A DNA stretch of 64,000 bases from Candidatus Gastranaerophilales bacterium (GCA_944327275.1 CALVHB010000040.1:62001-126000), one strand, 5' to 3'; positions 1 through 64,000 are shown, counted from the stretch's first letter. Translations and numbers: made by a program. The notes: generated from the sequence alone by a model not told the origin.

Positions 1-2
1 TA

Positions 3-347
3 TTGAATTGTGTTATTAAACCTTGTTTTAGGCGCGAGAGACCTCCTTTATGGATGCAGATTTCAGAAGTTCATCCTGAAAGTTATAGTTATGTTTCAAG
101 TCATAGTCTTGTAACTATATGTCTTTGGGGCATGGTGATTTGGTATTTAAATAAATATTGTGAAAATCCTGTTTTACGTAATGTTGGATTTTTAATTTCA
201 GTGTTATGGATATTGTTTGTAGGATTAAGTAGAATTTGGCTTGGAGTACATAACCCTACAGATGTTTTAGGTGCTTATATATTGGGAGGAATACTACTGT
301 TATTTTATGTTAAAGTTGTTAAAAGTAAATTAATCAAATCAGTCTAG
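3..347 (+). CDS. PAP2-family lipid phosphatase, 5'-truncated by the window edge
   Basis: This is the C-terminal part of a type 2 phosphatidic acid phosphatase; the frame is open to the left edge, so the true start lies outside. All three family signatures can be seen: K-x6-RP (KPCFRRERP), a central SSHS version of PSGH, and SR-x5-H-x3-D (SRIWLGVHNPTD), with hydrophobic segments between them. Family members dephosphorylate membrane lipids such as undecaprenyl diphosphate or phosphatidic acid. Beside a polysaccharide operon, recycling of the undecaprenyl carrier is a reasonable role, but the substrate is an inference. Confidence 0.8.
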   Translation: MNCVIKPCFRRERPPLWMQISEVHPESYSYVSSHSLVTICLWGMVIWYLNKYCENPVLRNVGFLISVLWILFVGLSRIWLGVHNPTDVLGAYILGGILLLFYVKVVKSKLIKSV

Positions 348-443
348 TGTTATTCCAAATTTACTGGTTTGGAAATTTTAGCCAAATAGCTATATTTTAT
401 TTATTTTTGTTGTATTATATATTAGATATAGTTTGGAGTGATG

Positions 444-1814
444 ATGTTTAATAAATTATTATCGAAATCAACATTATTAATGTTCTTATTTGATTTGGCA
501 GTGTTTGTATTGTCAACTGTATATTGGTATAACCATATGGTTTTATTACCTGACTTTTTAGATTTGACAGTTCTTTTAACCGCTTTGGCAGGTGTAGTTG
601 TTTTATTTTTAAAAGATAATTATAAAGTAAGAGAGTTTAATAGTACTTTAAAAAATTCGTATTTACTTTTTGAAGGAGTTGTATTTTCTCAAATTCCAGC
701 AACAGCTTTACTTTTAACTTTTGATCAAGGAGTTGAAGCTTTTGAATTTATATTAATGAATTTATTGACTATTTACGTAGTTTTATTTGTTTATCGAAGA
801 ATTTTTCATTATTATTTGTTTAACATTAAAAAAATTAAAAATGTCCTAATTATAGGAGCCAATTCAAATGGGAAGCTTATTGCAGATGAGATAGTTGCTA
901 AAAAAGCTTTGAGGATGAATGTCCTTGGTTTTGTTGATGAAGGTGAAGAAGAAATTATAGAGGATAAAAGTTTTCCAGTTTTCGCTAAAGTGTATGAGTT
1001 GGATGAGATTATAAGAGATAAAAAAGTTGATATTGTCATAATTGCTGTAAAACGAAGAATGGAAGAAGCTTATTTAACTAATATGGTAAATAGTATTCCA
1101 AATAATGTAAAAGTTTATAAAATGCCAGAATTTTACGAGATGGTAACTGGTAAATATTTTGTGGATAGAATGTCTATTAACTGGTTATTTTACGATTACA
1201 TGAACAGTCGTTCTTGTTTATATGACTTTTGCAAACGTGTGTTTGATATTATTGCGGCCCTAATTATTTTGGTAGTTACTTCTCCGATTCTTTTATATAT
1301 CGGCCTAAGGGTAAAAAATATTGATGGTGGAAAGGCAATATTTACACAAAATAGAGTAGGTAAGGATGGAAAGGTTTTTAAAGCATATAAATTAAGGACA
1401 ATGTATTCAAATGATTATGTTCCTTCTGAAGGGAATATAGGGCATACAGAACCGCAAGATGAAGATGAGAGGGTAATTCCTTTCTGTAAATTCGTGAGAA
1501 AAGCGCGCTTTGATGAGATCCCTCAAATGATAAATATATTAAGAGGGGAAATGTCCATAGTTGGTCCTCGTTCAGAGTGGGAAGATTTAGTGAAAATATA
1601 TTCAAAAGAAATTCCTTATTATTCTTGTCGTATGTGGGCAAAGACAGGTTGGACTGGTTGGGCTCAAATAAATCAAGGTCATTGTGTATCATCAGATGAT
1701 GTCTCTGAAAAATTGCAGTATGACTTGTATTATTTGAAACATAGAAATGTATTGTGGGAAATTGGAATTTTAGTAAAAGCTGTATTTTTAGCACTAGGTG
1801 GCAGACATGGATAA
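444..1814 (+). CDS. Polyprenyl glycosylphosphotransferase (priming sugar-phosphate transferase, WbaP/EpsE type)
   Basis: This membrane enzyme is predicted to move a sugar-1-phosphate from a nucleotide sugar to undecaprenyl phosphate, the first step of repeat-unit assembly. The N-terminal third has about four membrane segments. The middle (from about residue 130) is a Rossmann-like CoA-binding fold (VLIIGANSNGK). The C-terminal catalytic domain has the family hallmarks: a membrane helix after CKRVFD, then RVGKDGKVFKAYKLRTM, RKARFDEIPQ and SIVGPRSEW. About 456 residues is normal for the family. I chose ATG 444 because TTGGAG lies 5 bases upstream; ATG 441 and GTG 438 are alternatives. It starts the operon, and its stop overlaps the next gene by 8 bases. 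Confidence 0.92.
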   Translation: MFNKLLSKSTLLMFLFDLAVFVLSTVYWYNHMVLLPDFLDLTVLLTALAGVVVLFLKDNYKVREFNSTLKNSYLLFEGVVFSQIPATALLLTFDQGVEAFEFILMNLLTIYVVLFVYRRIFHYYLFNIKKIKNVLIIGANSNGKLIADEIVAKKALRMNVLGFVDEGEEEIIEDKSFPVFAKVYELDEIIRDKKVDIVIIAVKRRMEEAYLTNMVNSIPNNVKVYKMPEFYEMVTGKYFVDRMSINWLFYDYMNSRSCLYDFCKRVFDIIAALIILVVTSPILLYIGLRVKNIDGGKAIFTQNRVGKDGKVFKAYKLRTMYSNDYVPSEGNIGHTEPQDEDERVIPFCKFVRKARFDEIPQMINILRGEMSIVGPRSEWEDLVKIYSKEIPYYSCRMWAKTGWTGWAQINQGHCVSSDDVSEKLQYDLYYLKHRNVLWEIGILVKAVFLALGGRHG

Positions 1815-3003
1815 AAAGAAAATTTTATATTTATCAACTAGATTACCTTTCCCAGTGATAGGTGGTGATAAATTGCGGATGTTCAATATTTTGAAGCAAT
1901 TAAAGAAGCAAGGATATGAAATTACTTTAGTTTCACTTGTCACCGCAGATGATGATTTGGATGCTTGTTATTCAAATAAAGAATTTTTTGATAAGTTAGT
2001 CCCTGTTAAGTTTAATAAAAAATTGGCATATTTAAATGCTGTAAGAGCTGTTCTTAATGATAGACCCTTTATTGTTGAATATTTTTACAGTAGAGATATG
2101 CAAAAGGTTGTGGATAGATTAATTGCAGAAAATGATTATGATGTAATTACTGGCTATATGATTAGAATTGCTCCTTATTTGGAAAAATATAAAGATAAAA
2201 ATATAATTATTGATTTTGTTGATGCTGTTTCAATGATGTATGAGCGTCGAATTAAAAATGTAGGATCTATTTTTGATAAATTAAAAATAGGAGTAGAATA
2301 TTTAAAAGTTAAAAATTATGAGAGAAAATGTGCAAGAATATTTAAGATGCAGACTGTAATATCGCAAGCTGATAAAGATTACATTGAACAATTTGCGAAA
2401 GATTCAAATATTAAAATTATCGGTAATGGAGTTGATACAGAATATTATAAACCGATTGATTGCCCTAAAAAAAATAAAATATGTTTTGTTGGTTCAATGC
2501 AATATATACCAAATTCGGAAGCTGCAATTTATTTTGCTACAAGAGTTTTTCCTTTAATAAAAAAAGAAATACCTGATGCTGAGTTTGTAATAATTGGGGC
2601 GAATCCAAGAAAAGATTTATTTGACGCTGTAAAAGATATTGATGGTATTGAAATTACTGGCAAGGTTGATGATGTTAGGGAATATATGAAAGATTGTAAA
2701 GTCTCTGTTTGCCCTGTAAAAATAGCCGGTGGAATTCAAAATAAAATATTAGAGGCAATGTCAATTGGGATTCCTGTAGTTACCACTCCGGAAGGCGCTG
2801 AAGGAATAGGGGCAAGTGAAGATATATTATCAGTAGCCAATTCTGATGAAGAATATGCACAGGGAGTAATTAAATTAATTAAAAATGACAATATATGTAA
2901 AGAAATAAATATAAAATCTAGAAAATTTATTACAGAAAAATTTTCTTGGTATAAATTTGCTGTTGATTGGGATAAAGTAATAAAAGAGGTATGTTTTGAG
3001 TGA
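1807..3003 (+). CDS. Glycosyltransferase family 4 (GT-B)
   Basis: This cytoplasmic glycosyltransferase is predicted to add a sugar to the growing lipid-linked repeat unit. The N-terminal part begins STRLPFPVIGGDKLR, a glycine-rich acceptor loop. The C-terminal donor domain opens with ICFVGSMQYIPNSEA and carries KILEAMSIGIPVVTT, the E-x7-E-like nucleotide-sugar region. This arrangement resembles the TIGR03087-type transferases of exopolysaccharide loci. I place the start at ATG 1807, just inside the end of the preceding gene, with AGGTGG as ribosome site; the upstream GTG at 1798 is less likely. The donor sugar cannot be read from sequence. Confidence 0.9.
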   Translation: MDKKKILYLSTRLPFPVIGGDKLRMFNILKQLKKQGYEITLVSLVTADDDLDACYSNKEFFDKLVPVKFNKKLAYLNAVRAVLNDRPFIVEYFYSRDMQKVVDRLIAENDYDVITGYMIRIAPYLEKYKDKNIIIDFVDAVSMMYERRIKNVGSIFDKLKIGVEYLKVKNYERKCARIFKMQTVISQADKDYIEQFAKDSNIKIIGNGVDTEYYKPIDCPKKNKICFVGSMQYIPNSEAAIYFATRVFPLIKKEIPDAEFVIIGANPRKDLFDAVKDIDGIEITGKVDDVREYMKDCKVSVCPVKIAGGIQNKILEAMSIGIPVVTTPEGAEGIGASEDILSVANSDEEYAQGVIKLIKNDNICKEINIKSRKFITEKFSWYKFAVDWDKVIKEVCFE

Positions 3004-4447
3004 TAACGCAATAAAAAAAACAATTAACATTTTTACTTTCATCACATTAATTTTTTTATTTTTACCTTCTTTATACATTGTTGGAAGAGCTGTTCCTTTG
3101 TATGATGTTATCATTTTTTTTGAAATGTTTTTAATTTTTGTTTTTTATAAAAATAATATAAATAAAATTGCATATTTTTATAAATTTAATTTTTTTAAGA
3201 TATTGATTTTATATGTTTTATGGGTGATATTTTCTTCTTTATTGCTTTTAATTTATAATAAATATACGATTTTCAATATGTTTTATGGATGTTTTTTGTT
3301 ATTTTTATACAATAACTTTGTTTGGTATTTTTTCCCAATTTTAATTTGTCCTAGAATAATATCTTTAAAAAAAATAATTAAATTTATAATTATTGGTATA
3401 TATCTCACTTGTATTTATGGATTATTAATCTATTTGGTTAATGGAGTTTTTCATTTATCTTTTCTAGACCCCATTAATAATATAATATTAAATAGACGGA
3501 CCTTGGCATTGGGAAATAATCTTGTCTTTTCAAGGGTTTATAGTGTATTTGAAGAACCTGGACATTTCGGAGGCTTTTTGTGTGTAAATTTACCAATAAT
3601 ATATAAAGTTGTATTATCTAAATATAAAATTGTAAATAATAAATTCTTGAACAAAGTATTGAAAAAAACATATATTCCAATTTTAGTTTTGACGATTATT
3701 TTAGTTCAATCTCCAATATGGTTTATTCTTTTTGTTATTTCAACTGTTTTTTATTTTAAAAATAAGTTAAAAATTCAGAACTTAAAAAATTTAATAGTTA
3801 TTTTTATATTCGCAATATTTGTTACATTAAGTTGTGTTGTTATACAAAGTGTTGATGTGTCTAAGACTTTTTTAAATAGAATTTCTAACACGTACGAAGC
3901 TGTAAATAGTTTAAACAAATTAGTTTACACTGAACCTTCTTTAGCAACAAGAATAATATCGTATTTGATAAGAGTTAAAATTTTTACAATTAATCCAATT
4001 GCAGGTGTTGGCTACAAAAATGGAGAATACCATGCAATAAGTGCTATTACAAATTCTAATTTACCATTAACAGTTGAATTAAATCATAATTTTGAGCAAG
4101 CATTATCAACAGGACACTTCCAAATGTCTGGAGCGATTTTCTGGAATGCATTATCAGATACTGGTATTATTGGAACTATACTGTTTTATATGTTTTTAAT
4201 ATTTAATTTAATAATGTTAAACAAGCTAGGTAGATTTATGCCAGATTCAATAGAGAAAGATTTTGGTATTGGGCTTAAATATACAATATTATCAATTATG
4301 TTATATTCAATATACGATATACGTAGTAATTTTGTATATTTTTGGTTCATATTTGGTTTGACATTGTGTTTTATTATGCACGTGAAATATTTGAGTGCTG
4401 TGCAACAGCATAGAAGGGTAGTGATTAATAAAGATGAAAATGAATGA
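2996..4447 (+). CDS. O-antigen polymerase/ligase-like membrane protein (Wzy candidate)
   Basis: This protein of about 483 residues has ten or more hydrophobic segments and the EEPGHFGGF motif in a large loop, both typical of the O-antigen ligase/Wzy family. It is extremely rich in Phe, Ile, Leu and Lys. The neighbouring flippase and chain-length gene make the Wzy role (joining repeat units on the periplasmic face) the best reading; a ligase role cannot be excluded because these families share a fold. The start is TTG at 2996, 8 bases before the end of the preceding gene, with AGAGGT 5 bases upstream. It overlaps the next gene by 14 bases. Confidence 0.82.
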   Translation: MSDNAIKKTINIFTFITLIFLFLPSLYIVGRAVPLYDVIIFFEMFLIFVFYKNNINKIAYFYKFNFFKILILYVLWVIFSSLLLLIYNKYTIFNMFYGCFLLFLYNNFVWYFFPILICPRIISLKKIIKFIIIGIYLTCIYGLLIYLVNGVFHLSFLDPINNIILNRRTLALGNNLVFSRVYSVFEEPGHFGGFLCVNLPIIYKVVLSKYKIVNNKFLNKVLKKTYIPILVLTIILVQSPIWFILFVISTVFYFKNKLKIQNLKNLIVIFIFAIFVTLSCVVIQSVDVSKTFLNRISNTYEAVNSLNKLVYTEPSLATRIISYLIRVKIFTINPIAGVGYKNGEYHAISAITNSNLPLTVELNHNFEQALSTGHFQMSGAIFWNALSDTGIIGTILFYMFLIFNLIMLNKLGRFMPDSIEKDFGIGLKYTILSIMLYSIYDIRSNFVYFWFIFGLTLCFIMHVKYLSAVQQHRRVVINKDENE

Positions 4448-5624
4448 TTATAGGGTTATTAGGTATTTGAAATACTGCATTTATTATATATTTCGTGTAA
4501 TAGTTATTTTTGAATATAATATTTATATTTTGTTTAAAAATTTAAAAAAGAGAGAAAGTAAAAAAATTAATAGACTTTTTGCAACAACAGGAAATATATC
4601 TTTAATAAACACTATAACATTAATAAATGAAATTGGTGATAAACATTTATACGATGATATTTTATTTATAGATACTGGAAAAGGTCGTGAAGAATTTGTA
4701 AACACACAATTGGAAATTGCCAAACTCCATAAATTTAAAAAAATTATTGTTGGCTACCAATTAAGTTCTGGAGTTGAAGCTGTTTTGCATAATATTTTTA
4801 AAGTTGATGAAGTGTTTTTATTAAATCATCCTGCACATACTAGTACAATTATACCATTGTACAAACAAGCTAAATTTATACTTATTGACGAAGGTCCAGC
4901 TTCTTTAATTGCGTATGATAAACAATTTTTAAAACAAATAAAAGTTTTTAAAACGCACAGATATTTAAACAAGTTAGATTTTTGTGGATTAGATAATATT
5001 GATCTTGTTAATTTTGGATCTTTGGATCTAAATGAATTTAGAAAAATTGCAAATACTATTTCTGAGAAATATCCTTTGACACCAAAATATAAAGCTAAAG
5101 ATAAAGCAATATTATATTGTGGAATTTATTGGGAAGTATCTGGTCTAGACAGAAAATCTTTTATAAAATTACAAAATGAAACAATTAATAATCTTTTAAA
5201 GGCTGGATATAAGATATTATATAAACCTCACCCTAGAGATACAGAATTTTATGGCTTGGATAAGAATCCTAATGTGGAATTTATAAACACACGATTGCCA
5301 ATAGAATTATATAAACTTGATATTTTAGCTGTTGTTTCTATTTCGTCAACTGCGTCATTGTCATATGCACATTATTGGCAAGTTCCTTCATTCTCTAATG
5401 TTACGCCTGAGGCTATACAAGTAAAATCTAATAAAGTTTTATTAAATTTAGTTAGATTTATTGTAAATGAGTATTCTCCAAATTATAGTGAATTATTAGA
5501 TTTAGACGTAAAAAATCGTTCAAGTGATATGTTAGCACAAGATATAATGAACATTTATAATACTTTTATGGCTAGTAAGCCTTTACTATCTAAAAATATA
5601 AGTGTAAATAAATATTTAAATTAA
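4434..5624 (+). CDS. Glycosyltransferase with bacterial (poly)sialyltransferase motifs
   Basis: This 396-residue protein has the three short motifs that mark bacterial GT-B sialyl- and polysialyltransferases (GT38/GT52/GT80 and the Pfam alpha-2,8-polysialyltransferase family). They are D/E-D/E-G as DEGPASL at residues 152-158, HP as KPHPRD around H266-P267, and a serine pair as SISST at 302-306. In known enzymes the first supplies the catalytic acid and the HP motif contacts CMP. The locus also encodes a CMP-sugar synthetase, which supports use of a CMP-activated donor. Overall similarity cannot be measured here, and the acceptor and exact donor are unknown. The start at 4434 overlaps the preceding gene. 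Confidence 0.7.
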   Translation: MKMNDYRVIRYLKYCIYYIFRVIVIFEYNIYILFKNLKKRESKKINRLFATTGNISLINTITLINEIGDKHLYDDILFIDTGKGREEFVNTQLEIAKLHKFKKIIVGYQLSSGVEAVLHNIFKVDEVFLLNHPAHTSTIIPLYKQAKFILIDEGPASLIAYDKQFLKQIKVFKTHRYLNKLDFCGLDNIDLVNFGSLDLNEFRKIANTISEKYPLTPKYKAKDKAILYCGIYWEVSGLDRKSFIKLQNETINNLLKAGYKILYKPHPRDTEFYGLDKNPNVEFINTRLPIELYKLDILAVVSISSTASLSYAHYWQVPSFSNVTPEAIQVKSNKVLLNLVRFIVNEYSPNYSELLDLDVKNRSSDMLAQDIMNIYNTFMASKPLLSKNISVNKYLN

Positions 5625-5643
5625 ATATAAGGTGAGTAATAAA

Positions 5644-6636
5644 ATGCAGAAAGTTTTAACGAATATAAGTAAATATAGAAGTGCATTGATGGGTATTGCA
5701 ATGATATGGATAATATTTGCACACTCATATGTGTCTATAAATCTACCACTGTTCATAAAATTCCCATTTATGGGACTTGGTTTTGGTGGAGTAGAGATTT
5801 TTTTATTTCTGTCGGGTTTTGGTATATATTATTCTTTGAACAAGAATATTGATTTAGGAAAGTTTTTCCTAAAACGGATATATCGTTTTTTACCGGCAGT
5901 TCCTATATTTATAGTATATTTTATACTTATGAAAATTACAGTATTTCATACTATAGTTGGGTATTTTACTTTAGAAAATTTTTGGTTAGATAAGAGGCAT
6001 TTTGGTTTTCTTTCTTACGCATTTTTGTGTTATACATTATCTCCTATTTTTTTCGATATAACAAATAAGCATTTGCAATCGGTCAAAAATCAATTATTAT
6101 TTTTACTATTTATTTTTATTTTAACAATACCATTTTGGGGAGATGGTAGAATTCAGGGAGTAGCTAGATTGCCTATATTTTTAATAGGTTTTTATTGTGG
6201 TTATTATTATGTTAATAAAAAGGATAATATAAAATATTTCCTATATAAAGCTCAATTTGTGTCGATTTTTGCATTTTTAGCTTTAGTAATTATTTATTTG
6301 TTTTTGTATGAGTATCGTATTAAGTATGGTTTAATATATTATGGTATGTGTTTCTTTGTTCCCGGATTTATTTTTACTTTGACTTTTGTCCTTGATAAAT
6401 TAAAATTTGTGACATCTATTTTAAGTTTTGTAGGGAAAAATAGTTTGGAAATATTTTTGATAGATTCATTAGTTACTACTTTTTGGAGATATGATTTACT
6501 GTTTTATCAACATTTGATGTTGTCAATCTTAGGAGGTATATTATATTCATTGATAATTAATAAAATAACTGAAATAGTGACAATTTTATCAGATAAGAGA
6601 ATAACTAATTATGAAAGCAAATACAACGAACGATAA
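5644..6636 (+). CDS. Acyltransferase family 3 membrane protein
   Basis: This integral membrane O-acyltransferase probably adds acetyl or a similar group to the surface polysaccharide. The N-terminus contains the conserved histidine region (MIWIIFAHS) followed by GVEIFLFLSGFGIYYSL, the usual start of this family, and about ten membrane segments follow. At about 330 residues it is a compact member without an extra periplasmic domain. I chose ATG 5644, 7 bases after AAGGTGAG; the GTG at 5632 lies inside that ribosome site and is less likely. Its end overlaps the flippase gene by 26 bases. Confidence 0.85.
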   Translation: MQKVLTNISKYRSALMGIAMIWIIFAHSYVSINLPLFIKFPFMGLGFGGVEIFLFLSGFGIYYSLNKNIDLGKFFLKRIYRFLPAVPIFIVYFILMKITVFHTIVGYFTLENFWLDKRHFGFLSYAFLCYTLSPIFFDITNKHLQSVKNQLLFLLFIFILTIPFWGDGRIQGVARLPIFLIGFYCGYYYVNKKDNIKYFLYKAQFVSIFAFLALVIIYLFLYEYRIKYGLIYYGMCFFVPGFIFTLTFVLDKLKFVTSILSFVGKNSLEIFLIDSLVTTFWRYDLLFYQHLMLSILGGILYSLIINKITEIVTILSDKRITNYESKYNER

Positions 6637-7879
6637 AATTAAATTGATAGAAAATTTTATAGCGATGGTAGTTACACAGATTGTGACATATGTTATGCCA
6701 TTTATTTCTCTTCCCTATTTATCAAGAGTTTTAGGAGTAGAGAAATTTGGACTTGTTTTTTGGGCTCAATCCTGTATGGTATATTTTATTATCTTAACTG
6801 ATTATGGATTTAATTTATCTGCCGTAAGAGAAATTGCGATAAACAGAAATGATAAGTATGCAGTATCAAATATTTTTAATTCTGTAATGGTAGTTAAATT
6901 TATACTAATTCTGATTAGCTTTTGTATACTGACATTGCTCATATTAATTGTTCCACAATTTAAACAAGAGTGGTTACTATTTTATTTAACTTTTTTTATG
7001 GTGATAGGTAATGCACTGTATCCAATTTGGTATTTTCAAGGGATAGAGCATATGAAATATGTAACTTTTCTGAAAATAGTTTCTCAATCAATTTTTATTA
7101 TATTAATTTTTATATTTATAAAATCTCCATCAGATTATTATTATGTTGCAATTTTAAATTCTTTAGGTTTTATAATCTCGGGGGTGTTAAGTATATTTAT
7201 TGCTATCAAAAGGTTTGATTTGAAAATATTTATTCCAGATTCAAAAAGTATAATAGATCAATTTCGATACAGTAGTGAATTTTTCTTTGCAAAGGCTTCT
7301 GAAACTTTATATACAAATACTAATTCTTTTATATTAGGATTGATAGCTACTCCGGTTTTTGTTGGGTATTATGTTTCTGCAGAGAAAATTTTTCAAGCAG
7401 TACACATGTTAACTGCTCCAATAGGAATAACACTTTACCCTTATATTGCAAAAAGTAGAAATGTGCAATTGTACAAAAAAGTGTTCACTCCTACTTTGAT
7501 TTTTATCCTACTAGTTAGTGTAATTATATATTTTATTGCACCACACCTAATTACAATTTTTTATGGACAAGAAATGCTTCCTGCTTATAAAATACTGCGC
7601 ATATTTTCTGTTACAGTTATATTTTCTGCAACATCTGGGTTAATAGGTTATCCTTTAGTTGCCGCTATGGGGCATACCAAGATTGTAAATTACTCATTAA
7701 CAATAGCTGCGTTTATACATATTATAATGTTATCTATATTGTACTTAATAAAATTCTTAAATATTAAAACTATTGCTTGGTTAACTATTTTACCTTATGC
7801 TATAATGCTTTCAATTAGAGTTTATGGAGTAATTAAGTATAATTTGTGGAGTTTAAAAAAAGGAGGAACAAGTGTTTGA
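6611..7879 (+). CDS. Wzx-like polysaccharide flippase (MOP superfamily)
   Basis: This 422-residue protein has about 12 membrane segments. It opens with a segment ending VMPFISLPYLSRVLGVEKFG, the typical start of RfbX/Wzx-type O-antigen translocases, which flip lipid-linked repeat units across the inner membrane. Its position between a Wzy candidate and a Wzz candidate supports this role. The start at ATG 6611 lies inside the end of the acyltransferase gene, suggesting translational coupling, and its own end overlaps the next gene by 8 bases. Confidence 0.88.
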   Translation: MKANTTNDKIKLIENFIAMVVTQIVTYVMPFISLPYLSRVLGVEKFGLVFWAQSCMVYFIILTDYGFNLSAVREIAINRNDKYAVSNIFNSVMVVKFILILISFCILTLLILIVPQFKQEWLLFYLTFFMVIGNALYPIWYFQGIEHMKYVTFLKIVSQSIFIILIFIFIKSPSDYYYVAILNSLGFIISGVLSIFIAIKRFDLKIFIPDSKSIIDQFRYSSEFFFAKASETLYTNTNSFILGLIATPVFVGYYVSAEKIFQAVHMLTAPIGITLYPYIAKSRNVQLYKKVFTPTLIFILLVSVIIYFIAPHLITIFYGQEMLPAYKILRIFSVTVIFSATSGLIGYPLVAAMGHTKIVNYSLTIAAFIHIIMLSILYLIKFLNIKTIAWLTILPYAIMLSIRVYGVIKYNLWSLKKGGTSV

Positions 7880-9395
7880 GAAAAGTTCCCAATTAGGTGA
7901 TAAAAATATAAAAATTATTTGTACCCATAATCCTTATTTTAATAATGAGAATGTCATAATATTTGGATTTCCATTTAATGTTAAGAATAGAGCTATATCA
8001 AAAGATGAGTTAGATAATGTAAAGGGTTACTTTTTACAGTTTATTATTAAAGATAGTACTATTGAAATAATAAGTGATATTGCAAGTTTATATAGATTTT
8101 ATTATATGGAAATAGGTAATACAATCTATTTTTCAAACGATTTTATGACATTATTTAATATTTTACCCAAAAATAAAAGGACGTTAAATTCCTTTGAGTT
8201 GGAATATTGGTATAGAAATCGATATACAACGGGTGGAGATACGATCTGCAAAGAAATAAAAAAGGTTAAACCTGCTCATATTTACACATTTACAGATAAT
8301 AATATCTATGAGCAATTGTATTATAAAGATTTTAAGAATGTCCCAAATAGAAAACAACATATTGCAGACGTTTTAGAAGATCTAAGAGATACTGTTAGTA
8401 TAATAAAGGAAATGCCTCAAAAGAAAATTTTGTTATTCTCTGGAGGGGCAGATTCGACTTTGTTAGTAAAAATGTTGCAGGAACAAAACGTTGATTTTAT
8501 TCCAGTTTTCGGGAAATTGATTCCAACTAATTCAATGAATTACGATGATATATTAAAAATAAAGTATTCTTCAAAAATACTAGGTATTGAACCTTTAGAA
8601 ATAGAAGTAGATATTAATGAAAATATTTCTAGTGATATTATTGATATAATGTTCTTAGATAGAAACATAACACAAATATTTTTTAAGATGGCAGAGAAAA
8701 TAAAAGAGCAGTTTGGAGATGATGTAATATTATTAAATGGTCAAGCTTCAGATTCAATATTTAATTTTGGACCAACCAGTAAAAATATTGGGAATTTTTT
8801 TATAAGGCATATATTGTTTAAGCCTTTTAATGTTATGAGCTTTTTATTTTTAGAAGTAATAAAATTGGCTCGTAAAAAATATAATGTGTGTAGGAATGTA
8901 AGAACAGAAGATGAATATACTACTACTTTTTTTGATGTTGTATCTTATATGCCAATATTTGACAAAAGTGTGAGTCTAGGATATTACAATAAAATAAAAG
9001 AATTGATAATTAGTATAAAAAATATTATAAAAAATAAATATGCACTTTTAATGTACCTCAAAATATATGGTTTTATGCAAGGATCAGACGATTATGTAAA
9101 TGTACAATGTTGTGAATATAATAATTTAAAATCTTTATTTTTGTTTGCAACGCCTAAAATAATATACTCAACTGTTCAAAATACTGACTATAATTATGAG
9201 ATTCTGCATCCAAAATCAGTTGTATATGGAATTTTGAGTAAAACATACAATTATACAATGCCAAATATAAAAAAAGAAAAAAATTATGTAAAAATTTCAA
9301 AGTCAAACGAAAAATACGTAGATTATGAAGAAAAAATTTATAAATATTTTTATGAAAAGATGAGTTCATTAGAATTTTCAAAAAAGATATTATAA
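7872..9395 (+). CDS. Asparagine-synthase-like ATP-dependent ligase without the N-terminal cysteine
   Basis: This 507-residue protein has the layout of class B asparagine synthetases. A degenerate Ntn-type N-terminal half (SDIASLYRFYYMEIGNT resembles the family's substrate-binding strand region) is followed by a PP-loop ATPase domain with SGGADS at residues 190-195. The usual Cys2 nucleophile is absent: the second residue is Phe, so glutamine hydrolysis is unlikely. Related proteins in surface-polysaccharide loci are thought to form amides on sugar acids or substituents. The start is GTG 7872 with a perfect AGGAGG 5 bases upstream. It is the last gene of the first transcription block. Confidence 0.75.
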   Translation: MFEKSSQLGDKNIKIICTHNPYFNNENVIIFGFPFNVKNRAISKDELDNVKGYFLQFIIKDSTIEIISDIASLYRFYYMEIGNTIYFSNDFMTLFNILPKNKRTLNSFELEYWYRNRYTTGGDTICKEIKKVKPAHIYTFTDNNIYEQLYYKDFKNVPNRKQHIADVLEDLRDTVSIIKEMPQKKILLFSGGADSTLLVKMLQEQNVDFIPVFGKLIPTNSMNYDDILKIKYSSKILGIEPLEIEVDINENISSDIIDIMFLDRNITQIFFKMAEKIKEQFGDDVILLNGQASDSIFNFGPTSKNIGNFFIRHILFKPFNVMSFLFLEVIKLARKKYNVCRNVRTEDEYTTTFFDVVSYMPIFDKSVSLGYYNKIKELIISIKNIIKNKYALLMYLKIYGFMQGSDDYVNVQCCEYNNLKSLFLFATPKIIYSTVQNTDYNYEILHPKSVVYGILSKTYNYTMPNIKKEKNYVKISKSNEKYVDYEEKIYKYFYEKMSSLEFSKKIL

Positions 9396-9633
9396 TGGGA
9401 TTATAGGTGATAATTTTTGAAAATATTTTAAATTTATTATTCCCTATCTTATAGGATAGTAGTTTTGGTTATCAGTTTTTACTTGATTAAAATGTCAGTT
9501 TAGATAGATAAGGATTTATTAAATATTATTACAATCTATTATATTCCATTTTTACTTTTATTTACTTATACTATAATGTTTTTACATATAATAATATTAT
9601 TATGACCATAGTTTTGTAATGTGAAGGGGTCTG
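9396..9633 (+). promoter_or_regulatory. AT-rich intergenic gap with candidate promoter for the HAD-CMP-aldolase-Wzz block
   Basis: These 238 bases contain no credible ORF. Near the start, CTATC and GATAG form a 5-base stem followed by a short T run, possibly a weak terminator for the upstream block. A TATAAT box lies at 9572-9577 with only a poor T-rich -35 candidate near 9549. The downstream gene has GAAGGGG just before its start. A separate promoter for the second block is likely, but the exact start site is a guess. Confidence 0.4.
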
Positions 9634-10338
9634 ATGAAAACAATATTTTTAGATTTTGATGGAGTTTTATTTGATAGTGTAAAAGAAGCATATTTACTTG
9701 CCAGATATGCTTTTTATGATATTCCAATAAAGGATAATATAGATTATGAGCATTATCAAAAATTTAGAAAATATCGTTATCTCGTAACTCATTCTTGGCA
9801 ATATTATTATATTTTTAAACTTTTAGAAAATAATGTTGTCGATTTTGAAAAGGAATATTATAAATTAGTAAATAGCCGAAATAAAGAAATGGATAATTTA
9901 TTTGACGAAAAATATCAAAAGCAAAGGAGATTTTTAATAGAATATGATTATAATTATTGGAAGAAATTAGAACAACCTTATAGCTTTTTTTATGAAATTA
10001 AAAAAATAAAAGATACTTTAGATATAGTAATCCTTTCTACAAAAAATGAGTTCGCAATAAAAAATCATTTAGAAGATTATGAATTTAATATAACTGAAGA
10101 AAAGATAATAGGGAAAGAAAAATTAAAGAAATATCAAACGAAGTCTAATTTTATTGATACTTATATAAAAGCAAATAATATAAAACGAGCTATTTTTATA
10201 GATGATAGTCTAGATAATTTGATTGAATGCAAATATATAAATAATTTAAAGTGTCTACGTGCAAGGTGGGGGTATGTTGAACCCCAAAAACAGTTGGATA
10301 ATAGTTCATATATTTTAAATCAAATAAAGGAGTTTTGA
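9634..10338 (+). CDS. HAD-superfamily phosphatase
   Basis: This small hydrolase has HAD motif I as DFDGVLFDS (nucleophile Asp7, general acid Asp9), motif II near VILSTKN and motif IV as IDDS (Asp190-Asp191). HAD enzymes mostly remove phosphate from small metabolites. It sits 4 bases before a CMP-sugar synthetase and is co-transcribed with an aldolase. A role in dephosphorylating the sugar acid before CMP activation, like KdsC in the Kdo pathway, is therefore a good hypothesis. The large helical cap between residues 20 and 125 is not one I recognise. Substrate assignment is inference. Confidence 0.8.
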   Translation: MKTIFLDFDGVLFDSVKEAYLLARYAFYDIPIKDNIDYEHYQKFRKYRYLVTHSWQYYYIFKLLENNVVDFEKEYYKLVNSRNKEMDNLFDEKYQKQRRFLIEYDYNYWKKLEQPYSFFYEIKKIKDTLDIVILSTKNEFAIKNHLEDYEFNITEEKIIGKEKLKKYQTKSNFIDTYIKANNIKRAIFIDDSLDNLIECKYINNLKCLRARWGYVEPQKQLDNSSYILNQIKEF

Positions 10339-10342
10339 TATT

Positions 10343-11014
10343 ATGATAAATGGAAAAACTATAAAAGCGATAATACCTGTGAGAGCTGGCTCAGAAAGAG
10401 TAAAAAATAAAAATATCCGTCCTTTTGCCGGTAGTAGTTTATTAGAAATAAAGATTAAACAATTAAAGCAGGTAGATGGGTTAGATGGAATTGTAGTAAA
10501 TTCTGATTCTGATGAAATGCTAGAAGTTGCAGAAAGTTTAGGTGTTGAAGTTTTTAAAAGAGACCCTTATTATGCTTCTTCTTCTGTTCCAATAAATGAG
10601 GTATATAAAAATATTGCAGAAAATATGAATAGTAATATTATTGTTTATACTAATGTGACAAATCCATTGTTAAAAATCGAATCAATTAATAAAGCTATAA
10701 CAACCTTCATAAACAAACCAAATACCAATGATACTTTAAATACAGCTCACTTAATAAAAGAATTTATGTGGGAAAATGGAAAACCTATAAACTATGATTT
10801 GAATAAAATGCCTAAAAGCCAGAATTTACCTGATATTTATGCTCTAAATTTTGCACTTAACATTTTTTATAGAGATTATGCAATTGAGAATTCTAGTATT
10901 GTAGGTAAGAGCCCTTTATTATTCCCTTTGGATATGGTTGAATCAATCGATATAGATAACGAAATTGATTTTGAATTTGCAGAGTTTATGTATAAAAAAT
11001 ATAGGATGAATTAA
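10343..11014 (+). CDS. CMP-sugar synthetase (acylneuraminate cytidylyltransferase family)
   Basis: This 223-residue protein is predicted to activate a 2-keto sugar acid with CTP, giving CMP-sugar plus diphosphate. The N-terminal nucleotide-binding signature IPVRAGSERVKNKN (residues 11-24) is the NeuA/PseF/KdsB-like pattern, followed by NSDSDEM and KRDPYYAS, which match the conserved strand and substrate region. Its length equals that of single-domain NeuA-type enzymes. GGAG lies about 10 bases before the ATG. Whether the substrate is a sialic acid, legionaminic or pseudaminic acid, or something else cannot be told from sequence, and none of the usual NeuB or NeuC genes are present. Confidence 0.85.
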   Translation: MINGKTIKAIIPVRAGSERVKNKNIRPFAGSSLLEIKIKQLKQVDGLDGIVVNSDSDEMLEVAESLGVEVFKRDPYYASSSVPINEVYKNIAENMNSNIIVYTNVTNPLLKIESINKAITTFINKPNTNDTLNTAHLIKEFMWENGKPINYDLNKMPKSQNLPDIYALNFALNIFYRDYAIENSSIVGKSPLLFPLDMVESIDIDNEIDFEFAEFMYKKYRMN

Positions 11015-11016
11015 TT

Positions 11017-12603
11017 ATGTCGAATATAAAAGTTTTAGATTGTACACTTAGAGATGGCGGTTATATAAATAACTGGGAATTTGGACAAGAAAAATCAAAG
11101 TCTATAGTTAATTTATTGTACAGTTCAAATATTGATTACATAGAATTAGGTTTTTTAACAAAAGAAAAATCCTATGATAATATGACCCTTTTTAATAATT
11201 TTATAGATTTTAAAAATATTATTCCTGAAAATATAGATAAAAATAAATTATTTGGAATGATAACTTATGGTAAGTTCCCAATTAATGGTGTGCCAGAGGA
11301 AAAAGAGTCTCCGATTAATGGAATAAGATTAATATTTAAGAAATCTCAAACAAGAGATGCGCTAGAATATTGTAAATGTCTAAAGCAAAAAGGATATAAG
11401 TTATTTATAAATCCTACTTTTATAGATCAATTCAGTGATCTTGAGTTGATTGATATTATACATGAAATTAATAAGATCGCTCCATATGGAATGTCAATAG
11501 TTGATTCAATGGGAGTATTAAAAGAAAGAGATTTATTGAGGTTATACTATTTAATAAATCATAATCTCAACAAAGATATTGCTTTATGTTTTCATTCTCA
11601 TAATAATTTACAGCTATCTTTTTCCAACGCTCAGTGTTTAATGAAAGTATGTAAAGATAGAGAATTAATAATTGACTCAACAGTATTTGGGATGGGTAGA
11701 GGTGCAGGAAATCTTTGTACAGAGTTATTGACGCAATACATAAATGATAATTATAACGGAAATTATGATCTAATTCCGATTTTGAAAATTGTTGATGAAC
11801 AAATAAATCCGATATTTGCTAAAACTCCTTGGGGATATTCCGTTCCATATTACCTTGCAGCAACAAATCATTGTCATCCAAATTATGCTAAATACTTGGT
11901 TGATAAACAAACTGTTCCTGTTGAGATCATTAACCATCTATTGCAGACAATTCCTGATGAAAAAAAATCATCTTATGATTCTAATTTAATTAAGCAAATA
12001 TATTTGGATAATTTTTCTAATTCAATAGATGATACAGAGACTTTGACTTATCTAAAAAATACATTAGTAGGTAGAAAAATTTTGATTTTAGCTCCAGGAA
12101 AGTCTCTAACAAAAGAAAAAGATAAGGTAAATGATTACATAAGTAAATATAATCCTTTTGTAATTTCACTGAATTTTATTCCTAAAGAATATAGAACCGA
12201 CTTAGCTTTTATTACAAATATGAAACGTTTCGAGTCTTTAGAAGATTATTCAATGCCGCTTGTAATTTCTTCAAATATAGAAAATATTCCTAAACAAGCA
12301 AAATTGATAAATTATTCATCGTATTTGAATAATTCCAAGATGTTTGATAATGTAGCATTAATGATTTTTAAATTATTAATTAAAATTGGTATAAAATCTG
12401 TTACAATAGCTGGTTTAGATGGGTTTTCTACTATTCCTACAGAAAATTATGTCGCAAATGAAATGATAAATAACGCTAAAGTTAGTGAATTTGATGAAAG
12501 AAACAATATTATGTCGGAAGAACTATCAAGTCTTGAAAGTTATATAGAAATAGACTTTTTAACTTCAACATTGTATAAAATAAAAACTCCTATCAAATTG
12601 TAA
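11017..12603 (+). CDS. DRE-TIM metal-dependent aldolase fused to a GT42/DUF115-like domain
   Basis: Residues 1-320 are a DRE-TIM metalloenzyme of the HMG-CoA lyase/4-hydroxy-2-oxovalerate aldolase type. It has LDCTLRDGG at 7-15 (catalytic Arg12, metal ligand Asp13), HSHNN at 193-197 (metal-binding histidines) and GMGRGAGN at 225-232. Family members make or break carbon-carbon bonds next to a keto acid such as pyruvate. From residue 349 a second domain begins, with ILILAPGKSL (355-364) and AGLDGF (465-470). This order of motifs recalls CstII-like GT42 sialyltransferases and DUF115 proteins, but the GT42 catalytic histidine is not evident. It starts 2 bases after the CMP-sugar synthetase. The aldolase call is firm; its chemistry and the second domain's role are inferences. 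Confidence 0.8.
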   Translation: MSNIKVLDCTLRDGGYINNWEFGQEKSKSIVNLLYSSNIDYIELGFLTKEKSYDNMTLFNNFIDFKNIIPENIDKNKLFGMITYGKFPINGVPEEKESPINGIRLIFKKSQTRDALEYCKCLKQKGYKLFINPTFIDQFSDLELIDIIHEINKIAPYGMSIVDSMGVLKERDLLRLYYLINHNLNKDIALCFHSHNNLQLSFSNAQCLMKVCKDRELIIDSTVFGMGRGAGNLCTELLTQYINDNYNGNYDLIPILKIVDEQINPIFAKTPWGYSVPYYLAATNHCHPNYAKYLVDKQTVPVEIINHLLQTIPDEKKSSYDSNLIKQIYLDNFSNSIDDTETLTYLKNTLVGRKILILAPGKSLTKEKDKVNDYISKYNPFVISLNFIPKEYRTDLAFITNMKRFESLEDYSMPLVISSNIENIPKQAKLINYSSYLNNSKMFDNVALMIFKLLIKIGIKSVTIAGLDGFSTIPTENYVANEMINNAKVSEFDERNNIMSEELSSLESYIEIDFLTSTLYKIKTPIKL

Positions 12604-12651
12604 GATTATGGTGTTTTTGTTATAAATTATATTACTATAAGGGAGATAATA

Positions 12652-14010
12652 ATGGTAGACTATGATTATAACCAAGAATTTGATGAAGAATTAACAATAG
12701 ATTTAAAAAAGATACTTCTATCCTTATGGAGTAGAAAGTTTCTTATAGTAATCAATTTTTTAATAATGATTTCTTTATTTACAGCTTTAGCTTTTGTTAT
12801 GCCTAAAAAGTACTTAGTGGAAAGTGATTTGTATGTAAATAAAGCAAATAATTCAAATATGATGGAAATTAACCCTTATGCTATAGAAGAATTAGGGGGT
12901 GCTGGTGGAGGAGTTGCGGCTTTAATGGCAGGTGGCGGAGGTGCGTTAACCAACGAACTTGAATTGATGCAGTCTCCTTTGGTAATTGATAAAGTTATTA
13001 GAGAAAATAATCTTGTTTATAAGAAAAAGTTTGGAATCATTCCTAATAAAAAAGAAGGTGAATACATTTCAACAAAAGCTTTCTTAAAGAAGAATATATC
13101 CTTTGAGAATAAAAAAGGTACTAATGTAATAAGTATTGAGTATAAAAATAAAGATCCTGAATTAGCATATAATGTAGTAAATTCAATAATTAGCAATTAT
13201 ATTGAGTTGCACAAACGATTAAATAGTGAAAAGTCAAAATCAGATAAAAAGGTTATTGAGGCAGAGTATAATAAGGCTAAAAAAGCTTTAAATACAAAGC
13301 TAAATGCATCAACAGGTATTCCAGAACAAGCCTTGGCAACATCAGGTGGAATTTCCGCAATGAGTGCATTTTCAAAGTCTGCGCAAAAAGCAATGGCTAA
13401 TTTAACCGGTCAAGTTAGAGCAGGAGAACGTGCTAAAATAGAGATTACAGAAGAAGCATCTAAAGTTGCAGCTCTTTCATCTAAACTGGAATGGGCTAAA
13501 ATGGTTGATGAAATGTCTGATTCATCAAAAGTTTTAGTATTGAAAGAGCCTCAAAAATTGAGAGATTTTGAATATTCTTCTCCAAGTTTATTAATAAATA
13601 TTTTATTGGGTATTGTATTTGGTGCTATTGCATCTCTATTTGCAGTTATTCTGGCTGAAAATACTGATAAAAAGCTAACATATTCAATGTTAGGGGATAA
13701 TATTATTTATGATTTGGAAGAAGATTATTCAGATTTGAAGATTGTGTTGTTAGCAAATTCAGATAAACAAGTAAGCATTGTAACTTTTGAAAATGTACCT
13801 CAAAAAGTTTTATCAGACTTAAGTACAATTCAAAATATAAATATTGTTAAAGCAGATATTTCAAAAGAATTTGTAAGTCGTATTTCTTCTTCTGATAAAT
13901 TGATTTTGTTTGTCTCAATAAATAAAACAAATTCAAAATTTTATAAACAAATTAAGTCAATGCTGACGGAAATGAAGAAAACAATAATTACAGAAGCATT
14001 AATTAAGTAA
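12652..14010 (+). CDS. Wzz-type polysaccharide chain-length determinant/co-polymerase
   Basis: This 452-residue inner-membrane protein has the Wzz topology: a first membrane helix at about residues 29-52, a long periplasmic coiled-coil region, and a second helix at about 312-335. The glycine-rich stretch near residues 82-99, followed by ELELMQSPLVIDKVI, matches the family's conserved region. About 115 cytoplasmic residues follow the second helix. They have the alternating strand/helix look of a BY-kinase domain but no Walker A motif, so any nucleotide-binding role is doubtful. AGGGAGA lies 6 bases before the ATG. It is the last gene of the island and ends at a strong terminator. Confidence 0.87.
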   Translation: MVDYDYNQEFDEELTIDLKKILLSLWSRKFLIVINFLIMISLFTALAFVMPKKYLVESDLYVNKANNSNMMEINPYAIEELGGAGGGVAALMAGGGGALTNELELMQSPLVIDKVIRENNLVYKKKFGIIPNKKEGEYISTKAFLKKNISFENKKGTNVISIEYKNKDPELAYNVVNSIISNYIELHKRLNSEKSKSDKKVIEAEYNKAKKALNTKLNASTGIPEQALATSGGISAMSAFSKSAQKAMANLTGQVRAGERAKIEITEEASKVAALSSKLEWAKMVDEMSDSSKVLVLKEPQKLRDFEYSSPSLLINILLGIVFGAIASLFAVILAENTDKKLTYSMLGDNIIYDLEEDYSDLKIVLLANSDKQVSIVTFENVPQKVLSDLSTIQNINIVKADISKEFVSRISSSDKLILFVSINKTNSKFYKQIKSMLTEMKKTIITEALIK

Positions 14011-14040
14011 AGGTATCTTTATAGATACCTTTTCTTTTCT
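14009..14040. terminator. Bidirectional terminator between the polysaccharide island and the HD gene
   Basis: A perfect 10-base stem AAAGGTATCT/AGATACCTTT with a TTAT loop is flanked by A-rich and T-rich arms. It lies between two convergent genes and can serve both strands. Confidence 0.85.
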
Positions 14041-14825
14041 TGTCCTTCAACTCCAGCATATAGCTCAACAAATTGTTTAGCAGGGCTTGAGTCTATTTTG
14101 GTAAGTAATACTTCTTCAATTTGGAAAAATCCGACATCTCCCGACATTTCTATATCTATTCTTATAGGTCTTATGTGTCCGTGATGTATGCCTATTCTGT
14201 TTATAGCATTTGCAGAATATTTATGGATATCTCCGACCCTTGGGGTAGTGTTAATTGCCATTGGGATTCTTGCTCTGCCTTTGGTCATATCACAACCGTC
14301 TGCAATTAATATTATGCCAGCTTCTATTGAATGGATTTTTTTAGATGACATATGACCAACAATTGCTTCTGTTGCTAGTGATTTAATAATTACCCTTCTT
14401 TTTAAATCATTAGGGAAAACATGCATAAGAGCTCTTTCAATAATAGGTTGTGCAAATATTGCAGACATATCCTCATGGCCTTGTCTTCCAATCATCATGC
14501 CCAAGTCATGCATAAGTCCGGCAATTATAACTGCACACATGCTGTCTTCAAAAGTGCCTACTTCTTCAGCTTCCAAAGATGTTTTAATTCCTGCTTCTCT
14601 TAAAAGATTTAGCATTTTTATTGCATTTCCTGCAACTTGTCTCATGTGAACTGGGCCATGATCGTTAAATCCTAATCTTTTAATAGAGACATTATTTGCA
14701 TAATCTTGCATTTCTTGCAATTCTTCATCTGCAAACAAGTAGCTGACCAGCTCAAGGCAAGTTGGATGATTTTCCAGTCTTTTTAGTATTTTTGATTCTA
14801 ACGAAATTTCTTTAACTGATTTCAT
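14019..14825 (-). CDS. HD-domain metal-dependent phosphohydrolase
   Basis: This protein of about 268 residues has an HD-superfamily metal site. HGPVHMRQV supplies the first histidine, GLMHDLGMM the HD pair, and a later histidine and IADGCDMTKG the final aspartate. Such enzymes hydrolyse phosphate esters of nucleotides or cyclic nucleotides; the substrate here is unknown. I place the start at ATG 14825 (MKSVKEISLES); the frame stays open to 14909, but that extension is hydrophobic, AT-rich and probably not translated. It stands alone, convergent with the Wzz gene and divergent from the JAMM-like gene. Confidence 0.75.
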   Translation of the reverse strand: MKSVKEISLESKILKRLENHPTCLELVSYLFADEELQEMQDYANNVSIKRLGFNDHGPVHMRQVAGNAIKMLNLLREAGIKTSLEAEEVGTFEDSMCAVIIAGLMHDLGMMIGRQGHEDMSAIFAQPIIERALMHVFPNDLKRRVIIKSLATEAIVGHMSSKKIHSIEAGIILIADGCDMTKGRARIPMAINTTPRVGDIHKYSANAINRIGIHHGHIRPIRIDIEMSGDVGFFQIEEVLLTKIDSSPAKQFVELYAGVEGQEKKRYL

Positions 14826-15021
14826 AACTTTTACCAAATATATTGTAACTCTATAATTATATAATACCCATAATAAAATAAAATTGTACAAAAAAATATC
14901 AAAAATCAAAAATTCTAAATTATTTGTATTAATAATAAATTTTGCAAAAATTCATATTATAAATCTAATTAAGCAATTTTTGTATCAAAAAAAACTTTAT
15001 ATTTATGCAGGGGATAATTTT

Positions 15022-15864
15022 ATGTCTTTAAAATTTAAGTCTATTGAATCATTAGCGTCTTATTTTAAAACTATTTATAATTCAGAAAAGCCAAAAAAAT
15101 TTTTAGCAAAGCAAATGAATGATATAAAAATTTTTGGAGCTCGTCATTATCGAGATGGAAATGTTCCTGCAGAAATGATTGAAAAATATACACCTTTTAG
15201 AAGATTAAGTAAAAAACCTTGTACATTATCTGATAATAGGTATTTTATAGAAAAATTTGAAAGAGAAAATGGAGTTGAGCTCCCAAAACTTTGGTCAAAA
15301 ATGTCTGAAGAACAGAAAATTGATTTTATAGTTAAAAATAGATATGAAAAACTTGTATCAAACAAAATTATGAATGATATCTATAAATCCCGCATAGAAG
15401 AATCTTTTGGAATAACTACAGATGGTCAAATTCGCCATTATGGGACTTTTAATTCTAGTAGATGTTGCCCATCTGCAGAAGATAAAAATTTGATATCAAT
15501 ACATAACCATCCATTACAGTTCGGGTCCGAGTATCCACAAGCTGAATATGCCCTAATTAATAAAGGGTTTCATCCTTTCTCAAGTGGCGATATTTTAAAC
15601 AGTATAAAAAGGCCAAAGGCCTATGTTGTAGATATGAATGCTAATAAGTATAGTCTTATACCTAACAAAGAAATTCAAAATCCATATACAGTTGATGAAT
15701 ATGTAGATAATTTATCAATTGATTTGATTAATATAACATTAAAGAATAAACATTCTTATCCCAAAATTTCGGAAGCTATTAAAAATGCAAGACTTGATTA
15801 TATAAAAAGATTAAAAGAAGATGGTCATACAATACAACATTTAAATTTATTTGACCTCAAATAA
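15022..15864 (+). CDS. JAMM/JAB-like putative metalloprotease of unknown function
   Basis: This 280-residue protein is not one I recognise as a whole. Its middle carries a plausible JAMM zinc site: Glu in RIEESFGI, HNHP in ISIHNHPLQ, and S-x-x-D as SSGD about 25 residues later, followed by the strand KAYVVDMNANKYSLIP that is typical of the JAB fold. JAMM enzymes cleave isopeptide or peptide bonds; RadC-like members also have HNHP. The rest is charged and lysine-rich, with no signal peptide. AGGGGA lies 7 bases before ATG 15022, so the upstream extension to 14884 is rejected. It ends just before tmRNA, which is on the other strand. Confidence 0.6.
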   Translation: MSLKFKSIESLASYFKTIYNSEKPKKFLAKQMNDIKIFGARHYRDGNVPAEMIEKYTPFRRLSKKPCTLSDNRYFIEKFERENGVELPKLWSKMSEEQKIDFIVKNRYEKLVSNKIMNDIYKSRIEESFGITTDGQIRHYGTFNSSRCCPSAEDKNLISIHNHPLQFGSEYPQAEYALINKGFHPFSSGDILNSIKRPKAYVVDMNANKYSLIPNKEIQNPYTVDEYVDNLSIDLINITLKNKHSYPKISEAIKNARLDYIKRLKEDGHTIQHLNLFDLK

Positions 15865-15871
15865 ACTTTGT

Positions 15872-15900
15872 ATAAAAAAGAGGTCTCTTTGCCTCCCTAT
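15872..15900 (-). terminator. Possible terminator of tmRNA
   Basis: On the minus strand, GAGG-CAAAGAGA-CCTC is followed by six T residues, just downstream of the tmRNA 3' end. The stem is only 4-5 bases long, so the call is modest. Confidence 0.4.
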
Positions 15901-15910
15901 TTATAAATAC

Positions 15911-16304
15911 TGGAGACGAGGGGAGTCGAACCCCTGTCCAAAACGGATCTTGATAAACATCTACGAGTGTAGATATTTATTATCTCGATTGATTCAGGAA
16001 AATATCAAAACCCTTAAATCAATCCTAGGTTTTATTTAAGGGAAACTCTAAACCCTTGATGGTTATCTTGATACATCTACCATCATCAATGTACTGTGCC
16101 TGCATAATGGACCCATAAAACCGGCAAGCTGGGCTTTATGAGTAGCTATAATCAGCGACTAAGCTGCTAGAGCTTGTGCTCTAGAGAAGTCTGCTTTAAT
16201 TACGTTGTTAGCATTTAATTTAGTTTGCCCGTTGATAACCGAGAACAGCTCTCGGACTCGCAGTCTATCTCAACCGAACGTCCTGTCAAATCCAAAACGT
16301 CCCC
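15911..16304 (-). ncRNA. ssrA: Transfer-messenger RNA (tmRNA)
   Basis: tmRNA rescues stalled ribosomes by adding a degradation tag. The 5' GGGGACG and 3' CGTCTCC ends pair as the acceptor stem with one G-U, followed by a discriminator A. The T-arm GGTTCGACTCCCCTCG is intact, and CCA is not encoded. The tag frame runs from resume codon GCT (16210-16212) to TAG (16159-16161) and encodes ANNVIKADFSRAQALAA. The ANN start resembles cyanobacterial tags, and the ALAA end is the classic protease degron. It is one-piece, not circularly permuted. About 394 bases is a normal length. Confidence 0.95.
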
Positions 16305-16365
16305 ATATTTAAATTTCAAAGTGCTTTATATCATACATTATAACTTTTATTTTTTAATTTTCAAG

Positions 16366-16770
16366 TTATTCGGTGATATGGAATGAACATTTTGAACAGT
16401 GAGCCTTAGGATGTAGCATTAAATTGTCTTCTAAATCATATAATCGCGCAACTCTTGTTACTAAAGGTGCTCCACATTTAGGACATTTTAGGCCTCCTGC
16501 TCCATTCAAAATAAGTTCTTTTAAACTATCTATAATTTCTTGTGAAATTGTGTAATAACTAAAGTCTTTTTCAAGTGCTTTAATTTCTTTTGGGAGACAT
16601 TTTAGCACTTTTGCAAGATTCTGTCTGACTGTAACAGGTAAAAAAAGTTCTTTACCTGCTTCAATGTCTTCAATCAAGCTGAGTGGTAAGTTACATTCAT
16701 TAGCAAGTCCTTTTGGAGAATAACCTGCCTCATCTCTTTTGTGTTGTATAAACTGAGCTAAAGTTTTCAT
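16366..16770 (-). CDS. HTH (XRE-like) regulator with C-terminal zinc ribbon
   Basis: This 134-residue protein joins an N-terminal XRE-type helix-turn-helix (residues 3-60, GYSPKGLANECNLPLSLIEDIEAGK) to a C-terminal zinc ribbon with CPKCGAP and CSKCSF. It probably binds DNA; the target is unknown. No Shine-Dalgarno site is obvious. A TATAAT box lies 9 bases before the ATG, so the leader would be very short. The gene lies between tmRNA and a strong hairpin and appears monocistronic. Confidence 0.75.
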   Translation of the reverse strand: MKTLAQFIQHKRDEAGYSPKGLANECNLPLSLIEDIEAGKELFLPVTVRQNLAKVLKCLPKEIKALEKDFSYYTISQEIIDSLKELILNGAGGLKCPKCGAPLVTRVARLYDLEDNLMLHPKAHCSKCSFHITE

Positions 16771-16786
16771 AATATGATAATTATAA

Positions 16787-16823
16787 AACTAAACACCCTC
16801 TTTGTTCAAGAGGGTGTTTAGTT
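16787..16823. terminator. Strong hairpin terminator
   Basis: A perfect 14-base stem (AACTAAACACCCTC/GAGGGTGTTTAGTT) with a 9-base loop lies downstream of the minus-strand gene ending at 16840. T-rich sequence on both sides lets it work in either direction. Confidence 0.85.
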
Positions 16824-16839
16824 AATTTTTTAATTTAAA

Positions 16840-17814
16840 TTAGTCAAGAATACCAAAATCTGGGTTTGGAATTTTTTCTAATTCAACTCTTTCTGACCAC
16901 ATTTTAGCTTTATCGAAATCATAGTATGCAACTTCAGGTTTGCCGTCTTCTCCAATACTAGGGTTTCCGTTTTCATCGTAAACTATGGTTCCATACATGA
17001 ATGTTCCAGGAGTTTCTCCTTTTTTGTATTCACCTTTCCATATTAGCTTATTATTATTATCAAAGATGTATTTTGTATTATGGGAATTATTTTTTCCGTT
17101 TGAACGAACTTCATAACCTGCATAATTCCATTCCCATTCTTCAGGTTTTCTAGGTGAATTTGAAACGTATCTTGTTAGTTTGATACCTTTTCCAGGAACA
17201 TCCGCAACTTCTGTTCTTATCCAAGAAGTTTTAGGGTTACCGGCATGGTAGAAATCAAGAACTTTTGTAACAAGTGCAAGTCTTTCCTTATTAGTACCTA
17301 CACTGTCAACTTGTGTTTCGTAGAACTTATCATCATATCTATTGTGAGCTTTTGAAGCAACGAATGCTACATCATTATTCTCATCTGCAGGAACAGGCCC
17401 GTCTAGAGGTACATCAATATTTAACCCTTGGCGGATTAATGAATCTGCTAAGTGGAATGGGTATTCTCTTACATAAATTGGTTTTATAATTGTATTTATA
17501 ACTGTGTCATGAATTATTGTTGTGTCATTATGGCATCCGCCACCGATTCCGTAAGCCCAAGCATAAGCTTCGGCATGTGCTTCTGCACGAACAAGAGGTT
17601 CGCAACTAGTTAGTACTGTTGGAGCTCCAGCAGATGCTCCAAGTAACATTAGACCGTATATTAGATTTTTCATTGCTCTTGCAGAATTTTTAGATGCAGG
17701 GTCTGTATATTGTGGGTAATCGTCTTGTTTATTAATGTTTTGTTTTTTTTCTTGTTTTCTTATCTTACCTTCAAAATTTAAAGTAGATAATCCATTAACT
17801 GCATTTACATTCAT
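16840..17814 (-). CDS. Lineage-specific exported or membrane protein with N-terminal F-x-G motif
   Basis: I do not recognise a family for this 324-residue protein. It opens with a short linear motif LNFEGKIRKQ (F14, G16) and a Lys/Gln-rich linker, then one hydrophobic segment (about 49-70, LIYGLMLLGASAGAPTVL) followed by TSCEPL. The large remainder is Asp/Thr/Tyr-rich and probably extracytoplasmic, with WEWNYAGYEVRSNGK and a Gly/Asp-rich DENGNPSIGEDGKPE stretch. The motif recurs in other orphan proteins of this window. It might be a lipoprotein-like or anchored surface protein; the cysteine in TSCEP is not a canonical lipobox. Confidence 0.6.
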   Translation of the reverse strand: MNVNAVNGLSTLNFEGKIRKQEKKQNINKQDDYPQYTDPASKNSARAMKNLIYGLMLLGASAGAPTVLTSCEPLVRAEAHAEAYAWAYGIGGGCHNDTTIIHDTVINTIIKPIYVREYPFHLADSLIRQGLNIDVPLDGPVPADENNDVAFVASKAHNRYDDKFYETQVDSVGTNKERLALVTKVLDFYHAGNPKTSWIRTEVADVPGKGIKLTRYVSNSPRKPEEWEWNYAGYEVRSNGKNNSHNTKYIFDNNNKLIWKGEYKKGETPGTFMYGTIVYDENGNPSIGEDGKPEVAYYDFDKAKMWSERVELEKIPNPDFGILD

Positions 17815-17862
17815 AATGTTTTTGCCTCCAATTTTTTATATTCAGGTAGTATGTATATAAAT

Positions 17863-17912
17863 AAAAAACATGTTTTTAGTTGCTAATAAAATCATACAAA
17901 AAACATGTTTTT
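17863..17912. repeat. Two identical palindromes A6CATGT5, 35 bases apart
   Basis: AAAAAACATGTTTTT occurs at 17863-17877 and 17898-17912, upstream of the F-x-G protein gene and downstream of recA. The centres are 35 bases apart, close to whole helical turns. They could be operator sites, or a terminator remnant for recA. A related AAACATGTTTTT is at 19047-19058. Confidence 0.45.
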
Positions 17913-17964
17913 CTATAATTTCTTGATATATGTGTGTTTCAGCTATTCATAAAACTTTACAATG

Positions 17965-18990
17965 CTATGCTGCTGCTAACTTTTCTCTTACAAGAGTTTC
18001 AATTTGGTTTAATATATCAGGATTTTCAGATAAGAAATCACGAGCTTTGTCTCTTCCTTGTCCTAATTTTTCTTCGTTAAAACTAAACCAAGAACCAGCT
18101 TTTTTTACAATATCTAAATTAACTGCTACATCAAGGATATTACCTATTTTGCAAATCCCTTTACCGAATATAATATCAAATTCTGCAGTTCTGAAAGGAG
18201 GAGCTACTTTATTTTTTAGTACTCTTACTCTGACATGATTCCCGACATCACCATCTTCGCCTTTAACGCCTTCTGTTCTCTTGATTTCCATACGAACTGA
18301 AGCATAATATTTCAAGGCATTACCACCGGTTGTAGTCTCAGGGTTACCATACATAACTCCAATTTTCATTCTTAACTGGTTAATAAAAATAACAGTAGTG
18401 TTGGTCTTACCTATAATACCTGTCAATTTTCTCAAAGCCTTACTCATTAAACGAGCTTGAAGTCCCATTTGTTGATCTTCCATAGACCCTTCAATTTCAG
18501 CTTTTGGAACCAATGCAGCTACTGAGTCGACAACTACAACATCAACAGCTCCGGAACGAACTAATTCTTCTGTAATATCAAGAGCTTGTTCTCCAGTGTC
18601 AGGCTGTGAAATTAACAAATCATCAATTTGGACTCCTAAATTTCTAGCATATTCAGGATCCAAAGCATGCTCCGCATCAACAAACGCTGCAATACCGCCA
18701 CGTTTTTGGCATTCTGCAACTATGTGTTGAGCCAAAGTTGTTTTACCGGAACTTTCAGGTCCATAAATTTCAATTATACGTCCACGAGGAATACCACCTA
18801 TTCCTAAGGCTACGTCAAGAGATAATGCTCCGGTTGGTATAGCATCAACATTAACTGTAGCTTTATCTCCAAGTTTCATTATTGAACCTTTACCAAAATC
18901 TTTTTCTATTTTTTCGATAGCAAGCTTAAGGGCTTTACTTCTTTCATCCATATTAGAAGATGTCTCTGTATCTTTTTCTTTTAAAGCCAT
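17965..18990 (-). CDS. recA: Recombinase RecA
   Basis: RecA forms filaments on single-stranded DNA, drives homologous pairing and triggers LexA self-cleavage. The 341-residue sequence has the Walker A motif GPESSGKTT, the conserved [11 protein letters not shown], Walker B near [12 protein letters not shown], and loop 2 [21 protein letters not shown]. The length is typical and the sequence is complete. AAAGGA lies just upstream of the ATG. No clear LexA box is seen directly upstream. The upstream neighbour on the same strand is an HTH/coiled-coil protein. Confidence 0.98.
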
Positions 18991-19038
18991 TTTATGTTCC
19001 TTTAACTATTTTTAAATGTTTGTACTGATTAAAAATGC

Positions 19039-19536
19039 CTATTCCCAAACATGTTTTTCTTTTTTCTTATAAAAACCTAAACCTACCGGTTTATAAGAGT
19101 TAAGGTCATTTTTTAATTGATAAATTTCTTTATTTAAATCAATAATTTTTTGTCTTAAAGTTTCATTATCTGTTTTGCATCTTATAAGTTCTACAACAAC
19201 CTCATCCATGCCTTCAAGTTTTTCGTCAATAACTTTTGAAATTCTGTCACTGAGGCTATTTTCCATTTCTTTTAAAGAGCTTAAAATATTACTTATAGCA
19301 CTTGACTGTTTAGTTGCAACAGTTGCCGGAGGTAATGTAGCATTTTTCATTGCTTGAACCTTTCTGAGGTTTTTCACCTCTTCATAAGAGAAATATGTCT
19401 GACCTTTGCTGTTTTTTCTCGGCAAAATGGAGGCACGTTTGCATAATTCAACAATCTCTTTATTATCTGTTTTAAGAATACTTCTCACTTCCTGCGGAGA
19501 TAAAGTTTTCCCCTTTAACTCTTGTTCTAATATCAT
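19039..19536 (-). CDS. HTH and coiled-coil protein of unknown function
   Basis: This 165-residue protein begins with a putative MerR/excisionase-like winged helix (residues 12-60, SPQEVRSILKTDNKEIVELC then QTYFSYEEVKNLRK). A predicted coiled coil follows (about 80-150) and the tail is aromatic and basic (GLGFYKKKEKHVWE). It may be a DNA-binding organiser or regulator, but no specific family is recognised. GAGGGA lies 7 bases before the ATG. It is upstream of recA on the same strand with a 48-base gap, so co-transcription is possible. Confidence 0.6.
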   Translation of the reverse strand: MILEQELKGKTLSPQEVRSILKTDNKEIVELCKRASILPRKNSKGQTYFSYEEVKNLRKVQAMKNATLPPATVATKQSSAISNILSSLKEMENSLSDRISKVIDEKLEGMDEVVVELIRCKTDNETLRQKIIDLNKEIYQLKNDLNSYKPVGLGFYKKKEKHVWE

Positions 19537-19711
19537 CTTATATCCCTCAAAATTTCTCCATTAATATTGTATTTTACATATAGAAAAAAGACAAATATTT
19601 TTACAATCTTGTAACATCACTTAATATACAAAAATCATCTGTACGGTTTATTTAAAATACTTGCCTAATCTCGTAATTTTTTATTATAATTTTATAAAAA
19701 GGGTGGTTTTT

Positions 19712-20542
19712 ATGAAAAAGTTTTTAGTATTATTAGCTTTGATGATGTCTGCAGTTAGTGTGAATGCGGCGGATTGGAAACAAGTTGAGACAAGTATACC
19801 AAACTTTAGTTTGTATATTGATATGGATTCGTTAAAACCTTTGAATGATGAAGAATTTTTGTACGCAATAAAATATATTCCAAAAGGTTCTGTAGAAAAA
19901 GTTGCTTATATCAAATCTAACATAAATACAAATTATGTTGGTATAATAACTGCTGGTGATTATGAACTGGAGAAATACAGACCAAGTGCAGTATTTTTTA
20001 ATCCGAGAGTTTTTATGAAGCCTCTTAAAGATGGTTCATTTTTAGTTTTCTCTCATAAATATGTAGCATCGCTTTATGAGAAAGAAGACAGATTAGCAAA
20101 TTACGATTCTAAAGTAGTCATTGGTGGGGAAAAATCTTTGCCAACAAATATGCAAAAAACTAAAACTTCAGAAGTAGATAAATCGAATATTAAACCTGTT
20201 GCCTACAAAACAATGACAGCAAAATTCCAAGAAGAAATTGCTGTTGATAATTTACAGGATTATGTAAAATCTGTTGGTATTATATTGAATAAAAATTGGA
20301 ATCCTCCAAAATCAGGTCGTAACTCAAGAGCTGTTGTAATAGTTTCTCTAGACTCTTCCGGAGGAATCGACAGATACTATTTTGCCCAAAAATCCGGAGA
20401 TGATTTGACTGATAGGTCAATTATTTCAGCTATTGAAAAGACAGTACCTTTTCCAAAAGCATCATTTATGAAGAAGAATAGCAAAGATTTGATTTATCAA
20501 TTTGTTTTTGAGTACAAAAAGTTCAAAAAATCTGTTATGTAA
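19712..20542 (+). CDS. Periplasmic protein with TonB/TolA-like C-terminal domain
   Basis: The N-terminus is a clear signal peptide (MKKFLVLLALMMSAVSVNA, cut before ADW). Residues 20-130 form an unassigned beta-rich domain that starts WKQVETSIPNFSLYIDMDSL, similar in feel to small surface-adhesion or DUF domains. The C-terminal 90 residues (ILNKNWNPPKSGRNSRAVVI ... TVPFPKASF) match the TonB/TolA C-terminal pattern. It has no membrane anchor after the signal peptide, unlike TonB itself. I chose ATG 19712 with GGGTGG upstream over the longer frame from 19661. Confidence 0.7.
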   Translation: MKKFLVLLALMMSAVSVNAADWKQVETSIPNFSLYIDMDSLKPLNDEEFLYAIKYIPKGSVEKVAYIKSNINTNYVGIITAGDYELEKYRPSAVFFNPRVFMKPLKDGSFLVFSHKYVASLYEKEDRLANYDSKVVIGGEKSLPTNMQKTKTSEVDKSNIKPVAYKTMTAKFQEEIAVDNLQDYVKSVGIILNKNWNPPKSGRNSRAVVIVSLDSSGGIDRYYFAQKSGDDLTDRSIISAIEKTVPFPKASFMKKNSKDLIYQFVFEYKKFKKSVM

Positions 20543-20546
20543 ACAT

Positions 20547-20580
20547 AAAAAAAAGAACTCTTAAAAGAGTTCTTTTTTTT
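20547..20580. terminator. Bidirectional terminator between TonB-like gene and rpmB
   Basis: GAACTCTT/AAGAGTTC is flanked by an A run on the left and eight T residues on the right, between two convergent genes. Confidence 0.85.
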
Positions 20581-20598
20581 AATACGTATTTCCAAAAC

Positions 20599-20790
20599 TT
20601 ACACAGCTTTTTGAACTTTGCCTGCTCTTAGGCAAGATGTGCAAACTTTGATTCTTTTAACTGTTCCGTTAACATTTACCTTAACTGATTGTAAGTTAGG
20701 TTCTTGAGTGTGAACAATTTGTTTATGCGAGAATGTTAATTTCGCTGCTTTAATCGGTGCTTTACCGCATACATCACATTTTTTTGACAT
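20599..20790 (-). CDS. rpmB: 50S ribosomal protein L28
   Basis: This 63-residue basic protein matches bacterial L28: MSKKCDVCGKAP at the start, the central SHKQIVHTQEPNLQ and a C-terminal CTSCLRAGKV. The two CxxC pairs suggest the zinc-binding form. AAGGAAAT lies about 8 bases upstream of the ATG. It is a single gene. Confidence 0.95.
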   Translation of the reverse strand: MSKKCDVCGKAPIKAAKLTFSHKQIVHTQEPNLQSVKVNVNGTVKRIKVCTSCLRAGKVQKAV

Positions 20791-20993
20791 AATTTCAATT
20801 TCCTTTTCTAGCTAGTTTGTGTATTCTCATCATATATTAAAAATCAGAAAAATCAAGCAGCATGTTAAAATACTTTAAGTCATGTCTTCAAATACCTTAT
20901 TTCAGCTGTTTTTAGCCGGTACTTGAATAAAATTTTGTCTTATGCTATATTCCAGATAAGAACAATTTATAATATTTATTAGGGTATGGAAAT

Positions 20994-21557
20994 ATGAAAA
21001 GTTCAACTATCAGAAGATCAAATTTATCTAAGGAAAAAATGGCAGTACTTGAAGCATTGTCAAAGTATAATTCAACATATCATGACAACTCTCCAAGTGT
21101 TTATGTAAGACCTAACAAAGAAAAAGAGTTGGATATTTTGTGGCAGAATTTTAAGATTAACCAAAAACAAGAAAAATCTCCAAATATTTATCTTGCAACA
21201 GGTTTTATTGGTGGTGCCGTTGTTATGTTGATTTTGATGGTGTTGATAAGTTTTTCCGCAAACGGACTTAATGCGTTTAAAGAAAACTTGGCATCGTCTC
21301 CTGCTCCTGTGAAAAAAGAAAAGTTGGGCTTGAGTTTCATTCCGTCTTCATCTGAAAAGACTGAGGAGGCTGTTGCTACAAATGAACAGTACACTGTCCA
21401 AAGTGGTGATACTATGGAAGCTATTTTAATAAGATTTTATGGCTCATATAGTAAAGAAAAAGAGTCTCTTGTTTTGAAGACAAATAACTTGACAAACCCT
21501 AATAAGTTATCAATCGGTCAAAAGTTAATTATTCCGATGGAAGAACAAGCTCAATAA
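20994..21557 (+). CDS. Single-pass membrane protein with C-terminal LysM domain
   Basis: This 187-residue protein has a charged cytoplasmic N-terminus (about 60 residues), one membrane helix (FIGGAVVMLILMVLISF, about 70-86) and a C-terminal LysM domain (YTVQSGDTMEAILIRFYGS ... LSIGQKLIIPM, about 133-182). LysM domains bind the glycan chains of peptidoglycan. It probably tethers the inner membrane to the wall or helps at division, but no enzyme domain is present. AGGGTATGGA precedes the ATG. Confidence 0.85.
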   Translation: MKSSTIRRSNLSKEKMAVLEALSKYNSTYHDNSPSVYVRPNKEKELDILWQNFKINQKQEKSPNIYLATGFIGGAVVMLILMVLISFSANGLNAFKENLASSPAPVKKEKLGLSFIPSSSEKTEEAVATNEQYTVQSGDTMEAILIRFYGSYSKEKESLVLKTNNLTNPNKLSIGQKLIIPMEEQAQ

Positions 21558-21573
21558 ACAAATAAAATTATAT

Positions 21574-21605
21574 AAAAAAACGGTCTTTATCGACCGTTTT
21601 TTTAT
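21574..21605. terminator. Bidirectional terminator between LysM gene and rarA
   Basis: CGGTC/GACCG with a TTTATC loop is flanked by seven A residues on one side and seven T residues on the other. Confidence 0.88.
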
Positions 21606-22834
21606 TTTGTGTATTTTCTGTTTATAAGTTCATCCGGTAAAAATTGTTGATATTCTCCAGGAGCATCATGTGAATATACATATCCTATGCCAAAACCGTA
21701 GTTTTTAGCATCTTTGTAATGAGCATCTCTCAGGTGCATTGGAGGAGGATAATCTTTCCCTGTTGAAATATCGTGTAGAGCTGCATCAATTGCGCATACT
21801 GTTTCATTTGATTTAGGAGCTCTTGCTACGTATATTACAGCTTGTGCCAGTGGAATTCTTCCTTCAGGAAGTCCTAAAAGTTCAACTGCCTTATATGCAT
21901 TAATTGCAACATTTAAAGCGTTTGGATCTGCATTCCCAACATCTTCTGCTGAACAGGTGATTAATCTTCTTGCTATAAACCTTGGATCTTCTCCAGCTGC
22001 TATCATTTTAGCTAGATAATAAATTGCCGCATCAGGATCTGAGCCTCTTAAGCTTTTTTGAAAAGCAGATGCACAATCGTAATGTTCTTGTTGAGAATAA
22101 CGTGTATTTCTTTTTTGACAAATTTCTTCAATAATTTTTACGGTTAAGTTACGTCTGTTATCTTTTAAATCGCTTGCAAAATAAGCATTTTCAACAATAT
22201 TTAATGCATATCTTGCATCCCCTCTTGCAAGGTTAATGATAAAATCTATAGCTCCAGACTCGCAGTCCATTGGTAGGTAATTTTTTGCAAGATAAGCAAA
22301 GCCTTTTTTGATGATTTTGTCCATACTTCTATCGTCAATAGAATTTAATCTAACGACTTGAACTCTTGAAAGTAGAGCTGGGACAACCTGAAAGGATGGA
22401 TTTTCTGTAGTTGAGCCTATTAGGAATAGTGTCCCGTTTTCAAGGTGCGGTAACAATGCATCTTGTTGGGTTTTTGAATATCTGTGAATTTCATCTATAA
22501 ATAAAATTGTTTTAATCCCGCTTCTCAGAGCTTCTTTGGCATTTTCAACAGCATCTTTTATATCCTTCACTCCGGATGTTACGGCTGATATTTCAATAAA
22601 ATTAGCATTTGTCTTAGTGGCAATAAGTCTTGCAAGAGTTGTTTTGCCACATCCGGGTGTACCCCAAAAAATTAGTGAGAATAATCGGTTTGTTTTAAGT
22701 AAATTTAAAATCGGACTGTTAGGAGATACAACGTTACTTTGTCCTAAAAAATCTTCAAGAGTTTTAGGTCTTAGGATTTCTGCAAGTGGAACTTGTTTAT
22801 TTTGATTTTCTAATTCCGTAAATAAATTATTCAT
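21602..22834 (-). CDS. rarA: Replication-associated recombination protein A (RarA/MgsA AAA+ ATPase)
   Basis: RarA is a clamp-loader-like AAA+ ATPase that acts at stalled replication forks. The 410-residue protein shows LRPKTLEDFLGQ, Walker A GTPGCGKTT, Walker B LFIDEIHR, sensor GSTTENPSF and the C-terminal tetramerisation region ending in a typical YPPPMHLRDAHYKDAKNYGFG stretch. The length is normal for the family. No ribosome site is visible; a TGT-TAAAAT box ends 6 bases before the ATG. Confidence 0.95.
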   Translation of the reverse strand: MNNLFTELENQNKQVPLAEILRPKTLEDFLGQSNVVSPNSPILNLLKTNRLFSLIFWGTPGCGKTTLARLIATKTNANFIEISAVTSGVKDIKDAVENAKEALRSGIKTILFIDEIHRYSKTQQDALLPHLENGTLFLIGSTTENPSFQVVPALLSRVQVVRLNSIDDRSMDKIIKKGFAYLAKNYLPMDCESGAIDFIINLARGDARYALNIVENAYFASDLKDNRRNLTVKIIEEICQKRNTRYSQQEHYDCASAFQKSLRGSDPDAAIYYLAKMIAAGEDPRFIARRLITCSAEDVGNADPNALNVAINAYKAVELLGLPEGRIPLAQAVIYVARAPKSNETVCAIDAALHDISTGKDYPPPMHLRDAHYKDAKNYGFGIGYVYSHDAPGEYQQFLPDELINRKYTK

Positions 22835-22840
22835 AGTATA

Positions 22841-22849
22841 ATTTTAACA
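22841..22849 (-). promoter_or_regulatory. Extended -10 box of rarA, likely leaderless start
   Basis: On the minus strand TGTTAAAAT is followed by TATACT and then the ATG. The box-to-ATG distance is 6 bases and no Shine-Dalgarno site fits between. Confidence 0.5.
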
Positions 22850-22869
22850 TCAAAGAAAAAAGGTGTCTA

Positions 22870-24090
22870 ATGAAAAAGTTTCTTTTAATATTTCTGATTA
22901 TCATTTTGGTGGTATTGTGTTTCCCTTTAAAAAAGGAAAGTAAATCATCTGTAAAAGAAGTTACGTTTTGGACTTTGCAAATGAATGATTTCGCACCTTA
23001 CATAAATAATGTCATTGCGAATTTTGAACGTGATAATCCAAACGTGAAAATAAAATGGGTTGATGTCCCATTTTCTGAAGGAGAAAAAAGAACTCTTGCA
23101 GCGGTATTAAGTAATAATCCTCCTGATTTAATAAACTTAAATCCTGATTTTGCATCTCTTTTAGCCCAAAGAGGCGCTTTATTTGAAATTAATACTGAAT
23201 ATGCTGAGCAGTTTAATAATTCTGTAATTAATTCATTGAAAATCGACGGAAAACTTTATTCATTACCTTGGTATGCAACGTCTGCAGTGACGATTTATAA
23301 CAAAAAATTATTGGAACAAGCCGGAGTGCAATTGCCTGCCACTTATGAAGATTTAGCTAAAATAGCACCTGTAATAAAGGAAAAAACCGGAGCTTATGTT
23401 CTGCTTCCTAATATAACTGAAAATGATACAATGCTCAGAATTCTTAATAAATATGGAGTAAACTCCGCTGAAAACATTAATTCTCAGCAATCTCAAGATG
23501 TTTTTAAAATGTTCAAGTCTCTATACGAAAAAGATTTGATTCCTAAAGAATCAATTACTCAAACTCATAGAGAAGCTTTGGAAAAATATATGGCTGAAAA
23601 CATTGTATTTTTCCAAGCAGGTGCAAATTTCTTAACAATGATAAAAGAGAATGCTCCTTCTACATATAAAAATACTGATGTAGCTCCACAAATTACAGGA
23701 AAACTGGGGCAAAATGACTTTTCATTGATGAATTTTGTAATTCCACTGAAAGCTCAAAATAAAGATGAAGCATTAAAGTTTGCTCTATTTTTGACAAATT
23801 ATGAAAATCAACTCGAACTTGCAAAATTAACGAATGTTTTAGCAGTAAATGATAAAGCATTGAAAGATGAATTCTATACTAATTATGATAAAAATGATTT
23901 AATGTCGAAAGCTAGAGTAATAAGCGCATCTCAGTTAAATAAAATAGAGCCGCCTATGCGTCCATTAAAAAATCAAAAAGAGATTAATACTTTGGTAAAC
24001 ACTGCGGTACAACAGATCTTAATAGACAAAGACTCCATCCAGAATATTCTGAATGAAGTCTGTAAAAAATATAAAGAACTTATTCAATAG
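22870..24090 (+). CDS. Extracellular solute-binding protein of a sugar ABC transporter (family 1)
   Basis: This 406-residue protein has the family-1 binding-protein layout. A hydrophobic N-terminal export segment is followed by EVTFWTLQMNDF, FERDNPNVKIKWVDVPF, and a later SLPWYATSAVTIYNKKLLEQAG, typical of carbohydrate-binding lipoproteins. The VVLC near residue 17 is a poor lipobox, so it may be membrane-anchored by an uncleaved helix. No permease or ATPase gene lies nearby, which makes it an orphan. AAGGTG lies close to the ATG. The ligand is unknown. Confidence 0.88.
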   Translation: MKKFLLIFLIIILVVLCFPLKKESKSSVKEVTFWTLQMNDFAPYINNVIANFERDNPNVKIKWVDVPFSEGEKRTLAAVLSNNPPDLINLNPDFASLLAQRGALFEINTEYAEQFNNSVINSLKIDGKLYSLPWYATSAVTIYNKKLLEQAGVQLPATYEDLAKIAPVIKEKTGAYVLLPNITENDTMLRILNKYGVNSAENINSQQSQDVFKMFKSLYEKDLIPKESITQTHREALEKYMAENIVFFQAGANFLTMIKENAPSTYKNTDVAPQITGKLGQNDFSLMNFVIPLKAQNKDEALKFALFLTNYENQLELAKLTNVLAVNDKALKDEFYTNYDKNDLMSKARVISASQLNKIEPPMRPLKNQKEINTLVNTAVQQILIDKDSIQNILNEVCKKYKELIQ

Positions 24091-24095
24091 ATGAT

Positions 24096-24548
24096 TTAAC
24101 AGTAGAATCCAAAAGGACTAAAGAAGCTTGGCATTCCAAGCCCAAACCCAAATCTGCCAAATCCGCAGCCAAATCCCGGATTAAAAAATCCTCCACCGAA
24201 AGGCCCGCAACCATATATACTGGATGTCATAAATGGAGAGCATCCAAATATCCCGAACGGAGATGAAAGCATAGCAGCATTCATTGTTCCGACAGTTCCA
24301 TAGTAATTTGATACAGGATTGCCGTAACCGGCTGCGCTATTTACTGCATAGCCCAAGTAACTTCCGGTATGCCTTTGAATTTCTCTGGAGGCTTCATTCC
24401 TTAAAGCTCCATTCATTATATTATATCCAAAATCCATAAGCGCAGTTCCTGCAGGAACTCCGTTGTTTCGCGCATTTACCATTCCCATGGTACTTCCCAT
24501 GAGAGCGTTAAAATTGCTTAATGCGTATATAGCGTTGTCTAAACTCAT
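24096..24548 (-). CDS. Small Gly/Phe-rich protein of unknown function
   Basis: No family is recognised. Residues 1-95 are a mildly hydrophobic, Asn/Ala/Met-rich region. Residues 96-150 are low-complexity and rich in Gly, Phe, Pro and Cys (for example GCGPFGGGFFNPGFGCGFG), ending in Cys. There is no signal peptide. GAGAGA precedes the ATG, and a TATAAT box is nearby. The protein could be structural or self-assembling. Confidence 0.55.
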   Translation of the reverse strand: MSLDNAIYALSNFNALMGSTMGMVNARNNGVPAGTALMDFGYNIMNGALRNEASREIQRHTGSYLGYAVNSAAGYGNPVSNYYGTVGTMNAAMLSSPFGIFGCSPFMTSSIYGCGPFGGGFFNPGFGCGFGRFGFGLGMPSFFSPFGFYC

Positions 24549-24720
24549 AGTAATCTCTCTATTATATACTTCGTATATATATAAAGTAGATTTTTATATA
24601 AAAATTGCTAAGATTTTCTTATTTGTTAACTATTGTAAAGAACTATTCTTAAACCTTAAAGTTTCTTCCATAAATAGCCGAATACAATAATAAGGAAACA
24701 AAAAAAAGGGATTTTGTAAA

Positions 24721-25218
24721 ATGGCAATGAGTGTTTATAATGCACAATATAAATTAGGGATTGATACAAGTGTTTTAAAACAAGTATCTCAAGAAATTTT
24801 GAAACGTGCTGCTGAAAAAAACAGCCAATATAACACTACATCTGCAAATAATATTTTCAAAACAACAGATTTAGGTATTGATTTATATAAAGGAAATGTT
24901 GATACACAAGTTGCACGTCAAGTCGCAATGAATAATTCAGGTTTTCAAGTTCAATTAAATAATGAAGTATTGCAGTCTATTCAATACTTAAATGCAAAAG
25001 CTGCACAAAATGTTCAAAAAAATGTTGAAGGTAAAATTACAGTTGCATTGAATGAAGGAGTTGGTAATACTCAAAAAACAGAAGCAGCTCCTGTATTTAA
25101 CAGTATTGTAAGTTTGGCTGCAGGAAAAGACAAAAACGGCTCAGCACCTTCTTATAAGGGTGAATTCTTGTTTATCAAAAAAGATAAAGAAAAAGATGAA
25201 GTTAATGCAGTTGCTTAA
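24721..25218 (+). CDS. Hypothetical Asn/Gln-rich cytoplasmic protein
   Basis: This 165-residue protein is not recognised. It has no signal peptide or membrane segment. It is rich in Asn, Gln, Val and Lys, with helical regions such as VLKQVSQEILKRAAEKNSQY and a charged KKDKEKDE tail. An AAAAAAAGGG stretch lies about 9 bases before the ATG. It is flanked by oppositely oriented orphan genes and seems monocistronic. Confidence 0.55.
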   Translation: MAMSVYNAQYKLGIDTSVLKQVSQEILKRAAEKNSQYNTTSANNIFKTTDLGIDLYKGNVDTQVARQVAMNNSGFQVQLNNEVLQSIQYLNAKAAQNVQKNVEGKITVALNEGVGNTQKTEAAPVFNSIVSLAAGKDKNGSAPSYKGEFLFIKKDKEKDEVNAVA

Positions 25219-25242
25219 CGAATAATAAGTACGAACTTCCGA

Positions 25243-25647
25243 TTATCTGTCTTTGTCGTTTTTTAGTTCATTAGCGATATTATAGAACTCTTTTTCAAGT
25301 TCTTGTTCTGCGCTTTCTTGTTTTCTTTGATTTTTGTCTTGGTTTTTGCCGGAGTTTTGTTCTTTCTCTTTTTGTTCGGCAATAGCTTTTTTCTTGGCAT
25401 TGATAACATTAGCAACATTCATCATTGCAAGAGAATTTAACGTTGCTCTTAAAACAGCGCTTCTGTCAGTATATTTTTGACTATCTTGATTTTCTTCTTC
25501 TTCGCCTTGTCTTTGCTGTGCAAAATATTCTCCGCCCTGTCCCATTTTGTCATCTTGGGTTTTAGCAGCAGTGCCGGAAATATCCCCACTTTTGAAATTG
25601 AAAGAGCCTCCGATTCCGAAGAATCCCGCTGATCTGTTATCGACCAT
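25243..25647 (-). CDS. Hypothetical highly charged protein
   Basis: No family is recognised. The 134 residues start with a Gly/Phe patch (FFGIGGSFNFKSG), which contains an F-x-F-K-x-G variant of the short motif seen in neighbouring orphans. A Gln/Glu-rich linker follows, then a helical segment with SAVLRATLNSLAMMNVANVI, and a Lys/Glu/Gln coiled-coil-like tail. GAGGG lies upstream of the ATG. There is no membrane segment. Confidence 0.5.
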   Translation of the reverse strand: MVDNRSAGFFGIGGSFNFKSGDISGTAAKTQDDKMGQGGEYFAQQRQGEEEENQDSQKYTDRSAVLRATLNSLAMMNVANVINAKKKAIAEQKEKEQNSGKNQDKNQRKQESAEQELEKEFYNIANELKNDKDR

Positions 25648-25879
25648 ATTCTAACCCTCTATGTGTGTTTATTCTATCTCGTGATAATGATACCAGATTG
25701 AATATTTTATTAACTCATCTGAATATATTATTTTGCTACCTTGTTAACAAATTTTAACAAAAGTTATCATAACTTTCTATTCTCCCTCCGGAGTAGCTTC
25801 ACAGGCCTGTTTTATACCTTGAAAAAAGCATTTAAATATGTTATTATGTTAATATATCGATAAAACAGGAAGGATATTT

Positions 25880-26608
25880 ATGAGAAGATTTAAGGGTTTT
25901 ACGCTAACAGAGTTGATGATTGCTCTTGCTGTAGTCGGTATAATTGTAGCTGTCGTTACTCCGGCGATTATGAGAACAAGACCTAATAAAAATAAGATGA
26001 TGGTAAAAAAGACGTTTTATGCAACTGAACAAATTGTAAGTACATTGATAAACGATCAAAGATTATATCCAGATGTTCATCTCGCTTGTGATGCTGAAGA
26101 TGGAACTGTTGATATTACTGACAATTTCTATTGTGCTTGGGGATTTGATTATACAAATGAAGTAAAGCACATGGGTGTTAAATATGGCGGTTCTGCGGAT
26201 AGCAATGGAGCTAAATCAAAATTCCTAGGATTGTTTAAGAGCAGCTTAAATGTTTCAAAGGATGATACAAGTGTTGCTGCTGTTAGTGGTGCGACAGGTG
26301 AAGATAGCATAAGACCTGTATTTTATACCAATGATGGTGCTAAATGGGATTTAACAGGTACAGTTGATGCCTGGGAAGATGGCCATGAAAAACCTGAAGA
26401 TGCGGGTATCGGAGAAATTCTTATAGATGTAAACGGTGATGATGGACCTAACTGCAGACAAGGCGAAGGCGATTGTGATGACGCAGGAAATGATTTTGAC
26501 CAATACGTTATAGAAGTTCTCGCAAGTGGTAAATTGCGTATTAGTGCAAGTGATAGAAAAGCAAGTGAGTTTGCTACAATTAACACATCTATCAGAGATA
26601 GTCTATAA
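25880..26608 (+). CDS. Type IV prepilin-like protein (pseudopilin)
   Basis: The N-terminus is a class III prepilin leader: MRRFKG then FTLTELMIALAVVGIIVAVV, with cleavage expected after Gly and Phe as the first mature residue, and Glu at +5. The mature domain (about 235 residues) is acidic and Asp/Gly-rich, with a DVNGDDGPNC stretch that resembles a calcium loop. Four or more cysteines could form disulfides. It probably belongs to a type II secretion or type IV pilus system, but no assembly genes are nearby. GGAAGGA precedes the ATG. Confidence 0.88.
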   Translation: MRRFKGFTLTELMIALAVVGIIVAVVTPAIMRTRPNKNKMMVKKTFYATEQIVSTLINDQRLYPDVHLACDAEDGTVDITDNFYCAWGFDYTNEVKHMGVKYGGSADSNGAKSKFLGLFKSSLNVSKDDTSVAAVSGATGEDSIRPVFYTNDGAKWDLTGTVDAWEDGHEKPEDAGIGEILIDVNGDDGPNCRQGEGDCDDAGNDFDQYVIEVLASGKLRISASDRKASEFATINTSIRDSL

Positions 26609-26956
26609 TAAAGCAATCGAGTAATCGCGCTTGAATTCTTTCAAGTGAGGAAAGTCCGTGCATTCAAGGACAGACAGCCGGGGAAATCCCGGACGGCGTG
26701 AGCCGGTGGATAGGACCACAGAAATGTAGACTGCTAACGACCTTTTAGGTACGAGCGATGGTGCAACGGTGAGTTAAGAGCTTCACCAGCGATATTGAGA
26801 AATATCGGCTAGGCAACCCCCTGTAGAATGCAAGGTTGAATTGGAGGTTATAAAGGCGGTCCGTCAACTCCAGAAAAACCGCTAGAGATTGGGAGTAATC
26901 CCATTACCAGACAGATGATTACTTAGAAACAGAACACGGCTTATGAGTTGCTTTAT
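26608..26956 (+). ncRNA. rnpB: RNase P RNA, class A
   Basis: RNase P RNA is the catalytic part of the tRNA 5'-maturation enzyme. The universal GAGGAAAGTCCG (from 26647) and the 3' ACAGAA...GGCTTAT element (near 26929-26944) are present. The two ends pair as helix P1 (ATAAAGCAA with TTGCTTTAT). The P1 strand starts at the last base of the upstream prepilin stop codon, so the promoter must lie in or at the end of that gene. A TATAAT at 26604-26609 looks promoter-like but would start transcription inside P1. Confidence 0.95.
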
Positions 26957-26964
26957 TTTTTTAA

Positions 26965-26998
26965 GAAAAAAGACCGATTTCTAATCGGCCTTTTTTTT
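26965..26998. terminator. Terminator downstream of rnpB
   Basis: CCGATT/AATCGG with a TCT loop, one A-C mismatch below and eight T residues after it. The mirrored A run lets it also end the minus-strand foldase gene. Confidence 0.88.
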
Positions 26999-27011
26999 AT
27001 TTAAGTATATA

Positions 27012-28160
27012 TTATTTTTTCTTCGCTTCTGCTTTATTTTTAATTTCTTTTGCAGTTTCTGCACTATTTTTTACAGATTCATCAACTTGTTTTTTTACTT
27101 GACTTGGATCATATTCAGGGTTTAGGTATTCAATTTTAGCATTTTTCTTCAATGATTCTGTCAAATTGTCAATAGCTTCAAGTTGTCTTTGGTTTTCTAA
27201 GTAACCTTTGATGTTTGCTTTTGCTTTTTCAAAAGGAGTTTGACCTGCAGCAGCTCTGTCTGTAACCATTATGATATGATATCCATATTGAGTTTTTACA
27301 GGTTTTTCAGAAATTGTGTTTGGCTTCATAGAGAAAGCTGCCTTAGAAAATTCAGGAACCATTTCTTTTGCAGTGAAGAATCCTAAATCTCCGCCCTTAA
27401 CTGCAGATGTTGTATCTTCAGAATTTTCTTTCGCTAATTTAGCAAATAATGAAGGATCTTTTTTTACTTCTGCTAACAACTGATTAGCTTTAGCTTCTTT
27501 AGCTTTTATTTCTTCATTTACTTTTGCTTTAATTGCAGCTTCATCAAGATTTTTATTTTTTTCATCTGATTTTATGATTTCTTTAATTTCTTGAGGGTTT
27601 ACTGAAATCAAGATATGAGATGCTCTAACTTTATCAGGATATTTGAATTTGTCGATATTTTTGTTGTAGAAATTTTTTGCATCAGCATCAGATACTGCAG
27701 GAACACCCAATTCTTTTGCAAGTTTTTTCATTTTAACTTCTTCTTTCAAATCTTTTCTGAAATCAGAGTTTGAAACACCGTGTTCTTTTAATAATGTATT
27801 TAATTGTTCTTTTGAACCCAGTTTATCAACTATTTCTTTTATTGCATCGTCAACATCTTTATTTGTAACTTTAATTCCTCTTTTTTCAATTTCTGCATTC
27901 AAAAGTGTTTTAACAATAAGTTCGTTAATAACTCTATCTTTTATTAAAAGATAAATAAAGCTATTTTTATCTTTTTTTACGTCGATTCCCATAGCTGCAA
28001 GCATTCCGCCGCTTGATTGTTTGTCAAAAAGTTGATCAAACTGAGCTTGAGTAATTGTTTGGTCATTAACCTTTATAATTGCTTCTTGAGATTTTAGACC
28101 GCATCCGGCAAACAATACAGCAGAAACTGCTAATGTTGCCAATAACTTTTTACCTTTCAT
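27012..28160 (-). CDS. PpiC-type peptidyl-prolyl isomerase lipoprotein (PrsA/SurA-like foldase)
   Basis: This 382-residue foldase has a lipoprotein signal (lipobox LFAGC). A SurA-like N-terminal helical domain is followed by a parvulin domain (about residues 175-310, KVRASHILIS ... GGDLGFFTAKEMVPEFSKAA ... TQYGYHIIMV). A Lys/Ala-rich C-terminal tail ends the protein. It probably folds secreted proteins at the membrane surface. AAGGAG precedes the ATG. It lies 35 bases downstream of mfd on the same strand, so the two are likely co-transcribed. Confidence 0.92.
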   Translation of the reverse strand: MKGKKLLATLAVSAVLFAGCGLKSQEAIIKVNDQTITQAQFDQLFDKQSSGGMLAAMGIDVKKDKNSFIYLLIKDRVINELIVKTLLNAEIEKRGIKVTNKDVDDAIKEIVDKLGSKEQLNTLLKEHGVSNSDFRKDLKEEVKMKKLAKELGVPAVSDADAKNFYNKNIDKFKYPDKVRASHILISVNPQEIKEIIKSDEKNKNLDEAAIKAKVNEEIKAKEAKANQLLAEVKKDPSLFAKLAKENSEDTTSAVKGGDLGFFTAKEMVPEFSKAAFSMKPNTISEKPVKTQYGYHIIMVTDRAAAGQTPFEKAKANIKGYLENQRQLEAIDNLTESLKKNAKIEYLNPEYDPSQVKKQVDESVKNSAETAKEIKNKAEAKKK

Positions 28161-28195
28161 GATTTCTCCTTTTTTTTATGTTCTCTCTTTATTGT

Positions 28196-31100
28196 TTATG
28201 CAAATTCATTGCGAGTCTTGTTTATATAATAAAACAAATCAATCAAAATGTTAAATACTTCATTAAAGTTTATATAAGAATTGTTTAATAATAGTATAGA
28301 ATTTCCGTCTTGGCAAGATTTTGGAGCAAGCGTAAATTTTATTCTTTTAAGAATTTCAGAAGGTAGTTTTTGTTGAATTATTTTCCATTCTGCCTGCAGG
28401 TAAGGAGTATATATTCTTATGTTATTATCAGTTTCTCTTATAAGTGTAATTTTTGCTTCGGTAGCAGCAAGTCTTATTCTGATTAGTTTTATTAGATTTT
28501 CAACACTTTCTGGAGGTTTAGCAAAGCGATCTTTCCATTCCTCAGTAATATAATCCAGCTCAATTTCGGATTTTACATCCGCAAGTCGTTTATATTCGAT
28601 CATTTTTTGATCAGCAGAACCTACCCATTCATCAGGAATAAATGCAGTAACATTTATATCAACTATTGTAGGTTGAGAGTTATCGACAGTATTTCCTTGA
28701 AGTTCTTGTACTGTTTCTTCAAGTAATTGACAATATGTATCAAATCCCACATTTACCATATGTCCGTGTTGTTTAGTTCCGAGTATATTTCCAACTCCAC
28801 GGATTTCTACGTCTCTCATTGCAATTTGGTATCCGCTGCCAAGGGTTGTAAATTCTTTTATAGCTTTTAGTCTTTGAATTGCATCTTTCGTGATTTCTTT
28901 TGATTTGGTGTAGAAACAATAGCAATATGCTTGTCTTTGAGAACGGCCGACTCTTCCTCTTAGTTGATAAAGTTGAGCAAGTCCGAACTTGTCTGCATTA
29001 TGAATAATCATTGTATTGGCGTTAGGTATATCAATTCCGTTTTCAATAATCGTAGTAGCAAGTAAAATGTCGTATTCTTGATTAGCAAAATCTACTATAA
29101 CTTTTTCCAATGTTTTTTCATCCATTTGACCGTGTCCTATTGCAATGCGTGCATTTGGAACAAGTTTTTGTAGTTGCATTCTAAATTCATCAATAGTCTC
29201 AACGCGATTGTAAAGATAAAATACTTGCCCTTCTCTATCAAGTTCGTGAGTAATTGCATTTTTTACCGTATTTTCATTCCATTCTCCAACAAAAGTTTTT
29301 ATAGGAAGTCTATTTTTTGGAGGAGTATTAATTATAGACATATCTTTTATTCCAGATAATGACATATAAAGTGTTCTTGGAATAGGAGTTGCAGACATTG
29401 TAATTATATCAATATTTTCTCTTAGAGTTTTAAGTTTTTCTTTGTGTCTCACTCCAAATCGATGTTCTTCATCAATTACAAGTAAGCCCAAATCTTTGAA
29501 AATTATTCCATCTTGTAAAAGCCTGTGTGTACCTATCACAACATCACATTCTCCAGTTGCAAGATGTTTAATAGTCTCTTTTTGTTCTTTAGATGATCTA
29601 AAGCGTGATAACAATTCTACATTTACCCCAAAAGGTTTAAACCTTTCAGATATTGTCTGGAAGTGTTGTAATGCAAGTATTGTTGTTGGAACTACTACAG
29701 CTACTTGTTTCCCGGATGTAACAGCTTTGAATATTCCTCTCATCGCGACTTCTGTTTTTCCAAATCCAACATCCCCGCAGATAAGTCGATCCATTGGCTG
29801 TTCACTTTCCATATCTGCTTTGACGTCATTTATAGCTTTCATTTGATCCGGAGTTTCGGTGTATTCAAAAGCTTCTTCCATTTCTACTTGCCAAGTTGTA
29901 TCAGGCAGGAATTGTATACCTTGTTTCATTTTTCTTTTTGCGTAAAGTCTTAAAAGATCATAGGCAACTTGTTCGACCTCTTTTTTTACTCTTGTTTTGG
30001 TGTTTTCCCAATCTTTTCCACCCATTCTTGAAAGTTTTGGTTTTAAAGAGCCTGAACCTCTATATCTTACAAGTAAGTTAATTTGTTCTGCAGGGATATG
30101 CAGTCTATCTTTGTTTGCATATTCAATAGTCAGATAATCTTTTAGTTGTCCGTCAATTTCTTGCTGTGAAAGACCTTTATATATTCCGACTCCGTGTACG
30201 CTATGTACAACGTATTCACCTTCTTTTATGTCATTTATATTTTCTATATATTCAGGTTTTTCTTTATAATATGACCTTTTTGCAGAAGTTACTTCTTTTG
30301 TTCTTTTATTAAATAATTCTCTGTCAGTAAGTATTATGGTTTTAAAATCTTCCAAAATTGAGCCGGCACTTGATATATTTTCGTTGTACTCAACATTGAA
30401 AATGTTTCTTTCTCCAAGTATTTCTTTTACTCTTTCAGGATAATCAGTTGCGATTATTATTCTGTAATCTTGTTTTGATTTAATATAGTTTGCGATATCA
30501 TCAAGATTTGCTCCGAAATTCTGAACAGGTTGAGAGTTAAATTCAATAATTTCATCCATTTCACTGTCAATGAAATTGTTCATCGCTACTTTTACAAAAC
30601 CTGCACTTTTTTGAATAAAATCTTCAAAAGGTATATGATTTCTATCTTTTAGTTCAATATTAAGTCCTAATTTTAAATTTTCCTGTATTTGTTCTTCATA
30701 ATTTTTATCCAAATATTCGTATTTTGCGTACAATTCTGATGTCTCATCAAATACAAGAATGTAATCTTTAAAATAGTCAAGAATTCCGATAAAATTGTTG
30801 TTAAAATAACTTTGGTATACATCAATCCCTTCGAAGTATCCTTCCTCATCTTCTTTTTTTATGCAATCAGGAATATCGTTTTTAATCGTAAATTTATACA
30901 TTGGCATTATTTTGGCTTTTTTAATTTTTTCAATAGACTTTTGTGTCTCGTTGTTAAAGTATCTGATGTCAACGATTTCATCTCCCCAAAGTTCTATTCT
31001 TACAGCATTTTTATCCAGAGAAAATATATCAATAATATCTCCTCTAATGCTGAATTCTCCAATGTCACTAACCATAGTTGCTCTTTTATAACCAAGGTCT

Positions 31101-31552
31101 ATAAATTTTTGAGATAAATCCTTTATATTGATTTCGTCTCCCACAGAAAATACTAGAGAGTTTTCATTGTAAAAGTTTTCCGTCGGGAATTTTTCAAGTA
31201 GTGTTTTTACAGGGGCAATTACTACTTCAGGTTTTTCGAATAATATTCTCACTTGTTCAGCATAATCGTATTTGTTCGGAGACACACTTTCATACATTGA
31301 AATGTTTTGAAAAGGTATTAATTCTGACTTGACTCCGTATGCTTTTTTTAAATCATTCTGATACTTTAGTGCATTCTGTTCAGTAGATGTGATAAAAAGG
31401 ATTTTTTTATCAGTAATTTTCTTTATTTTTTGTATTAGTAAAAGTCTTAACAGAGTAGTAAGCCCTGTCACTGCAAATGAAAAAGATTTAGCAAGGCACT
31501 TCTCAAATATAGCATAATTTGGGTCATTTTCAGGACTTTTTACTGTAAACAT
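28196..31552 (-). CDS. mfd: Transcription-repair coupling factor
   Basis: Mfd removes RNA polymerase stalled at DNA lesions and recruits UvrA. The 1118-residue protein has the UvrB-homology region at the N-terminus. The RNAP-interacting domain starts near GEYVVHSVHGVGIYKG. The RecG-like helicase has Walker A ICGDVGFGKTEVA and DEEH box VIDEEHRFG, followed by SATPIPRTLYMSLSG. The TRCF C-terminal domain comes last. The length is normal. The start lacks a Shine-Dalgarno site and has a TGA-TAAAAT box 6 bases before the ATG. Confidence 0.97.
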   Translation of the reverse strand: MFTVKSPENDPNYAIFEKCLAKSFSFAVTGLTTLLRLLLIQKIKKITDKKILFITSTEQNALKYQNDLKKAYGVKSELIPFQNISMYESVSPNKYDYAEQVRILFEKPEVVIAPVKTLLEKFPTENFYNENSLVFSVGDEINIKDLSQKFIDLGYKRATMVSDIGEFSIRGDIIDIFSLDKNAVRIELWGDEIVDIRYFNNETQKSIEKIKKAKIMPMYKFTIKNDIPDCIKKEDEEGYFEGIDVYQSYFNNNFIGILDYFKDYILVFDETSELYAKYEYLDKNYEEQIQENLKLGLNIELKDRNHIPFEDFIQKSAGFVKVAMNNFIDSEMDEIIEFNSQPVQNFGANLDDIANYIKSKQDYRIIIATDYPERVKEILGERNIFNVEYNENISSAGSILEDFKTIILTDRELFNKRTKEVTSAKRSYYKEKPEYIENINDIKEGEYVVHSVHGVGIYKGLSQQEIDGQLKDYLTIEYANKDRLHIPAEQINLLVRYRGSGSLKPKLSRMGGKDWENTKTRVKKEVEQVAYDLLRLYAKRKMKQGIQFLPDTTWQVEMEEAFEYTETPDQMKAINDVKADMESEQPMDRLICGDVGFGKTEVAMRGIFKAVTSGKQVAVVVPTTILALQHFQTISERFKPFGVNVELLSRFRSSKEQKETIKHLATGECDVVIGTHRLLQDGIIFKDLGLLVIDEEHRFGVRHKEKLKTLRENIDIITMSATPIPRTLYMSLSGIKDMSIINTPPKNRLPIKTFVGEWNENTVKNAITHELDREGQVFYLYNRVETIDEFRMQLQKLVPNARIAIGHGQMDEKTLEKVIVDFANQEYDILLATTIIENGIDIPNANTMIIHNADKFGLAQLYQLRGRVGRSQRQAYCYCFYTKSKEITKDAIQRLKAIKEFTTLGSGYQIAMRDVEIRGVGNILGTKQHGHMVNVGFDTYCQLLEETVQELQGNTVDNSQPTIVDINVTAFIPDEWVGSADQKMIEYKRLADVKSEIELDYITEEWKDRFAKPPESVENLIKLIRIRLAATEAKITLIRETDNNIRIYTPYLQAEWKIIQQKLPSEILKRIKFTLAPKSCQDGNSILLLNNSYINFNEVFNILIDLFYYINKTRNEFA

Positions 31553-31558
31553 AGGTAT

Positions 31559-31567
31559 ATTTTATCA
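31559..31567 (-). promoter_or_regulatory. Extended -10 box of mfd, likely leaderless start
   Basis: On the minus strand TGATAAAAT is followed by ATACCT and then the ATG, a 6-base gap with no room for a ribosome site. Confidence 0.5.
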
Positions 31568-31580
31568 TAATATAAAAATA

Positions 31581-31612
31581 AAAAAACTCCCGAAGATTCA
31601 GGAGTTTTTTTA
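31581..31612. terminator. Terminator between mfd and the murA operon
   Basis: ACTCC/GGAGT with an interior GAA/TTC pairing is flanked by A and T runs. It ends the minus-strand gene at 31614. Confidence 0.75.
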
Positions 31613-31613
31613 T

Positions 31614-31958
31614 TTATTTAACATCTGTTTGATTTGGACTTTTATACTCAATTCCCATTTCTTTAAGAGTTCTTATAAAGTTTTGGGCACAAATTTTTTG
31701 AGCTTCCGGAGGTACAATCCTCAAAATTTCAACTGTCTTTGATATTACCGGATCCTTGTCATACCAACGATTATTAGCATTAACCGGTTTTACCATTGCG
31801 TAAAATTTATCGATAGTTTCTTTTGAGACTTTTTCTTCTATTTTTTGCAGAAAAATCTCCGCTTGAGCTCTTAATTCTGTTTGATAATTTCTTAAAAGCT
31901 CAATTACTTCAAGTAATAAAGGATCATGATCGTACCAGCGTTTGTAAGCAGGTGTCAT
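31614..31958 (-). CDS. Duplicated W-Y-D-x-D-P protein coupled to murA
   Basis: This 114-residue protein consists of two related halves: RWYDHDPLLLEVIELLR at residues 7-23 and RWYDKDPVISKTVEILR at 64-80, a 57-residue period. There is no signal peptide or membrane segment. Its ATG overlaps the murA stop (TAATG), so translation is coupled to murA. I do not recognise a named family and the function is unknown. A role linked to wall synthesis would rest only on position. Confidence 0.65.
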   Translation of the reverse strand: MTPAYKRWYDHDPLLLEVIELLRNYQTELRAQAEIFLQKIEEKVSKETIDKFYAMVKPVNANNRWYDKDPVISKTVEILRIVPPEAQKICAQNFIRTLKEMGIEYKSPNQTDVK

Positions 31959-33283
31959 TAAACTAGTCCCTCCGATATATTTACTTTAGGATCAACAGTA
32001 GAAGAAATTATTTCATCATCTCTTCTTTCTATTTTTCCTCCCAACAATCTTAGCTTACTTTCAAAGTTTTCGTATCCTCTATCTATATGATGTAAGTTTT
32101 CGATTGTGGAATTTCCCTCAGCCATAAGAGCTGCGACTACAAGAGAAGCTCCTGCTCTTAGGTCACTTGCAGCCAAAGTTGCGCCTGTAAGCTTTTTAAC
32201 TCCTTTTATAATTGCGTGATTTCTGTCTTGATGAATATCAGCGCCCATACGTCTTAGTTCCGGAACTTGCATGAAACGATTTTCATACAAGCTTTCTGTA
32301 ATTATTCCTACACCGTTTGCTGTTGTTAACAAAGTCATAGCCATTGATTGCAAATCTGTAGGGAACCCAGGATATGGCTGTGTTATAAAGTTTATTGAGT
32401 TTAATCTGTTTTTACAAGATACTTCTAAAGAATTTGGCTCAATAAGTTTTATATTAGCTCCCATTTTTAACAGTTTATCTGTGAAAAATGTTAAATGAGC
32501 TGGGAATACATTTTTTATTATAGCTTTACCTTTTGTTGCAATAATTGCAGACATAAAAGTTCCGGCTTCAATTCTATCAGGTATTGTTGTGTATTCAATA
32601 GGATGAAGTTTATCTTGTTTAACTCCGTTTATAACAATTTCAGAAGTTCCCGCACCTACAACATCTGCGCCCATAGAGTTTAGGAAGTTCGCTAAATCTA
32701 CAATTTCCGGTTCTTGAGCAGCATTTTGAATTCTTGTAGAACCCTCAGCCAAAATTGAAGCTAACATAAGGTTTTCGGTTGCTCCAACTGATGGGATATC
32801 AAGATAAATATCTGTTCCAACAAGCTTTGAAGCTTTTGCATGAACGTATCCGTTTTCGATTTTAATTTTAGCACCAAGAGCTTCCAAACCTTTGATGTGA
32901 AAATCTACACGTCTTTCTCCGATTGCACAGCCGCCAGGAAGTGCAACCACTGCTTCTTTACATCTTGTTACCAATGCTCCTAAAACTATGAATGAAGCTC
33001 TCATTTTACTTACTAATTCATATTTTGCAGTCACACTGGTCAAATCAGTTGCATCAATAGTAACTGATTTCTCAATTTTGTCATATGTTGTTTTTGCTCC
33101 CAATTGCGCAATTACGTTTAACATAATTTCTACGTCAGTTAAATCAGGAACATTATAAATCTTTGTTTCACCTTTAGCTAAAAGTGCGGCTGCCATTAAC
33201 TTTAATACAGAATTCTTTGCGCCGCCGATTGAAACTTCACCTCTTAAAGGGGTACCACCTTTTATATAAAATTTATCAGTCAA
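31958..33283 (-). CDS. murA: UDP-N-acetylglucosamine 1-carboxyvinyltransferase
   Basis: MurA transfers enolpyruvate from PEP to UDP-GlcNAc, the first committed step of peptidoglycan synthesis. The catalytic cysteine is in LPGGCAIGERRVDFHIKGLE; Cys rather than Asp predicts normal fosfomycin sensitivity. Other family motifs are IKGGTPLRGEV, GGAKNSVLKLMAAALLA and DLRAGASLVVAALMAEG. I prefer TTG 33283 because AAGGTAAG lies just before it; the frame continues to TTG 33298, which sits 7 bases after a TATAAA box. It is first in a two-gene operon. Confidence 0.96.
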   Translation of the reverse strand: MTDKFYIKGGTPLRGEVSIGGAKNSVLKLMAAALLAKGETKIYNVPDLTDVEIMLNVIAQLGAKTTYDKIEKSVTIDATDLTSVTAKYELVSKMRASFIVLGALVTRCKEAVVALPGGCAIGERRVDFHIKGLEALGAKIKIENGYVHAKASKLVGTDIYLDIPSVGATENLMLASILAEGSTRIQNAAQEPEIVDLANFLNSMGADVVGAGTSEIVINGVKQDKLHPIEYTTIPDRIEAGTFMSAIIATKGKAIIKNVFPAHLTFFTDKLLKMGANIKLIEPNSLEVSCKNRLNSINFITQPYPGFPTDLQSMAMTLLTTANGVGIITESLYENRFMQVPELRRMGADIHQDRNHAIIKGVKKLTGATLAASDLRAGASLVVAALMAEGNSTIENLHHIDRGYENFESKLRLLGGKIERRDDEIISSTVDPKVNISEGLV

Positions 33284-33416
33284 TTTTCTTACCTTCAAAT
33301 AAAAATTTATATTACCTTACATTATAATAATACAATTAGAATCTATTGGTGTAAATAAGTTAAATAATGTAACGAAATTTTTAATCTGTAAATTATTAAA
33401 AAATAATAAATTTTCC

Positions 33417-33444
33417 TTGTTAATTATTATTGATAAACTATAAT
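33417..33444 (+). promoter_or_regulatory. Sigma-70-type promoter of grpE
   Basis: TTGTTA (33417-33422) and TATAAT (33439-33444) are 16 bases apart, upstream of an AAGAGG ribosome site. No CIRCE inverted repeat is present. Confidence 0.55.
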
Positions 33445-33477
33445 ATTTATATATGTAGATAGTTAAGAGGTAGAGAT

Positions 33478-34050
33478 ATGACACATAAACATCATAATAA
33501 TAATCCGTTTAAAAATACTGAAGATCTAGAGAAAGCAGCTAGCCAAGATGCTGTTGAAGAATATAAATCTTCAGAAATTTCTGAAGAGAAAAAGGATGAA
33601 ACTGAAGAATTACAAAAAAAATATGATGCTTTAAATCAGCAATATTTGAGACTTGCTGCTGATTTTGACAACTACCGAAAAAGACAAGAGCATGAAAGAG
33701 AAGAATTATTGAAATTTGGTACAGAAAATGCTTTGAAAAAGTTAATTGAAGTTTTGGACAATTTTGAACGAGGAGAAAAAGCTCTTGAGTCAGTTGAAGA
33801 TTGTCAAAAAGTTAAAGAAAGTTTTGAACTTGTTCACAAACAAGTTGTTGAAACATTAACAAAACTTGGGCTTGAAACTATTGAAACAGAAGGCAAGGAA
33901 TTTGATCCTAATTTCCATGATGCGATTATGCAGACCCCTACTTCTGAAAAGCCTGAACACACTATAATAAATGAATTACAAAAAGGATATAAAATGGGTG
34001 ATAAGGTTTTAAGACCTGCACTCGTAAATGTTGCAACTGCTGAAAACTAA
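33478..34050 (+). CDS. grpE: Nucleotide exchange factor GrpE
   Basis: GrpE releases ADP from DnaK. The 190-residue protein has an acidic, disordered N-terminus, a long coiled coil (about 40-90, QQYLRLAADFDNYRKRQEHE) and the C-terminal signature ending GYKMGDKVLRPALVNVA. AAGAGG lies 9 bases before the ATG. It is followed 67 bases later by dnaJ, with no dnaK between. Confidence 0.96.
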   Translation: MTHKHHNNNPFKNTEDLEKAASQDAVEEYKSSEISEEKKDETEELQKKYDALNQQYLRLAADFDNYRKRQEHEREELLKFGTENALKKLIEVLDNFERGEKALESVEDCQKVKESFELVHKQVVETLTKLGLETIETEGKEFDPNFHDAIMQTPTSEKPEHTIINELQKGYKMGDKVLRPALVNVATAEN

Positions 34051-34117
34051 TTTCAATTAAAGTTGTAAGAAGGATTGGAAAAATACATATACTGAGAATA
34101 GGGAAGACTATACATAA

Positions 34118-35254
34118 ATGACAGACTATTATGAAATATTAGGAGTATCTAAGGATGCTTCAAAGGATGAGATAAAATCTGCTTTCAGAAAGAAGGCAAG
34201 GACATTGCACCCCGATATCAACAAAGCTCCTGACGCAGAAGAAAAATTTAAAGAACTTGGAAAAGCTTACGAAACCTTAATGGATGACGGGAAACGTGCT
34301 ACTTATGATAGATATGGCGAAGACGGACTAAAAAATGCCGGTTTTGATACAGGAGGTCCTTTCGCTGGCGGTTTTGGAGATTTGAACGATATATTCAATT
34401 CTTTCTTTGGTGGAATGGGTGGTTTCGGTTTTGGAGGAAGACCTGATCCAAACGCTCCTGTTGAAGGTGACGATTTAAGATTGGATATAGAAATTGATTT
34501 TGAACAGGCAGTATTTGGATGTGAAAAGGAAATTAAGTTTGATCATTTAGAAAACTGCCCTTCTTGCGGCGAAACAGGAGCTGCTAAAGGCTCAAAACCT
34601 GTTACCTGTCCGACTTGCCATGGTACAGGTCAAGTTCAGCAAGTTACAAGAACACCTTTAGGTTCTTTTGCTCAAATTGTTACTTGTCCTGATTGTCACG
34701 GTAAAGGTCAGAAAATTTCTACTCCTTGTAGTGATTGTAAAGGACAGGGAAAAATTCAGAAGGAAAAGAAAATTAACATAAAAATTCCTGCAGGTGTAGA
34801 TAATATGTCAAAAATCAGAGTCTCAGGAGAAGGTGACGCCGGTACAAACGGTGGACCAGCAGGAGATTTGTATGTTGTATTGCATGTAAAACCTTCAGAT
34901 TATTTCAAACGCGAAGGTAACAATGTATATTCTCGTTTGGATATTACACCGGCCCAAGCTGCTTTGGGGGACGAGGTTGTTGTTAAAACTCTTGACGGAG
35001 AACAAAAAATTACGATACAGGCAGGAGTTCAAAGCGGTAATTCAATAAAAATTAAGAATGCTGGAATACCGTATATTCAAAGACCTTCTCAAAGAGGGGA
35101 TCATGTTGTAATAGTTGCGGTGAAAACACCAACTAAGTTGTCTGATGAAGAAAGAAATTTATACAGACGTTTGTATGAAATTCAAAATAACAAAAAAGCT
35201 CAAACTCAGACATCAATTATGGATAAAGTTAAGGGAGTATTTAATAATGCGTAA
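34118..35254 (+). CDS. dnaJ: Chaperone DnaJ (Hsp40)
   Basis: DnaJ delivers substrates to DnaK and stimulates its ATPase. The J domain (residues 1-70) includes the HPD motif in TLHPDINK. It is followed by a Gly/Phe-rich linker, four CxxC zinc repeats ([32 protein letters not shown]) and the C-terminal substrate domains. At 378 residues it is a full-length type I DnaJ. Its stop overlaps the next gene by 8 bases. Confidence 0.97.
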
Positions 35255-36689
35255 ACTGATTGCTTGTTTAGGAATTATGTTGATAACATCTACAGCTTCT
35301 ATAGCTGCAACGGTTCCTGAAAATATTCAGAAATACGTTAAAAACGATTTCCCAAAAACAACATTTAGATTTGACGGGGTTGTAATTTTGCCTGACGGGA
35401 CTGTTTATTTACCTTTATTCCCTGCAAAAATTTTAAACCCTGAAAGTATTACTTTGAAACAGACTTATCCTGCAGGCAAGAAATTGTCGGAAAAGCCCAA
35501 TGTTATTGTCTTCAACAACGACTTTGTATTGCTGAAAGTTTTGACAGATACGAATGGAAACAAAACAATTTATAAGATGGCAAATCCTCCGCTGGAAGTT
35601 CGTAACGGTCTTTTGCCTCAAGATATGCTAGTGCCGAAAGGTTTGGTTATTCCTGAAAATCTTAAGTCTATAGTTGGAAATTTAGAAATAAAAACAGTTA
35701 ATGATCCCGGAATTCGTGTAGAGAGTTCAAAACCTGTAGTAACACAACTTTCCGGTTCTACATTGAAGACATTGGCTCAAATTCCACAATTAAAAAATAA
35801 AAATTTCTATGTATCATCCCCATATTCAAAAAATATTCAAGTTTTGAATTTGGGCGCAAAAACTCCTGAGTATTCTTTGGCTCAGACTAATGTCCCAATT
35901 GATATGAAGGCATTTGATGATAAATTTTTATTAGTATCGGCTTATGAAAAGCCATCTGTTGATGTGATTTCACTAGCTGACGATCAGATTATTAAACAGA
36001 TTTATACAAAGACTCAGCCTGATGAAATTTTGATTGATAAGAATAAGAATATTGCTTATATTTCGAGTTCAGAAGATTCAAGCATATATACTGTAAACCT
36101 TGAAACTATGACTCTTTCAAAACAAATAAAAATTACTGGGATGTGTGAGAAACTCACTTTGTCAGGAGATGGTACAAAATTGTTTTATTATGATAAAAAA
36201 ACTCGTGATATCTGGGCAATAGAGTTGGATAATAATTATTTACTTAAAGAAATTGGCAAATTCCCTAATGTATCAAAAATAGGGTTTACGAATAACAAAG
36301 TTTATGTAACAAGCAGAACCAAAAATCGTTTGGCAATAATTGACTACCAGACTATAGGTTTGATTGCTGAAATTGAAATATGTGAAAAACCTATAGATAT
36401 GCTTGCTTTCAATGACAAGTTGTTTATTCTTGGGGCTGGTGATAATTCTATACAGATTTTAAACACCAAAACTGATCAGATTACAGATTCAATATATTTG
36501 AATACAAATGGTTTTTCTACTAAGATATATCGCATTGAAGGAACGAATATTGCTTTAATTACCGATACAAAAGCTTCATTATATACAGTTTTTGATTTGG
36601 GTATGAACAAAGTTATAAAATCAGTTCCTATAGATGTTCCAGCAAGTGCTATAGTTGTTACAGAAAAGGTAAAGAAGATTAATAAATGA
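35247..36689 (+). CDS. Secreted beta-propeller (YVTN-like) protein
   Basis: The signal peptide ([21 protein letters not shown]) is followed by an unassigned domain to about residue 170. A series of propeller blades then has recurring patterns such as [35 protein letters not shown] and [17 protein letters not shown]. Such propellers usually serve as binding scaffolds. ATG 35247, inside the end of dnaJ and with AAGGGAGT upstream, is far better than the longer frame from 35145. It overlaps the following methyltransferase by 4 bases (ATGA). Confidence 0.8.
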
Positions 36690-37255
36690 TGAAATATTTT
36701 GATGAAAAGACCGAAAACATTCTTGAGAGTTTGGAAGCTACACAAAAAGAATTCTGGAATATATCTCGTGTAACTGCAGAATTTTTATACAATTTCATAA
36801 AATCTGAGAATGCTAAAAATGTATTGGAAGTTGGAACTTCTAACGGATATTCAGGAATTTGGTTAGGAAAAGCTGTTAAGGAAACAGGAGGAAACCTTAC
36901 TACTATTGAGTTTTGGGATAAAAGATTGGATATCGCAAAGGTGAATTTTAAGGAATGCGGAGTCGATGATGTAATTACAACTTTAAAAGGCTCTGCTTTA
37001 GATTTACTGAATGAGTTGCCTGATGATTTTGTAATTGATTTTGCTTTTGTAGATGCAAATAAAGGTGAATACATAAAATATTTTGAAATAATTGACAAAC
37101 ATTTACGAAAAGGCGGTATTATTGCTTGTGATAATGTTTTGTCTCATGAAGCTAAATGCAAACCATATATTGACGCAATAAATTCTAATCCTAATTATGA
37201 AAATGTTATTTTACCATTTCCTGCAGGTTTGTCATTAGGACGTAAGATAAAATAG
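36686..37255 (+). CDS. Class I SAM-dependent O-methyltransferase (family 3)
   Basis: This 189-residue enzyme has the family-3 O-methyltransferase pattern: SAM motif I as VLEVGTSNGYSGIWLG, an acidic loop TIEFWD, FAFVDANKGEYIKYFE and the metal-binding-like IIACDNVLSHEA. Members methylate small catechol-like or carboxyl acceptors; the substrate here is unknown. ATG 36686 overlaps the preceding stop (ATGA), showing translational coupling. Confidence 0.87.
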   Translation: MMKYFDEKTENILESLEATQKEFWNISRVTAEFLYNFIKSENAKNVLEVGTSNGYSGIWLGKAVKETGGNLTTIEFWDKRLDIAKVNFKECGVDDVITTLKGSALDLLNELPDDFVIDFAFVDANKGEYIKYFEIIDKHLRKGGIIACDNVLSHEAKCKPYIDAINSNPNYENVILPFPAGLSLGRKIK

Positions 37256-37283
37256 ATATTATTTAAATCTATTAATTAAATTA

Positions 37284-37300
37284 TGGTATAATAATTTTTA
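37284..37300 (+). promoter_or_regulatory. Extended -10 box of ruvC, likely leaderless start
   Basis: TGGTATAAT (TATAAT at 37287-37292) is followed by 7 bases and then the ruvC ATG. The gap holds no Shine-Dalgarno sequence. Confidence 0.55.
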
Positions 37301-37773
37301 TGAAGATTTTAGGTATAGATCCGGGTTTAGGTATTGTAGGTTATTCTATTGTTGAATATGATGGAGAAACTCCTGTTTTAATGCATTCAGGTTCTATTCA
37401 AACCCAAAAAGGTGCAAAAGAATCAGCGAGACTGTTGGAAATTTTTGAAGATATGAATACAATTGTAGAAAAGTACAAGCCTGATTGTGCTGCTGTTGAG
37501 AAACTTTTTTTCTTTAGAAATCAAACTACAGTTATGCCAGTTGCGCATGCTAGAGGGGTTATTCTTACTGTTTTAGAAAAATTTAACATTCCGATTTATG
37601 AGTATACTCCAATGGAGGTCAAACAAGTTTTAACTGGATATGGTCGAGCTGATAAAAAAGAAGTTGAGCAGATGGTGAAAATTGCTTTAGGAGTTGATAA
37701 TTTACCAAAACTTGATGATACGGTAGATTCTATTGCTATTGCAATTTGTCATACTCGTTCAATTATGCTATGA
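37300..37773 (+). CDS. ruvC: Holliday junction resolvase RuvC
   Basis: RuvC cuts Holliday junctions during recombination. The 157-residue protein has the acidic active-site residues Asp7 in GIDPG, Glu in AAVEKLFFFRN, and the paired aspartates in DDTVDSIAIAICH. The length is normal. The ruvA and ruvB genes are not in the window. No ribosome site is visible. Confidence 0.96.
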   Translation: MKILGIDPGLGIVGYSIVEYDGETPVLMHSGSIQTQKGAKESARLLEIFEDMNTIVEKYKPDCAAVEKLFFFRNQTTVMPVAHARGVILTVLEKFNIPIYEYTPMEVKQVLTGYGRADKKEVEQMVKIALGVDNLPKLDDTVDSIAIAICHTRSIML

Positions 37774-37781
37774 TTTGTCTA
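37767..37781 (+). promoter_or_regulatory. Extended -10-like box before the small membrane gene
   Basis: TGCTATGAT (TATGAT at 37769-37774) overlaps the ruvC stop and is 6 bases before the next ATG. No ribosome site lies between. Confidence 0.4.
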
Positions 37782-38230
37782 TGGATATTAATTGGGTTTT
37801 ACTGAGACAGATTTCAATATTGAGTGTATTTTTTGGATTGTTGCTTGGTTTGGCAACTTTAGTTCCATATTTGGGAATTTTATCTTTTGTATTTTTAATT
37901 TGTTTTATTGCCCCTTTGGTAATCTGGATTTTAGTTAAGTATGGTTGTTTGTCTTTGTCTACAATTAAGGATAGTGTCATAATTGGCGCCGTTGCGGGGT
38001 TTGTTGCTTATATGGCATTTTCTGTGATTTATGTGCCAATATCTGTTATTCTTATGAAGTTTTTTCATTTGGCTGCTAATTATGGCGTGGGGCTTATGTT
38101 GCAAAATGCAAACTTTTTTATATTGATTGTAATATCTTTATTTTTAGGAGTATTGGGAGCTACCGTTAACGCATTTACAGGATTTCTTTCATATTGCGTT
38201 TTGGATTTGTTGAACTCAATGCGTAAATAG
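37781..38230 (+). CDS. Small four-helix membrane protein, hypothetical
   Basis: The 149 residues form about four hydrophobic segments, roughly at 12-32, 34-52, 65-90 and 108-132, with few charged residues. The pattern is similar to unassigned DUF membrane proteins, but I recognise no family. I chose ATG 37781, since the longer frame from 37733 lies inside ruvC. It lies 7 bases after ruvC. Confidence 0.6.
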   Translation: MDINWVLLRQISILSVFFGLLLGLATLVPYLGILSFVFLICFIAPLVIWILVKYGCLSLSTIKDSVIIGAVAGFVAYMAFSVIYVPISVILMKFFHLAANYGVGLMLQNANFFILIVISLFLGVLGATVNAFTGFLSYCVLDLLNSMRK

Positions 38231-38305
38231 TTTTTTCTAATTTATAGTTTTAACTTTACGTTCTGCTATATTTAGATTAGTATTGAATAGAAAGGGAAAA
38301 TTATT

Positions 38306-39364
38306 ATGGCAGAATTTCATTCAAAAATTAAAACTATAGAGTGGGTAGATAATTATTCAAAAATGGTTGATCAAACTATTTTACCTGAGCATTTTGAATA
38401 TGTGAAAATTACAAGCGGTCAGGAAATGTTTGACGCAATAAAAACAATGATAGTGCGTGGTGCTCCTGCAATTGGTGTAGCAGGTGCTCATGGGGTTGTT
38501 TTGTATGCGCAAGAATTGGCTAAAGAAAATCTCTCAAGAGATGAATTTGTAAGTAAATTATTGGAAAAAGCTGATTATATGGCAACATCTCGTCCTACTG
38601 CAGTTAATTTGATGTGGGCAGTAGAAAAGCAAAAAGAAGTTATAAAGAATTCTAAATCTGATATCGCGGGTATTGTTGAAGAGTTAAAGCAAAACGGCAT
38701 AAAACTTGAAAATGAAGATATTGCTATAAATAAAAAAATTGGTGATTACGGAGCAGAAGTCGTTCCAAAGGGTGCAACAATTTTAACCCATTGCAATGCC
38801 GGTGGATTAGCTACTGTTGGATATGGAACAGCTTTGGGCGTTGTACGTTCTGCTTTTGCAAATGATCCTACAATTCAGGTTTTTGCAGACGAAACAAGAC
38901 CTCGTCAGCAAGGTGCAAGGATTACAACTTTTGAATTAACTATGGATGGCATTCCTACAACATTAATTACTGACGGTATGTGCTCATACTTTATGAAAAA
39001 GGGTATGATAGATATGGTTGTTGTAGGAGCTGACAGAATTGCTGCAAATGGTGATACTGCAAATAAAATAGGAACTTATACAGTTGCAATTGCCGCAAAA
39101 TATCATAATGTACCTTTTTATGTTGCAGCTCCTCTATCAACAATTGACACAAGTATTAAAACAGGTGATGAAATTGTAATAGAAGAACGTTCAAGAGAGG
39201 AAGTTACTCATATTAACGGTAAGATTATTTGTGCTCCTGAGGTAAATATTATCAATCCTGGTTTTGATGTTACTCCTCACGAACTGATTGCAGGTATAAT
39301 CACAGAAAAAGGTATTTTAAGACCTGATTATAACAAATCTATTGCGGATGCGTTTATGAGATAA
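38306..39364 (+). CDS. mtnA: S-methyl-5-thioribose-1-phosphate isomerase
   Basis: MtnA isomerises methylthioribose-1-phosphate to methylthioribulose-1-phosphate in methionine salvage. The 352-residue sequence has VRGAPAIGVAGA, the catalytic cysteine in LTHCNAGGLATVG, DETRPRQQGARIT, and the catalytic aspartate region GADRIAANGDTANKIGTY. It could also act on ribose-1-phosphate-like sugars, as some eIF2B-family members do. AAAGGGAA precedes the ATG. No other salvage gene is nearby. Confidence 0.94.
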   Translation: MAEFHSKIKTIEWVDNYSKMVDQTILPEHFEYVKITSGQEMFDAIKTMIVRGAPAIGVAGAHGVVLYAQELAKENLSRDEFVSKLLEKADYMATSRPTAVNLMWAVEKQKEVIKNSKSDIAGIVEELKQNGIKLENEDIAINKKIGDYGAEVVPKGATILTHCNAGGLATVGYGTALGVVRSAFANDPTIQVFADETRPRQQGARITTFELTMDGIPTTLITDGMCSYFMKKGMIDMVVVGADRIAANGDTANKIGTYTVAIAAKYHNVPFYVAAPLSTIDTSIKTGDEIVIEERSREEVTHINGKIICAPEVNIINPGFDVTPHELIAGIITEKGILRPDYNKSIADAFMR

Positions 39365-39387
39365 TGTTTTGTTTAATTTAAAACATT
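39363..39387. terminator. Weak convergent hairpin between mtnA and tyrA
   Basis: An 8-base stem AATGTTTT/AAAACATT with a 9-base loop overlaps the ends of both genes. It is AT-rich, so strength is doubtful. Confidence 0.4.
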
Positions 39388-40118
39388 TTAGAACGTATAG
39401 ATTTAATTTCGACGATTGTCTTCGGATAGTCGCCTTTTGTCAGGTCTCCTACAGCTTTATAAAGTTTCAGGATAGATTGTTCGATATTTTTATGATTCAT
39501 TTTTACCATATCACAGGCCATTTCTTCATTTGATAGAGCAAGGCGAGTTGTATCTCTAAAACCGCTTGATGCTATTTCTATTGCTAAAGGGTTTTCTTTA
39601 GCAGCTAATACAAGTGCTTGAGCTATCACCATAGGCATATGAGAAATCATTGCAACAGCTTCATCGTGTTTTTTTGCTGTCGTAAAAACAGGTGTTGCTC
39701 CTAATGATTCTATAATTGATATTAATTTTTCATTTTTTTCTCCGGTAATTACCCATTTTGCCCCTTTAAATAATCCGCAAAAAGAACTTTCAAAACCTTT
39801 GTTTTCAGTCCCTGCCATAGGGTGTGATGGTATAAATTTGTATGGTCTTTGCTTTTGTGAAACAAATTCTTTAAGACTGCATACATCTGCAACGACAGTA
39901 TCTGGCGGCAAAATTTCTTCCAATTCATCCAAAACTTTTAGAGTCTTATTCATAGGAGTGCATACAAAAATTAATTCTCTATCTTTCAGAACTTCGTATG
40001 ATTTAAAAATATTTTCACCGTTTTGTGATTGAGAAATTCCAATTACATCGTGTAACTTTTTTAGATCTTTAAATAATGACCCACCTATTAAACCTAGTCC
40101 AATAATTCCAATTTTCAT
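39378..40118 (-). CDS. tyrA: Prephenate dehydrogenase (TyrA family)
   Basis: TyrA oxidatively decarboxylates prephenate (or arogenate) in tyrosine synthesis. The NAD(P)-binding motif GLGLIGGS is at residues 7-14, and the conserved catalytic region is PSHPMAGTENKGFESS. At 246 residues it is at the short end of the family and lacks an ACT domain, so feedback control by tyrosine may be absent. A TGC-TATAAT box lies 9 bases before the ATG and no ribosome site is seen. Confidence 0.9.
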   Translation of the reverse strand: MKIGIIGLGLIGGSLFKDLKKLHDVIGISQSQNGENIFKSYEVLKDRELIFVCTPMNKTLKVLDELEEILPPDTVVADVCSLKEFVSQKQRPYKFIPSHPMAGTENKGFESSFCGLFKGAKWVITGEKNEKLISIIESLGATPVFTTAKKHDEAVAMISHMPMVIAQALVLAAKENPLAIEIASSGFRDTTRLALSNEEMACDMVKMNHKNIEQSILKLYKAVGDLTKGDYPKTIVEIKSIRSKMF

Positions 40119-40199
40119 AACTATAGAATTATAGCATTAATTTCCTTGTTTGAAAAATATTTTTTGTATAACATTATTAATATTGTAGGCGGAGATTTG

Positions 40200-41078
40200 A
40201 TGAAAAGAAGTACAAAAGGTATATTAAATGGTATTATAGCAGCTGCGAGTTATGGTACAAACCCATTATTTGCACTTCCTCTTTATGCTTCAGGCATAGG
40301 AGTAAATTCTGTTCTTTTCTATCGTTATGCTTTTGCAGTTCTGATATATGGAATTTGGTTAAAATTGGTGAAAAAAATTTCTTTTCACATAAATTTTAAA
40401 GAATTTGGCATTTTATTATTATTAGGGCTTTTGTTTTCATTTTCATCTTTGACTCTTTTTGATTCTTTTAGGTATATTGAATCTGGAATTGCTTGTACTA
40501 TATTGTTTATTTATCCTGTTTTGGTTGCTTTGATTATGGCAATTTTTTTCAAGGAAAAACTTACTAAAAGAGTAATTTCTGTTATTTTTATGACCTCTGT
40601 CGGTATTACTTTGCTTTATAGGGGGAAACCTGGCAGTACATTGGATTCTCATGGGATATTTTTAGTTCTTACATCCGCATTGCTTTATGCTTTATATATT
40701 GTTGGAATTAAAAATATTAAAACTATAAAGCATATTAATCGTGGAAAGCTGAGCTTTTATGTGATGTTTTTTGGACTTTTGGTATATATTATAAATTTGA
40801 AATTCTGTACTGAATTACAAGTGTTATCAAACATAAAATCTTGGCTTTTAGTCATTGCTTTATCAATTTTTCCTACAATTATTTCGCTAGAGACAATTAA
40901 TGTTGCAATAAAATTAATAGGATCGACTAAAACAGCTATTTTAGGAGCTTTGGAGCCTTTGACCGCAATCTTTTTTGGAATATTATTTTTTAATGAGCAT
41001 TTAACATTAAGAATTGCAATCGGGATAATTTTGATACTTTTAGGGGTAACAATTGTTGTTGTAAAAAAGGATTCATAA
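40200..41078 (+). CDS. EamA/DMT-family transporter
   Basis: This 292-residue inner-membrane protein has ten predicted helices in two EamA repeats, with the second repeat around LLYALYIVGIKNIK and ALEPLTAIFFGILFFNEHLT. DMT family members often export amino acids or metabolites; the substrate is unknown. I chose ATG 40200, with GGCGGAG upstream, over the longer frame from 40146. It is divergent from tyrA. Confidence 0.88.
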   Translation: MKRSTKGILNGIIAAASYGTNPLFALPLYASGIGVNSVLFYRYAFAVLIYGIWLKLVKKISFHINFKEFGILLLLGLLFSFSSLTLFDSFRYIESGIACTILFIYPVLVALIMAIFFKEKLTKRVISVIFMTSVGITLLYRGKPGSTLDSHGIFLVLTSALLYALYIVGIKNIKTIKHINRGKLSFYVMFFGLLVYIINLKFCTELQVLSNIKSWLLVIALSIFPTIISLETINVAIKLIGSTKTAILGALEPLTAIFFGILFFNEHLTLRIAIGIILILLGVTIVVVKKDS

Positions 41079-41097
41079 CAGAATTTTTATCAAAGTT

Positions 41098-41182
41098 CGG
41101 AGAGGGTGGGATTCGAACCCACGGTACATCGCTGCACACAGACTTTCGAGATCCGCACCTTAAACCACTCGGACACCTCTCC
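41098..41182 (-). tRNA. tRNA-Ser (anticodon CGA)
   Basis: On the minus strand GGAGAGG pairs with CCTCTCC as the acceptor stem. The anticodon loop is CTCGAAA (CGA). A long variable arm and a GGTTCGAATCC T-arm follow. The 85-base length with a long variable arm is typical of serine tRNAs. CCA is not encoded. Confidence 0.95.
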
Positions 41183-41376
41183 TTATCTCTAATTTTATAA
41201 CAGCAAAAGTATAAAATACTTATATTGTAACGAAATGTAAAAGTGGATTAAAAGTACTCAAAACCTGCTTATAATGCCAGATAGGATAGAATGGATGCGG
41301 TGCGTGTCATGCAAATTTTTTCGACTTTTTGATTTAATAAAAATGTAAGGTTACGTAAATTAGTAAGGAGAAATAA

Positions 41377-41973
41377 ATGATAAGTGCAGTATCTTCTGTT
41401 AGTATGAATAAAAATTATAGAACATCTTTCCAAGGAGACCCAGTTGTTGAACAGCAGCACGAAACTAAAGATGGGATGTCAACTTCTCAAAAAACATTGA
41501 TAGGTCTTGGGGCAGCGGCGGCAATTATAATAGGCGGTTTGATGGTAAAGCGTCATCTTGATTCAAGTCCTTTGAAAAATTTGTTAAAGTTTTCAGATAA
41601 TGTCGCGAATGAATTACCGATTCCATCTAAAAAAATGCTTGAAAAACCGCAAGAGTTTTCTCAGGATTTTTTGAAAAAAAATATCGCAAAGAAATGGTAT
41701 GAAGAGGGTAAATTGCAAGGAGGAGACAAAATAATTTTAGCTCCAAAGTCAACATTAGAGAAAATGTTTCAAGTATTAGAGGACAAAAAGTGTATCACCG
41801 CTTTTAAAGATATGAATATGTCAAATGACGGTTTTGCTGCATTTGTACAAAAAGCAGATGGTAGTCCTGATTTATCTACATTCAGATATTTTGATCCTGA
41901 AACAAATTCTTATTTAAAGCTGGTTAATGCTTTGAAAAATAATAAATTATACGTTTATAGGGTAGCTGACTAA
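41377..41973 (+). CDS. Lineage-specific single-pass protein with N-terminal F-x-G motif
   Basis: No family is recognised. The 198 residues begin with MNKNYRTSFQGDP at residue 10 (F18, G20). A Gln/His/Thr-rich linker and one hydrophobic helix follow (about 35-54, LIGLGAAAAIIIGGLMV). The remaining 145 residues form a mixed soluble domain with WYEEGKLQGGDKIILAPKST. AAGGAG lies 8 bases before the ATG. The layout matches the proteins at 16840-17814 and 50509-51258. Confidence 0.65.
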   Translation: MISAVSSVSMNKNYRTSFQGDPVVEQQHETKDGMSTSQKTLIGLGAAAAIIIGGLMVKRHLDSSPLKNLLKFSDNVANELPIPSKKMLEKPQEFSQDFLKKNIAKKWYEEGKLQGGDKIILAPKSTLEKMFQVLEDKKCITAFKDMNMSNDGFAAFVQKADGSPDLSTFRYFDPETNSYLKLVNALKNNKLYVYRVAD

Positions 41974-41979
41974 GTGTTT

Positions 41980-43230
41980 TTAAATTAAATCTTTATGATG
42001 AAAACATTTTGTCCCGTCAACGTAATCTTTCACGATATTGCCATTGCCGACAAGTTTGTATTTATAAATTGTTAAACCTTCTAAGCCTACAGGGCCTCTT
42101 GCGTGGGTTTTGTTTGTAGAAATCCCGACTTCGGCACCAAATCCGTAGCGGAAGCCGTCTGCAAACCTTGTAGATGCGTTAAAATATACCCCTGCAGAAT
42201 CAACTTTGTTCATAAATTTTTCTGCATTTTCTACATTTTTTGTAATAATGCTATCTGTATGGCCTGAACCGTATGTATTAATATGTTCGATTGCTTCATC
42301 GACATTTTTTACGGTTTTGAATGATAAAATTTTATCACCGTATTCATGTGACCAGCTTTCAGGTTTGTCTATTAATTGAATTTCTGATAATTGCAATGCT
42401 GCAAGCAGATTATCAATTTTAGGAAATTTATCATGGATTAGCAAAGTTTCAACAGCGTTACAAGCACTCGGATATTGAGTTTTTGCATCTGTCACAACTT
42501 TTATTGCCATATCAAGATCAGCACTTTCGTCTACAAATATATGACAAATCCCGTCAGCGTGACCAAGTACAGGGATTTTTGTGTTTTCTTTTATGAATTT
42601 AACGAGTTTATTTCCGCCTCTTGGGATTATCAAGTTAATATATTTATCACATTTTAGCATTTCTGCAACATCATCGCGTGTAAATACTTGTTGGATAACA
42701 TTTTTAGGAAATCCTTCGATTTTTTCGAGTGCAGAATTTATTACTGATAGGATTTTTTTATTTGAGTTTATTGATTCTTTCCCGCCTTTTAAGATTACGG
42801 CATTTGCAGATTTTATTGCAAGTGATGAAATTTGTGCAATGACATCAGGTCTTGCTTCAAAGATTATTCCTAAAACTCCGATAGGACAAGATACTTTATA
42901 TAAAGTTAAGTCGCTATCTAGTTCTCTAACTAAAAGCTTTTTATTGATAGGATCTTCAAGTTTTGCAATATCAACAATTCCTTGAATCATATCACGCATT
43001 TTATTTTCATCAAGTTTTAAACGATTAAATGTTGATTTTGTAAGTTCGCCTGATTCTACAAGACTTTTTGCAGCTTCCAAATCTTTTTTGTTAGCATCAA
43101 ATATCTCATTTTTTGCAGCTTCAAGTTCTTCTGCAATCTTTAAAAGAGCTCTGTTTCTAAGCTCCGTTGAAGTATCAACAACTTTTAAAGAGGCTTCTTT
43201 AGCTTTTTTTGCTATACTTACAAAATCCAT
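41980..43230 (-). CDS. proA: Gamma-glutamyl phosphate reductase
   Basis: ProA reduces gamma-glutamyl phosphate to glutamate semialdehyde, the second step of proline synthesis. The 416-residue sequence has the aldehyde-dehydrogenase-fold motifs GVLGIIFEARPDVIAQ, the catalytic cysteine in TQYPSACNAVETLL, and GPVGLEGLTIYKY near the end. It lies 20 bases downstream of proB in the same operon. Confidence 0.97.
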   Translation of the reverse strand: MDFVSIAKKAKEASLKVVDTSTELRNRALLKIAEELEAAKNEIFDANKKDLEAAKSLVESGELTKSTFNRLKLDENKMRDMIQGIVDIAKLEDPINKKLLVRELDSDLTLYKVSCPIGVLGIIFEARPDVIAQISSLAIKSANAVILKGGKESINSNKKILSVINSALEKIEGFPKNVIQQVFTRDDVAEMLKCDKYINLIIPRGGNKLVKFIKENTKIPVLGHADGICHIFVDESADLDMAIKVVTDAKTQYPSACNAVETLLIHDKFPKIDNLLAALQLSEIQLIDKPESWSHEYGDKILSFKTVKNVDEAIEHINTYGSGHTDSIITKNVENAEKFMNKVDSAGVYFNASTRFADGFRYGFGAEVGISTNKTHARGPVGLEGLTIYKYKLVGNGNIVKDYVDGTKCFHHKDLI

Positions 43231-43250
43231 TTTTCCCCCCTTTTTATTAA

Positions 43251-44390
43251 TTACAGTATTGTAATGTTATCTCTGGTAATTATAGCATCATAATTCTTGA
43301 ATCCCAGAATTTGCATAATATTGTCAGAGTGACTTCCTATTACTTTTCTGCAGGAAGCTGAATCATAGTTTACTATTCCTCTTGCAAATTCGTTATGATT
43401 TTCATCAAGGATTGATATTACATCTCCTTTGTTAAATTCGTGTATTACATCAAGGACTCCAATTGGTAGTAAACTTTTTTGTTCTAATAGTGCCTTTTTA
43501 GCTCCCTTATTTACTACTATTTGACCTATAATATTAGTCGCATAACCAATCCAACGTTTTTTGTCAGATAAATTTTCAGTTTGAGGAAGAAACATTGTAC
43601 CTATTTCTTCATTGTCAAATATTTTTTTGATTACGTAAGGAATTTTTCCGTTTGCGATAAGAACTTTCCCTCCGAATCTTGTAACCATTCTTGCAGCTTT
43701 TAGTTTTGTCCTCATTCCCCCTCTGCCGCCTTCTGAGGCATCTGTTCCAAGAGCCATTATTTCGTCGGTTACTTCTTCCACTTTTCTTATAATTTTTGCA
43801 TCAGGATTTGTTTTAGGATTTTTATCATATAATCCTTCAACGTCAGAAAGAATTACAAGTAAATCGGCATCAAGTTCACTTGCAACAAGTGCAGAAAGTT
43901 TGTCGTTGTCAGAAAAACAAACTTGCATATGTTCAAATTGAGGATGTACTTCAACTGTTGATACTGTATCGTTTTGATTTATTATAGGTATAACTTTTAG
44001 TTCAAGTAATTTGTTAAGAGTTGTTCTAAGACTAAGATATCTTTGTCTTAATGAAAAATCGTCTTCAGTCAGCAAGATTTGAGAAGCGATAAGACCGTAT
44101 GTGTCAAATCCTGTTTCATAAATAGACATAAGCTTTCCTTGTCCAATTGCAGCACAAGCTTGTTTTAGAGCAACACCTTCAGTGTTCTCTAATCCTAAAC
44201 GCTTTTTCCCTAGTCCTACAGCTCCGGAAGTTACAACGATAACCTCTTTACCTTGTCTTGCAAGATGAGAAATGTCTTCTATAAAAGAAAAAACTCTTGG
44301 CAATGATACATAACCGTCATCACCTCTTAAAATATTTGTCCCAAATTTGAAAACGATACGTTTTGCATTGATAAATTCTTTTCTGTCCAT
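43251..44390 (-). CDS. proB: Glutamate 5-kinase with PUA domain
   Basis: ProB phosphorylates glutamate in the first, usually proline-inhibited step of proline synthesis. The amino-acid-kinase domain (about 1-255) has VFKFGTNILRG, VTSGAVGLGKKRLG and the ATP region GGRGGMRTKLKAA. A C-terminal PUA domain (about 280-375) is present. A TATAAT box lies exactly 6 bases before the ATG, with no ribosome site. Confidence 0.96.
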   Translation of the reverse strand: MDRKEFINAKRIVFKFGTNILRGDDGYVSLPRVFSFIEDISHLARQGKEVIVVTSGAVGLGKKRLGLENTEGVALKQACAAIGQGKLMSIYETGFDTYGLIASQILLTEDDFSLRQRYLSLRTTLNKLLELKVIPIINQNDTVSTVEVHPQFEHMQVCFSDNDKLSALVASELDADLLVILSDVEGLYDKNPKTNPDAKIIRKVEEVTDEIMALGTDASEGGRGGMRTKLKAARMVTRFGGKVLIANGKIPYVIKKIFDNEEIGTMFLPQTENLSDKKRWIGYATNIIGQIVVNKGAKKALLEQKSLLPIGVLDVIHEFNKGDVISILDENHNEFARGIVNYDSASCRKVIGSHSDNIMQILGFKNYDAIITRDNITIL

Positions 44391-44396
44391 AACAAA

Positions 44397-44402
44397 ATTA
44401 TA
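44397..44402 (-). promoter_or_regulatory. TATAAT box of proBA, likely leaderless start
   Basis: The minus strand reads TATAAT-TTTGTT-ATG. The same 15-base string occurs before the LysR gene at 45961-45975. Confidence 0.55.
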
Positions 44403-44412
44403 TTACAAAAAA

Positions 44413-44718
44413 CTAGTTTATCTCAATTTTTTCTTTAACTTGTTCTTCAACTTTTTGAATTGGAGCTTTGTTGTTTCTGTAAAGCCAGTATAGGTACATG
44501 TCTACAAGTAGGAAAAATGTATTTAAAATATACAACCAGAATACCCAGTCCATATTGTCAATAACTTTGTGTGCTATACCACAAACGTAGCCAAGTAAAA
44601 TTAGCATTGAAAAATGAATACTTTTACCATGTACGCATTTACATTTATATGTTTTTAATGCAGCGACCGGCCAGCTTATCCCAAAACAAACCATCATTCC
44701 AGCTTCAAATACGCTCAT
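44413..44718 (-). CDS. Small membrane protein, three or four helices, hypothetical
   Basis: This 101-residue protein has three to four hydrophobic segments (about 3-18, 35-50, 56-80) and a charged C-terminal tail. The spacing is reminiscent of small PQ-loop-like or SemiSWEET-type transporters, but no firm PQ motif is visible. AGGAG lies 7 bases before the ATG. It lies 10 bases downstream of a tandem pair of paralogous membrane proteins and is likely in their operon. Confidence 0.6.
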   Translation of the reverse strand: MSVFEAGMMVCFGISWPVAALKTYKCKCVHGKSIHFSMLILLGYVCGIAHKVIDNMDWVFWLYILNTFFLLVDMYLYWLYRNNKAPIQKVEEQVKEKIEIN

Positions 44719-44728
44719 ATTTTCTCCT

Positions 44729-45352
44729 TTATGCTTTTAAATTTATTGTACTACTTTTTTTCTTTTCTTCAAATCCTAATACTTTCATTAGCGGATGAAG
44801 TATGTAGTTGCTTAATTCAGATGCTATCCATGCAAGTCCAATTACAGTTCCGGTTAAGTTACTTAATTCTATTGCACCTTTTGCTGCCGGAAATTCCGGA
44901 GGGGTTTCATCGTTTAGAAGATGTTCCTTTAGGGTTATTTTATCTTCTGGGAAAGCCTTTAGGTCTTCGGAAATTTTTGTTATAAGCTTGTGTTTTCCTC
45001 TTTCATTTTTATTCATTTTCGCAAGCTTTGCATAGTTAAGATATTCTGAAGCATTTTTAAAGGCTGGTAAATCTTTATCTCCTTTTAGAATTTTTTGTGC
45101 GATTTTGAAACCGTATTTTTGGAATATAAAAGGTATCATAGTCAAGTAAATGCCTAGGCAAAGTGCTTGATATAAACCTTCTTTTGTTGCGGCATATTTT
45201 CTTGTTTTTGCATCAACATTTTTATCCATCATAATTGCAGCAGGTCTGCCTGTTGCCTTGAATAAGGATTCTGTTGTTACAGTGTATTTAGTGTTATTTG
45301 CAAAATTTACGAATTGAGGGTTTAGAAGAATTCCTGCGACTTTATCCAGCAT
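44729..45352 (-). CDS. Membrane protein paralogous to its upstream neighbour
   Basis: This 207-residue protein is not assigned to a named family. It shares MMDK-x-D...RKYAATKEGL with MMDKK...RKYTAFREGL of the upstream gene, so the two form a tandem paralog pair. Two or three membrane segments are visible (GLYQALCLGIYLTMIPFIF; a C-terminal helix before NYILHPLMKVLG). GGAGG lies 8 bases before the ATG. It lies only one base downstream of its paralog. Confidence 0.65.
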   Translation of the reverse strand: MLDKVAGILLNPQFVNFANNTKYTVTTESLFKATGRPAAIMMDKNVDAKTRKYAATKEGLYQALCLGIYLTMIPFIFQKYGFKIAQKILKGDKDLPAFKNASEYLNYAKLAKMNKNERGKHKLITKISEDLKAFPEDKITLKEHLLNDETPPEFPAAKGAIELSNLTGTVIGLAWIASELSNYILHPLMKVLGFEEKKKSSTINLKA

Positions 45353-45353
45353 C

Positions 45354-45860
45354 TTACACTCCTCCTATTCTCATACCACCAAAGTTTCTTGGAGGGTATA
45401 AATTTTGATATCCACTGAAGTTGACTTGTTTTTTAGATATAGGATTTACATTTTTTTTATTTTTATCGTTTGTAAAAGCGTTTAGCAAAGGTTTAGTTGC
45501 AACGTTGCAAATTCCAGGGATAATAAAAAGGGCTGTTAAACTTACAGTGATAAGTGAAAGTGTTGATTTCATTTTTGGTAATTCTTTTAAGTTTCCAGTT
45601 TGTTTTGCAATGTGTGTAGCAAGTTTTTCTACAGCTTTATCAGTTATAAGGTAGGAACCAAAAGCTACTGCTCCTGTGAGTCCTTCTCTAAAAGCTGTAT
45701 ATTTTCGAGAATCTTTTTCTTGTTTTTTGTCCATCATTGTAAACGTCGGACGAAGAATCCCTTTTGAAACTGCTATAGTAAGTGCTCCATATAGAGCCTT
45801 ATTGTTTTTACCTAAGCTGATACATAAATCTTTAAATTTTTGTCTTAACGGGGTATTCAT
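45354..45860 (-). CDS. Membrane protein with C-terminal F-x-G and GGMRIGG motifs
   Basis: This protein of about 168 residues is the upstream member of the tandem pair. It has MMDKKQEKDSRKYTAFREGL, two hydrophobic segments (GAVAFGSYLITDKA; TLSLITVSLTALFIIPGI), then a C-terminal VNFSGYQN and NFGGMRIGGV. The F-x-G motif appears here at the C-terminus instead of the N-terminus. ATG 45860 has GGTGAAAG just upstream; the alternative ATG 45872 overlaps a TATAAT box. It is divergent from the LysR gene. Confidence 0.62.
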   Translation of the reverse strand: MNTPLRQKFKDLCISLGKNNKALYGALTIAVSKGILRPTFTMMDKKQEKDSRKYTAFREGLTGAVAFGSYLITDKAVEKLATHIAKQTGNLKELPKMKSTLSLITVSLTALFIIPGICNVATKPLLNAFTNDKNKKNVNPISKKQVNFSGYQNLYPPRNFGGMRIGGV

Positions 45861-45957
45861 AACTTTCACCATTATAATTGTATTTTCTAAAGCAGATAAG
45901 TAAAATACGAAAATAATTATAATTATTATAAGTTTTTCTTATGATAATTTAATTTTA

Positions 45958-45973
45958 TGATATAATTTTGTTA
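45958..45973 (+). promoter_or_regulatory. Extended -10 box of the LysR gene, likely leaderless start
   Basis: TGATATAAT (TATAAT at 45961-45966) is followed by TTTGTT and the ATG at 45973. No ribosome site is present. Confidence 0.55.
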
Positions 45974-46857
45974 TGAATATAAACCAATTAAAGTACATTG
46001 TAACAATCGCAGATGAACTTAATATTTCCAAAGCGGCAGAAAAGCTTTATGTTTCTCAACCCTCATTGAGCCAATGTATCGCTTCTGTGGAAAAGGATTT
46101 GGGGACGAAACTTTTTGAACGTAACAGAACTCCGTTAAAAATTACTTATGCTGGTGAAATGTATATAAATTGGGCAAGAGGTGTATTAAACTCTTACGAT
46201 GATATACACAAGGTTATTACAGACATATCCGAGCAGAAAAATATAAAGCTTGTTATAGGTATTTCTCCTTATAGAAGCACGTGTATTTTGCCAAAAGTAA
46301 TTAAGCAGTTTAAACAAAAATATCCGGAAAGTTACATAGTCGTCGAGGAACATCCTACCACAATGTTACATTCTATTATGGACGAAGGGAAAATGGATTT
46401 ATTAATTGATACTCCTCATCCTAATACTATTGATTACACAAGTATTCCATTAATTAAGGAAAATATATTAATAGATGTTCCTAAGAGTTGGAATATTAAA
46501 GGTGAAGAAGTTAATCTTTCTGAATTTGTCGAAAAACCTTTTGTAATGCTGGCTCATGAACAATTGCTCGGAAGGATTTCAAGAGATTTATGTATAAAAA
46601 ATGGTTTTGAACCTAAAATATTATTAGAATGCCACACTGTAGAAACGGCACATGCTTTTGTTGCTCAAGGTTTAGGTGCTTCTTTTGTACCTGAACTTTT
46701 TGTAAAACATTGGGATAAAAAAGACACAAATTATTATAGAATTAAAAACTGTCAAGCAGTCAGAGAATTTTGTGTAATTTATGATAATAAAAAGTATTTG
46801 TCTGAACCGGCTAAGTATTTTATAAAAATTTTGAATGATTTCTTGCACCAAGGATAA
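45973..46857 (+). CDS. LysR-family transcriptional regulator
   Basis: The N-terminal winged HTH (residues 1-60, NISKAAEKLYVSQPSLSQCIASVEKDLG, written in parts: NISKAAEKLYVSQPSLSQ) is followed by a periplasmic-binding-like effector domain to residue 294. LysR regulators usually control a divergent or nearby operon; the candidates are the tandem membrane proteins or alr. The effector is unknown. It lies 23 bases before alr on the same strand. Confidence 0.93.
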   Translation: MNINQLKYIVTIADELNISKAAEKLYVSQPSLSQCIASVEKDLGTKLFERNRTPLKITYAGEMYINWARGVLNSYDDIHKVITDISEQKNIKLVIGISPYRSTCILPKVIKQFKQKYPESYIVVEEHPTTMLHSIMDEGKMDLLIDTPHPNTIDYTSIPLIKENILIDVPKSWNIKGEEVNLSEFVEKPFVMLAHEQLLGRISRDLCIKNGFEPKILLECHTVETAHAFVAQGLGASFVPELFVKHWDKKDTNYYRIKNCQAVREFCVIYDNKKYLSEPAKYFIKILNDFLHQG

Positions 46858-46880
46858 TTTAGTAATATACTAAACTTACT

Positions 46881-48008
46881 ATGAAAAACGTAAGACAGAC
46901 TAATATAAATATTCACAGAGATAGCTGGGTTGAGATAAATTTAGAAAATATAGCGTATAACATGCGTTCAATAAGGAAGAATACTCCGGAAGGGATAAAA
47001 CTTCTTGCAGTAGTTAAAGCTGATGCTTATGGACACGGTTCGGTAATGCTTGCACCTACTCTTTTAGCATCTGGAGCTGATATGTTAGGTGTTGCTTCAA
47101 TAGATGAAGGTGTTGATTTAAGACAGGCAAAAATAAATTGTGATGTCTTGGTTTTGGGAGCTGTGCCTGTTTGGGCTGTTGAAAGTGCTGTTAATGCAAA
47201 TCTTATAATAGCAATATTTTCTCCTGAACACCTTGAGGCTTGTAAGCAAGTCTATGAAAGAACCGGTAAAAAGCCGAGAGTGCATGTAAAATTGGATACG
47301 GGCATGAATAGAATTGGAGTTTCTATAGATGATGCTGTTGAGTTTATAAGCCAAGTAAGAAACGCTGATTATTTAAAATTTGAGGGAATATTTACCCACC
47401 TTGCAAATGCTGAGATAAGAGAAAAAACTCAAGTTCAAATAGATAGATGGAATCAGGTTATTTCTCAGATAAATACAGATGGTTTGTTGTTGCATATTTT
47501 GAATACTGCAGGGGCAATGTGTTATGATGTCCCAAATTCAAATATGCGTCGCGCAGGAATAGCGCTGTATGGTCTATATCCTGATTTGCCAGAAGATGGA
47601 GAGGTGAGGAAGCCTGATTTAAAACCGGTAATGTCATTGAAAGCTCGTATTGTGAATATACATGAAGCAAAAGATGGTGAAGGTGTCAGCTATGGACATA
47701 CTTTTACAGCTCATGGCACAAGAAAAATTGCTACAGTACCTTTGGGTTACGCAGATGGGGTTCCAAGGGGCTTGTCAAATAAAATTTGCGGATTTTTAAA
47801 TGGAAAACCTGTTCCGCAAATTGGCAATATTACAATGGACCAGATGATGTTTGATATAACTGGTGTTGAAGCAAATCTTGGAGATGTTATTACTGTATTG
47901 GATGAAAAACATTCAATCGATGAGTGGGCAAAAATTCTCGATACAATTAATTATGAATTAACTTGTCGTTTGAAAGTTAGATTACCAAGAATTTATACTC
48001 GGGGTTAG
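46881..48008 (+). CDS. alr: Alanine racemase
   Basis: Alr interconverts L- and D-alanine with PLP, feeding peptidoglycan synthesis. The PLP lysine is in AVVKADAYGHG and the second catalytic tyrosine in GVSYGHTFTA. RVHVKLDTGMNRIG and the C-terminal GNITMDQMMFDITG are also conserved. The 375-residue length is normal. A TATACT box lies 9 bases before the ATG and no ribosome site is seen. Confidence 0.96.
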   Translation: MKNVRQTNINIHRDSWVEINLENIAYNMRSIRKNTPEGIKLLAVVKADAYGHGSVMLAPTLLASGADMLGVASIDEGVDLRQAKINCDVLVLGAVPVWAVESAVNANLIIAIFSPEHLEACKQVYERTGKKPRVHVKLDTGMNRIGVSIDDAVEFISQVRNADYLKFEGIFTHLANAEIREKTQVQIDRWNQVISQINTDGLLLHILNTAGAMCYDVPNSNMRRAGIALYGLYPDLPEDGEVRKPDLKPVMSLKARIVNIHEAKDGEGVSYGHTFTAHGTRKIATVPLGYADGVPRGLSNKICGFLNGKPVPQIGNITMDQMMFDITGVEANLGDVITVLDEKHSIDEWAKILDTINYELTCRLKVRLPRIYTRG

Positions 48009-48013
48009 TCTTT

Positions 48014-49249
48014 ATGGAAAATAAATTCGATTTGGGTATTATAGGTGGCGGTCCGGCCGGATATACTGCAGCTTTTCAGGCTAGGGATAAGGGGCTTTCT
48101 GTAGTGCTTTTTGAAAAAGATAAAGTTGGTGGGGTCTGTCTTAATAAAGGTTGTATTCCAACAAAAGCAATTTTACATTGTGCTGAACTATACGAAGAAT
48201 TAAAAAATTCCTCTGAATTAGGTATAAATTGTGATAATGTATCTGTAGACTACGGACAGGTAATTGCAAGAAAAGATACAATAGTAGAGAAATTAAGAAA
48301 ATCTTTAGAGTTATCCTTGAAAAATTCCGGAGTAAAGGTTGTAAATGCTCAAGCAGAAATTGTTGAAAAAAATAGAGTAATCGCGAATGGTGATATTTAT
48401 GAATTTGATAATGTGATTGCAGCTACGGGATCAAGTCCTAAAGATTTTGATAATATAAAATTTGACCATAAGTTTATTTTGAATTCTGATGATATTCTGA
48501 ATCTTAAAACATTACCTAAAAATATTGTTATAATTGGTTCTGGAGCTATTGGAATTGAATGGGCAAGAATTTTTTCTTCTTTTGGAGTAGATGTTTCAAT
48601 TGTAGAACTAGCAAATCATTTACTTCCATTGGCAGATTTTGAAGTTTCAAAAAGAGTAGAACGAATTTTTAAAGCAAAAAAAATAAAAATGTTTTTAAGT
48701 ACTTCTGTTGAAAAAATTGAGGATAAAAAGGTTTATTTATCTTCAGGAGAAGTTATAGAAACAGAAGTTGTGCTTTTAGCGGTAGGACGCAGACCTGATA
48801 ATAGTTTTGATAACGCATTGTGTATAGGTGATGCTTGCGGGAAAATTCAGTTGGCTCATTTTGCAATAAAACAAGCTGTATCAGAGGTCGCAGGAATAGA
48901 ATTTAATGAGAATTATGTTCCTTCAGTGGTTTATGGAAATCCTGAAATTGCTTGGATTGGAAAAAGAGAACAAGATCTTGAACCGGATACCTTCCAAAAA
49001 TCAACTCTTTTAATTTCAGCACTGGGAAAATCTCATTGTGATAATTGTACTGATGGGTTTATAAAAATTTTAGTTCAAAACAATAAAATAGTAGGAGCTC
49101 ATGTGGTATCTAAGGAAGCATCTTCAATAGTTCAAGAACTAACAATCGCTATGCAAAATAACATAGCGATTGATGATTTGAAAAAAATATGTTTTGCCCA
49201 TCCGACTTATTCCGAAGGGATTTTTGAATGTCTTTTAAGGCTTAAATAG
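48014..49249 (+). CDS. lpdA: Dihydrolipoyl dehydrogenase-like flavoprotein with internal deletion
   Basis: This 411-residue disulfide oxidoreductase has the FAD motif GGGPAGYTA, the redox-active GGVCLNKGCIPTK, the NAD motif IGSGAIGIEWA and the C-terminal FAHPTYSEGI, where His and Glu form the partner-subunit base. Compared with the usual 450-475 residues, the loop between VGRRPD and the second FAD motif (here CIGDACG) lacks about 25-30 residues. It lies 5 bases after alr. lipA is next on the plus strand, which links it to lipoyl enzymes such as the glycine cleavage or pyruvate complexes. Confidence 0.85.
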   Translation: MENKFDLGIIGGGPAGYTAAFQARDKGLSVVLFEKDKVGGVCLNKGCIPTKAILHCAELYEELKNSSELGINCDNVSVDYGQVIARKDTIVEKLRKSLELSLKNSGVKVVNAQAEIVEKNRVIANGDIYEFDNVIAATGSSPKDFDNIKFDHKFILNSDDILNLKTLPKNIVIIGSGAIGIEWARIFSSFGVDVSIVELANHLLPLADFEVSKRVERIFKAKKIKMFLSTSVEKIEDKKVYLSSGEVIETEVVLLAVGRRPDNSFDNALCIGDACGKIQLAHFAIKQAVSEVAGIEFNENYVPSVVYGNPEIAWIGKREQDLEPDTFQKSTLLISALGKSHCDNCTDGFIKILVQNNKIVGAHVVSKEASSIVQELTIAMQNNIAIDDLKKICFAHPTYSEGIFECLLRLK

Positions 49250-49484
49250 TACCTGTCCAGAACGGAACTTTCCCAAAGTTCCAATATGTATTTGTTGGGT
49301 TAAGGTCTTTGCGTCTTGCTCGTTTTTTCCTTTCAATTTTAGTTTCGCTTACTTGTTTGGTATTGTCTTGTTGAACTTGAACTTCTTCTGTTGTTTCAAC
49401 TCTTGTACCAGGTACTTCGTACATTTCAGCGAAAGCACAACCTGCAAAGCATAACAAACATAAAACGGTTATAAGATTTTTCAT
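49242..49484 (-). CDS. Small exported protein or lipoprotein
   Basis: The 80 residues start with a signal sequence (MKNLITVLCLLCFAGCAFAE) that contains both a lipobox FAGC and a type I site after AFA. The mature part is charged, with KIERKKRARRKDLNP, and ends in an aromatic NTYWNFGKVPFWTGT. GGAG precedes the ATG. Its end overlaps lpdA by 8 bases, tail to tail. Function is unknown. Confidence 0.6.
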   Translation of the reverse strand: MKNLITVLCLLCFAGCAFAEMYEVPGTRVETTEEVQVQQDNTKQVSETKIERKKRARRKDLNPTNTYWNFGKVPFWTGTI

Positions 49485-49555
49485 AGAACATCTCCTTTTG
49501 TTTGACCTTTACTACATTATAACGTTTTAAGGTATAGAAATCAATATTTTTGCTA

Positions 49556-49569
49556 TATAATTTAATATA
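49556..49569 (+). promoter_or_regulatory. -10 box of lipA, likely leaderless start
   Basis: TATAAT at 49556-49561 is followed by 7 bases and the lipA ATG. TGC-TATATA, offset by two bases, is an alternative reading. Confidence 0.5.
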
Positions 49570-50411
49570 TGCAAAAAAGACTTCCTGATTTTTTAAAACG
49601 ACCGATTATAGATACTGACAAAACACGGACAGTTCGCCGAATTTTAAAGACAAAATGTTTAAATACTGTATGTGAGAATGCTCGTTGTCCAAATAAAAAT
49701 GAGTGCTATACCAAAAATACTGCTACATTTTTGATTATGGGTAATAACTGTACACGAAATTGCAGATATTGTAATATTACTTGTTCACGACCTGAACCTT
49801 TAGATGTAAATGAGCCTTTGCACGTTGCAGAAGCTGTCAGGGATTTAGGTCTAAAATACGCTGTGATAACTTCTGTTACAAGAGATGATTTGCCTGATGG
49901 TGGAGCGGAGCATTTTGCAAATTGTATTTACAAAATTAGGGAATTCTGTGAAGATGTGAAAATTGAGATTTTAACTCCTGATTTTAAAGGTAACAAGGAT
50001 TCTTTAGATGTAATTATAAAGGCACATCCGAATGTTTTTAACCATAATATTGAAACTGTAAAAGATATATTTAAAACGGCTCGTCCTCAAGGTGATTATA
50101 ATTGTTCTTTGAGAGTCCTAAAGTATATTAAGGATAATAGCGATATTTTAACAAAATCAGGATTAATGATTGGTTTGGGCGAAACTTTTGAAGATATTGA
50201 GCAAACTTTTGTCGATTTAAAAAATGCAGGTTGTGATATTTTGACAGTAGGTCAGTATATTCAACCATCGAAAGCTCATTTAGAAGTTTCTAAATATTAT
50301 ACTCCTGATGAGTACGACAAATTAAAACAATTAGCAGAAAAAATAGGAATAAAACATTATCAAATAGGTCCATTGGTAAGGAGCTCTTATCGAGCATCAG
50401 AATTGGTTTAA
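49569..50411 (+). CDS. lipA: Lipoyl synthase
   Basis: LipA is a radical-SAM enzyme that inserts two sulfurs into protein-bound octanoate. The auxiliary cluster motif C-x4-C-x5-C is CENARCPNKNEC, the radical-SAM motif is CTRNCRYC, and the C-terminal RSSY motif is VRSSYRASE. The 280-residue length is normal. No lipB is visible nearby. Confidence 0.97.
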   Translation: MQKRLPDFLKRPIIDTDKTRTVRRILKTKCLNTVCENARCPNKNECYTKNTATFLIMGNNCTRNCRYCNITCSRPEPLDVNEPLHVAEAVRDLGLKYAVITSVTRDDLPDGGAEHFANCIYKIREFCEDVKIEILTPDFKGNKDSLDVIIKAHPNVFNHNIETVKDIFKTARPQGDYNCSLRVLKYIKDNSDILTKSGLMIGLGETFEDIEQTFVDLKNAGCDILTVGQYIQPSKAHLEVSKYYTPDEYDKLKQLAEKIGIKHYQIGPLVRSSYRASELV

Positions 50412-50508
50412 TATTACAATTTGTAATATTAAACAATAGTAAAAGGCAAAAAAAATAATTGATAAAACTTATAATAATTATAAAGGGAAAATAAAAAGGA
50501 TTATAAAA

Positions 50509-51258
50509 ATGTCGGTAGAAAAGATTTCATTTAAGGGAACTGAGGTAGCGCCAAAAGTTTCATCTCCTCAAAAACAGGTGTCTGTCCAAAATTCTACTCA
50601 AGCCCCAGATAAAGAGAAATCAAAAGCAGCCAAGTATATGCTTGGAGCAACAATATTAGCAGGAACTATTGCGCTTGGTATAATTGGTCATAAAAATAAT
50701 TGGTGGCGCAATGTTTCTGAAGTTGCGGATGATTTGTCAACAGGTGGAAAAAATGCTCTTGAAAGTGTAGAAAATAAAGCTTCTGAAGTGATAGATATTG
50801 ATTTTTCTGATTTTACCAAGATACAGGGTGAATTTTATGAATTAGGGGGTACTAAATATATTAATAAATTTAATGAGGATGGGAAGTTAATAAGATGTTT
50901 TAGTTCAAAAAATGGTAAGACTTTATATTCAATCAGCGATTATGACCCATTAACAGGAAAAGAGATTAAGTATACTTCTTTTAAAGAAGATGGAAAAACT
51001 CTGGATTTTGTAGTCGATTATGACCCATCAACAGGAAAGGAAATTAAGCAGACTTCTTTTAAAGAAGATGGAAAAACTCTGGATTTTGTAGTCGATTATG
51101 ATCCATCAACAGGAAAGGAAATTAAGTGGACTTCTTTTCAAAAAGATGGAAAAACTCTGGATTTTGTAGTCGATTATGACCCATCAACAGGGAAGGAGTT
51201 AAAAACAACATATTACAACCACGATGGAACAGTTAATAGAGTAAAGGTAGCTCTATAA
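50509..51258 (+). CDS. F-x-G membrane protein with 26-residue repeats
   Basis: The 249-residue protein opens with SVEKISFKGTEVAPKV (F8, G10), followed by a Gln/Ser-rich linker and one membrane helix (YMLGATILAGTIALGIIG, about 44-61). An extracytoplasmic domain ends in about 3.5 copies of a 26-residue unit, YDPSTGKEIK-x-TSF-x-x-DGKTL. This resembles MORN-like and phytoplasma DUF2963 repeats. AAGGA lies just upstream of the ATG. Function is unknown; repeats of this type usually bind partners or surfaces. Confidence 0.7.
   Translation: MSVEKISFKGTEVAPKVSSPQKQVSVQNSTQAPDKEKSKAAKYMLGATILAGTIALGIIGHKNNWWRNVSEVADDLSTGGKNALESVENKASEVIDIDFSDFTKIQGEFYELGGTKYINKFNEDGKLIRCFSSKNGKTLYSISDYDPLTGKEIKYTSFKEDGKTLDFVVDYDPSTGKEIKQTSFKEDGKTLDFVVDYDPSTGKEIKWTSFQKDGKTLDFVVDYDPSTGKELKTTYYNHDGTVNRVKVAL
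50941..51200 (+). repeat. In-frame 78-base tandem repeats
   Basis: Copies begin at 50941, 51019, 51097 and a partial one at 51175. The middle copies differ by only a few bases, which indicates recent duplication. They encode 26-residue units. Confidence 0.9.
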
Positions 51259-51837
51259 TTCGACTGTAATTGCTCCTTGACGGAAGATTTTTAATTCGTC
51301 TCCAAATACACCGCAAACAGTTGATTCAAGTCCCTTGCATATATGATCGTAATCAGGGATGATTATGTCTGCAAGTCCTTCCATATTTTCTAGTGCTTGT
51401 TCATACGTTTTTGCTGATGGTTGATGTGATAAGTTAGCACTTGTCGTTGCAAGTACGTGACCGGGTGTGATTTCACATATTTCTTTAAAAATTTCGTTAT
51501 CAGGTACTCTTATGCCTACTGTTTCCATATTTGATGTAATAAAATAGGGTGTTTTTTCGCTTTTTTCAACCACAAGTGTAAGTGCCCCAGGAAAATATTT
51601 TTTTATTAAACGACATCCGATTTTTGGTATTGGTTTTACGTATTCAAGTAGATTATATGTTTCATTAGACATCAAAATTAATGGTTTTTGAGCTTCTCTT
51701 TTTTTTATTTCATATATTTTTTTTACAGCTTTTTCAGATGTTGGAAGACAGCCTAACCCCCATACGGTATCAGTTACATAAGCGATTACCCCATCATTTT
51801 CCAGTACTTTCCTTATTTCTTCTTTATTTTCTAACAT
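51253..51837 (-). CDS. tsaC: Threonylcarbamoyl-AMP synthase (Sua5/YrdC family)
   Basis: TsaC makes threonylcarbamoyl-AMP from threonine, bicarbonate and ATP for the t6A37 modification of tRNA. The 194-residue protein has KIYEIKKREAQKPLIL (K-R-x4-KP), FPGALTLVVEKS, GIRVPDN and TSANLS. It lacks the extra Sua5 domain. It overlaps the murJ end by 14 bases, so the two are co-transcribed, and overlaps the 26-residue-repeat gene tail to tail. Confidence 0.93.
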   Translation of the reverse strand: MLENKEEIRKVLENDGVIAYVTDTVWGLGCLPTSEKAVKKIYEIKKREAQKPLILMSNETYNLLEYVKPIPKIGCRLIKKYFPGALTLVVEKSEKTPYFITSNMETVGIRVPDNEIFKEICEITPGHVLATTSANLSHQPSAKTYEQALENMEGLADIIIPDYDHICKGLESTVCGVFGDELKIFRQGAITVEL

Positions 51838-53434
51838 TTATCTTCCTCATAAATCTTTGAGCTAATTCATTAGCATATTCCATTTTGAATATTAAATTTA
51901 ATCCTGTATAACTTACAAGACAAATAATACCTACAGTTCCAATTTTTATGATTTCAAACAAAGCTTTAGGCATGTTAATAAATTTGTCGAAGCTATATGC
52001 AAGTGCAAAGCATATTCCAAGAGAAATTATACCTGCAATAATCATTTTTAGGAGATTTTTGAACAGTCCTTTGTAATCCATTTTTACTTTTTTATAGATT
52101 AAACTGCCAAGTACACAGGCATTAAATAATGTGACTAGCGATGTAGATAGTGTAATTCCACCTATTCCCATTCCCATCTTGCTTATGAATATTACGTTAA
52201 GCAGATATTTTAATACGATTGAAGAAAAGGCTACAATAAAAGGTGTTTTAGAATCGTTGAATGAATAATATACTCTTGTGATAGAATCTCTGAAAACATA
52301 AGGTAGTATAGAAACTGATAGGAACCATAGTGCTTCTGTTACCATAAAAGTTGCATTAGCATCGAAAGCTCCGCGTTCAAAAATTAATCTAACAGCATCC
52401 ATTCCTACTGTTAAAATCCCTATAATTATTGGTATCGCTGCGAAAAATAGAACTCCGACCCCTTTGTTAAAATAAGTTTTAATTCCTTCCAAGTCCTTTT
52501 CTGCAACAAGTCTTGAAAAAATAGGAAAAAGAGGGACTAAAAAAGCTGTTACTAAAATTCCGACAGGGAACTGGAATACTCTGTTCGCATATCCTATAGC
52601 AGTCCAAGCACCTTCTGAAATTGAGGAGGTAAAAAACATATCAACATATATATGAATTTGTCCCACAGTAGAGCTAAGTACTGCAGGAAATAGTAATTCC
52701 ATTATTTCCTTAAAATTAGGGTTGTTTAGAAAATGAAAGTCAGGTCTCCATTTAAATCCAAGTTTTCTGACGTTAGGGTATTGAATCACAAGTTGTAAAA
52801 TTGCCCCTATTGTGGTTGCAAAAGCCAATGCGTACCCCTTATTGTCGCTGGGAACAGCCATAACAACTCCAATTATTGCCGCGCTCATAATAATTGGTGA
52901 TAAATTAGGGAGCATAAACTGTTTGTAAATAATTAGTATTCCATAATAAATCCCAACAATTCCTCCGATTATTAAAAGAGGAGTCATTATTTTCAAATGT
53001 TCAGCTGCAAGGTTAATCATTTCTGCAGAGCCGCTTGAAATAATTAATCCCATTATTTGACGCGGAAATATAAACATTATGACAGATAAAACTAAGAAAA
53101 ATATTGTAGTAGCTGTCATAAATGTTGAATACAATTTATTTACATTCTCTTCAGGCTTTTCGTTCAAATTTGGAATTAGCTTGGAGAATACTGCTACAGT
53201 TGCACTATGAAATGGTCCGCCAACTCCTCCAAGTAAAATTAGTGATAGTGAAGGAATTTGATAAGCGTAATAATATGCATCTGATACTAAAGAAGCTCCA
53301 TAGTAGTTTGCAATTATTATATCTCTTATAAAACCTATTAACTTACTTATAATAGTTACTACTGCTATTATCCAAGCAGCTTTTAGTACACTTGTAGTTT
53401 TCTCTTTATAATCACCAGATGTAGTTGCTGTCAT
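51824..53434 (-). CDS. murJ: Lipid II flippase MurJ
   Basis: MurJ flips lipid II to the periplasm. The 536-residue protein has 14 predicted helices. It starts with AAWIIAVVTIISKLIGFIRD and a short DIIIANYYGASLVSDAYYYA loop, as usual for MurJ, and then GGVGGPFHSATVAVFSKL. The third gene in the operon is spoIID-like. GGTGA lies upstream of the ATG. It overlaps the spoIID gene end by 23 bases. Confidence 0.94.
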   Translation of the reverse strand: MTATTSGDYKEKTTSVLKAAWIIAVVTIISKLIGFIRDIIIANYYGASLVSDAYYYAYQIPSLSLILLGGVGGPFHSATVAVFSKLIPNLNEKPEENVNKLYSTFMTATTIFFLVLSVIMFIFPRQIMGLIISSGSAEMINLAAEHLKIMTPLLIIGGIVGIYYGILIIYKQFMLPNLSPIIMSAAIIGVVMAVPSDNKGYALAFATTIGAILQLVIQYPNVRKLGFKWRPDFHFLNNPNFKEIMELLFPAVLSSTVGQIHIYVDMFFTSSISEGAWTAIGYANRVFQFPVGILVTAFLVPLFPIFSRLVAEKDLEGIKTYFNKGVGVLFFAAIPIIIGILTVGMDAVRLIFERGAFDANATFMVTEALWFLSVSILPYVFRDSITRVYYSFNDSKTPFIVAFSSIVLKYLLNVIFISKMGMGIGGITLSTSLVTLFNACVLGSLIYKKVKMDYKGLFKNLLKMIIAGIISLGICFALAYSFDKFINMPKALFEIIKIGTVGIICLVSYTGLNLIFKMEYANELAQRFMRKINVRK

Positions 53435-55133
53435 CTTTTTTCACCAATTCCACATATAATCTTAATGCTTTTTTATCACTTTCATCTAAAGGGTATGAAA
53501 AAATAATTGAATTTTCACCTTTTTTAATAAATTTTGAAATATCTATTTCAGCGTTCCTTTTCAATATATTTGGCTCAAGTTCAAATGTATAATCTTTTCC
53601 GTTTATGTTTGCAATAAGTTTTGAAACCATAAACTTGTTATCAATAACTATTTTTGCATATTTATCTTTTACATAAAATTTTTGTAAAACTGATTGTTGA
53701 GCGCTGTTAGATGATATTATAACAGGTTTTGTTGCAAGCGTAATGCCAGAGTAATAGTGTTGAAGTATTTTTTCGTAAGGAATGTGTAATTCAGAACCCA
53801 TAAAACCAGCTCCATATTGACTCATTCCTACGCCGTGGCCAAAACCTCCGCCATACGCGTGTACTGATAAAAGGTTTCCATTTTCATCATAATTGTTTTC
53901 AAACACAACATTTGCGCTCGGTAAAGCTTTTCCATCTTTTGTCAGAAGTCTTCTTACAACCAATTCTTTGAATATTTTATAAGTTTGGGAGCGTGTAACT
54001 ACTTCCATTTCTATAATTTTACCTGATTCACCTCTTCTCAGTACTTTTATTTCTACTAAGTCATCAAGTCTGTCACCTTTTTTGAATGCAGGGTGAACAA
54101 AACCAGTTGAAGATTGGCTTACAAGAGTATATTCAAGGATATTTTTTAATTCTTCCGCATTCCATTCTTTTTCCCACCTAAAGTATGGTGAACGGATGTC
54201 GTACGCATCAGGTTTTGATTTGTAATATTCACTTGCTGCAGCTTCTGAGTTTAGTGGCGTTTGAGTAATTATATCCGGTTTTGCTTTTAAGTAAGGCTTT
54301 TCTGAAGAAGGAAACTCTTTTGTTTTAGGATCTGAAAAAGCGTTAGAATAACTTTCAGTATATCCCCCTGCAGTTGAAGAATATTGCGCAAGGATTAAAT
54401 CCCAGTTGTAAATTGCAACAATTCCTTCAGTTTCTTTTACAGCCTGATTTGAAAGAGGTTTTTCTGTATTCGCGCCATAATATACTTGGCTTGCAACAGA
54501 ATCTACAACGTCATAATTTTTGGAGGCCTTTGTTCTGGGAGAAAGTACGTAGTTTCTTGCCGCAACACTTTGAGCTTTTAGAGCTTCCAGTCCAAAGCTT
54601 ACTGGCATTTCATTCGGAACTACTCCCTTCAAATATTCCTCTACCTCTATCATATTTACCAGATTAAAAGTATCGTTATTGTTTTTTACAAGTTCAAATG
54701 CACCATGATAAAGAGCTTGTTTCCCTGCACGTTTTAATCCGCTAACACCCAGTAGGCCGTAGTTGCTGGTTATTTGTATCGGGCCCGTAACTTTTTCAGG
54801 AACAGTACTTTCGGGAGTATAGATATTAAACATCCCATCTTTTATACTTATTTTAACAGTTTGATTTGCAGGATAATTACCTATTAATAGTCTGTTATCA
54901 TAAATTTGGGTATCTCCTGTTCCAAAAATTGTTATTTCCTTATACTGATAAGTCCCAAAGTTTTGAGTCCCTATTCCAACTCTTACAACTTCAGATGATG
55001 GTCGATTTTGTACTGCTACAGCTTGTTGTGCAGCTTGAAGTGTAGCCTCCGGAATTTGCGGAAAAATCTGAGAATAAACAGGTGTTGTCAATACAAATGA
55101 GCTTATAAAAACTGATAATATTAATCTTTTCAT
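53412..55133 (-). CDS. SpoIID/LytB-domain protein
   Basis: SpoIID-family proteins cut or bind denuded peptidoglycan glycan; cyanobacterial and Gram-negative relatives exist. A signal peptide (MKRLILSVFISSFVLTTPVYS) is followed by an N-terminal beta domain. The SpoIID core then begins at EEYLKGVVPNEMP and contains AQSVAARNYV, STAGGYTESY and FGHGVGMSQYGAGFMG. I chose ATG 55133, which has a TATAAT box 6 bases upstream and no ribosome site; the longer TTG start at 55151 overlaps that box. It heads the spoIID-murJ-tsaC operon. Confidence 0.9.
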   Translation of the reverse strand: MKRLILSVFISSFVLTTPVYSQIFPQIPEATLQAAQQAVAVQNRPSSEVVRVGIGTQNFGTYQYKEITIFGTGDTQIYDNRLLIGNYPANQTVKISIKDGMFNIYTPESTVPEKVTGPIQITSNYGLLGVSGLKRAGKQALYHGAFELVKNNNDTFNLVNMIEVEEYLKGVVPNEMPVSFGLEALKAQSVAARNYVLSPRTKASKNYDVVDSVASQVYYGANTEKPLSNQAVKETEGIVAIYNWDLILAQYSSTAGGYTESYSNAFSDPKTKEFPSSEKPYLKAKPDIITQTPLNSEAAASEYYKSKPDAYDIRSPYFRWEKEWNAEELKNILEYTLVSQSSTGFVHPAFKKGDRLDDLVEIKVLRRGESGKIIEMEVVTRSQTYKIFKELVVRRLLTKDGKALPSANVVFENNYDENGNLLSVHAYGGGFGHGVGMSQYGAGFMGSELHIPYEKILQHYYSGITLATKPVIISSNSAQQSVLQKFYVKDKYAKIVIDNKFMVSKLIANINGKDYTFELEPNILKRNAEIDISKFIKKGENSIIFSYPLDESDKKALRLYVELVKKDDSNYIW

Positions 55134-55139
55134 AAGATT

Positions 55140-55145
55140 ATTATA
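55140..55145 (-). promoter_or_regulatory. TATAAT box of the spoIID operon, likely leaderless start
   Basis: The minus strand reads TATAAT-AATCTT-ATG, a 6-base gap with no ribosome site. Confidence 0.5.
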
Positions 55146-55192
55146 TGACAAAACTTTGAAATTAAAAATAAAAAAGTTAAAATATACTCAAA

Positions 55193-55462
55193 TTATTCTT
55201 CACTGACTGAAAAATTTTTTGGCAACTCTTTTTCAAGTTCTTGCATAAATTCAGAAATTGATAGCCCAAAAGCTTCTGATAATTTAAATAGTGTGGTTAG
55301 TTGCGGATCTTTTACAGCTCTTTCTAAATCGCTTAGAACAGATGATGGAATATCGTATTCAGCTCCAAGCATAAATTGGCTTTTATTTCCACGCAATCTT
55401 TTTATTGTTTTTGCAATTGCTTCAAATATTATTTTTTTCTTTACATCTTGCATGTTTCTCAT
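55193..55462 (-). CDS. XRE-family HTH regulator
   Basis: This 89-residue protein is nearly all helix-turn-helix: AIAKTIKRLRGNKSQFMLG, then YDIPSSVLSDLERAVKDPQL and LFKLSEAFGLSISEFM. A short acidic tail follows. It probably binds a local operator. The start is ATG 55462, with an alternative ATG at 55453. The target is unknown. Confidence 0.82.
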   Translation of the reverse strand: MRNMQDVKKKIIFEAIAKTIKRLRGNKSQFMLGAEYDIPSSVLSDLERAVKDPQLTTLFKLSEAFGLSISEFMQELEKELPKNFSVSEE

Positions 55463-55567
55463 TTTGAATGTAATATGTAGAAGAATCTATCGCGAACGCG
55501 ATAATGCAAATAGGTTATATGTCTTAAGTTGAAGTACGGCATTATTAATGAAAAGGATTAAAATTTT

Positions 55568-56164
55568 ATGAAAAAGGCTTTTACTCTTGCTGAAACTCTA
55601 ATAACATTAGGAATAATTGGAGTAGTTGCAGCCTTAACTATTTCTGTAATAGTGGGGAAGTTTCAGAAATATACTTTAAAAGTAGAGATAAAGAAAAATT
55701 ATTCCATGTTATCTCAAATACAGCAAAAGCTTATTTTTGATTATGCCGATGGCCTCACATTAAAAGATGGGTTTGGTTGGGCTGATTATAATAAGGCTGT
55801 AATTGATAATTTAAAAGTGATAAAGACTTGTAAGAAAAATGCTTTGAGAGATAAATGTATTCCGGAATATCAAGGATTGAATATATCAGCTTGTCCAGCT
55901 TTTAATGAAAATAATATATATAACAATGCAACAGTTTATGTATTAGCAGACGGTTCTATCATCATACCTTATAGTGCAGATTGGCGTTCTTTGTGGCTTG
56001 TAGATGTAAATGGCTTAAAAGGTCCAAACAAAGCAAGTTATGACCTGTTTCAAGTAACATTAGACACCCTAAGTTACATTGAATATCTTGGACGTGGTTG
56101 TATAAATCAAGATAGTTCAATAAAAGGTGGACTAAAAGACTTTAAAGATATTGATAATTGGTAG
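55568..56164 (+). CDS. Type IV prepilin-like protein with Ala at the leader -1 site
   Basis: The N-terminus MKKAFTLAETLITLGIIGVV is a prepilin leader, but the residue before Phe is Ala rather than Gly; Glu at +5 is present. The mature domain (about 195 residues) has six cysteines (KTCKKNALRDKC, ISACPAF, GRGCIN). AAAGGA lies 12 bases before the ATG. No pilus assembly genes are nearby. It lies between the HTH gene and cysS. Confidence 0.83.
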   Translation: MKKAFTLAETLITLGIIGVVAALTISVIVGKFQKYTLKVEIKKNYSMLSQIQQKLIFDYADGLTLKDGFGWADYNKAVIDNLKVIKTCKKNALRDKCIPEYQGLNISACPAFNENNIYNNATVYVLADGSIIIPYSADWRSLWLVDVNGLKGPNKASYDLFQVTLDTLSYIEYLGRGCINQDSSIKGGLKDFKDIDNW

Positions 56165-56169
56165 TTAAA

Positions 56170-57543
56170 TTATTTAACTTCCCAAACAGTACCTTCTTTA
56201 GAATCTTTGACGATGATATTGACTTCGTCCAATGCAACTCTTATTTTGTCTGCAATTTCCCAGTTTTTAGCTTCTCTTGCTTCTTTTCTGAACGAAATTA
56301 CATCATCCATTGAAGAGAATTCTTTTCCAAGACTGTCAGAAACGTGTTTGATTGCATTTTTCAATTCTTCATCAGATAAAGTTGCTTTTGCAAATGTAAA
56401 ACCTAAAGTATTTGCAAGCTTATATAGAATTGTGAATGCATCTTTTTCATCTTTGTTTGCTTTATTGGTTAGATCAAATAATACGGCAAGAGCCTTTGAA
56501 GTATTTAAGTCATCATCCATTGCATCCACAAAAGATTTATATTCTTCTGTTGTTGTAATATCTAAATCTTCATTAATTTTAGTTCTTTTAGCATTAAGCA
56601 TTCTTTTAACACCTGCTTGAGCGGATAAAAGGGCTTCATCAGAAAATTCAACAGGCATTCTGTAGTGATTTGTAAGAATAAAAAATCTTATTGTATTAGA
56701 ATCATATTTTTTCAATAGTTCATCAATAGTTAAAAAATTGCCCAAAGATTTTGACATTTTTTCTTTATTAATAGTAACGAAACCGTTGTGTAACCAATAG
56801 TTTACAAATTTACATCCGTTAGCACATTCAGATTGAGCTATTTCATTTTCGTGATGAGGGAATATCAAATCTGCACCGCCTGCGTGGATATCGATTGTTT
56901 TTCCTAAGTATTTTCGGCTCATAGCAGAACATTCAATGTGCCATCCTGGTCTACCTACACCCCAAGGTGATTTGTATCCGAATTTTTCATCTTTTTTCCA
57001 TAATGCAAAATCCAGAGGATCTTCTTTATGTTCTCCGATTTCAATTCTTGCACCGCTTTCTAATTGGTCAATCGGCTGTTTAGAAAGTGCTCCGTATTGA
57101 GGGAATTTTTTTACTCTAAAATACACATCACCATCAGCTTCGTATGCATATCCTTTGTTTATCAAATCTTTTACTATAGAAATCATTTCGCCAAGAGTTT
57201 TTGTCGCAAACGGTTCTATATCAGGCTTAAGTGTATTAAGAGATTTCATGCTCTCAGCAAAAGCTTTATACCAATATTGAGAAACTTCTTCCGGTGTTTT
57301 GTTTTCTTTTTCTGCTTTTTTTAAGATTTTGTCATCTACATCAGTAACATTTCTGCAGTATGTTACATCATACCCTTTAAATTTTAAGTATCTGTACAAG
57401 ACGTCCCAAGTTATGTAGCATCTAGCATGTCCCAGATGTGCAAAATCATATACTGTAGGTCCGCAGACATACATTTTTACCTTATTCTCTTCAATTGGCT
57501 TAAATTCTTCTATTTTGTTTGTGTATGAATTGTGTAATTTCAT
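56170..57543 (-). CDS. cysS: Cysteinyl-tRNA synthetase
   Basis: CysS charges tRNA-Cys. The class I signatures are HLGH (HIGH-like) in VYDFAHLGHAR and KMSKS. The catalytic zinc is held by Cys in CGPTVYD, HIECSAM and the HHENEIAQSEC region. The 457-residue protein has the usual DALR-like C-terminal anticodon domain. GAGGGA lies 10 bases before the ATG. Confidence 0.97.
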   Translation of the reverse strand: MKLHNSYTNKIEEFKPIEENKVKMYVCGPTVYDFAHLGHARCYITWDVLYRYLKFKGYDVTYCRNVTDVDDKILKKAEKENKTPEEVSQYWYKAFAESMKSLNTLKPDIEPFATKTLGEMISIVKDLINKGYAYEADGDVYFRVKKFPQYGALSKQPIDQLESGARIEIGEHKEDPLDFALWKKDEKFGYKSPWGVGRPGWHIECSAMSRKYLGKTIDIHAGGADLIFPHHENEIAQSECANGCKFVNYWLHNGFVTINKEKMSKSLGNFLTIDELLKKYDSNTIRFFILTNHYRMPVEFSDEALLSAQAGVKRMLNAKRTKINEDLDITTTEEYKSFVDAMDDDLNTSKALAVLFDLTNKANKDEKDAFTILYKLANTLGFTFAKATLSDEELKNAIKHVSDSLGKEFSSMDDVISFRKEAREAKNWEIADKIRVALDEVNIIVKDSKEGTVWEVK

Positions 57544-57693
57544 TTGATAAATCCCTCTTTTTTATAGATTTTACTACAAAAAGATATTTTATGTTAACGA
57601 ATGTAAATTAATTTGTAATATTAGGCAATTAATTATATCAAAAATATTTAATAAGTATATACGTAATAGTTAATAAAAAGGAGATATATTTTC

Positions 57694-58329
57694 ATGAGTG
57701 ACGGTAATATAACTACCACTGTGCAATCGGGAGAGACATTAGTCTTATACGCACGAATGTATGGCTGTTCTGTCGATGAAATAAAAGATGCGAATAAGAT
57801 GAAAGATGGAAAACTGAGCACAGGACAAAAAATAAATATTCCTATTGGGAAAAAGTGGGAATTACCTAGCTCTAATGACAATGTTTTAGATAAGAAAATA
57901 TCTTACTTCAATAACAAAATCAATGATGTTCATATGCAATTGTATAATCCTGATTTAAAACCAGAGGAACGTGAAAATCTAGAGCAGCAGTATATTGAAT
58001 TAATGAATAAGAAAAAAGAAAGAGATGCGACTGCAGACATTACAAAAGCCGGTAATGGTATAAATCTTGTATTAACAATGAAAAAGGATATTACTGTGAG
58101 TGAGTTTAGGGATTTATTCCCCGAATGTTCCAAAAAATTCTATGACTACGCTTGTGATACTGATCAAAGAGAATTTATTCAAGGTGTTGGCTGGCGTGCA
58201 AATCCTGACTACGTAACACTACATGAAGGTGACAAGATTATGTTAAAGGCACATGAGTATGCTCATGAAGGATTTTGGAATGAGGTTGCAAACGGTATAA
58301 AAAAACAATTTGGCAGACTTGATAAGTAA
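57694..58329 (+). CDS. LysM-domain protein without signal peptide
   Basis: Residues 6-52 form a LysM domain (TTVQSGETLVLYARMYGCSV ... LSTGQKINIP). A coiled-coil-like segment (about 70-115) and an unassigned C-terminal domain with FRDLFPECSKKFYDYACD follow, and a second LysM-like PDYVTLHEGDKIML. There is no export signal, so how it reaches murein is unclear. GGAG lies 10 bases before the ATG. It is paired with the EF-hand-like gene 25 bases downstream. Confidence 0.7.
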   Translation: MSDGNITTTVQSGETLVLYARMYGCSVDEIKDANKMKDGKLSTGQKINIPIGKKWELPSSNDNVLDKKISYFNNKINDVHMQLYNPDLKPEERENLEQQYIELMNKKKERDATADITKAGNGINLVLTMKKDITVSEFRDLFPECSKKFYDYACDTDQREFIQGVGWRANPDYVTLHEGDKIMLKAHEYAHEGFWNEVANGIKKQFGRLDK

Positions 58330-58354
58330 TAAAAAATAAAAAAAGGAGACTGTA

Positions 58355-58798
58355 ATGGTTGACAAAATTAATGGCACTGGCCCTAAAGGTTACAATAGAG
58401 TAACATTGTACAATGAAAAAACAAAGAAATCGGAAACATTTTTTGTTCCTGTTGGTAAAAAACTAACTATTAATGATACAACTTATGATATTGACAGGAC
58501 AAAAAATAAGGAATTAGTTATTGTAAATCGTAAAAATTCAAAAGATGACAATTTCTTTAAGTTTTCAAGTGTAGCTTTGGATGCTATGGATGTGAATAAT
58601 GATAAAAAAATAGACAAGAAAGATACAAGTCATTCCATAGGTAAGGATGCAAATAACGACAAGATGCTACCAAAAGGTCATTTTGTTGATATGATTGATC
58701 CAACCACATATGATGCAAATGTATATGAAGGCGACGGATATGTGAACTTCTGCAAGGAGCACATGGGAGAAAAAAGTTTTAAAATGAGCCTTGATTAA
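58355..58798 (+). CDS. Small protein with EF-hand/dockerin-like calcium loops
   Basis: No family is certain. The 147 residues include a DVNNDKKIDKKD loop (D-x-N-x-D-x-x-I-x-x-x-D) and a nearby DANNDKM, matching EF-hand or dockerin calcium loops. No signal peptide is seen. AAGGAGA precedes the ATG. Position behind the LysM gene suggests the two proteins act together. Confidence 0.6.
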   Translation: MVDKINGTGPKGYNRVTLYNEKTKKSETFFVPVGKKLTINDTTYDIDRTKNKELVIVNRKNSKDDNFFKFSSVALDAMDVNNDKKIDKKDTSHSIGKDANNDKMLPKGHFVDMIDPTTYDANVYEGDGYVNFCKEHMGEKSFKMSLD

Positions 58799-58818
58799 AA
58801 TATAAAATATTTAAAAAA

Positions 58819-59430
58819 TTAAAGAATATCGAAAATTTGATGAACAGGTATAATTAAATTTTCAACCGGACAGATTTCGTCTAACTCAAGAGTTATTGTC
58901 GGAATCTGTCTTTCTATACCTGCATATGTTCCGAAGCTCCCCGGAGTAGGGTATCCTATACTAGGTTCTACAGGGTATTTGATTATATCAGATATTTTTT
59001 TTGAAATTTCATCTGCAGGCCCATCAAAGTTTACAACTTTAAACGGTGCGTGGAGTGTAAGTATTAATTCAGGGGATAATTGTTCAATAGTTTCTATAAG
59101 AAACTGTGTTTCAATCTCGCTGCCAGCGCTTTCTCCTCCAAAAAATTCATTTTTATCGGTTAGTTCCCAATTTTTAGTAGGGAAATTTCTGTTTAAATCT
59201 ACTCCGTTAGCATTTGTTCTTGTATTGAGTTTTAATCCGTCAGGGTTAAGACATGGAATAAAGGCTATACGTGGGTTTTCTTGTTTTTGTATGTAATTTT
59301 CAATCAAAAATTTTCCTTGAGGTTCGTCGCCGTGGAATACACCTATTACAAGTATTTTTGCGGTGTCTGTCTCTCCCAAAAGTTCTATTTCGTTACCTAA
59401 TTTAGTTTTTATTGTTTTTATTTTATTCAA
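58819..59430 (-). CDS. M14-family zinc peptidase, MpaA-like
   Basis: This 203-residue enzyme has the zinc ligands His and Glu in FHGDEPQG, later His in TLHAPFKVV and catalytic Glu in TLELDE. NPDGLKLNTRTNANGVDLNR is the usual M14 substrate segment. Short M14 enzymes of this type include the murein tripeptide amidase MpaA, so a role in peptidoglycan recycling is likely. It overlaps ftsY by 8 bases. Confidence 0.82.
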   Translation of the reverse strand: MNKIKTIKTKLGNEIELLGETDTAKILVIGVFHGDEPQGKFLIENYIQKQENPRIAFIPCLNPDGLKLNTRTNANGVDLNRNFPTKNWELTDKNEFFGGESAGSEIETQFLIETIEQLSPELILTLHAPFKVVNFDGPADEISKKISDIIKYPVEPSIGYPTPGSFGTYAGIERQIPTITLELDEICPVENLIIPVHQIFDIL

Positions 59431-60334
59431 AAATAGCCTCTATAAATTTTTCTGCATCAAAAGTTTTTAAATCTTCCATCTTTTCTCCGACTCCAATTAG
59501 CTTAACAGGTAGTTTCATTTCTTTTGCAATAGCAAGGACTATTGCACCTTTTGCAGAACCGTCTAATTTGGTTAAAGCTACAGATGTCAGATTTACTGCT
59601 TCTGTAAATACTTTAGCTTGCTGTAGTCCATTTTGGCCGGTATTTGCATCCAATACCAGAATACATTCCATCAACGAGTCAGAAGCTTTTTTGTCTATCA
59701 CTGATTTAATTTTCTTTAGCTCTTCCATAAGGTTGAATTTATTTTGCAACCTTCCTGCAGTATCTACAAGAATTATGTCGTAATTTTCTTTTTTTGCTTT
59801 ATCAATTGCTTCATATACAACAGATGCAGGGTCTGCTTTGTCACGTCTTACAATATCTGCTCCTGCACGTTTTGACCAGATATCAAGTTGTTCTTCTGCT
59901 GCAGCTCTAAATGTATCTCCGGCAGCGATTAGAACTTTCTTCCCGCTATTTTTAAATTTGGAAGCAAGTTTACCTATTAAAGTGGTTTTTCCAACACCAT
60001 TTACGCCGCATATAAAATAAATATTAAGTCCGTCTTGAACTTTAAGTTCATTATTCCCCGCTTCTTTTAGGGTTTTTGAAAATTCTTCCTTTAGGTATTT
60101 CTTTACGTCGGCTGGTTTAATCTTTGTTTGATTTCTTAACTTATCGACGAGTTCAGAAGCGTAATTTACACCCAAATCTGCGCTGATTAGCATATCTTCC
60201 ATATCATCGAGTACGAATTCGGAGAATTCTTCTTCGTTTTCTACGGAACTTACAACGTTGCCAACGAGCATTTGCGCAGTATTAGATACAGTTTGTTTTA
60301 AATTATCAAATTTGTCTTTAAAAAATCCGAACAT
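59423..60334 (-). CDS. ftsY: Signal recognition particle receptor FtsY
   Basis: FtsY docks ribosome-SRP complexes at the membrane. The 303-residue NG domain has GTPase motifs G1 GVNGVGKTT, G2-linked DTFRAAAEEQL, G3 DTAGRLQNK and G4 TKLDGSAKGA. The last usually reads TKLDGTAKGG. The acidic A domain of E. coli is missing, as in many bacteria. The ATG has a TGA-TATTAT box 6 bases upstream and no ribosome site. Confidence 0.96.
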   Translation of the reverse strand: MFGFFKDKFDNLKQTVSNTAQMLVGNVVSSVENEEEFSEFVLDDMEDMLISADLGVNYASELVDKLRNQTKIKPADVKKYLKEEFSKTLKEAGNNELKVQDGLNIYFICGVNGVGKTTLIGKLASKFKNSGKKVLIAAGDTFRAAAEEQLDIWSKRAGADIVRRDKADPASVVYEAIDKAKKENYDIILVDTAGRLQNKFNLMEELKKIKSVIDKKASDSLMECILVLDANTGQNGLQQAKVFTEAVNLTSVALTKLDGSAKGAIVLAIAKEMKLPVKLIGVGEKMEDLKTFDAEKFIEAIFE

Positions 60335-60340
60335 ACGCAG

Positions 60341-60349
60341 ATAATATCA
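60341..60349 (-). promoter_or_regulatory. Extended -10 box of ftsY, likely leaderless start
   Basis: The minus strand reads TGATATTAT-CTGCGT-ATG with a 6-base gap. Confidence 0.5.
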
Positions 60350-60406
60350 TGAAATTATTTAGTTTTCATTATTCTAAACAAAATTTATATTTATATTCAG
60401 AAAAAT

Positions 60407-60440
60407 AAAAAAACTTCTCCGTTATGAAGAAGTTTTTTTG
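60407..60440. terminator. Terminator downstream of nusB
   Basis: ACTTCT/AGAAGT with a 9-base loop is flanked by seven A residues and seven T residues between nusB and ftsY. Confidence 0.8.
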
Positions 60441-60461
60441 CTAAATAAATATTTTTAAATT

Positions 60462-61121
60462 TTAGCTGATACCGTATTCTACGATAACTTTTGCAAGTAT
60501 TCCGTTTATAAAAGATGCACTATCTTCTGTAGAGTACTTTTTAGCTAGCTCAAGAGCTTCATCTACAACAACTTTCATAGGTGCATCTTTGATGAATAAT
60601 AATTCTGTTATAGCTATACGAAGAATATCTTTATCCATTTTTACAAGACGACCTAAGTCCCAATTTTTAACGTGTTTTTGAATAGTGTCATCAATTTCTT
60701 TTTGGTTCTTTTGGAAAAGTTCAGCGATTGATATTGCATAATCTTTTACATCATTTTGAGAATCAAGTGTTGTGAATTCTGCAATTTCAAGAGCTGTTAG
60801 TGCTTTTTCTGCGATTTCAATCATTTCATTGATTCTGCCAGACATATCAGATGTCATAGGAATAGGAACTGGAATATTTGGAGCTCCTATAGGTCTATTC
60901 AAGTTTATTTCAGAATCAGCTTCATAATTGTCTATTTGATCTCTCATAACAATCAATGAACCAACTGCTGTTTTTAATTCATCAGTTGCACTGCTTTTTA
61001 ATATGCGTACTGATTTTAAAATAATGTCTTCCAAATCTTTTTTAGAATAGTTAATTATTTGTTTTTCAAATTGTGAAAATAATATAAATGCTAGTTCTCT
61101 AGCTGCTCTGCGGGCTTGCAT
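60462..61121 (-). CDS. nusB: Transcription antitermination protein NusB
   Basis: NusB binds boxA RNA with S10 during rRNA transcription. The start QARRAARELAFILFSQ and the C-terminal RIAITELLFIKDAPMKVVVDEALELAKKYS match the family. At 219 residues it is much longer than the 139 of E. coli; the insert (about 50-120) resembles the longer cyanobacterial forms. GAGGT lies upstream of the ATG. Confidence 0.93.
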   Translation of the reverse strand: MQARRAARELAFILFSQFEKQIINYSKKDLEDIILKSVRILKSSATDELKTAVGSLIVMRDQIDNYEADSEINLNRPIGAPNIPVPIPMTSDMSGRINEMIEIAEKALTALEIAEFTTLDSQNDVKDYAISIAELFQKNQKEIDDTIQKHVKNWDLGRLVKMDKDILRIAITELLFIKDAPMKVVVDEALELAKKYSTEDSASFINGILAKVIVEYGIS

Positions 61122-61176
61122 ATATTTACCTCTTTTTAGTTGCTTATTACAAGGTATATGCTAGCATGAAAAATTT

Positions 61177-61413
61177 TTATCTACAAGAAGATTTGTTTTT
61201 TGAAAAAGAGTTTTCAAAATTATTAAGCATTAACTTTGTATTTGTAATTTCTTCAAGTAGAATTGAACAAAGATTTTGACTATCTCTTATTTCAAAATCG
61301 GAGTTTTCAATCAGAGTTTGATTTAAAACTTTTGATATTGTAGAAATTTTTTCAAAATTGCATAGTATATTGCAGAGTTCTTCTTCCAGAGTTTCAAAAA
61401 TATCTTGCTTCAT
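61177..61413 (-). CDS. Small helical hypothetical protein
   Basis: The 78 residues are acidic and helical, with four cysteines. No family is recognised. GGAGG lies 6 bases before the ATG, which supports a real gene. It lies about 55 bases upstream of nusB on the same strand and may share its transcript. Confidence 0.5.
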   Translation of the reverse strand: MKQDIFETLEEELCNILCNFEKISTISKVLNQTLIENSDFEIRDSQNLCSILLEEITNTKLMLNNFENSFSKNKSSCR

Positions 61414-61510
61414 TCAAACCTCCAATGAACCGATTATAACATTCGGTATGGAAGAATTCACTTAGCCGATTGGTTATATAAATTTTGTGATAGAACTTTT
61501 TTTATAGGTT

Positions 61511-62242
61511 TTATTTGCAAATTTTTAAAGAATTTTGTTTTGAATTTCGTTTTACGAATTTTTTCAATTTATTTCTTATAATTTCGCTTTTTTGAGAAAA
61601 AGGTTTAAGTGTTAAAAATTTTCTATAATATCTTGCAGCATCGGAGTATTTTCCCATTTTTTCAAAACAAAGAGCAATATCATAGTATGCTTTATAAAAA
61701 TCAGGATTAAGCTTTAACATACTGCCAAGTACGAATATAGCATCTTTGTATTTATCAAACTTCATAAGCAGTGATGCTTTTTGCTCATAGGCTCTCAAAA
61801 ATCCCGGAGAGTTTTCTATAAGTTTTTGGTAAATCATTAATGCAAGGTCATATTCTTCACACATCTCATGGGAAATTCCAAGATATAAAATTGCCTCTGG
61901 ATTATCAGGGTTAATTTGTATAGCTCTAATAAAATTCTTAATAGCTCCGCAAGGAATTTTTTCATCTATATGGCACATTCCGAGTTCAAAGAATGCTTCG
62001 TAGTAATATTCGTTTAATTCTGTTGCAGTGGTCAAAAATTTTATGGCTTTTGAATTTTGTTTAAGGTTCTTATAACATAAGCCAAGCCCATAGTAGCTCT
62101 CAGGATTACTTCTGTCAATTAAAATAGCGTTCAGATAATTTGTAGCAGCTTCTTTAAATGATTTTTCCATAAGCAGAGCATTTGCTTTATTATAAAAGCT
62201 GTTTTTTTCGGCATTATTTTGTTTAATAGTATTCGAACCCAC
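61511..62242 (-). CDS. Tetratricopeptide repeat protein
   Basis: This 243-residue protein has about six TPR units, recognised by patterns such as PESYYGLGLCYKNLKQNSKA, AFFELGMCHIDEK, PEAILYLGISHEM and AYYDIALCFEKMGKYSDAAR. TPRs mediate protein contacts. There is no signal peptide. The start is GTG 62242 with GAAGG 6 bases upstream. The partner is unknown. Confidence 0.88.
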   Translation of the reverse strand: MGSNTIKQNNAEKNSFYNKANALLMEKSFKEAATNYLNAILIDRSNPESYYGLGLCYKNLKQNSKAIKFLTTATELNEYYYEAFFELGMCHIDEKIPCGAIKNFIRAIQINPDNPEAILYLGISHEMCEEYDLALMIYQKLIENSPGFLRAYEQKASLLMKFDKYKDAIFVLGSMLKLNPDFYKAYYDIALCFEKMGKYSDAARYYRKFLTLKPFSQKSEIIRNKLKKFVKRNSKQNSLKICK

Positions 62243-62345
62243 TTTTTACCTTCTTTCAATTCCTATGATAGAATTTTTTCAGGATTTGAAGAACAACCAT
62301 TTGATGTATAACTTAATCAATCATTGGATTTATTATCTGGATTGT

Positions 62346-62360
62346 GTTATAAAATAATTA
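62346..62360 (+). promoter_or_regulatory. Extended -10-like box before the secreted paralog gene
   Basis: TATAAA at 62348-62353, preceded by a TG-like context, ends 6 bases before ATG 62360. No ribosome site is visible. Confidence 0.4.
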
Positions 62361-63172
62361 TGAAAAAGTTTTTGGTATGGTTATTAATATTAGCTGGAAT
62401 CCCTGTTTTTGCAGAGGAAGTATCTTTAGATAATGTGCAGGCTGAAAAAATTCAACTGCCTAAGGCAAACATTACAACCAAGCAGTCTTTGGTCGTGAAT
62501 GATAAACAAATACTTGATGAGTTAATACAGCTTCAAAAGGAAAAAGATGTCGAAGATATTGAGAATTTGTGGAAAGGGACGGTTGAAAATAATCAAGTAA
62601 TCGGCTTTGCTCTAAAGAAACTCGCAACTCCAGAGAGTCAAAGACGTATTCACTCATCGCTTATGGCAAAGACGCTTTCTGCAGTTGTTGCAGGAGCTTC
62701 ATTAGCACCTTCTTTAATAGGTGCTGATTATATGATGCAATCGTCTGCGTTTGCTGCTGGGCGTTTAGCTCAGAATCTTATTAATAAAAAAAATATGCCT
62801 ACAGAAATTCCTTTGACAGATACCGAATTGATAGAACTTGCTGGGTTGGTTGAAAATCTGCAAGATAAGATTATAACAGCTTATTATAATTATAAAAGTT
62901 CTTTGTCTCAGCTAAAGGAGACACGCCAAAGATTGCTTTTGTATAACAAGAATTATGCAAAAGCTCTTGATGAAGAAGATTTAATGGAAATTAGTATATC
63001 TTCTGCACTATACGATAATATGCGTGTAGAAGAGTTTTATTACATGGAAAATGCTAAGAAATACCATTTGGAGTTGCAACGTTTGGCCGGTAAAAAAGTT
63101 GTAGATAAGTTAAACTTATACCAATTTAACTACAATGGAACATTAGTAGGTGAAAAGGCGGGACAAAAATGA
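62360..63172 (+). CDS. Secreted helical protein, paralog of the next gene
   Basis: No named family is recognised. A signal peptide (MKKFLVWLLILAGIPVFAEE) is followed by a helical domain with LWKGTVENNQVIGFALKKLA, an Ala/Ser-rich hydrophobic segment (about 108-135), and a coiled-coil-like C-terminal half (ENLQDKIITAYYNYKSSLSQ) somewhat like TolC-type hairpins. I chose ATG 62360; the longer frame from 62324 adds non-signal sequence. It overlaps its paralog by 4 bases (ATGA). Confidence 0.65.
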   Translation: MKKFLVWLLILAGIPVFAEEVSLDNVQAEKIQLPKANITTKQSLVVNDKQILDELIQLQKEKDVEDIENLWKGTVENNQVIGFALKKLATPESQRRIHSSLMAKTLSAVVAGASLAPSLIGADYMMQSSAFAAGRLAQNLINKKNMPTEIPLTDTELIELAGLVENLQDKIITAYYNYKSSLSQLKETRQRLLLYNKNYAKALDEEDLMEISISSALYDNMRVEEFYYMENAKKYHLELQRLAGKKVVDKLNLYQFNYNGTLVGEKAGQK

Positions 63173-64000
63173 AAAAATTATTAATTCTTTTACTTCTTGT
63201 AAATATATCGTTGCCGTCTTTTGCAATAAATTATGAGGATATATCTAATCCTAAACCTCCTGCATATAGAACAGGGCTTTCTGAAGATCCTGAAAAAGAG
63301 TATATGGAAGCTAAAGCTCAAGATAAAGTGCATCAGGAATACGTTAAAAAAGATGCAGAACAATTTGATGTTTCTGATTTAACATATGCTGATTTAAGCA
63401 TTAAACAAATATCACGAGAGGTTGCAGCAGATTTGGAACTTGAACAGGAAGATATGGTCGGTGATTTATCAGTTTTGTGGCAAGGTGCAGCAACTCAAAG
63501 TGATACAATTAATTTTGCATTGTATAAACTTGCAAATCCTGATGAAGACAAGCCTGATGAGAAATCTGTGAAAAAAGTCCTTTCAACTATAGCTAGTATG
63601 TCCACATTGGTTGGGGCAAGTATGGGAAACCCTATGCTTGCAACAAGTTCTATAATAGGTGGTAACGTTTTAGGTATTATGTCTCAAGATACAAAAGCTC
63701 TGAATTATAAATATACAAGAGTTACAGATGCTGATATGATTATTCTTGTCAGAAAAATTGAAGATTTGCAACAAAGAACAGTGGACTTGTATTATAACTA
63801 TATGACTGCTCGTAAAAAGTTGAAAATGATTGAAAAAATTACTCTTGAGCGAAAGAAAAATTACGAATTGGCTCAGGATATGCCTAAAGAAGTTATATTA
63901 ATTACGGATGCGTATTATAGAACAGCTCTTGATAATCAAATGAAAGCAAATTCTGACTATTACGCTAAACGTGCAGCTCTTGAACAGTTTGTCGGAAATG
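63169..64000 (+). CDS. Secreted helical protein, paralog of the previous gene, 3'-truncated by the window edge
   Basis: This frame is open from ATG 63169 to the right edge, about 277 codons, with no stop. It has a signal peptide (MKKLLILLLLVNISLPSFA). It shares LW-x-G-x-x-x-x-x-x-x-I-x-FAL-x-KLA-x-P and a later TD-x-x-LI-like segment with YYNY before a coiled coil, as in the preceding protein. It also has a longer acidic N-terminal insert. The two genes form a translationally coupled pair; function is unknown. Confidence 0.7.
   Translation, partial: MKKLLILLLLVNISLPSFAINYEDISNPKPPAYRTGLSEDPEKEYMEAKAQDKVHQEYVKKDAEQFDVSDLTYADLSIKQISREVAADLELEQEDMVGDLSVLWQGAATQSDTINFALYKLANPDEDKPDEKSVKKVLSTIASMSTLVGASMGNPMLATSSIIGGNVLGIMSQDTKALNYKYTRVTDADMIILVRKIEDLQQRTVDLYYNYMTARKKLKMIEKITLERKKNYELAQDMPKEVILITDAYYRTALDNQMKANSDYYAKRAALEQFVGN

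What the first reader, a model, noticed from the sequence alone, without database searches (positions are those of the whole stretch)
9634..12603. Possible undescribed route to a CMP-activated 2-keto sugar acid using a DRE-TIM aldolase
Seen: a HAD phosphatase, a NeuA-type CMP-sugar synthetase and a DRE-TIM aldolase with complete motifs lie within 4 bases of each other, beside a transferase with sialyltransferase motifs. Known: Kdo and nonulosonic acid pathways join PEP to a sugar with KdsA/NeuB, then use a phosphatase and a CMP synthetase. Inference: here the aldolase replaces the PEP-dependent synthase, probably using pyruvate. No NeuB, NeuC or KdsA homolog is in the window.
Basis: partly seen in the sequence, partly recalled or inferred. 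Interest (0 to 1): 0.75.

Follow-up and report, generated by a model that had tools for sequence, protein, structure and literature searches.

The report
Aldolase-based route to CMP-activated sugar acids
In gut relatives of cyanobacteria, an unusual two-part aldolase, a phosphatase and a CMP-sugar synthetase form a conserved, exchangeable gene cassette in a surface-polysaccharide cluster, and probably make a sialic-acid-like sugar without the usual PEP-dependent enzyme; this has not been shown biochemically.

Summary
The three genes are real, complete and tightly packed: HAD phosphatase 9634-10338, NeuA/PseF-type CMP synthetase 10343-11014, DRE-TIM aldolase 11017-12603. A PF07388 polysialyltransferase-like gene lies at 4434-5624. 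The organism is a Candidatus Gastranaerophilales. Its assembly (93% complete) has no NeuB. It does have KdsA, KdsB and KdtA on other contigs.

The trio is not a local accident. Long-form aldolases lie beside a CMP synthetase in 37 of 47 loci (Gastranaerophilales, cyanobacteria, Bacillota, Spirochaetota, a Leisingera plasmid); short forms do so in 1 of 60. Two cyanobacterial genomes (99% complete) with the unit lack both NeuB and KdsA.

(1) Residues 335-528 of the aldolase form a second domain with the sialyltransferase/MptE fold (Cst-II, Z 10.8). (2) The aldolase is mosaic: residues 21-190 fall into three classes and recombine with the phosphatase and CMP synthetase. In L006 versus L007 that block is replaced, with a breakpoint inside the aldolase. 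The class matches the transferase type.

Best reading: a recombining cassette making different CMP-activated 2-keto sugar acids by aldol addition instead of PEP condensation. Pyruvate, the sugar and the second domain's role are untested. New variant of a known kind.

The parts
9634..10338 (+). HAD-type phosphatase, first gene of the cassette
   Evidence: Complete HAD motifs; conserved next to the CMP synthetase and aldolase in relatives
10343..11014 (+). NeuA/PseF-type CMP-sugar synthetase (PF02348)
   Evidence: PF02348 4.8e-23; Mg-binding Asp pair kept; below all equivalog cut-offs
11017..12603 (+). Two-domain DRE-TIM aldolase, 528 aa
   Evidence: PF00682; 3dxi 1e-29; AlphaFold model pLDDT 86.3
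11077..11586 (+). Variable, exchanged segment of the aldolase barrel (residues 21-190), class A here
   Evidence: Three classes, 36-50% identical between class A and the others, against 79-98% in residues 195-315; replacement shown in L006/L007 and L010/L012
11599..11961 (+). Constant part of the barrel (residues 195-315) with the HxH metal motif and recombination breakpoints nearby
   Evidence: 79-98% identity for all pairs of 18 relatives; H193 and H195 invariant in 94 sequences
12019..12600 (+). C-terminal domain (residues 335-528) with the sialyltransferase/MptE fold
   Evidence: Model pLDDT 84.5, pTM 0.85; MptE HPPK Z 10.9, Cst-II Z 10.8, SteA Z 10.3, then a drop to 4.9
4434..5624 (+). 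Polysialyltransferase-like protein (PF07388), candidate user of the CMP-sugar
   Evidence: PF07388 4.5e-12, above cut-off; present in all four class-A loci, absent from the class-B/C loci
6611..7879 (+). Wzx-type flippase of the polysaccharide cluster
   Evidence: PF01943 3.4e-57
12652..14010 (+). Wzz-type chain-length protein, conserved downstream flank of the cassette
   Evidence: PF02706 3.7e-09; its similarity follows the aldolase 3' half, r 0.62

Best explanation
The three genes are a sugar-specific cassette for a CMP-activated 2-keto sugar acid that goes into a Wzx/Wzz-type surface polysaccharide. (1) The aldolase barrel joins a 2-keto acid enolate, probably from pyruvate, to a sugar aldehyde or aldehyde phosphate and makes the 2-keto acid skeleton, in place of PEP-dependent NeuB or KdsA. 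(2) The HAD enzyme removes a phosphate. (3) The NeuA-type enzyme couples the acid to CMP. (4) The polysialyltransferase-like enzyme at 4434-5624 (an MptE-like protein in most relatives) transfers it. (5) Residues 21-190 of the barrel choose the aldehyde; they are exchanged between strains with the phosphatase and CMP synthetase, which changes the sugar, while the constant part of the aldolase gene serves as a recombination flank. (6) The C-terminal domain probably binds the CMP-sugar or CMP, as feedback sensor or transferase. Shown: gene anatomy, conserved linkage, predicted fold of both domains, mosaic cassette exchange, match of aldolase class with transferase type. Inferred: every chemical step, pyruvate, the role of residues 21-190 in specificity, and the C-terminal domain's role.
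For: Tight trio in Gastranaerophilales, in cyanobacteria L066, L067, L069, L070 and, in another gene order, on a Leisingera plasmid. Long aldolases have a NeuA- or KdsB-type gene within 2.5 kb in 37/47 loci, short ones in 1/60. Duplicated aldolases in L010 and L012 each have their own CMP synthetase. No NeuB in the window's genome; neither NeuB nor KdsA in G103 and G155, 99% complete. Cassette replacement HAD to aldolase codon ~190 in L006/L007, supported by silent sites 13/18 against 3/55. Residues 21-190 covary with CMP synthetase (r 0.44, p 0.004) and HAD (r 0.36, p 0.002), not with the rest of the aldolase (0.08). Aldolase class A coincides with the polysialyltransferase-like gene, classes B/C with an MptE-like protein. 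Metal-site residues R12, D13, H193, H195 conserved.
Against: No biochemistry. The position of the HOA catalytic His is Tyr16 here (assignment from memory), so pyruvate aldol chemistry is not certain. Many genomes with the cassette also have KdsA and some have NeuB. Ten long forms have no CMP synthetase visible, among them L082-L084, which have an HpcH/HpaI aldolase and a ThDP enzyme instead. The linkage count is not corrected for kinship; independent pairs are 4 to 0, p 0.125. Adjacency alone could explain part of the covariation of residues 21-190 with the CMP synthetase.
Confidence: 0.6

Rival explanations
1. The CMP synthetase activates Kdo made by the genome's own KdsA, or a scavenged sialic acid; the aldolase and phosphatase make or modify another component of the same polysaccharide.
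For: KdsA, KdsB and KdtA are in the genome. Some cassettes use KdsB-like synthetases. Gut bacteria can scavenge sialic acid (general knowledge).
Against: G103 and G155 have the unit without KdsA or NeuB. KdsB-like cassette enzymes are only 30-38% identical to the housekeeping KdsB. Synthetase and aldolase segment are replaced together.
Confidence: 0.17
2. The barrel is not a pyruvate aldolase: it condenses or cleaves another 2-keto acid or acyl compound (as other DRE-TIM enzymes do), and the acid skeleton comes from another enzyme such as an HpcH/HpaI aldolase.
For: HpcH/HpaI aldolases (PF03328) lie beside the aldolase in L070 and L082-L084, and ThDP enzymes in L083, L174, L177 and L021. The HOA catalytic His is not conserved. 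The superfamily has varied chemistry.
Against: L069, whose aldolase is nearly identical to that of L070, has no HpaI gene in the fetched region, nor do the window or its close relatives. The closest characterised folds after 3dxi are pyruvate aldolases.
Confidence: 0.15
3. The fused C-terminal domain is the active glycosyltransferase of the pathway, and the polysialyltransferase-like or MptE-like proteins act on other donors.
For: Sialyltransferase fold; conserved Asn386 and AG-x-DG in all long forms.
Against: No histidine column is conserved in the domain, whereas GT42/GT29 enzymes use a catalytic His (from memory). A separate transferase-like gene is present in nearly every resolved locus.
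Confidence: 0.12
4. The aldolase is a catabolic enzyme unrelated to the CMP sugar and is next to it by chance.
For: Some short relatives lie in degradation-type contexts, for example on a Priestia plasmid.
Against: The long form with the C-terminal domain is tied to CMP synthetases across phyla and is exchanged with them as one block.
Confidence: 0.04

Closest known systems
NeuB/KdsA-type CMP-ulosonic acid pathways (sialic, pseudaminic, legionaminic acid, Kdo)
   Same: Phosphatase, NeuA/KdsB-family CMP synthetase and a PF07388 or MptE-like transferase in a surface-polysaccharide cluster
   Different: No linked NeuB or KdsA; a DRE-TIM aldolase with an extra domain takes their place; product unknown
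BVU_2661 (PDB 3dxi, putative aldolase of Bacteroides vulgatus)
   Same: Same barrel subfamily, 1e-29, Z 28.7; solved as the N-terminal domain of a longer protein, by its title
   Different: No function known; its genomic context and C-terminal part could not be examined here
4-hydroxy-2-oxovalerate aldolase (DmpG/BphI type, PDB 1nvm)
   Same: Barrel fold Z 27.5, metal-binding motif and the Arg/Asp of the TLRDG motif
   Different: NCBIfam score 57 against a cut-off of 286; catalytic His position is Tyr; no acylating aldehyde dehydrogenase partner; C-terminal domain unrelated
GT42/GT29 sialyltransferases, MptE and SteA (fold of the C-terminal domain)
   Same: Fold of residues 335-528; conserved Asn386 and AG-x-DG motif
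   Different: No conserved histidine; fused to an aldolase; sequence similarity marginal
HpcH/HpaI pyruvate aldolases
   Same: Class-II pyruvate aldolase chemistry is the presumed reaction; present beside some family members
   Different: Different barrel family; absent from the fetched loci of the window's close relatives

Membership tests
DRE-TIM metallolyase superfamily | TIM barrel of the HMGL-like type | tested here: met
   PF00682 59.5 bits over 29; 3dxi Z 28.7, 1nvm Z 27.5
DRE-TIM metallolyase superfamily | Conserved Arg-Asp and HxH metal site | tested here: met
   R12 and HxH 94/94, D13 92/94
4-hydroxy-2-oxovalerate aldolase (TIGR03217) | Curated equivalog score | tested here: not met
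   56.9 bits against 286
4-hydroxy-2-oxovalerate aldolase (TIGR03217) | Pyruvate aldolase activity | not testable with these tools
   Needs purified enzyme
PF02348 CMP-sugar synthetase family | Pfam score and metal-binding Asp pair | tested here: met
   82.5 bits over 22.6; D203/D205 align with NeuA Asp209/Asp211
PseF pseudaminic acid cytidylyltransferase (TIGR03584) | Curated equivalog score | tested here: not met
   77 bits against 205.7
NeuB-dependent nonulosonic acid pathway | NeuB synthase in the genome | tested here: not met
   Only a DAHP synthase matches the NeuB model; assembly 93% complete
KdsA-dependent Kdo pathway for this cluster | KdsA linked to the cluster | tested here: not met
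   KdsA exists but on C5, window on C40
PF07388 polysialyltransferase family (4434-5624) | Pfam gathering score | tested here: met
   46.6 bits over 23.3
GT42 sialyltransferase (C-terminal domain) | Fold | tested here: met
   Cst-II 1ro8 Z 10.8, rmsd 3.4 over 166 residues; next unrelated folds 4.9
GT42 sialyltransferase (C-terminal domain) | Conserved catalytic histidine | tested here: not met
   No His column conserved at 85% in the domain of 44 long forms; the requirement itself is from memory
PF01973 MptE-like (C-terminal domain) | Pfam gathering score | tested here: not met
   18.1 bits against 34.6 for the window; 8 of 19 relatives match at E up to 1, best 1.3e-6

The most novel reading that the evidence does not exclude
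A modular aldolase makes a family of undescribed CMP-activated 2-keto sugar acids. Strains change the sugar by swapping the acceptor-side part of the barrel together with the phosphatase and CMP synthetase, and the fused sialyltransferase-fold domain senses or transfers the CMP-sugar. This would be a surface-sugar diversification system with the exchange point inside an enzyme, plus a PEP-independent route to ulosonic acids.
Probability: 0.38. Interest if true: 0.82.

Novelty: new variant of a known kind. Interest (0 to 1): 0.66.

Why it matters
The well-known bacterial routes to CMP-activated ulosonic acids run through PEP-dependent synthases (NeuB, KdsA). An aldolase route would mean that genome surveys using neuB/kdsA as markers miss a class of acidic surface sugars in gut Gastranaerophilales, cyanobacteria and others. 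It would also suggest a function for an aldolase family (BVU_2661-like) whose structure was released in 2008 as a putative aldolase. The natural barrel-segment swaps make aldehyde specificity directly testable.

Tried and rejected
- The NeuB hit in the window's own genome was opened and is an AroF-type DAHP synthase. The two weak PF02348 hits are GlmU and IspD.
- Literature: ten searches of the open-access library found no description of this gene set, of 'aldolase catalytic domain-containing protein', or of BVU_2661's function. Subscription journals are not covered, so absence proves little. A remembered lead (Klebsiella K38, 3-deoxypentulosonic acid) could not be followed.
- The short forms of the aldolase were considered as the same system and rejected: 1 of 60 has a CMP synthetase nearby.
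- The idea that the synthetase type (NeuA or KdsB) follows the aldolase class was dropped: L007 and L008 share class B (91% in residues 40-190) but use different types.
- Fold search of the full-length model showed only barrels, so the C-terminal domain was modelled and searched alone.
- Some HAD genes were missed by the local ORF caller (for example Leisingera L029:9356-10003, found by annotation and Pfam), so HAD counts are lower bounds.

Full report
WHAT IS THERE. The window is contig C40:62001-126000 of a 1.62 Mb assembly, 93% complete; its closest relatives are Candidatus Gastranaerophilales. Bases 438-14010 encode a surface-polysaccharide cluster: initiating glycosylphosphotransferase, glycosyltransferase, a PF07388 polysialyltransferase-like protein (4434-5624), an acyltransferase, a Wzx flippase, an asparagine-synthase-like protein, the trio, and a Wzz protein. 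The trio is HAD 9634-10338, CMP synthetase 10343-11014, aldolase 11017-12603. All are intact, with 4- and 2-base gaps.

THE PROTEINS. The HAD protein has all HAD motifs though its Pfam score is low. The CMP synthetase is a clear PF02348 member, closest to NeuA among solved structures. It keeps the Mg-binding Asp pair and has Lys158 where NeuA has the carboxylate-binding Arg165 (residues from PMC2901514). It falls below the PseF, KdsB and other equivalog cut-offs, so its acid cannot be named. The aldolase barrel (residues 1 to about 320) is closest to 3dxi (BVU_2661) and then to 4-hydroxy-2-oxovalerate aldolases. R12, D13, H193 and H195 are essentially invariant, but the position of the HOA catalytic His is Tyr16 (assignment from memory; sequence).

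A SECOND DOMAIN. Residues 335-528 modelled alone (pLDDT 84.5, pTM 0.85) match MptE HPPK (Z 10.9), Cst-II sialyltransferase (10.8), SteA (10.3) and GT29 sialyltransferases (7-9), after which Z drops to 4.9. Foldseek alone gives only marginal E-values (best 1.1e-3, SteA). The domain is homologous in cyanobacterial and Leisingera long forms (hhalign 98%, 9e-15) and keeps Asn386, Arg404, AG-x-DG and Thr516, but no histidine. It therefore has the fold of CMP-sugar enzymes without an obvious sialyltransferase base.

LINKAGE. Among 107 non-redundant aldolases of the family with neighbours visible, 37 of 47 long ones have a NeuA- or KdsB-type gene within 2.5 kb on the same strand, against 1 of 60 short ones (Fisher 2e-18, not corrected for kinship). 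On a tree of the barrels the length form changes at least six times on supported branches. In the informative independent pairs the CMP synthetase always goes with the long form (4 to 0), too few for significance. The trio occurs in cyanobacteria (L066, L067, L069, L070) and on a Leisingera plasmid in the order aldolase, synthetase, HAD; partial sets occur in Bacillota (L169, L170) and Spirochaetota (L172, L174). L010 and L012 each have two aldolases with a synthetase in front of each.

NO PEP SYNTHASE. The window's genome has no NeuB. It has KdsA (C5), KdsB (C51) and KdtA (C52) away from the cluster, most simply for LPS Kdo. Among 34 genomes with long aldolases, many have a KdsA and some a NeuB, so absence is not general. 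But G103 and G155 (cyanobacteria, 99% complete) have the unit and only DAHPS-level hits to both models. The KdsB-like enzymes of the cassettes are 30-38% identical to the housekeeping KdsB.

A MOSAIC ALDOLASE. In 18 close relatives, residues 21-190 fall into three classes: A, window, L002, L003, L014; B, L004, L007, L008, L012, L013, L015; C, the rest. In residues 40-190 class A is 36-51% identical to the others, while residues 195-315 are 79-98% identical for every pair. L006 and L007 carry almost the same cluster (glycosyltransferase 100%, WbsX 97%, acyltransferase 96% at protein level; wzx 83%). One block from the HAD gene to aldolase codon ~190 is 53-70% identical in DNA (up to 81% over the aldolase start), and the rest of the aldolase gene returns to 88-99%. 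Four-fold degenerate sites differ 13/18 inside and 3/55 in residues 321-520, so this is replacement and not relaxed constraint; L010/L012 shows the same (11/14 against 8/49). Over all loci, similarity of residues 21-190 follows the CMP synthetase (r 0.44, p 0.004) and HAD (r 0.36, p 0.002) but not the remainder of the aldolase (0.08), the C-terminal domain (0.15) or wzx (0.05). The aldolase 3' half follows the C-terminal domain (0.82) and Wzz (0.62). HAD also follows the aldolase 3' half (0.50), so for HAD the signal is less clean.

MATCH WITH THE TRANSFERASE. All four class-A loci carry the polysialyltransferase-like gene and no MptE-like protein. The eleven class-B/C loci with the transferase region visible carry a standalone or GT2-fused MptE-like protein (PF01973 family) and no polysialyltransferase. 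Since wzx lies between and does not covary with the aldolase segment, this is more than adjacency. It suggests that aldolase segment and transferase concern the same sugar. The number of independent events is small.

MECHANISM. The simplest account is aldol addition (pyruvate probable), dephosphorylation, CMP activation and transfer, with residues 21-190 setting the aldehyde and the constant part holding the HxH metal motif. The C-terminal domain may sense or transfer the CMP-sugar. Chemistry is inference throughout. Against it stand the altered HOA catalytic residue, the presence of KdsA in many of these genomes, the ten long forms without a visible synthetase, and the HpcH/HpaI aldolases beside L070 and L082-L084.

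VERDICT. No published description was found in the open-access library (ten searches), and that library is incomplete.

Noticed in passing
L070:4438-5214; L082:7068-7817; L083:6505-7272; L084:7126-7878: An HpcH/HpaI-type aldolase gene (PF03328) lies directly beside the long DRE-TIM aldolase, in L070 between it and the CMP synthetase: two unrelated aldolase families in one cluster.
   Followed up: partly
L174:7204-10343; L177:3662-7844; L021:9023-10630; L083:7265-9046: Members of the aldolase family, short ones included, lie beside ThDP-dependent enzymes and in two loci DegT-type aminotransferases, which suggests a second, different use of this barrel.
   Followed up: partly
L093:2802-5966 (1054 aa); L092:4801-6894 (697 aa): Aldolase barrels fused to other parts: L093 also carries a GT2 glycosyltransferase domain; the rest of L092 has no Pfam match.
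   Followed up: partly
L078:2372-4873; L017:5054-7216: GT2 glycosyltransferase fused to a polysialyltransferase-like domain in one locus and to an MptE-like domain in the other.
   Followed up: partly
L089:4888-5901 (337 aa): A short aldolase without C-terminal domain or nearby CMP synthetase that falls inside the window's long-form clade (support 100): apparent loss of domain and neighbour together.
   Followed up: partly
L002:6582-7304; L012:5630-11131; L010:49-2292: Extra PF02348 synthetases of different subtypes in one cluster, up to five in L012.
   Followed up: no
window 7872-9395: Asparagine-synthase-like protein (TIGR01536 43.6 bits, below cut-off) in the polysaccharide cluster, found in L003 but in none of the other relatives' loci.
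   Followed up: no
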